From the IMG/VR virus record IMGVR_UViG_3300033553_000834, positions 1 through 23,949 of that record: a DNA stretch of 23,949 nucleotides; one strand, given 5' to 3'. Both the position numbers and the translations under genes were made by a program. The stretch is from a virus. The notes below the pieces were generated by a model. It was not told the origin of the DNA and did not search any database. It worked only from the letters and a program-made list of their open reading frames with translations. Of the stretch, positions 1-23,949 are shown in pieces. Every line of letters starts with the position of its first letter. The stretch's first letter is position 1.

Positions 1-1266
1 TCATGCCGACTTGATGTCGCCCGGCTCATCCGCGTCGTGAACCAGCCTCGGCTTTGGCCGGAACGCGCTGGCGACGGCATCGACACCGGCGCGCAGGGGC
101 GAATCCATCAGATGCGCATAGCGCAGCGTGGTCTGCGTCTGGCTGTGACCCAGCAGTTTGCCGATCATTTCCAGTGACGCCCCGCCGCTGACCAGCAAGG
201 AGGCAAAGGTGTGGCGCAGGTCGTGGATGCGCACGTCCTGCAGCGCGCATTGTTTCTGGATCTGTACCCAGAACCGCCGCACCTCCTGCACCGGCTGGCC
301 GGGCGTATCGCCGGGGAACAGCCACGGTGTACCGTTTGGCACCGACAACTGGCGCTGGCGCACGATGGCGGCGGTCTCGTCCGAGATCGGCACGCGATGC
401 GCCCGGCGCTGTTTTGTCATCATCGGTGGTTTCGACCAGCTCAGATGTTCAAGGTTGAACTGTTCGAACCGCGCCTGCCGCACCTCGCCCAGTCGCGCGC
501 CGGTCAGCATGCACATCCGGATGATGTCGGCGGCACGCCGGTCCTCCGCCGCATCCAGTGCGGCGCCCAGACTGGTGATTTCCTCCTTGGACAGGAACCG
601 CTCGCGCGGCGTCTCGATGCGGCGGTGAAAGCGCTGGGCGGGGTTGTCGGTGCACCAGCCCCATTCCACCGCCAGCGTGAACATCTTGCGCAACACCTCT
701 CCCATCCTGTTGGCGCGCACCGGCGTGGGCTTTGCGGGCTGTAGCTTACGCGCCCGGTTGTTGGGTTTGTCCTTGTGCGGTCGCGCCCGGCCTTCGGCGA
801 TCTTGTTCAGCAGCTTGTCGACGTCGGTGGAGGTGATTTCCGTCACGAGTTTCCGACTCCAGACCGGGGCCACCAGCTTGGCCAGCGAGGCGCGCTGGTC
901 GGCGGCATTGCGTTCCGCCAGCTTTGGCAGATGCTGGGCGCAGTAGCGCTCGATCAGATCGGTCACACGAGGCGCTTCGCGCAGCGCCCCGCGCTGGGCC
1001 AACGGGTCACCACCGGCATCGATCTCGCGGCGAATTTCCTTGGCCCGCTCGCGTGCCGCCGACACCGGCCATTCCGGCCAGCGCCCGAAGGTCATCCGGC
1101 GCTGCCGCCCGGCGTGGCGATAGTCGATCGTAAAAGCCCGCCCGCCGCCGCGATAGATGCAGGCAGCGAACCCGCGCACGTCGGTGTCGAAAATCTGGTA
1201 ATCGCGCCCATCGATGGGTACGGCCTCGCGGAGTACTTTCTCGGTCAGCTTTGTGCGCTCGGCCAT
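1..1266 (-). CDS. int: Tyrosine-type site-specific integrase (DUF4102/P4-like)
   Basis: This 421-residue protein should integrate and excise the element by site-specific recombination at an att site. The N-terminal ~90 residues resemble the DUF4102 arm-binding domain of P4-type integrases, followed by a core-binding helical region (about 100-215) and the catalytic domain. The full catalytic set is visible: R258 in TGARLGEVR, K285 in MMTKQRR, H348 and R351 in HDLRH, H374 in LLGHS and the nucleophile Y383 in LRYAHL. I chose the ATG at 1266 because an AAGGA-type ribosome site lies 8-12 nt upstream. The frame stays open to 1386, but that extension runs into the inverted repeat and looks non-coding. 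The stop codon is at the very edge of the window, so the gene is complete. It is transcribed leftward, away from the early operon. By analogy with lambda, attL would lie left of position 1 and is not visible. Confidence 0.95.
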   Translation of the reverse strand: MAERTKLTEKVLREAVPIDGRDYQIFDTDVRGFAACIYRGGGRAFTIDYRHAGRQRRMTFGRWPEWPVSAARERAKEIRREIDAGGDPLAQRGALREAPRVTDLIERYCAQHLPKLAERNAADQRASLAKLVAPVWSRKLVTEITSTDVDKLLNKIAEGRARPHKDKPNNRARKLQPAKPTPVRANRMGEVLRKMFTLAVEWGWCTDNPAQRFHRRIETPRERFLSKEEITSLGAALDAAEDRRAADIIRMCMLTGARLGEVRQARFEQFNLEHLSWSKPPMMTKQRRAHRVPISDETAAIVRQRQLSVPNGTPWLFPGDTPGQPVQEVRRFWVQIQKQCALQDVRIHDLRHTFASLLVSGGASLEMIGKLLGHSQTQTTLRYAHLMDSPLRAGVDAVASAFRPKPRLVHDADEPGDIKSA

Positions 1267-1337
1267 GTGTCCTGTCCTTCTTGCATCCGACATGAGGCGT
1301 GGATTCGCCTTACTATCAAGGCAAGCATGAGGATCAG

Positions 1338-1401
1338 GGTGGCAGGGAGGCGCAGAGTGGCGGAAAGGTCGTCCTCTTTGTGCCACCCCTTGTTTTATTG
1401 G
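1338..1401 (+). repeat. Left arm of a 64-nt inverted repeat
   Basis: The reverse complement of this segment matches 1706-1769 at 57 of 64 positions with no gaps by hand alignment. The inner 26 nt (starting CCAATAAAAC on the complement) are identical. The arm is bounded by GGTGGCA at 1338-1344 and TGCCACC at 1381-1387. Its outer end is about 72 nt from the integrase start codon. Confidence 0.9.
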
Positions 1402-1517
1402 CGATCCGGCGCTGGGCGGGGCGGTCGTCGGTCGGAGGCGCTGCGATCACAGGTCCCTGGCGGGTGCGAAACGATGCCGAAACACCCGGAATCAGCGCAG
1501 CAGAACACGCGGATTTT

Positions 1518-1598
1518 GTAAATCTTCAACAAATTCAGTGGGTGGCAGGGGTGCCACCCCCTCTTTGCCCGCCAATGCCGGTAAATCACCTGTAAATC
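1518..1598 (+). repeat. Three GTAAATC direct repeats
   Basis: GTAAATC occurs at 1518-1524, 1581-1587 and 1592-1598. The last two are offset by 11 bp, about one helical turn, so proteins bound there would sit on the same face of the DNA. Between int and the HTH gene, such repeats could be integrase arm sites or excisionase sites; this is inference. Confidence 0.4.
1540..1559. promoter_or_regulatory. Perfect palindrome, candidate operator
   Basis: GGGTGGCA, a GGGG spacer, then TGCCACCC form a perfect 8-bp inverted repeat. It lies within about 4 nt of the midpoint of the long 1338-1769 inverted repeat and uses the same GGTGGCA heptamer that borders the arms. A repressor, integrase or excisionase site is plausible. 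A transcribed hairpin is also possible, but no T-run follows it. Confidence 0.5.
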
Positions 1599-1705
1599 GC
1601 GGTGTTCGCAGTTGTTTGCGGCTTTGGCCTGCGTTCCGCATCCCCCACGACCACGGGCCGCGCGGCGCAGCTTCATCCCACCTGACCCGCAAAACTCAAG
1701 ACAAC

Positions 1706-1769
1706 CCAATAAAACAAGGGGTGGCACAAAGGGGCCCGCCTTTCCGCCACCCTGCGCCTCGCCGCCACC
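1706..1769 (+). repeat. Right arm of the 64-nt inverted repeat
   Basis: This is the partner of 1338-1401, inverted, with 57 of 64 matching positions. It contains GGTGGCA at 1720-1726 and the variant CGCCACC at 1763-1769. Its outer end is about 80 nt upstream of the first early gene, mirroring the left arm's distance from the integrase start. Confidence 0.9.
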
Positions 1770-1848
1770 CCTTCGCCTCTGCGCTCACTGATCTCTGCAA
1801 ACGCCCCCCGACACGACCGGTCACGGGGCCAGAACAGGGAGACCCCCA

Positions 1849-2106
1849 ATGACGCATCTCGGATCGATGCCTGAATCGAAGGAACAACCCCGCAAGCTGC
1901 TGGTCGGCTGGATCAGCCGTCTCGACCTGGCGCTGGAACTCGGCCTGTCGGTCGACACGCTGCGCCGCTGGGAGGCCCAACGCACCGGCCCGCCCTGCGT
2001 GCGCGCCGGGCGCAAGGTCTATTACCGCCGCGCTGCAGTCGAGGACTGGCTGGAAGAGCAGGAGCAGGCCGCCCCGCGCCGCCGCCGTGCCGGAGGGCGC
2101 CGGTGA
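1849..2106 (+). CDS. Excisionase-like MerR/AlpA-type helix-turn-helix protein
   Basis: This is a small basic 85-residue DNA-binding protein. Residues about 20-68 match the winged-helix pattern of the excisionase/AlpA (HTH_17) group: an ISRLDLALELGLSVDTLRRWE helix-turn-helix, then a short wing containing RKVYYRR and VEDWLEEQE. The C-terminus is an Arg-rich tail. A GGGAG ribosome site about 8 nt upstream supports the ATG at 1849. It is the first gene of the rightward early operon and lies opposite the integrase, which suits a recombination directionality factor or an early regulator. Its stop overlaps the next start (TGATG). The exact role cannot be told from sequence alone. Confidence 0.75.
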   Translation: MTHLGSMPESKEQPRKLLVGWISRLDLALELGLSVDTLRRWEAQRTGPPCVRAGRKVYYRRAAVEDWLEEQEQAAPRRRRAGGRR

Positions 2107-2336
2107 TGCACAAGTCAATTTGGCCCGCAGACCGACTTGCAGAGGCCCGCGCCGTCCTGGCCGACGTGGTCCATCATTCCGATCACCTGATCCGACTCGC
2201 CTGCAATGTGCTCGTTCAGCATGGCGAGACGGAAAAAGAACGCGAGGACGCGAGCATTCTGCTGGTGGTCATCGACGCGCGGCAGCCAACCCGTAGCGCC
2301 CCGCAACGGGACCATGATGGCGAGGTGGTACGATGA
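2106..2336 (+). CDS. Small hypothetical phage protein
   Basis: This 76-residue protein is of unknown function. The start ATG overlaps the previous stop by one base, and its own stop overlaps the next ATG (ATGA at 2333-2336), so it is translated as part of the early operon. A GTG three bases earlier (2103) is a possible alternative start. The middle (about residues 10-55) is predicted to be helical and rich in Leu, Val and Ala, with many His and acidic residues. No catalytic motif, membrane segment or signal peptide is visible. The tight coupling on both sides is the main argument that it is real. Confidence 0.65.
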   Translation: MHKSIWPADRLAEARAVLADVVHHSDHLIRLACNVLVQHGETEKEREDASILLVVIDARQPTRSAPQRDHDGEVVR

Positions 2337-2725
2337 CGCGGCGTGGAACCCCCGAGGCCGATCTGCAGCGTGCCGTTGTGCAGGCGTTACGCGTTGCCCT
2401 GCCGCGCACAGCCATCATCCATCACTGCGCCAATGAAGTGACCGTGGCTGGCCCCCGCGGCGCGAAACGGCAGGCTATCCTCGTCGGCATGGGCGTACAT
2501 GCGGGTTTTGCCGACCTGATGGTGCTCTGCGACGGTCGCGTTCTGTTTCTGGAACTCAAAGCCCCGAAAGGCCGATTGCGCCCCAACCAGGAGGCGTTTC
2601 GCGATGCCGTGCTGGCGCAGGGCTTCGGCTGGGCGCTCGTGCGCTCGCTCGACGACGCGTTGGGCGCATTGGCCGATCACAGGTTCACCAGCCGTGTCCG
2701 CCCAGCGCGGAGGCCTGTGCCATGA
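2333..2725 (+). CDS. VRR-NUC domain nuclease
   Basis: This 130-residue protein covers a stand-alone VRR-NUC domain, a PD-(D/E)XK-type nuclease fold common in phage early regions. The expected active-site pattern is present: E8 in the first helix, GVHAGFADLMVL with D61, LELK with E74 and K76, and Q86 in RLRPNQEAF. Family members cut branched or structured DNA, and phage versions are usually placed in replication or recombination; which substrate this one uses is not visible. It overlaps both neighbours by four bases (ATGA junctions), so it is translationally coupled to the replication-type gene that follows. Confidence 0.88.
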   Translation: MTRRGTPEADLQRAVVQALRVALPRTAIIHHCANEVTVAGPRGAKRQAILVGMGVHAGFADLMVLCDGRVLFLELKAPKGRLRPNQEAFRDAVLAQGFGWALVRSLDDALGALADHRFTSRVRPARRPVP

Positions 2726-3774
2726 GCCATGAAGCCACCAACTGGGCGATCAAGCAGCGGGGGTTGAAGCCCACCACCAAGATCGTGCTCTGGCATCTTT
2801 GCGACCGGTTCAACCCGGATTATGGCTGTTTCCCGTCGCAGGCGCGGCTGGCGCACGACTGCGAAATCAGCCGGGCAACGCTGAACCGCCACCTCGACGG
2901 GTTGGAAGCACGCGGACTCATTCGTCGGCTCAGGGTGATAGACCCCAAGACCGGGCAGCAGCGCCCCACCCGCTATCTGCTGGGCTGCGAGCCAGGGTTT
3001 ACGCCCCGCGGACCGGGCCAAATTGAGGGTGATCCAGCCAATCCCTTCGAGGCAGGCGCGGTTAAAACCCCGTGTCCGGATTTGAGACACGGGTCACTTG
3101 CCGAAAAATCGGATATCGACAACGGCTTGTCGTCCGAGACAGACCCGAACCCGTGTGTCATTTCCGGACACGGGTCCGTGTCTCAATTTGGCGCAAACCC
3201 GTGTCTCAAAAATGACCAATCCCGTGTCTCAAATTGCGACACTAACCTTGTAAGAGAACCCCTAAGTAAACCTGTAAAGGAGGAGGAGGACGCGGCTGCG
3301 CGCGATTCCGATTCTGATCGGCTCTTTGACGAGCTGCTCTCGGCGCTGGGCTTTGCCGCCAACGCGACCCTCCCGGCCTGGTGGCAGGGCTGGCCAGCGC
3401 GGACCCATGTGCGGCGATGGATCGATCACCTCGGGTTGTCTGAGAACCGGATCATCGAGGTCGCGGCCGAAACCCGGAACGAACACCCCGATCCGCCCGA
3501 TGGACCGAAAGCGCTGGATCGGTTCATGGAACGCGCCGCCCAGCGCGATGCGCAGGCGGCTGCCGCAAATGTCAGCGCCCTGAAATCCAAGCGCAGCCGC
3601 AAGGCCCAAGGAAAGCCGCCACCCAGCCCGGATGAACTGGCGAAATTCTACGCGTCCAAGGTCAACTCCGAGGAATACCTGCCCAATGGCATGATCAGCA
3701 ACGCCATGTGCGAGGCGATGCTGGCCCGCAGGTTGGTGACAGCGGACAGGCTGCGTCAGCGGGGAGTGCGGTGA
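2722..3774 (+). CDS. Winged-helix replication initiator-like protein with intragenic iterons
   Basis: This 350-residue protein probably binds the phage origin. Residues about 1-95 form a helix-turn-helix of the HTH_36/replication-protein type: a conserved start with NWAIKQRGLKPTTKIVLWHL, a GCFPSQARLAHDCEISRATLNRHL recognition region, and a basic wing. Residues about 95-200 are a low-complexity linker, and about 200-300 form a second, helical domain containing PAWWQGWPARTHVRRW. The linker is encoded by DNA holding seven copies of a CCCGTGTC-type repeat (see 3068-3238), the arrangement known from the lambda O gene, where the origin lies inside the initiator gene. The start overlaps the nuclease stop (ATGA). 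No helicase loader was recognised next to it. Direct function is inferred, not shown. Confidence 0.7.
   Translation: MSHEATNWAIKQRGLKPTTKIVLWHLCDRFNPDYGCFPSQARLAHDCEISRATLNRHLDGLEARGLIRRLRVIDPKTGQQRPTRYLLGCEPGFTPRGPGQIEGDPANPFEAGAVKTPCPDLRHGSLAEKSDIDNGLSSETDPNPCVISGHGSVSQFGANPCLKNDQSRVSNCDTNLVREPLSKPVKEEEDAAARDSDSDRLFDELLSALGFAANATLPAWWQGWPARTHVRRWIDHLGLSENRIIEVAAETRNEHPDPPDGPKALDRFMERAAQRDAQAAAANVSALKSKRSRKAQGKPPPSPDELAKFYASKVNSEEYLPNGMISNAMCEAMLARRLVTADRLRQRGVR
3068..3238 (+). repeat. Iteron-like repeat cluster (candidate replication origin)
   Basis: CCCGTGTC or a one-mismatch variant occurs at 3068, 3150, 3175, 3198 and 3221 on the plus strand and at 3086-3093 and 3167-3174 on the minus strand. 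The last three direct copies are exactly 23 nt apart and share the longer unit CCCGTGTCTCAAATTG with small changes. The first four copies form two inverted pairs with near-equal spacing. A stretch with lower GC than its surroundings (about 3239-3280) follows and could be the unwinding region. Confidence 0.75.
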
Positions 3775-5021
3775 ATGGCCTGGTGTCACGTCCCCGGCAC
3801 GGATTGTCCCTCTGCGCAGGCGGCGGTGGCCTTGATCTGGGCCTCATGCTCGCCGAACCCGGATATCACACCCGCGCCTTTGTCGAGTGGGAGGACTGGC
3901 CCCGAACTGTGCTCATCGCCGCCCAGCGCGGGGGGTATTTCGCCCCTGCGCCAATCTGGGATGATCTGCGCAGCTTCGATGCCCGGCCCTTTCATGGAGC
4001 CTTCGACATCGTCCTCGCCGGATATCCCTGCCAGCCCTTCAGCGCAGCCGGAAAACGCGGCGGTGCCGACGATCCCCGCCACCTCTGGCCCGAGGTCGCC
4101 CGCGTCATTCGGGAGTGCCGCCCCGAATGGGTCTTCCTTGAGAACGTCGCTGGGCACGTCACCCTCGGGTTTGAAACCGTGCTGCGTGAGCTTTGCGACT
4201 TGGGCTACACGCCTGCGGCGGGCCTGTTCAGCGCGGCAGAAGTCGGCGCGCCGCACCAGCGGCAGCGCGTCTTCATCCTGGCCCACACCAATGAGCCTGC
4301 ATCCCGGCACGGCCACCTACAACCCGGCGGGCAACAGCGATTTCACCCGCAAGGCCGAAGCACTGGCGCTGGGCATAACGAACTGGTCGACGCCCAAGGC
4401 GACAGATGGCGCGAAGGGCGGTCCGGGGCAGAGCAATGGTTCGGGCGGGATGCCTCCCCTGCCAGCACAGGCAGCACAGTGGCAGACGCCGGTGGCGGAC
4501 GATCGAGTCGACCGGCTGCGCGGCAAGATCAACAGCCGGGGCGAGCCGAAGCTGAGCGCGCAGTCACTCCAGTGGCCGACACCGGCGGCGCAGAACTGGA
4601 AGGGCAGCAGCGCGGCGAGCGTGACGCGGGCGGATGGCAAAAGCCGGATGGATATCCTGCATTATCGGGCGGAACAGGGCTTCACCCACCCGGACCCGGT
4701 GATCACGCCGCATGGGCGGCGGCCCTCGCGGCACGCCCCGATCTCGCGCCCGCTCTGGGCTTCGATGATTGCCTCGCATGGGCGGGCCGTCTCGCGGCGC
4801 GTCCTGAAAGCCCGGGCACGGCAGCGGCTCAATCCACTCTTCGTCGGATGGCTGATGGGCTGGCCCATCGGGCACGCGCTCTGCGCCTGCTCGGCAATGG
4901 AGTTCACCCTCTGGCAGCGGCACATGCGTGGCGCACTCTCGCAGCTGCCCATGGCCTCGGGCCCGTGGATCTGGCGACCGAGCGAGGGGCCGGAGAGCCC
5001 AGCGCAGATGACTCTCTTTGA
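3771..5021 (+). CDS. C5 cytosine DNA methyltransferase
   Basis: The product transfers a methyl group from SAM to C5 of cytosine. From the GTG at 3771 the protein has 416 residues: motif I SLCAGGGGLDLG (about 13-24), catalytic PCQPFS with C87, ENV at 124-126, QRQRVF at 163-168, a variable region with repeated VADA/VADT, and motif X LLGNGV with G375-N376. GTG overlaps the upstream stop (GTGA); GGGGAG lies at 3761-3766. The frame is open back to 3708, but those codons lie inside the previous gene. From about 4290 onward this frame has a poor third-position G/C pattern, while a +1 frame has a strong one (see 3775-5037). A phage orphan methylase protecting phage DNA is the likeliest role; the target site is unknown. 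Confidence 0.85.
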   Translation: MNGLVSRPRHGLSLCAGGGGLDLGLMLAEPGYHTRAFVEWEDWPRTVLIAAQRGGYFAPAPIWDDLRSFDARPFHGAFDIVLAGYPCQPFSAAGKRGGADDPRHLWPEVARVIRECRPEWVFLENVAGHVTLGFETVLRELCDLGYTPAAGLFSAAEVGAPHQRQRVFILAHTNEPASRHGHLQPGGQQRFHPQGRSTGAGHNELVDAQGDRWREGRSGAEQWFGRDASPASTGSTVADAGGGRSSRPAARQDQQPGRAEAERAVTPVADTGGAELEGQQRGERDAGGWQKPDGYPALSGGTGLHPPGPGDHAAWAAALAARPDLAPALGFDDCLAWAGRLAARPESPGTAAAQSTLRRMADGLAHRARALRLLGNGVHPLAAAHAWRTLAAAHGLGPVDLATERGAGEPSADDSL

Positions 5022-5037
5022 AGGATTGCTGCCATGA
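3775..5037 (+). CDS. Overlapping +1-frame ORF with methylase-type C-terminus
   Basis: A 420-codon uninterrupted frame covers the whole methyltransferase gene. Its first ~170 residues are Ser/Pro/Ala-rich and look like a shadow. From about 4280 on it looks like real protein: strong G/C at third positions, repeated W-x-T-P units (WPTP, WSTP, WQTP, WPTP), then LNPLFVGWLMGWPIG, MRGALSQLP and a QMTLF tail. From memory, such tails occur in phage cytosine methylases. The stop overlaps the next gene's start (ATGA at 5034-5037), as the other early genes do, and GGGGAG lies 8 nt before the ATG at 3775. An ATG at 4291 has no ribosome site. It may be an overprinted gene, the 3' half of a frameshifted methylase, or a decayed frame. 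Confidence 0.45.
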   Translation: MAWCHVPGTDCPSAQAAVALIWASCSPNPDITPAPLSSGRTGPELCSSPPSAGGISPLRQSGMICAASMPGPFMEPSTSSSPDIPASPSAQPENAAVPTIPATSGPRSPASFGSAAPNGSSLRTSLGTSPSGLKPCCVSFATWATRLRRACSARQKSARRTSGSASSSWPTPMSLHPGTATYNPAGNSDFTRKAEALALGITNWSTPKATDGAKGGPGQSNGSGGMPPLPAQAAQWQTPVADDRVDRLRGKINSRGEPKLSAQSLQWPTPAAQNWKGSSAASVTRADGKSRMDILHYRAEQGFTHPDPVITPHGRRPSRHAPISRPLWASMIASHGRAVSRRVLKARARQRLNPLFVGWLMGWPIGHALCACSAMEFTLWQRHMRGALSQLPMASGPWIWRPSEGPESPAQMTLFEGLLP

Positions 5038-5699
5038 GCATGCAGGGACGGATTGCCCGCGCGGGCGGGGCAAAGGTGAAACGCGTGCTGGGCGTGCAGG
5101 CGGCGCTCGAATGGGCGTTCCGGATAGAAAAGGCGCAGTTGGAACTGCCCCCACCAAAGGACGTGGTCGAAGAAGGCTTCGGGTTTGGCCTGGAATATGT
5201 CCTGATGCAGCGTGCTGCGCTGGGCTGCAAGGTCGACGGCGGCCAGCACAAGATGGGCAGCTACACCCACGCGGATGCCGAGGTCATCGCCGCCACCGTC
5301 GCCGGGATGCCGGACAGCATGGGCGGCATCCGCATGGCAATCCGCGTGGCCGAACTGGCCCGCGCCGGACTGACGCCTGACTGGATGCCAGGGGCTGTGC
5401 CGCGCTGCGTCCCAGTGGAAACGCGGCAAAATCAGCATGGCGTTCGGGCCGTGACGCAAGTTGTGGGCACTGAACGGGTACTGTCCCGAGGGAAATGGCG
5501 TACGGTCGAGGTTCTGGCCTGCCCGGTCACCTGGCGCCCGCATCCGGAGCAGATCGCCTCCGCCCGGCGCGACTATGAGGATTGGTGGCAGGCGCTGGAT
5601 TGGGTGCGCGATGGGTTGGTGGTGGGCGGAATGCTGCGGGAGGTTGAGGTGACGGCGGCGATGCCGAAAGTGCGGCCATGGCAGGCCCGCAAGGCATAA
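5034..5699 (+). CDS. Hypothetical phage protein
   Basis: This 221-residue protein is not recognised. The start overlaps the stop of the +1-frame ORF (ATGA), with a GAAGGA ribosome site about 8 nt upstream, so it closes the early operon. The N-terminal third is basic and helical, containing RIARAGGAKVKRVLGVQAALEWAF. The middle has YTHADAEVIAATVAGMP, and the C-terminal third is rich in Trp (TWRPHPEQI, YEDWWQALDWVRDGL). The shape suggests a soluble DNA-binding or regulatory protein, possibly an early-to-late switch given its place at the end of the early genes, but no motif proves this. No membrane segment or signal peptide is seen. Confidence 0.7.
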   Translation: MSMQGRIARAGGAKVKRVLGVQAALEWAFRIEKAQLELPPPKDVVEEGFGFGLEYVLMQRAALGCKVDGGQHKMGSYTHADAEVIAATVAGMPDSMGGIRMAIRVAELARAGLTPDWMPGAVPRCVPVETRQNQHGVRAVTQVVGTERVLSRGKWRTVEVLACPVTWRPHPEQIASARRDYEDWWQALDWVRDGLVVGGMLREVEVTAAMPKVRPWQARKA

Positions 5700-5785
5700 C
5701 CCCTTCAAACGCTTCTTAATCTCTGGATTTAAACCTCTGCCTGAAATACGGTCCTGAAAAGACGTTGCATGGGGCAGATTATTAA

Positions 5786-7323
<1,538 letters not shown>

Positions 7324-7327
<4 letters not shown>

Positions 7328-8604
7328 CAGCGTGGACAACTGAAACGCTGGAAAGCTGTCTGGAGGCTTTGCTCGACTATCGCGGTAAGAGTCCGACCAA
7401 ATCCGAGTCGGGCATCCCCGTTTTGTCAGCCAAGGTTGTCAAAACCGCTGGATTATTGCGTCCGATCGAACAAACAATCGCGCCAGATTATTATCCCAAG
7501 TGGATGACGCGCGGTTTTCCGATGCCGGGCGACGTAGTGATGACAACAGAGGCCCCTCTCGGTGAAGTAATCCAACTAGACGAAGAAACTGCGTCATTCG
7601 CTCTAGGCCAGCGTCTCGTTTGTCTTCGAGGCAAGGCCGGAAAGCTGGACAACACTTTCCTGCGCTATCTCTTAACCTCGCCCGGCCAGCAAGAGGTTCT
7701 TGCAAATCGTGCTACTGGCACAACTGTATTAGGGATTAGCCAAAAGACGCTTCGATCAATGCCAATCGCCTTTCCGGAGTTCTCGGAACAGCAGAGAATA
7801 GGCGATTTGCTTGCAACGCTGGATGACAAGATCGAGTTGAACCGGCGGATGAACGAGACGCTGGAGGCCATGGCGCGGGCGCTGTTCCGCGACTGGTTCG
7901 TCGACTTCGGCCCCACCCGCGCCAAGATGGCAGGCACCGCCCGCTACCTCTCCCCCGACCTCTGGTCCCTCTTCCCCGACAGCCTCGACGACGATGGCAA
8001 GCCGGAGGGGTGGGCGGAGAAGCCACTGGACGAGATTGCCAATTTTCTGAATGGCCTCGCCCTGCAGAAATTTCCCGGTGAGAATGAGGCCGACAGCCTT
8101 CCAGTGATCAAAATCGCCGAACTCCGGAACGGTATTACTGCCAAGTCAAATCGCGCTTCGCGCAAGGTGCCGTCGCAATACGTCATTCAAGACGGCGACT
8201 TCCTGTTTTCTTGGTCAGGCAGCTTGCTCGCCAAGTTCTGGACTGGCGGTGAGGGCGCATTGAATCAGCACTTATTTAAAGTCTCATCGGACCGTTACCC
8301 CGCATGGTTTTTCAGTGAATGGGTCCAGCGCCATCTGGAAGAGTTCCAGATCATTGCCGCATCCAAGGCCACGACGATGGGCCACATTCAGCGCGGGCAT
8401 TTGAAAGCCGCCACGACGATCTGCCCGCCTGATCCCATAGTCGAACGATTGGGCGACATAATGGCACACTTGATTGATCGGATGATCCACAACGAACTGG
8501 AATCCCGCACCCTCGCCCAGACCCGCGACCTTTTGCTGCCGCGCCTGATGTCGGGCGAAGTGATGGTTTCAGAAACCGCTAACGAGCCGGAGGTAGAGGC
8601 TTGA
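7324..8604 (+). CDS. hsdS: Type I restriction-modification system, specificity subunit HsdS
   Basis: This 426-residue subunit sets the bipartite DNA target of both restriction and modification. It shows the usual two-half structure: target-recognition domain 1 (about 1-150), a conserved helical spacer (about 153-198, with [21 protein letters not shown] and [16 protein letters not shown]), target-recognition domain 2 (about 230-395), and a C-terminal conserved helix ending in [13 protein letters not shown]. The two halves differ, as expected for an asymmetric target. It is complete, coupled to hsdM by ATGA and to the next gene by TTGA. The target sequence cannot be read from the protein by eye. 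Confidence 0.95.
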
Positions 8605-9361
8605 GCAGTGATTGGTATCCGGGCATCGAGCGGTTCTGCGGGCATTGGAAACATGCACCGATGCTGCAACAGACATTCGAGACGCTGAAACAGACCTTTG
8701 CGGAAGGCAACGATGCCTGCATTGATGCATCCAAAAGCCTTGTAGAATGTGCTTGCCGTGTCATCATTGAAAACCTTGACGATCCCGTGAACCCGATCAA
8801 GGGTTGGAAAGACAGTCCAGTCAAGGCCGAGATGCCAGGTTTCAAGGACTGGGTCTCTGCCGCGCTCCGCCTGCTGGAATTGACTGAAAGTCGCGATGAC
8901 CCGTTTAGCAAGCTCCTGTCACAGCACTTCAAGCTGGTGGATGAACTGGGACGCTTTCGAAATCTCGCTGGACCCATCAGTCATGGCAAACAAGGCTTCG
9001 CGCAAAAGCTTTCCGCCCACCACCGGCGCGCCGCGCTGTTGGCCGCCGACGCATTGGTTACCTTCTTACATGAGGCCTATCTGGAGCGTGAGCCTGACCC
9101 GGTTTTGACATTTGAACCATATGAACTGTTCCCGCGGTCGAATGCCATCATAGATTTCCATGTAGAGGCGGATGCGGCAGGAAACGAGGACGGCTGGGTT
9201 GATTTATCCTTTCGTCTGCCGGACGGTGAAACGCTCGACATAAGTGTCGAACCATCCCGCCTACTTTTTGGTGTTGATCGTGAAGCATACAAGTATGTTC
9301 TAGGTTTGTGCCGAGACGCTTCACTGCCTCCAGAGGAAGATACTCCAGGGGAGGCGGCGTG

Positions 9362-9362
<1 letters not shown>
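8601..9362 (+). CDS. Abi_C-like protein within the Type I RM operon
   Basis: This 253-residue protein lies between hsdS and hsdR. It contains [11 protein letters not shown] (R120 to K130) followed by a long helix ([21 protein letters not shown]). This matches the RN-x(6)-HGK pattern of the Abi_C (abortive infection C-terminal) domain, which resembles the HEPN fold; RNase activity is a possibility, not something shown here. The C-terminal ~90 residues form a separate acidic domain. The start appears to be TTG at 8601, overlapping the hsdS stop, because the conserved-looking N-terminus [14 protein letters not shown] lies before the first ATG (8661). Its stop overlaps the hsdR ATG (TGATG). It probably adds a second layer of defence or controls the RM system; the role is inferred. 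Confidence 0.75.
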
Positions 9363-12496
<3,134 letters not shown>

Positions 12497-12520
12497 ACAG
12501 GCCATCAAGGACATATTATA

Positions 12521-13726
12521 ATGAGCGTAAAATTGTTGAACGCGAAGGCCGTCGCAAAACGCCTTGAGCAACTTATTGAGGATCACGAAGAAATCCATGT
12601 TGCGGTGGCGTGGGGCTACAATGGCCATCTCGCCGATTGCCTGCTGCGCAACAAGCATAAGTTCTCCTCCGTAACTTTCGGCTTGGCCTTTTGTCAGACA
12701 GACCCCGACCTCATTGATCGCCTGATTGGGATCAAGAATGCTTTCGTGGCGGACAGCGGCAACAAGACATTTCATCCGAAACTATACTATTTTCGGACGG
12801 GAGAAGTCGCCGAGGCAATCATTGGAAGCTCGAACTTCACGACAGGGGGAATGGATAAGAACTGGGAAGCCAGCGTCCACATCAAGGGGCCATGGACTGC
12901 TCAAATTTTCAAGCAGGCTCGCGAGTGCCTCGAAAGCTACGCAGGACTCCGCAAAGTCGTCAGCAAGCACCTAGCCGAGAACTATAGATTGCAGTTCGAT
13001 GCTGCCAAAATGCTGAAAAAGCCTAAACATCCAGTTCTGCCGGGCTCTGGCCTTCCCGGCGCTCAGTTGAACTCGCAATTGGTCAAAATGCGTTGGGATG
13101 AATTCGTCAGCGCAGCGAAGGCCGGTCCGCACCATAACTTCGATACACGCCTCAGCCTTCTTCGCGAATGCCAAAAAATGTTTGCCGGTGTGAAGTCGTT
13201 CGCAGAATTATCCGGAAATCAATGGAAGGCAATCGCCGGAGTAATTGGCGCGAAACAGAAGCTTGACGCGGGACTTGATGGCTATGACTGGGGTTGGTTT
13301 GGTTCGATGAAGGGAATGGGAGATTTTGCCAATCGCATAGCTGAACAAGACGCGTTCCTGGCACGGGCAGTTGATTGCATACCCCGGCACGGCGACATCA
13401 CCAAAGCGCAATATGAGGATTTCTGCGGCAACTTTTTACAGGCATTCAAGAATTCTAGCCGGATTGGAGGCGTGCCGACTGCGACGAGGCTCCTTGCGAT
13501 GAAACGTCCTGATACCTTCGTTTGTATCAGCAAGCCAAACATGACGGGTCTTTCTGATGCGCTAGCGTTTCCAAAGACTACTCTAGACCTCGATAACTAC
13601 TGGGACCGTGTCATTGAACCGATGAGAATTTCACCTTGGTACAATTCCCCACGCCCGGCCGGGCAGAATGCCGAGCTTTGGGATGGCCGCGCTGCTATGC
13701 TCGACGCCATCTACTATGATGGATAG
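12521..13726 (+). CDS. Phospholipase D-fold protein, likely nuclease, with unknown C-terminal domain
   Basis: This 401-residue protein starts 24 nt after hsdR. Residues about 1-130 form a single PLD-type domain: HPK at 85-87 followed by IGSSNFTTGG with N105 and then E116, the H-x-K...N...E pattern of PLD-family nucleases (BfiI and NgoFVII are known restriction examples). Only one HKD-like half is present, so a dimer would be needed. Residues about 180-401 are an unrecognised domain containing IGGVPTATRLLAMKRPDTFVCISKPN. GC content is visibly lower than in the phage genes, which suggests separate acquisition. Its place at the end of the RM operon suggests a helper or an independent defence effector. 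Substrate unknown. Confidence 0.75.
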   Translation: MSVKLLNAKAVAKRLEQLIEDHEEIHVAVAWGYNGHLADCLLRNKHKFSSVTFGLAFCQTDPDLIDRLIGIKNAFVADSGNKTFHPKLYYFRTGEVAEAIIGSSNFTTGGMDKNWEASVHIKGPWTAQIFKQARECLESYAGLRKVVSKHLAENYRLQFDAAKMLKKPKHPVLPGSGLPGAQLNSQLVKMRWDEFVSAAKAGPHHNFDTRLSLLRECQKMFAGVKSFAELSGNQWKAIAGVIGAKQKLDAGLDGYDWGWFGSMKGMGDFANRIAEQDAFLARAVDCIPRHGDITKAQYEDFCGNFLQAFKNSSRIGGVPTATRLLAMKRPDTFVCISKPNMTGLSDALAFPKTTLDLDNYWDRVIEPMRISPWYNSPRPAGQNAELWDGRAAMLDAIYYDG

Positions 13727-13748
13727 TATTAACGCTCGGCATTTCTTC

Positions 13749-13786
13749 CGCCCGGAGGAAACCTCTCTCGGTCGCTCTCGCTTCAC
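13749..13786 (+). repeat. Degenerate copy of the 14131 terminator
   Basis: This 38-nt segment matches 14131-14168 at 30 of 38 positions, starting with CGCCCGGAGG in both. Here the stem is weaker (GAGG, AAA, CCTC) and the T-run is broken by C residues. It follows the PLD gene by about 20 nt and could be that gene's remnant terminator, or a duplication made when the defence module was gained. Confidence 0.55.
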
Positions 13787-13808
13787 CTCCCTTGGCTTGG
13801 TTCCTCCC

Positions 13809-13834
13809 CGCCCCCAAACGTATACGGGGGGGCG
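13809..13834. repeat. G/C-rich inverted repeat
   Basis: CGCCCCC at 13809-13815 pairs with GGGGGCG at 13828-13834 across a 12-nt spacer that contains CGTATACG. No T-run follows, so it is not a standard intrinsic terminator. Confidence 0.45.
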
Positions 13835-13957
13835 CAGCGCGGCATTTCGCTAGCGACTGGCTTCTTCACCGGGGAATCCACTTGGAAGCCACCCGGAGTT
13901 ACGCTTGAAATTAAATGGCTACATAACAGACAGTTACGGGCAGAGATCATACTCCCA

Positions 13958-13992
13958 GGGTGGATTCTTGACAAAAATAGTAAAATCCACCC
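13958..13992. repeat. GGGTGGATT/AATCCACCC inverted repeat
   Basis: Perfect 9-bp arms (13958-13966 and 13984-13992) enclose a 17-nt AT-rich loop that contains TTGACA. The AATCCAC core also occurs at 13875-13881 and 14063-14069, with the variant AATCCAG at 13998-14004. It could be an operator cluster or a recombination site. Confidence 0.5.
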
Positions 13993-14128
13993 CGTGGAAT
14001 CCAGGGAGGCCACCTGAACCAGAAGCCAGGCTCCGGATGCCACCCCTTCCGCGAAGGCATTGAATCCACTTCCGTTTTTCAATTGACAGAGCTGCCCCCC
14101 TTGACCTACCTATTGATCATCGAAGAAT

Positions 14129-14167
14129 AGCGCCCGGAGGGATCCCCTCTCGGGCGCTTTCGTTTTT
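14129..14167 (+). terminator. Rho-independent terminator
   Basis: AGCGCCCG (14129-14136) pairs with CGGGCGCT (14151-14158) around an inner GAGGG/CCCTC stem, followed by TTTCGTTTTT. This is a strong intrinsic terminator for rightward transcription, just before the ParB-methylase gene. Confidence 0.85.
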
Positions 14168-14256
14168 CGCCACATCCTGCGGATACCGATCCTGCTGCTG
14201 CCCGTCCCGGCCGCGCGCAGCGGTCTGTCCGCCCTTCCCCAAAATGAGCCCCACCC

Positions 14257-15519
14257 ATGGACCTTGTCTTCGCGCCAAGCGAGATTGAGACGTGGCCGAT
14301 CGACCGGCTGCGCCCCTATGCTCGCAATGCCAAGATGCACGGCGACGACCAGGTGGCCAAGATCGCCGCCAGCATGGCCAAGTTCGGCTGGACCGTGCCC
14401 TGCATGGTGGCGGACGATGGTGAACTGATCGCCGGGCATGGCCGGGTGCTGGCCGCGACGATGCTTGGGCTGACGGACGTGCCGGTAATCCGGCTCGGCC
14501 ACCTCGATGAGGCCGAACGCAGGGCCTACCGCATCGCCGACAATAAATTAACCGAGCTGGGCGAATGGGACGAGGCCATGCTGCGCGACGAGATCGCGGG
14601 GCTGCTGGCCGAGGATTTCGACCTGTCACTGCTGGGGATCACTGACGAGGATCTGGATGCGCTGCTGCGGGATCCGGATGCGCTGGGCGGGGATGGGCCG
14701 GTCGATGGCGAGGATGACATTCCCGAACCGCCGGTCACGCCGGTGTCGATTCCGGGCGATCTCTGGCAGCTTGGATCGCACCGACTGATCTGTGGCGATA
14801 GCACATCGGCGGAGGTGGTTGGGCGTCTTCTGGGCGATGTAAAGCCGCTGCTGATGGTCACCGATCCGCCCTACGGCGTGGATTACGATCCGTCTTGGCG
14901 CAACCAGACGGGCGCGGCGAAGACCAAACGCACAGGCAAGGTCCTGAACGATGATAGAGCCGACTGGCGCGAGGCATGGGCCCTGTTCCCCGGCGATGTT
15001 GCTTACGTCTGGCATGGCGCACTGCACACCGCGACCGTCGCCGAGAGCTTGGTGGCCGCGGGCTTCGCAGTCCGGTCGCAGATCATCTGGGCCAAGGATC
15101 GGTTGGTGCTGAGCCGCGGCGATTACCACTGGCAGCATGAGCCTTGCTGGTATGCAGTCCGCAAGACCGGAAAGGGCCACTGGGCCGGGGACCGCAAGCA
15201 AACCACGCTCTGGCACATTTCCGGCAAGGACCAGGACGCCGCCACGGTCCACGGGACGCAAAAGCCGGTCGAATGCATGCGCCGCCCGATCCTGAACAAT
15301 TCCAGCCCCGGTCAGGCTGTATTCGAACCCTTCATGGGGTCAGGCACCACGCTGATCGCGGCGGAAACGACGGGTCGCGTCTGCTTCGGAATCGAGTTGA
15401 ACTCAGCCTACGTCGATGTGGCCATCGAGCGATGGCAGCAGTTTACAGGCGCCAACGCTGTGCTGGCCGAAACCGGCGAGACTTTTGCCGATCTTAAGGC
15501 GGAAAGGCTGGGCGCATGA
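14257..15519 (+). CDS. ParB-like/DNA methylase fusion protein
   Basis: This 420-residue two-domain protein starts with a ParB/sulfiredoxin-like domain (about 8-100: IDRLRPYARNAKMHGDDQVAKIAASM, then GHGR at 60-63 and RIADNKL). An acidic linker (about 130-160) leads to a beta-class N4-cytosine or N6-adenine methylase with DPPY at 203-206 and FMGSGTT at 359-365, so motif IV comes before motif I. This architecture is common in phages of alphaproteobacteria. The methylase could protect phage DNA or control packaging and gene expression; the ParB-like part probably binds or cuts DNA or hydrolyses nucleotides. No clear ribosome site precedes the ATG at 14257. It follows a strong terminator, so it needs its own promoter. 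Confidence 0.92.
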   Translation: MDLVFAPSEIETWPIDRLRPYARNAKMHGDDQVAKIAASMAKFGWTVPCMVADDGELIAGHGRVLAATMLGLTDVPVIRLGHLDEAERRAYRIADNKLTELGEWDEAMLRDEIAGLLAEDFDLSLLGITDEDLDALLRDPDALGGDGPVDGEDDIPEPPVTPVSIPGDLWQLGSHRLICGDSTSAEVVGRLLGDVKPLLMVTDPPYGVDYDPSWRNQTGAAKTKRTGKVLNDDRADWREAWALFPGDVAYVWHGALHTATVAESLVAAGFAVRSQIIWAKDRLVLSRGDYHWQHEPCWYAVRKTGKGHWAGDRKQTTLWHISGKDQDAATVHGTQKPVECMRRPILNNSSPGQAVFEPFMGSGTTLIAAETTGRVCFGIELNSAYVDVAIERWQQFTGANAVLAETGETFADLKAERLGA

Positions 15520-15609
15520 AGGCGCCCCGTGCCAAAGGATGCTAAAAAATGGGTTCAAAACCTCACGCGAAGATGAACAACGGTCCCGTATAGAACTTGA
15601 CCTCACCCA

Positions 15610-15638
15610 CTTCGGTTGTGACAGTTTGGGGACCGAAG
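15610..15638. promoter_or_regulatory. Inverted repeat upstream of the DUF1989 gene
   Basis: CTTCGGT (15610-15616) and ACCGAAG (15632-15638) are perfect 7-bp arms around a 15-nt spacer, ending 24 nt before the start codon of the DUF1989 gene. An operator or a leader hairpin is possible. No clear promoter hexamers were found in the 143-nt gap. Confidence 0.35.
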
Positions 15639-15662
15639 CGCCGATGGCAGAGGATGCAAAGC

Positions 15663-16265
15663 ATGACGACAGACCTCCATGTGGTCCCTGCACGACGCGG
15701 TCGCGCCGTCCGAGTTGCCAAGGGGAAGGCCATTCAGATCATCAATACCCACGGTAAACAGGTCGTGGACACTTGGTGTTTTAATGCCGACGACTTAGCC
15801 GAATTCATGTCCATGGAGCATCTGCACGCGGCGATTGAGGGCATCTTTCCGGCGAAAGGTGATGCACTCACCACAAATCGGCGGCGGCCGATCCTGCTTC
15901 TGGAAGAAGACACCTCGCCCGGGCGCCATGACACGGTCATCGCAGCCTGCGATGTGCACCGCTACGCCATGCTGGGTTGCCGGGAGTATCACGATAATTG
16001 TACCGACAATCTGCATGCCGCCCTGGCGCAGCTTGATCTGCGCGCGCCGGACTGCCCGGCGCCGCTGAACCTGTGGATGAACATTCCCGTAGAGCCGGAC
16101 GGAAAAATCATTTGGGGCGAGCCACTCAGCGAGCCGGGAGATTATGTGACGCTGCGCGCTGCGATCGACTGTGTCGTGGTAATGTCGACCTGCCCTCAGG
16201 ATATGATCCCGGTCAACGGCGCCGACTGCAAACCCACCGAGGTTCACTACCGGCTGCTCGACTAA
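15663..16265 (+). CDS. DUF1989 (urea carboxylase-associated) family protein
   Basis: This 200-residue protein matches the DUF1989 family in order: an N-terminal barrel part with GKAIQIINTHGKQVVDTW, then a Cys/His cluster with C96, C106, H110, C113 and N116 in GCREYHDNCTDNLH, NLWMNI, GDYVTLRAAIDCVV, and STCPQD with C177. Family members accompany urea carboxylase or guanidine-degradation genes, and a heterodimeric pair acts as carboxyguanidine deiminase. No partner or carboxylase gene is nearby. I chose the ATG at 15663, with AGAGGA about 12 nt upstream, over an extension from 15597 that does not look like family sequence. It sits between phage genes and so looks like phage-carried cargo. The substrate here is unknown. 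Confidence 0.85.
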   Translation: MTTDLHVVPARRGRAVRVAKGKAIQIINTHGKQVVDTWCFNADDLAEFMSMEHLHAAIEGIFPAKGDALTTNRRRPILLLEEDTSPGRHDTVIAACDVHRYAMLGCREYHDNCTDNLHAALAQLDLRAPDCPAPLNLWMNIPVEPDGKIIWGEPLSEPGDYVTLRAAIDCVVVMSTCPQDMIPVNGADCKPTEVHYRLLD

Positions 16266-16277
16266 CGGGAACGCAAA

Positions 16278-16823
16278 TCATTCTGCGTCGCAGTTGATTC
16301 GATACACCCTGCCTCTGCCGTTCTCCTTCACCGAGGTTACAATCAGCCCGAGCTTCTTGCCCAAAGCCCCAGACATCGCGCCACGCGCAGTGTGAGCCTG
16401 CCAGCCGGTGGCTGCGATAATCTCCTCCATCGTGGCCCCTTCAGGAGCTTGCAACATAGCGATCAGCATCGCTTGTTTGGTTCCCGCGCGCGGCGTTGGC
16501 AGTTTGGGCGCGCGGATTTCGGCAACGCGCTTGCGGACGGCCGCCATCGTTTGCACAACCACCGGCTCGATCCCGATGGCCAGCAGCCCGGCGTCAGTGA
16601 CCACCAGTGTGGTGCCATGACCATCGCCGGTTTCGCGCCAGAGCGGTTCGCCTTTGAGGATGTTTGCGTCGACTTCCTCGAGCCAGCCGCGTCCGATCAT
16701 CATCGTGACGACCTTTTTCGCAGCGGCACCATGCAGCCCCTTCGGCAACGGCATGGCGAGGTTGTCGGTGCGCTGGGCCCCGGCACTGAGGATGATGGTC
16801 TGGGTTTCGGTGAGTTTGGTCAT
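16278..16823 (-). CDS. DUF3489 domain protein
   Basis: This 181-residue protein is transcribed against the surrounding genes. The N-terminal half (TKLTETQTIILSAGAQR, then GLHGAAAKKVVTMMIGRGWLEE) resembles a winged-helix layout. The C-terminal half (about 113-178: GTKQAMLIAMLQAPEGATMEEIIAATGWQAHTARGAMSGAL) is the DUF3489 domain, whose pattern is also helix-turn-helix-like. A GGAGG ribosome site lies 6 nt before the ATG at 16823. Homologues are frequent in prophages and mobile elements of alphaproteobacteria, function unknown; a DNA-binding regulator is the best guess. It converges with the DUF1989 gene, leaving only 12 nt between the stops. Confidence 0.85.
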   Translation of the reverse strand: MTKLTETQTIILSAGAQRTDNLAMPLPKGLHGAAAKKVVTMMIGRGWLEEVDANILKGEPLWRETGDGHGTTLVVTDAGLLAIGIEPVVVQTMAAVRKRVAEIRAPKLPTPRAGTKQAMLIAMLQAPEGATMEEIIAATGWQAHTARGAMSGALGKKLGLIVTSVKENGRGRVYRINCDAE

Positions 16824-16912
16824 GGTGGCCTCCGGATGCGGGCGTGCGGTTTGCGACGCCTTCTACGGGCGCAAGCCCCACCATCGCGGGGCTGGTCCGG
16901 GGTTGGTCCCGA

Positions 16913-17182
16913 TCACTCGGCGTGTTCGCCCTCTTGGAAGGCGCTGTCGGTGATGCGCTTGAGGAGGTTTGCGTAATGCTCAAGGGTACCGACGTCGCCC
17001 CAGTTGATCTCGTCGGGACGGGTCTCGAAATGATCGTCGCTAAGGGCTTGCAGGCGGGTCAGCATCGTATCGATCTCGGCCTTCTTGGCGATGAAAGCGT
17101 TCAGGGCGGCCTCGCTGTTGCGGCGGGCCTTCTCGGCTCGCAGCTGGTGGCGGGGTGTGGTAATCGGGTTGAGGCGCGTCAT
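16913..17182 (-). CDS. Small hypothetical phage protein
   Basis: This 89-residue protein of unknown function lies upstream of the DUF3489 gene on the same strand, probably in one operon (89-nt gap). It is charged and helical, with a likely coiled coil at about 15-55 (RAEKARRNSEAALNAFIAKKAEIDTMLTRL) and an acidic C-terminus. I chose the ATG at 17182 because an AAGGA site lies about 9-12 nt upstream; an earlier in-frame ATG at 17218 lacks one. The promoter should lie in the divergent gap 17183-17299, shared with the packaging operon. Confidence 0.65.
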   Translation of the reverse strand: MTRLNPITTPRHQLRAEKARRNSEAALNAFIAKKAEIDTMLTRLQALSDDHFETRPDEINWGDVGTLEHYANLLKRITDSAFQEGEHAE

Positions 17183-17262
17183 GGCGTGGTTCCTTGGGGT
17201 GAGTTGCATCGTTTTCATGCAATCAGAATCGCTCTACGGGCGAGTGTAATCAACTGAATACC

Positions 17263-17279
17263 AAGCAATTTCATTGCTT
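17263..17279. promoter_or_regulatory. AAGCAAT palindrome in the divergent promoter gap
   Basis: AAGCAAT, TTC, ATTGCTT is a perfect 7-bp inverted repeat in an AT-rich patch between the leftward small gene and the rightward terminase. It is a candidate operator for either transcription unit, possibly for the DUF3489 protein itself. Confidence 0.45.
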
Positions 17280-17299
17280 TAATCGGGGCGTGCAGGGCC

Positions 17300-17839
17300 A
17301 TGGAGGGGATGAGCGAGCGCGAGTACTCGGCCCATTCCGGTATCTCGCGCGGGGCGATCCAGAAGGCTCGCAAGGCCGGGCGTCTGGTGATCTACGGTGA
17401 TGGCTCGATAAACGCCGCGGCCTCGGACGTGCGTAGGGCAGAGATGACCGACCCTGATCAGCAGCGCCGCAGCACCGGCGGAGACACTGGCTTCTCAGGG
17501 CCAGCGGACAGCTCGTCCTATCTGAAGGCCCGCACCGCGCTGACAGTCTATCAGGCGCAGGAACGCCAGCTGGCGATCCAGAAGAAGAAAGGCGCGCTGG
17601 TGGATCGGGCCCGTGCGGAAACGCAGGTGTTTCGCCTCGCGCGGCAGGAACGCGATGTCTGGGTCACCTGGCCATCCCGCGTTGCAGCGCTGATGGCAGC
17701 TGAAGTGGCATCGGAGGTGGAAAAACAATCCGGCAAACCGGTGACAATCGAGGCCGCGATCCTGCAGAGGGTGCTGGAAACCCATGTCAGAGCGCAACTC
17801 GACGCCCTTGCCGATCTCCGGGTCAGCCTCGGATCGTGA
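17300..17839 (+). CDS. Terminase small subunit (Nu1-like)
   Basis: This 179-residue protein should recognise the packaging site and load the large terminase. Residues about 1-50 form a helix-turn-helix (MSEREYSAHSGISRGAIQKARKAGRL, then a short strand and NAAASDVRR), like the winged helix of lambda Nu1. The rest is a long charged helical region (YQAQERQLAIQKKKGALVDRARAETQVF) that probably mediates oligomerisation, plus a C-terminal segment for contact with the large subunit. Either ATG 17300 or ATG 17309 could start it; the second has GGAGGGG too close to it, so I prefer the first. Its 3' end overlaps the large terminase start by 56 nt. Position and shape make the call secure at the level of role. 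Confidence 0.82.
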   Translation: MEGMSEREYSAHSGISRGAIQKARKAGRLVIYGDGSINAAASDVRRAEMTDPDQQRRSTGGDTGFSGPADSSSYLKARTALTVYQAQERQLAIQKKKGALVDRARAETQVFRLARQERDVWVTWPSRVAALMAAEVASEVEKQSGKPVTIEAAILQRVLETHVRAQLDALADLRVSLGS

Positions 17840-19850
17840 GAGTACGGCCAACGATGATCTGACCGCAGACCTCGACCTTGGGTTTGACGGCGCCGAGGAT
17901 ATCCTGCGCGCCTGGCGTCGCGGGATGCGCCCCGATCCGGACCTCACCGTGTCGGAATGGGCGGATGCGCACCGCAAGCTGTCCTCGCGCGCCTCGGCCG
18001 AACCGGGCCAGTACCGCACCGCGCGTACACCCTATCTGCGCGAGATCATGGATGCGCTGTCGCCGCGCCACCCGGCGCAGCGCATCAGCTTCATGAAGGC
18101 AGCGCAGGTGGGCGCGACAGAGGCGGGCAACAACTGGATCGGCTTTGTCATCCATCATGCGCCGGGGCCGATGCTGGCGGTGCTCCCGACGGTGGAGATG
18201 GCGAAACGCAGCTCGCGCGGACGGCTGGACCCGCTGATCGCCGAGAGTCCTGCGCTGCGCGAACGGGTCAACCCGGCCAGGTCGCGCGACGCGGGCAACT
18301 CGATGCTCTCAAAAGAGTTTCCCGGCGGCATTCTGGTGCTGACCGGTGCCAACAGCGCCACCGGCCTGCGGTCGATGCCCGCGCGGTACATCTTTCTCGA
18401 CGAGGTCGACGCCTATCCGGCCAGCGCCGACGAGGAAGGCGATCCGGTCACCTTGGCCGAGGCGAGGACCACCACCTTCTCGCATCGCCGCAAGGTGTTC
18501 ATGGTCTCGACCCCGACGATCCGGGGTCTCAGCCGGATCGAGCGGGAATATGAGGCGTCCGACCAGAGGCGCTACTTCGTGCCTTGCCCGCATTGCGGCG
18601 CGATGCAGTGGTTGCAGTTCGAACGCCTGCGCTGGGAGAAAGGCCAGCCCGAAACAGCCGCTTATCATTGTGCCGGTTGCGAGGAGCCAATCGCCGAGCA
18701 TCACAAGACGCAGATGCTGGAAAAGGGCGAATGGCGATCAACGGCGGTCTCGGCTGATCCTCATTCGATCGGCTTTCACCTCTCGGCGCTCTATTCGCCG
18801 CTCGGCTGGAAAAGCTGGAGCCAGATCGCGCGGGACTGGCTGGCGGCGCAGGACTCGGAAGAGATGCTGCGGGCCGCGCGCAACACCCTGTTGGGCGAGA
18901 CATGGATCGAGTCTGGCGATGCGCCGGAATGGCAGCGGCTGGCCGAAAGGCGCGAGGCCTATGGCGGGGCGCAGATTCCGGCTGGCGGTCTGTTCCTGAC
19001 GGCTGGCGTCGATGTCCAGAAGGACCGGATGGAGGTCGACGTCTGGGCCTGGGGGCGCGGCCTGGAGAACTGGCTCATCGACCACATTATCGTTGCCGGT
19101 GGCCCCGACGATCCGGCCTGCTGGGAAAAGTTGACCGCCCTGCTCGGTCGGACGTGGGTCTGCGCCAATGGGGCGGTGATGGTGATCGGCAAGCTGGCCA
19201 TCGATACCGGCTACGAGTCCGCCGCCGTGTATGCCTGGGCGCGCGCGCAGGGCTTTGATCAGGTCGCCCCCGTCAAGGGCCTCGAGGGCTTCAACCGCGC
19301 CACGCCGGTGTCGGGCCCGACCTTTGTTGACGCCACCATCGGCGGCAAACGCCTGCGTCGGGGCGCACGGCTCTGGTCGGTGGCCACAGCGACCTTCAAG
19401 ACCGAGACCTATCGCTTCCTGCGGCTGGAGCGGCCCTCGGATGAAAACCGTTCGCTGGGTGTTGGGGACGCGCCCGGCACCGTGCACCTGCCCGACTGGA
19501 TCGACACCGAATGGCTGAAGCAGCTGGTGGCCGAGCAACTCGTCACCGTGCGCAACAAGCGCGGCTATGCCCACCCCGAATGGCAGAAAATGCGCGAGCG
19601 CAACGAGGCGCTGGACTGCCGGGTCTATGCGCGGGCGGCGGCGTGGATCATGGGCGCCGATCGCTGGGACGAGGCCACATGGCGGCGGCTCGAAGAACAG
19701 GCCGGGGTCGAAACCCGACCGCAAGTCGCCCCGGCTACTGTTGAAGGCAAGGCCTCGGAACCGACGACGCCCAACCCGCCCAAGGCGGGCACACCAACAA
19801 CGCCACGGCGCAAACGCCGGGCTTACACACCGAACTTCATGAGGGACTGA
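17784..19850 (+). CDS. Terminase large subunit (GpA family)
   Basis: This 688-residue packaging motor and nuclease belongs to the lambda GpA family. The ATPase part shows the deviant Walker A KAAQVGAT with the lysine at the front (K105), as in lambda, and Walker B FLDEVD with D206 and E207. A zinc-binding pair follows (C268/C271 in CPHC and C296/C299 in CAGC). The C-terminal nuclease region starts at about 400 with LTAGVDVQKDRMEVDVWAWG. The C-terminal tail is Pro/Thr-rich, then basic (PRRKRRAYTP), and probably docks on the portal. The ATG at 17784 lies inside the small-subunit gene, with GAGGG about 12 nt upstream. The length is normal and no damage is seen. Confidence 0.95.
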   Translation: MSERNSTPLPISGSASDRESTANDDLTADLDLGFDGAEDILRAWRRGMRPDPDLTVSEWADAHRKLSSRASAEPGQYRTARTPYLREIMDALSPRHPAQRISFMKAAQVGATEAGNNWIGFVIHHAPGPMLAVLPTVEMAKRSSRGRLDPLIAESPALRERVNPARSRDAGNSMLSKEFPGGILVLTGANSATGLRSMPARYIFLDEVDAYPASADEEGDPVTLAEARTTTFSHRRKVFMVSTPTIRGLSRIEREYEASDQRRYFVPCPHCGAMQWLQFERLRWEKGQPETAAYHCAGCEEPIAEHHKTQMLEKGEWRSTAVSADPHSIGFHLSALYSPLGWKSWSQIARDWLAAQDSEEMLRAARNTLLGETWIESGDAPEWQRLAERREAYGGAQIPAGGLFLTAGVDVQKDRMEVDVWAWGRGLENWLIDHIIVAGGPDDPACWEKLTALLGRTWVCANGAVMVIGKLAIDTGYESAAVYAWARAQGFDQVAPVKGLEGFNRATPVSGPTFVDATIGGKRLRRGARLWSVATATFKTETYRFLRLERPSDENRSLGVGDAPGTVHLPDWIDTEWLKQLVAEQLVTVRNKRGYAHPEWQKMRERNEALDCRVYARAAAWIMGADRWDEATWRRLEEQAGVETRPQVAPATVEGKASEPTTPNPPKAGTPTTPRRKRRAYTPNFMRD

Positions 19851-19851
19851 G

Positions 19852-20067
19852 ATGGATCTGGAACGGATGCGTGCGCTTCTCGCCGCGCTGCAGGAGGCCC
19901 GCTATGCAGGCGTCCGCTCGGTCAGCTATGACGGCAAGACCATCGCCTATGGCTCGGACGTCGAACTGGCGAATGCAATCTCTGACCTGGAAACCCGAAT
20001 TGCCATCGCCACCACCGGCACTCCGCGGCGTCGTCGCTGGGGCACAGTTGCCTCCAAGGGTCTGTGA
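19852..20067 (+). CDS. gpW-like head-tail joining protein
   Basis: This 71-residue protein starts one base after the large terminase stop. It has the gpW pattern: an N-terminal helix (LERMRALLAALQEARY), a beta hairpin (VRSVSYDGKTIAYGS), a second helix (DVELANAISDLETRIA) and a basic tail (PRRRRWG). In lambda, gpW sits in the portal channel and completes the head for tail attachment. Its place between terminase and portal matches the lambda order A-W-B. Confidence 0.85.
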   Translation: MDLERMRALLAALQEARYAGVRSVSYDGKTIAYGSDVELANAISDLETRIAIATTGTPRRRRWGTVASKGL

Positions 20068-20070
20068 TCC

Positions 20071-21567
20071 ATGGCGTTTGAAGCGTTTCGTCAGCGCATC
20101 GGCAGCATCATCGGCGGCTTCGATGCAGCACAGGCGCATCGTCGCCTGCGTGGCTTCCGCGCCTCCCGCGCCCATGTGAACACACTGATCGCCACTTCGG
20201 GTGACACGATCACGGCCCGTGCCCGCTGGCTGGCGCGCAACAATGGCTATGCCGCAAATGCCGTGGAGTCCTTCGCCAGCAATGTCGTCGGCGACGGGAT
20301 CAAACCCTCGTCCACCATCGCCGATGCTGCAAAAAAGGAAGAGTTGCAGGAGCTGTGGCTGGCCTGGACCGACGACGCCGATGCCGAAGGGCTGACCGAT
20401 TTCTACGGGCTGCAGCGCCGCGCTGCGCGCGAGGTCTATCTCGCGGGCGAAGTGTTCATCCGAATTCGGCCGCGCCGGGCCGAGGACGGTCTGACCGTGC
20501 CGCTGCAATTGCAGATGCTGCCTGCGGAAATGCTGCCGCTCGACATGAACCGCGAATTGCCTGGCGTCGGCCTGATCCGGCAGGGCATCGAGTTCGACGG
20601 CATCGGTCGACGCGTCGCCTATCACTTCCTGCGCCGCCATCCCGGTGACATGACCGACCCGGGGCTTGCGGGCGAGACGACACGGGTGCCCGCATCCGAG
20701 GTGATCCATGTCCTCGATCCAGTCGAGGCCGGGCAGCTGCGTGGCGTCTCGCGGTTCGCCGCAGCCATCGTGAAACTGTTCACGCTGGACCTTTACGACG
20801 ATGCCGAGTTGGAGCGGAAGAAAATCGCGGCGATGTTCGCGATGTTCATCACCTCCCCCGCCCCGGAGACCCCGCTGGAGCCGACCGAGGAGGATCTGGA
20901 GGTCGAACCCGGTCAGGTGGTGCGCCTTGATCCCGGTGAAGACGTGTCCACACCAGCGACGCCAGACTCGGGTGGCACCTACGAGCCGTTCCAGTACCGC
21001 ACTCTGCTGCAAATCGCCGCCGCATTGGGCATTCCCTATGGCTATCTGACCGGCGACACCGCCAAGGGTAACTTCTCCAACACCCGAATATCGCTGGTGG
21101 ACTTTCGGCGCCGCATCTCGGCCTTCCAGCACAGTGTGATGGTCTATCAGATGGGCCGCGCGGTCTGGACCCGCTGGATGGATGTGGCCGTTCTGTCGGG
21201 AGCCATCGATCTGCCCGGTTATGGCGGCCAGCGCCGCCAGTACCAAGCCTGCGCCTGGCTGCCGACGAAATGGGACTGGATCGACCCGATGAAGGATGCC
21301 TCGGCCGAGATCCTGCAGATCGAAGCGGGCCTTAAATCCCGCACGCAGGCAATTTCCGAGCGCGGCTATGACGCCGAACAGGTCGACCGCGAGATTGCCG
21401 CCGAGCGTAAACGCGAATTGGCGCTGGGCCTCGACTTCCGCCGTCCGGGATCCCCGGCGCAGGGGCCGGGTAACGGGGCCACGAAGGATGGCGATCCGGC
21501 TTCGAATGATGCCGACGAGATAGACAATAGCGCCGAGGGCAAACCCGACCCGAAGGATGAACCGTGA
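20071..21567 (+). CDS. Portal protein (lambda B family)
   Basis: This 498-residue protein forms the dodecameric ring through which DNA enters and leaves the head. Recognisable family stretches are the N-terminal TITARARWLARNNGYAANAVESFASNVVGDGIKP, the FYGLQRRAAREVYLAGEVFIRIRPRR region, VIHVLDPVEAGQLRGVSRFAAAI, and the clip/stem part with IAAALGIPYGYLTGD and ISLVDFRRRI. The C-terminal ~60 residues are acidic and low in complexity, as is usual. Three bases separate it from the gpW-like gene, and its stop overlaps the protease start (TGATG). Confidence 0.95.
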   Translation: MAFEAFRQRIGSIIGGFDAAQAHRRLRGFRASRAHVNTLIATSGDTITARARWLARNNGYAANAVESFASNVVGDGIKPSSTIADAAKKEELQELWLAWTDDADAEGLTDFYGLQRRAAREVYLAGEVFIRIRPRRAEDGLTVPLQLQMLPAEMLPLDMNRELPGVGLIRQGIEFDGIGRRVAYHFLRRHPGDMTDPGLAGETTRVPASEVIHVLDPVEAGQLRGVSRFAAAIVKLFTLDLYDDAELERKKIAAMFAMFITSPAPETPLEPTEEDLEVEPGQVVRLDPGEDVSTPATPDSGGTYEPFQYRTLLQIAAALGIPYGYLTGDTAKGNFSNTRISLVDFRRRISAFQHSVMVYQMGRAVWTRWMDVAVLSGAIDLPGYGGQRRQYQACAWLPTKWDWIDPMKDASAEILQIEAGLKSRTQAISERGYDAEQVDREIAAERKRELALGLDFRRPGSPAQGPGNGATKDGDPASNDADEIDNSAEGKPDPKDEP

Positions 21568-22910
21568 TGCACCACGCCCAGATCGCCCAGCGCGCCTTCA
21601 ACACGCCGCTGATGGTGGATCCAGCCAAGGCACTGGCCTTCTTGTCAGGGCTGGGTCCGCGCATCACCGGGCAGGACATCACCTTTGAGGGCGTGGAGGC
21701 GGATGCCGCTGACCAGGCGGCCGCCGCCTTGTCTGCCCGCATTTCCCTGTTCGGCACTGACCTTGCCCAGCGCCACCAACGGAATGGAAGCCAGCCCTAC
21801 GCGGTGGTCGACGGCATCGCGGTGATCGAAATCGCCGGAACGCTGGTGCATCGCGGGGCATGGATCGGACAATCCTCTGGCCTGACCTCCTATGAGGGCA
21901 TTGCTGCCCAGATCGACGCGGCATCGGCCGATCCTGAGGCGCATGGGATTGCGCTGGACATAGACAGCTTCGGTGGCGAGGTCGCCGGGGCCTTCGATCT
22001 GGCCGATCGCATCCGCGCCGCGCGGGCGCAAAAGCCGGTCCATGCTTTCGTGGCGGAACATGCGCTGTCCGCTGGTTACGTTCTGGCATCCCAGGCCGAT
22101 CGGATCATCCTGCCGCGCACCGGGGCGGTCGGCAGCATCGGCGTCGTGGCGCTGCACACTGATATGAGCGGCGCGCTGGAACAGAAGGGCATCGCTGTCA
22201 CGCTGATCCATGCCGGGGTCCACAAGATCGACGCCAACCCTTACCAGCCGCTGCCCGAGGCGGTACACGACCAAATGCAGCGCGAGCTGGAGGTCGTGCG
22301 CTTCTTGTTCGCGGAGACCGTCGCTGCCGGTCGCGGGGATCGTCTGCCCCATGCCGCCGCGCTTGCGACGGAGGCCGCCGTGTTCCGCGGCGCTGATGCC
22401 GTTGCCGCCGGTCTTGCCGACGAATTGGCCGATCCCGTCAATGCCTTCCGCGCCTTCGCCGCCGCCCCAGGGGGCATCAATCCCACCAGCAGAAAGGGTC
22501 CACAGATGACCACCAATTCTACCGACACTCCGAATTCGGATCAGGTTGCCACTCCGCCCACGACGCAGCCCACAGCGACGACTGCCGAGACTGCAGCCGA
22601 ACCACCCGTTGAAGGAGCCGCACCCACGCCCACGCCTGACGCAGCGACCTTGAGCGCCGACGCCACCCGCGCCGAGGCGGCCGAAGTGGCGCAGGTCTGC
22701 GCGCAGGCCGCCCGGCTGGGTGTGGACATCGACGCCGCCGACGCTGTTGCGCGCGGGCTGAAACCCGAAGCCCTGCGCGCCCGCGTGCTGGCCGATCTTG
22801 CCTCGCGCGGCGATGCGGCGGGCATCATTGCCACTGCCCCGGCTGCCGCTTCCGTTAAAGACAGCCCGATCATCGCCGCCGCAAAGAAGGCCGCCACAGC
22901 CTCGCGCTGA
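21567..22910 (+). CDS. Prohead protease of the S49 family with fused scaffold (lambda C-like)
   Basis: This 447-residue protein should be the head maturation protease. The S49 (SppA/signal peptide peptidase-like) domain covers about 75-300: EIAGTLVHRG, LDIDSFGGEVAG, the catalytic S168 in EHALSAGY, and the probable general base K207 in ALEQKG. The C-terminal part (from 314) is Thr/Pro/Ala-rich, then helical, and looks like a scaffold. I chose the ATG at 21567, which overlaps the portal stop and has AAGGA upstream, over the GTG at 21564. An in-frame internal start at 22506 could yield the scaffold alone, as C/Nu3 do in lambda. Confidence 0.93.
   Translation: MHHAQIAQRAFNTPLMVDPAKALAFLSGLGPRITGQDITFEGVEADAADQAAAALSARISLFGTDLAQRHQRNGSQPYAVVDGIAVIEIAGTLVHRGAWIGQSSGLTSYEGIAAQIDAASADPEAHGIALDIDSFGGEVAGAFDLADRIRAARAQKPVHAFVAEHALSAGYVLASQADRIILPRTGAVGSIGVVALHTDMSGALEQKGIAVTLIHAGVHKIDANPYQPLPEAVHDQMQRELEVVRFLFAETVAAGRGDRLPHAAALATEAAVFRGADAVAAGLADELADPVNAFRAFAAAPGGINPTSRKGPQMTTNSTDTPNSDQVATPPTTQPTATTAETAAEPPVEGAAPTPTPDAATLSADATRAEAAEVAQVCAQAARLGVDIDAADAVARGLKPEALRARVLADLASRGDAAGIIATAPAAASVKDSPIIAAAKKAATASR
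22506..22910 (+). CDS. Nested scaffold protein (Nu3-like), internal in-frame start
   Basis: An ATG in frame with the protease gene is preceded by AGAAAGG about 8 nt upstream. It would give a 134-residue protein with no protease part: a Thr/Pro-rich first third, then helices rich in Ala (ATRAEAAEVAQVCAQAARLG and ALRARVLADLASRG) and a basic end. Lambda makes its scaffold Nu3 in the same nested way from gene C. The arrangement is inferred from position, ribosome site and composition. Confidence 0.6.
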   Translation: MTTNSTDTPNSDQVATPPTTQPTATTAETAAEPPVEGAAPTPTPDAATLSADATRAEAAEVAQVCAQAARLGVDIDAADAVARGLKPEALRARVLADLASRGDAAGIIATAPAAASVKDSPIIAAAKKAATASR

Positions 22911-22946
22911 TCCCGCGCCCAACCCCCAAAACATGGAGACTGACCA

Positions 22947-23327
22947 ATGCCCGTCCTGACGGAACCGCCCAGCATGGGCGATGTCCTCAAATATGAGGTC
23001 AACCCGAACTACACCCGCGAAGTGGTCACGCTGCTGCAAGGCATGCCCTATCCGGTCGGCTCGGTGCTCGGCCAGATCACCGCCAGCGGCAAGTATAAGC
23101 TGGCTACCAGCGGCGGCGCTGATGGTGCGCAGACCGCCACGGCCGTCTTGCTCCACGCCGTCGACGCCACCCTTGCTGATGCCAGCGGCATTGTGATCGC
23201 GCGCGGGCCCTCGATCGTGTCGCGGGCAGCCCTCGCTTACGACGGCACCGTCGATGACAGCGCCAAGATCACCACCAAGATCGGCCAGCTTGCCGCCGTC
23301 GGCATTATCGCCCGCGACGGCGTCTGA
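22947..23327 (+). CDS. Head decoration protein (lambda D family)
   Basis: This 126-residue protein should bind as trimers on the capsid surface and stabilise it after expansion. It shows the family course: an N-terminal arm (TEPPSMGDVLKYEVNPNYTREVVTL), PVGSVLGQITASGKY, a middle with ATAVLLHAVDAT, and a C-terminal IGQLAAVGIIARDGV. A GGAG site precedes the ATG at 22947. It lies between protease/scaffold and major capsid protein, exactly as gene D lies between C/Nu3 and E in lambda. Confidence 0.92.
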   Translation: MPVLTEPPSMGDVLKYEVNPNYTREVVTLLQGMPYPVGSVLGQITASGKYKLATSGGADGAQTATAVLLHAVDATLADASGIVIARGPSIVSRAALAYDGTVDDSAKITTKIGQLAAVGIIARDGV

Positions 23328-23382
23328 TCCCGAACCAGCCCAGCGCATCCACATCTATCCCTTTTTCCCTCCGGAGCCCCCA

Positions 23383-23949
23383 ATGACCCTTGTCCGCAAT
23401 CCCTTTGACGCTGGCGGCTATTCGCTGGCCGAGATGACGCAGGCCATAAATATCCTGCCCAACCTCTACACCCGCCTTGGCCAGATCGGCCTCTTCCGCT
23501 TCGAAGGCGTCAGCCAGCGGTCGGTGATCATCGAGCAATACGAGGGTGTGCTGAACCTGCTGCCCTCGGTACCGCTGGGCGGCCCCGCCACGGTCGGCAC
23601 CCGCGAAGGGCGTGCCATGCGCAGCTTTGCCCTGCCATGGATCCCGCATGACGACGTGATCCTGCCGGGCGACATCCAGGGAAGCCTGGCGCTGGGCGTC
23701 TTCGATGCGGCCGATCCACTGGTTGAGGTGATGAACCGCAAGCTGCAGCTGATGCGCCGCAAGCACGCCCAGACCCGCGAGTACATGGAGATGAATGCGC
23801 TGCGCGGGATCGTCAAAGACGGGGCCGGGACAACACTCTACGATTACTTCACCGAGTTCGGGCTTGCGCAAATCTCGGTGGACTTCCTGCTCGGCACTGC
23901 GGGCACCAATGTGCAGGGCAAGGTCCGCGAGGTGCTGCGCGCGGTGGAA
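23383..23949 (+). CDS. Major capsid protein (lambda E family), 3' end outside the window
   Basis: The 189 visible codons run off the window end without a stop. They match the N-terminal half of the E-type HK97-fold capsid protein: DAGGYSLAEMTQAINILPNLYTRLGQIGLF, then RSVIIEQYEGVLNLLPSVPLG and FALPWIPHDDVILPGDIQG, and the long helix with VMNRKLQLMRRKHAQTREYMEMNALRG. A CCGGAG ribosome site lies about 10 nt before the ATG at 23383. A full family member has about 340 residues, so roughly 150 are missing. Confidence 0.93.
   Translation, partial: MTLVRNPFDAGGYSLAEMTQAINILPNLYTRLGQIGLFRFEGVSQRSVIIEQYEGVLNLLPSVPLGGPATVGTREGRAMRSFALPWIPHDDVILPGDIQGSLALGVFDAADPLVEVMNRKLQLMRRKHAQTREYMEMNALRGIVKDGAGTTLYDYFTEFGLAQISVDFLLGTAGTNVQGKVREVLRAVE

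Follow-up and report, generated by a model that had tools for sequence, protein, structure and literature searches.

The question raised by this locus is whether an array of short repeats lying inside a phage gene could be the replication origin recognized by the product of that same gene. The window, i.e. the whole stretch of DNA analyzed, is an IMG/VR virus record of 23,949 bases. It encodes an integrase, an excisionase-like HTH protein, a VRR_NUC protein, the candidate initiator, and a DNA methyltransferase-like protein, followed by type I restriction-modification, terminase, portal, S49 protease, and head genes. The candidate initiator gene (2722-3774, plus strand) is an ORF of 350 aa, whose relatives, identified by protein similarity, are encoded by prophages and phages, mostly of Rhodobacterales. 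Four loci (L093, L095, L111, and L134) come from metagenome bins labeled Acidovorax or Burkholderiaceae with an otherwise alphaproteobacterial initiator; their contigs may have been binned wrongly, or the range of hosts may be wider.

The protein starts with a winged-helix domain (aa 14-71, encoded by 2761-2934 on the plus strand, as are the parts below), delimited by Pfam matches covering aa 14-67 to 14-71 and by the helices and strands of the structural model. Within it, a helix in the AF2 model (aa 51-63, 2872-2910) is the predicted recognition helix, in which residues 51, 52, and 56 covary with the repeats. A disordered linker (aa 99-178, 3016-3255), with an AlphaFold pLDDT below 50, leads to a C-terminal domain that AF2 predicts to be helical (aa 186-346, 3277-3759). 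The full-protein model is weak (pTM 0.31).

The earlier note had described this protein as not obviously homologous to lambda O and possibly belonging to a separate initiator family. Profile searches call for a correction of this view. The protein matches HTH_36 (PF13730) at 8.8e-16 (57.9 bits, against a curated cut-off of 25), as do all 64 aligned relatives; in database annotation, relatives go by the name 'HTH DNA binding domain protein'. PF04492 (Phage_rep_O), which lambda O itself matches at 5.7e-36, is absent from its Pfam matches at E ≤ 10, and aligning the family with lambda O by hhalign gave no meaningful alignment. On the other hand, its top PHROG is phrog_345, 'replication initiation O-like' (3.9e-24), followed by the O-like phrog_391 (7.4e-12) and phrog_678 (2.3e-6), and lambda O matches the same three (5.2e-17, 2.7e-39, and 1.7e-35, respectively). 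Because it shares the phrog_345 match with lambda O and carries HTH_36 rather than PF04492, the protein is best described as an O-like initiator that is connected with lambda O while belonging to another Pfam family. RP-C (PF03428) stayed below its curated cut-off, with weak matches in 19/64 members (best E 0.0023); the relative L064 reaches 21.1 bits versus a cut-off of 24.4. A PDB sequence search gave a MarR-like regulator as best match (5.7e-4). Foldseek found nothing in the PDB at E ≤ 0.001, its best matches being MarR-type proteins and the N-terminal domain of DnaD, with RctB domain 1 ranking lower, and returned 51 viral models at E ≤ 0.001, one of them a replication protein O.

A repeat array conserved as DNA

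Exact CCGTGTC sites are found at 3070, 3176, 3199, and 3222 on the plus strand and at 3086 and 3167 on the minus strand, with a CCGTGTG at 3151 on the plus strand. These seven sites fall within about 160 nt and, with a degenerate eighth half-site (GACAC, 3238-3242), span 3069-3242. Two inverted pairs, CCCGTGTC-9 nt-GACACGGG (3069-3093, sites 3070/3086) and CCCGTGTG-9 nt-GACACGGG (3150-3174, sites 3151/3167), each with 9 nt between half-sites, precede three direct iterons of 23 nt on the plus strand, D1 (3175-3197), D2 (3198-3220), and D3 (3221-3243), whose sites at 3176, 3199, and 3222 follow in exact 23-nt steps. The eighth half-site lies in D3 and makes this last unit an inverted pair too. 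The seven units, the 23-nt repeats, and the two inverted pairs were thus all found with the geometry reported in the earlier note. Its placement of the array in the DNA for the linker between winged helix and C-terminal domain agrees with the AlphaFold model, the array being almost wholly inside aa 99-178, between the winged helix and the helical C-terminal part.

CCGTGTC occurs 12 times in the 23.9-kb window, versus 3.5 +/- 1.9 in shuffles, and 6/12 copies are inside the array. The repeat score of the linker DNA is 81, as compared with 7.8 +/- 3.5 in dinucleotide shuffles (0/200 reach 81), and it exceeds 231/231 same-length control windows of the record. When synonymous codons were permuted within the linker, keeping the protein unchanged, the score dropped to 10.5 (maximum 27), again with 0/200 reaching 81. 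An Rfam search of 2700-3800 gave only two sub-threshold microRNA matches, which we take as chance, and in a scan for sigma-70-like promoters one site overlaps the array, with no clear excess over shuffles.

We then analyzed 159 sequences (158 loci and the window), of which 157 have a complete ORF, the other two being dropped; these correspond to 141 distinct genes. In all 141, the linker DNA scores above all 200 dinucleotide shuffles and above all 200 protein-preserving synonymous permutations, and in 137 (all but L003, L099, L101, and L114) it also beats every control window from the same locus. As a positive control, the lambda O linker also exceeds its shuffles (40 versus 9.3). More distant queries yielded 38 further distinct genes, one of them too short; 36 of the 37 tested exceed all shuffles, and the divergent relative L245 shows no repeat excess. 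The best repeat lag is 23 nt in 125/141 genes and 46 nt in nine more. The earlier expectation that homologues would keep the position and spacing of the array is therefore borne out, with the same linker in 141/141 genes of the first set and a period of mostly 23 nt; a gene with the same domains lacking the repeats, the finding that the note regarded as fatal to its proposal, was encountered among the tested genes only in L245. Iteron copies occupy all three reading frames in 139/162 genes. As a 23-nt step does not preserve the reading frame and copies occur in all three, the repeat is conserved as DNA, and selection acts at that level. Its cores are concentrated in the linkers: across 156 genes there are 794 there, versus 19 in the 400 nt upstream of the gene, 11 in the N-terminal part, and 6 in the 400 nt past the linker. 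Among relatives recognized by their N-terminal domain, the gammaproteobacterial L523 (Serratia phage Parlo) and L524 (Klebsiella phage LASTA) have initiator genes from 2501 with GGTTCACAG-like repeats and then AACC-type units; their repeat excess is modest, with 6 and 8 of 200 shuffles, respectively, reaching it.

A constant low-GC element beside the array

The earlier note had also pointed to a lower-GC patch behind the array, and indeed the GC content of 3237-3290 is 0.46, as against about 0.6-0.65 in the surrounding region. This patch harbors a putative DNA-unwinding element (DUE; 3243-3289, plus strand), recognized by its repeats, their spacing and frames, and invariance at the codon level. 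In the window it consists of AACC units at 3244, 3257, and 3269 (spacings 13 and 12), then a purine run, AAAGGAGGAGGAGG, that is nearly invariant among relatives. Repeated 13-mers in a DUE have precedents, three in oriC and four in RK2, all four of the latter being needed, according to PMC4980987.

AACC units were counted in 176 genes, a 177th being too short. Three copies of AACCn1-3TAA lie within 45 nt in 147/176 genes and two in 20/176, so that 167/176 have at least two, versus 0/176 shuffles and 0/161 upstream control windows; the remaining 9/176 have fewer than two. Successive copies are 13 and 12 nt apart in 133/167 genes, and the distance from the last iteron core to the first AACC copy is 19 nt in 146/162. 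The units stand in reading frames that differ between relatives, and hence encode different peptides. The element also lies behind more than one type of iteron, in relatives whose C-terminal parts are unlike. Its first unit is mostly CCTTGTAAGAG or CCCTGTAAGGG, an inverted repeat, and the two variable bases of this unit are linked (TA 92, CG 70, TG 18, and CA 6, in 186 distinct contexts).

Codon usage past the last iteron was compared in 126 genes having the same C-terminal domain, with the rest of these genes as reference, from which the nearly fixed codons of this stretch differ. Val177 and Val185 are encoded by GTA in 126/126 genes, a codon that makes up 3.1% of Val codons elsewhere. Arg178 is AGA or AGG in 125/126 genes (4.5% elsewhere) and Leu181 is CTA or TTA in 125/125 (1.8% elsewhere). 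An internal AGGAGG was considered as a Shine-Dalgarno sequence for an internal start and rejected, there being no ATG, GTG, or TTG within about 20 nt.

Sequence patterns derived from the element retrieve further homologues. An 18-nt pattern, TAACCYTGTAAGRGAACC, occurs 17 times in 5 carrier genomes and 16 times in 14/198 genomes of one host family, with no occurrence of the reversed pattern in either set, and 25/25 of the sites fetched are behind a winged-helix homologue. In the viral collection, a 16-nt pattern matches at least 120 contigs; 74 of those listed have the site behind a homologue, and the other 46, scattered contigs with a GC content of at most 0.53, were put down to chance. A two-unit pattern, AACCnGTAAnnGAACCnGTAA, is found in at least 120 contigs and at least 128 collapsed sites. 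Among the matches listed, 25 are in winged-helix ORFs, with repeats upstream in 25/25, and 102 are in other sequences, mostly of low GC, 31 of them with repeats upstream (one more was too short). Because of these 102 sites, AACCnGTAAnnGAACCnGTAA cannot serve as a diagnostic pattern on its own in phages of low GC.

Recognition-helix residues that covary with the iterons

The earlier note predicted that iterons should vary in sequence with the winged helix. Covariation was tabulated for the 162 of 177 genes with a CC-N-[TA][GC]TC motif; the 15 left out, having no usable motif, include divergent motif classes and L056, whose CCGTGTCCAG-type motif the rule missed. All 125 genes with Arg51 have G at motif position 5, and all 37 with Ile, Val, or Leu51 have C there. 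CA at positions 9-10 is found in 22/23 genes with Arg56 and in 0/139 without it. Across all pairs of N-terminal residues and motif positions, normalized mutual information peaks for residue 51 with position 5 (0.71), residue 52 with position 8 coming next (0.68). Residues outside the helix follow, e.g. residue 80 with position 3 (0.59), so that part of this signal is relatedness.

An out-of-sample check used initiators found through the DUE patterns instead of protein similarity. From 26 loci it gave 11 new pairs, five with Arg51 and GTC and six with Asn or Ser51 and CTC, with none contrary; the latter six are not fully independent because four have a related helix. Unused were L414 and L424 (by contig name) and L522 (by identical helix and units), set aside as duplicates of earlier sequences, L303, which could not be aligned, L396 (a GTGC variant), and ten loci with other motif types. 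The L396 pattern site, with CCATGTGCAGAA-type iterons and the helix PRRTLNV, represents a further specificity class.

In the combined sets, Arg51 occurs with G in 130/130 cases and non-Arg51 with C in 43/43, a rule that holds in 173/173. At residue 56, Arg occurs with CA in 24/25 cases, Lys with CAC in 3/3, and Asp or Glu with CG in 108/108. The covariation with the winged helix that the earlier note expected is thus found at both residues. On the best tree there are four switches for residue 51 and six for residue 56, two each on supported branches, and no tree-based pair runs in the opposite direction; with so few phylogenetically independent switches, a sign test cannot reach 0.05.

Two comparisons separate the iteron from the rest of the protein. 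The window protein and L064 have 72% of the first 90 residues in common and use the same iteron, but their C-terminal parts align with a score of 38, versus 31-40 for shuffled sequence. Conversely, 82% of the C-terminal part is common to the window protein and L016, but their helices and iterons differ, L016 representing an Ile51/Glu56 type with the half-site CCATCTCCGG versus CCGTGTCTCA. Iteron type therefore follows the winged helix, not the C-terminal domain.

The candidate origin, its alternatives and known systems

These features make it very likely that gene 2722-3774 encodes a phage replication initiator with its own lambda-type origin inside, formed by the iterons and the DUE. The N-terminal winged helix would bind the CCGTGTCTCA half-sites through residues 51, 52, and 56 of its recognition helix, occupying two inverted pairs and then three units at 23 nt. 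The covariation of helix and iteron supports such binding indirectly. The resulting nucleoprotein complex may melt the adjoining low-GC stretch with its three AACCn1-3TAA 12-13-mers, and the host replicative helicase could be recruited either by the C-terminal domain or by a host factor that recognizes the 13-mers. These steps, from binding to helicase loading, and the role of the site as an active origin are all deduced here from sequence. The helicase is probably that of the host because no DnaB_C match was found in the records of 26/26 relatives, which may be fragments; DnaC-like matches above the cut-off were likewise absent from all 26, with three weak short ones below it. The GC-skew minimum of the window (4.35 kb) is near the array (about 3.25 kb), as is that of Labrenzia phage V1 after detrending (35.2 versus 36.8 kb). 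In Rhodobacter phage RcSwan it is not (11.7 versus 38.8 kb), and this measure is inconsistent between phages.

Could the protein instead be a transcriptional regulator and the array its operator, serving autoregulation or an early-operon switch with no role as an origin? A winged helix similar to the MarR type, the clustering of inverted and direct sites, and the annotation of the relatives as HTH proteins would suit such a role. Nevertheless, we consider it unlikely: the sites are in the linker and few are upstream of the gene, the low-GC 12-13-mer element with its near-invariant rare codons has no obvious function in an operator, and the profile matches are to replication initiators. Less likely still is a centromere-like or architectural site for partition or packaging, bound by the same protein, with replication starting elsewhere. 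Iteron-like arrays serve partition as well, and the window has a gene for a ParB-like/methyltransferase fusion (14257-15519), but DUE-type 12-13-mers at a fixed distance from the iterons, and covariation of the array with the very protein encoded by its host gene, speak against it. That the repeats are a by-product of protein sequence or low-complexity coding DNA, for which a disordered and tolerant linker might leave room, is not supported in view of the frame shift at each copy with a 23-nt period, the loss of the repeats upon synonymous permutation in 141/141 genes, and AACC units standing in different frames in different homologues.

The proposed initiator-origin gene is closest in layout to lambda, and iterons within an O-type gene are textbook knowledge. 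As the earlier note had noticed, the design is that of lambda O: in the lambda record, four iterons lie within O, between the DNA-binding and C-terminal parts, in steps of 20, 24, and 23 nt, each an inverted repeat and most with a CTCAAA center, and an AT-rich, purine-rich stretch comes next. The window matches a lambda-type replicon in that its iterons are located within the initiator gene and an AT-rich region comes behind them. It lacks a helicase-loader gene P directly downstream, judging from the profile matches of the neighbors, which are VRR_NUC upstream and, downstream, a DNA methyltransferase-like gene, where lambda has P, and phrog_9306. Further differences are that the window has 23-nt units plus separate inverted pairs, and that the AACC 12-13-mer element of its family is absent from the lambda stretch. 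For the O proteins of Stx phages, PMC7466680 describes iterons and an AT-rich tract in the middle of the O gene, and O dimers.

Plasmids offer two other parallels. Like the window, iteron plasmids such as RK2 have iterons adjoining a DUE with repeated 13-mers (TrfA/oriV, PMC4980987). RepC, treated below, has its origin within the initiator gene, as the window does; in the iteron plasmids it is outside, the initiator is from another family, and the replicon is a plasmid rather than a phage. RepC of repABC plasmids is, like the window protein, an alphaproteobacterial initiator with the origin within its own gene, in an A+T-rich region, and the two have weak winged-helix similarity; according to PMC3155836, oriV lies within repC, silent changes raising the G+C content of the origin region abolish replication, and, unlike in the window, no iterons were found. 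The RP-C match of the window family, as said, is below the cut-off.

What seems to be new is this initiator family, together with its helix-iteron code and its constant element of 12-13-mers. A literature search found no description of an intragenic origin of this family or of AACC 12-13-mers, which, with subscription journals poorly covered, is weak evidence of absence. We tentatively suggest that a large group of phage initiators may use a two-part origin grammar, in which variable iterons, read by residues 51, 52, and 56 through a simple, predictable code, and a constant AACC part travel with the winged helix as one cassette, joined to varied C-terminal domains. If so, the code would read R51-G, non-R51-C, R56-CA, D/E56-CG, and K56-CAC, and the constant part would be three AACCn1-3TAA 12-13-mers, their offset fixed at 19 nt. 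Because proteins with dissimilar C-terminal halves have this part in common, its reader would be either a host factor or the N-terminal part that they share. Origin specificity could then be predicted from the protein sequence alone. Apart from this suggestion, the analysis makes of a family of 'HTH DNA binding domain' proteins a set of predicted replicons of alphaproteobacterial prophages and phages, each with an origin locatable to a few bases. With a variable iteron and a constant DUE, two questions become testable: how an initiator switches target without losing its own origin when a single gene holds both target and reader, and which factor recognizes the constant 13-mers if C-terminal domains differ.

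Other genes of the window deserve mention. A DUF1989 protein with no PHROG match is encoded at 15597-16265 in this phage record, and the ParB-like domain at 14257-15519 is fused to an N6/N4 DNA methyltransferase. Between the replication and packaging genes, 5786-13726 contains a type I restriction-modification set (hsdM, hsdS, and hsdR), in which hsdR is separated from hsdS by an Abi_C-domain gene and has a PLD-family gene after it.

Follow-up and report, generated by a model that had tools for sequence, protein, structure and literature searches.

A C5-cytosine DNA methyltransferase probably encoded as two chains by fully overlapping phage genes

M.EcoHK31I of E. coli (YGGCCR) belongs to a restriction-modification system, and Lee, Kam and Shaw reportedly found in 1995 that its beta chain is read from another frame within the gene for alpha and that both chains are needed. 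This methyltransferase is a naturally split enzyme (PMC3439449), in which the large subunit carries motifs I–VIII and X and the small subunit motif IX, and its predicted target recognition domain (TRD) was assigned to the large subunit (PMC3404938). M.AquI (CYCGRG) is likewise a two-chain C5-methylase, with motifs IX and X on the small subunit, and in M.HhaI the small, site-reading domain is formed by the variable region and motif IX (PMC3404938). M.HhaI and M.HaeIII have a catalytic domain like that of the alpha chain described below, but they consist of one chain read from one frame in the order I–VIII, TRD, IX, X.

The window analyzed here comprises an entire IMG/VR record (23,949 bases), in which a stretch open in two frames was found between a gene for a replication protein (2722–3774) and a small downstream gene. 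The two frames are called A (product alpha) and B (+1, product beta), and their features are listed in Table 1. The best explanation of this locus is a single C5-cytosine DNA methyltransferase made as two chains from fully overlapping genes, of the M.EcoHK31I kind, to which we give a probability of about 0.86.

Table 1. Features of the dual-frame methyltransferase locus, in window coordinates.
Feature	Position	Strand	Remarks
Shine-Dalgarno-like GGGGAG	3761..3766	+	sequence reading; function inferred
Twin start GTGAATG: GTG 3771 (A), ATG 3775 (B)	3771..3777	+	conserved in relatives
Alpha, frame A	3771..5021 (GTG 3771 to stop ending 5021), 416 residues	+	C5-methylase catalytic domain, motifs I–VIII and X, without IX; PF00145
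Beta reading frame, frame B (+1)	3775..5037 (ATG 3775 to TGA 5037)	+	open throughout
Alpha motif I, LSLCAGGGGLDLGL	3804..3845	+	frame A translation
Alpha motif IV, GYPCQPFS, catalytic Cys	4020..4043	+	frame A
Alpha motif VI, ENV	4140..4148	+	frame A
Constrained part of beta	4160..5034	+	frame A synonymous divergence down to 0.15–0.22 from 4160; phrog_27243 / phrog_1008
Alpha motif VIII region, GAPHQRQRVFIL	4242..4280	+	frame A
Beta W-x-T-P repeats	4279–4584	+	within the constrained part, C-terminal half after
Alpha stretch without detectable constraint, predicted disordered linker	4281..4640	+	frame B 4-fold divergence 0.24–0.51; pLDDT ~30
Beta motif IX, LNPLFVGWLMGWPIG	4828..4872	+	read in frame B
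Alpha motif X, LLGNGV	4887..4904 (about)	+	minimum of frame B synonymous divergence, 0.02
ATGA overlap, beta stop / next gene start	5034..5037	+	next gene 5034–5699, phrog_9306

Motifs I, IV (PCQ), VI (ENV) and VIII all lie on the alpha chain, as in C5-methylases (PF00145), and G, N and P of its motif X were invariant in 39 sequences. The PF00145 match of frame A covered residues 12–196 only, and a match to phrog_363 covered residues 12–393, reaching past motif X. Frame B matched phrog_27243 (E 1e-142, function unknown) by its part from 4291 and phrog_1008, named 'DNA methyltransferase' (E 7.6e-12), and gave no Pfam match. The LNP..WLMGWP element of frame B is the motif IX absent from A. Neither C-terminus alone makes a full enzyme, as motif IX is missing from A and motifs I–VIII and X are missing from B, and with motif IX in the +1 frame only the locus differs from a single-chain methylase, where TRD and motif IX share one chain. 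The motif split equals that of M.EcoHK31I: alpha has I–VIII and X without IX, motif IX falls to a second chain, whose production we infer from selection, and beta overlaps alpha in another frame, as is said to be the case for EcoHK31I. Motif X stands in frame A, whereas it is on the small subunit in M.AquI. The window also differs from M.EcoHK31I in being a phage locus, in a beta frame that covers the whole alpha gene and in its twin start. The likeness to M.EcoHK31I described here is one of motif layout, and the TRD is placed here on beta but on the large subunit in PMC3404938.

The preliminary description of this DNA had reported the W-x-T-P repeats, LNPLFVGWLMGWPIG, a QMTLF tail (the C-terminal end reads QMTLFEGLLP) and the ATGA overlap in the +1 frame, and a motif X kept in the original frame; our coordinates and motif assignments bear this out. 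It had also placed the second frame over the 3' half of the gene, where B is indeed open, but B has no stop anywhere in the gene, starting from its ATG. The shift in third-position G/C content (GC3) that it put at about 4280 holds for ~4400 to 4970, where B had the higher values (0.75–0.87 vs 0.54–0.63 for A), but up to ~4340 the two frames were about equal (A 0.66–0.81, B 0.72–0.78).

Both frames are coding and under purifying selection. IMG/VR was searched once per frame, giving 76 and 80 loci, mostly on the same contigs, and the 53 relatives analyzed were those chosen for having both frames intact. Over the overlap these 53 contained no frame A stop, vs 1.8–2.8 expected per sequence if only B coded, as derived from B's own protein and codon usage. 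The frame A stop stays about 15 nt ahead of the frame B stop across the relatives, each of which has several stops in the +2 frame. The unselected set showed an early A stop in L016 and L054 only and a lesion or length change of B in L019, L020 and L071. For the 5' half, the chance of finding no B stop was about 0.1 per sequence. Leu and Val codons before an A never ended in G in the 53 relatives (0 of about 213, the GTG start excepted), compared with 38% and 63% G-ending codons in the neighbouring genes.

Synonymous divergence at 4-fold sites was 0.36 and 0.39 in the flanking genes. Frame B gave 0.24–0.51 over 4276–4640, so frame A is unconstrained there, then 0.09–0.18 over most of 4640–4990 with its minimum of 0.02 at 4882–4905, the position of A's motif X. 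Frame A gave 0.33–0.44 over 3861–4130 and 0.15–0.22 over 4160–4280. From these profiles A is selected as motifs I–VIII plus a C-terminal piece with motif X, whereas selection on B sets in at about 4160. The strongest single piece of evidence is a lower-GC clade of relatives (L249–L328, median GC 0.51), in which frame A synonymous divergence was 0.55–0.68 on both sides of beta and mostly 0.03–0.35 inside it, the edges of the drop coinciding with the start and the stop of beta.

Two further observations concern the 5' part of the window gene. Synonymous divergence in the first 90 nt of frame A (3771–3860) was 0.06–0.16, far under that of the flanking genes, which could reflect a beta N-terminus, an RNA element or both. 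Over 3861–4130 the third positions of A prefer C over G, which those of the neighbouring genes do not; frame B is thereby above expectation in Ser, Pro and Ala and below it in Arg and Trp, a composition that fits a selected disordered spacer.

In its catalytic part alpha resembles M.HhaI (E 4e-38; Foldseek E 5e-14), and its structural model was confident there. At residues 185–310, the place of the recognition domain in a normal enzyme, pLDDT was about 30 and the model disordered. Because the stretch of A between motifs VIII and X is unconstrained, recognition is more likely to be on beta. The AlphaFold2 model of beta (4171–5034) was poor (pLDDT 55), and a PDB profile search with beta returned no solved relative, only a chance match; a target-recognition fold is a candidate assignment for this chain. 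In mycobacteriophage methylases, both single-frame and split, a motif IX precedes X, and the motif IX of beta aligned with it (hhalign 97%, over 21 columns only).

Frame A would thus provide an alpha chain with the SAM-binding and catalytic domain (I–VIII), a predicted disordered linker and a terminal motif X, while frame B would provide a beta chain in which the W-x-T-P region, taken as the target recognition part, is joined to motif IX. As in M.EcoHK31I, the two chains are likely to assemble into a single enzyme for methylation of a specific site, and such methylation probably protects the phage genome from host restriction.

Three other readings of the locus were weighed against the two-chain enzyme. 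The preliminary description had suggested a programmed frameshift that yields two methylases with different C-termini; a +1 shift near 4250–4290 would fuse the N-terminal part of alpha to the C-terminal part of beta and give a form with motifs I–IX beside the full-length A product. The constraint on A's synonymous sites at 4160–4280 lies right before such a frame change, GC3 favours B past ~4400, and in some mycobacteriophages A stops once motif VIII is complete, TRD, IX and X following in +1. But the fused form would lack motif X, and other clades have a beta start with its own Shine-Dalgarno (SD) sequence far upstream of motif VIII. A shift at ~4270 needs no open B before it, whereas in the window clade B is open and avoids stops back to the conserved ATG 3775. 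We consider this mechanism improbable. Somewhat more so is an unrelated overprinted protein in frame B, for instance a regulator or an anti-restriction protein. The missing Pfam match and solved relative and the poor model would suit such a protein, but a methylase motif IX sits exactly where alpha lacks one, relatives of the single-frame Tweety type hold IX and X together, the motif split is the same as in M.EcoHK31I, and the PHROGs family is named DNA methyltransferase, although a name is not functional proof.

Hardly credible is a single functional frame with the other open by chance or through a recent frameshift. GC-rich DNA is poor in stops in some frames, but synonymous constraint in both frames refutes this reading for the overlap 4160–5021, and the layout recurs at GC 0.41–0.57 with motif X conserved in one frame and IX in the other. 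The recent frameshift considered in the preliminary description is refuted, since both frames are open in close relatives and phages that are only very distantly related share the layout; a sequencing error is ruled out by both frames being open and constrained in relatives. Overprinting, the remaining proposal made there, withstood the two checks named for it, homologues for one frame only and stops in close relatives: both frames have homologues, both are open in the 53 close relatives analyzed, and both are constrained.

The two-chain reading leaves the question of where beta starts. In the window, GGGGAG ends 4 nt before the alpha GTG and 8 nt before the beta ATG, and a G-rich stretch is also found upstream in relatives. 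ATG 3775, 4 nt after the GTG of A, was present in 53/53 relatives; no other B start is fully invariant in the Rhodobacteraceae clade to which the window belongs. A start of the form GTGAATG or ATGAATG was found in 78/78 further GTDB loci, chiefly Rhodobacteraceae prophages. Codon 2 of alpha (Asn) is always AAT, whereas AAC is preferred in the rest of the gene (54 to 11). The next codon encodes Gly, Val or Ala and has G as its first base without exception. More distant members keep starts for both frames within 8 nt but with exchanged codons, as read from the printed sequences: beta GTG and alpha ATG in L069 and L076, two ATGs in L074, ATGAATGA in L073 and overlapping GTGs in L154, with nearby starts in both frames also kept in L157, L165 and L241. 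Frame B had no stop in the first 155 codons past motif I in 11/11 divergent members (chance 0.08–0.33 each).

No internal beta start with a classical Shine-Dalgarno sequence was found inside the window gene. Internal candidates at ATG 3961, ATG 3979, ATG 3994, TTG 4171 and GTG 4186 were unconserved (18, 28, 0, 36 and 1 of 53, respectively). ATG 4291 was conserved in 51/53 but has no SD, and it would leave both the constraint at 4160–4290 and the open B upstream unexplained.

The start-region data fit a beta chain whose translation begins at ATG 3775 and passes through a spacer free in sequence, with GGGGAG shared with alpha. An RNA element at the start could also account for the conservation, and the sequences compared are related to one another. 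A twin start, in which one ribosome-binding site serves alpha and beta starts that lie 2–8 nt from each other in different frames, seems to us an evenly balanced proposition; in the window clade beta would then begin 4 nt past the alpha start. If so, the ratio of the two subunits would be determined at a single initiation region, and translation in two frames would cover a 1.25-kb stretch over its full length, the beta spacer being selected but sequence-free. We know of no described enzyme with two subunits made from such a twin start.

Almost every related phage methylase gene that we examined contained the hidden +1 gene. A scan based on a diverse alpha alignment gave 76 analyzable loci (GC 0.41–0.72), in which a pattern search placed motif IX in A in 0/76 and in +1 in 64/76. 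The +1 ORF overlapped A by 141–374 codons vs 27–148 for +2, and at GC 0.41–0.57 it was still much longer than +2. Throughout the lower-GC clade motif IX was in +1 (80/80), with X in A in 79/80; beta had an ATG or GTG start preceded by its own Shine-Dalgarno sequence (such as AAGGA) in 68/80, mostly 50 nt before motif IV. The counts 64/76 and 80/80 do not come from another pattern-based classifier, which missed motif VIII in many loci, and since the samples were drawn with alpha queries of the nested type they are not an estimate of the share among all phage methylases.

The same two frames were found in cyanophage Yong-M2-251 and in Paenibacillus phage Lily (gp62/gp63), whose second frame is annotated 'g62 internal gene', and annotated nested +1 pairs were found in E. 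coli phage K1H (ORF29/ORF28) and in Honeybear (55/56). The pairs of K1H, Lily and Honeybear share the nested +1 layout and the motif split of the window, but their beta starts well inside alpha, and their annotators named no two-subunit enzyme. The K1H annotation reads 'Mte8-like; similar to Bcep6B, N15 and e15', and 'Mte8' may derive from a UniProt entry name for M.EcoHK31I. Partial matches to the K1H alpha DNA were seen in 68 E. coli genomes. On a Sphingomonas plasmid (L165, 1889–2980) automatic annotation had called the beta frame as a gene and missed alpha, and the incomplete gene table of a Roseicitreum plasmid (L161, 1999–3265) has only the beta frame ('DNA methyltransferase') without alpha.

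A sample seeded with Tweety held single-frame, split and nested forms side by side. Tweety (L166) has all motifs in a single frame. In the actinobacteriophages Eagle (L162, 1809–2904), Dylan (L167, 1791–2742) and Upyo (L168, 1801–3070) A is terminated shortly past motif VIII, and TRD, IX and X are in the +1 frame, which is an AquI-like split; Eagle and Dylan look closer to the M.AquI type than the window does.

Defence cargo adjoins the methylase in the window over 5786–13726. It includes the type I restriction-modification genes hsdM (5786–7327), hsdS (7324–8604) and hsdR (9308–12496), an Abi_C protein between hsdS and hsdR (8601–9362) and a weakly NgoFVII/PLD-like protein (12521–13726). A second DNA methylase of the phage (N6_N4_Mtase, PF01555) is encoded at 14257–15519.

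A literature search found no account of a nested alpha/beta pair in phages. The kind of enzyme is already known; how broadly it occurs in phages seems to be undescribed in the papers searched, and so does the twin start. Overprinted catalytic and recognition halves, an oddity of the 1990s, now look like a standard plan among phage C5-methylases. The second gene often escapes annotation, or is entered either with unknown function or as a 'DNA methyltransferase' in its own right (phrog_27243, phrog_1008). If specificity is predicted for a phage methylase from frame A only, the prediction would then be based on a linker and not on the recognition domain. The twin start would make it possible to test how a start is chosen when two frames share a ribosome-binding site, and the series from single-frame Tweety through split Eagle to the nested window could show how a full overlap of subunits originated.
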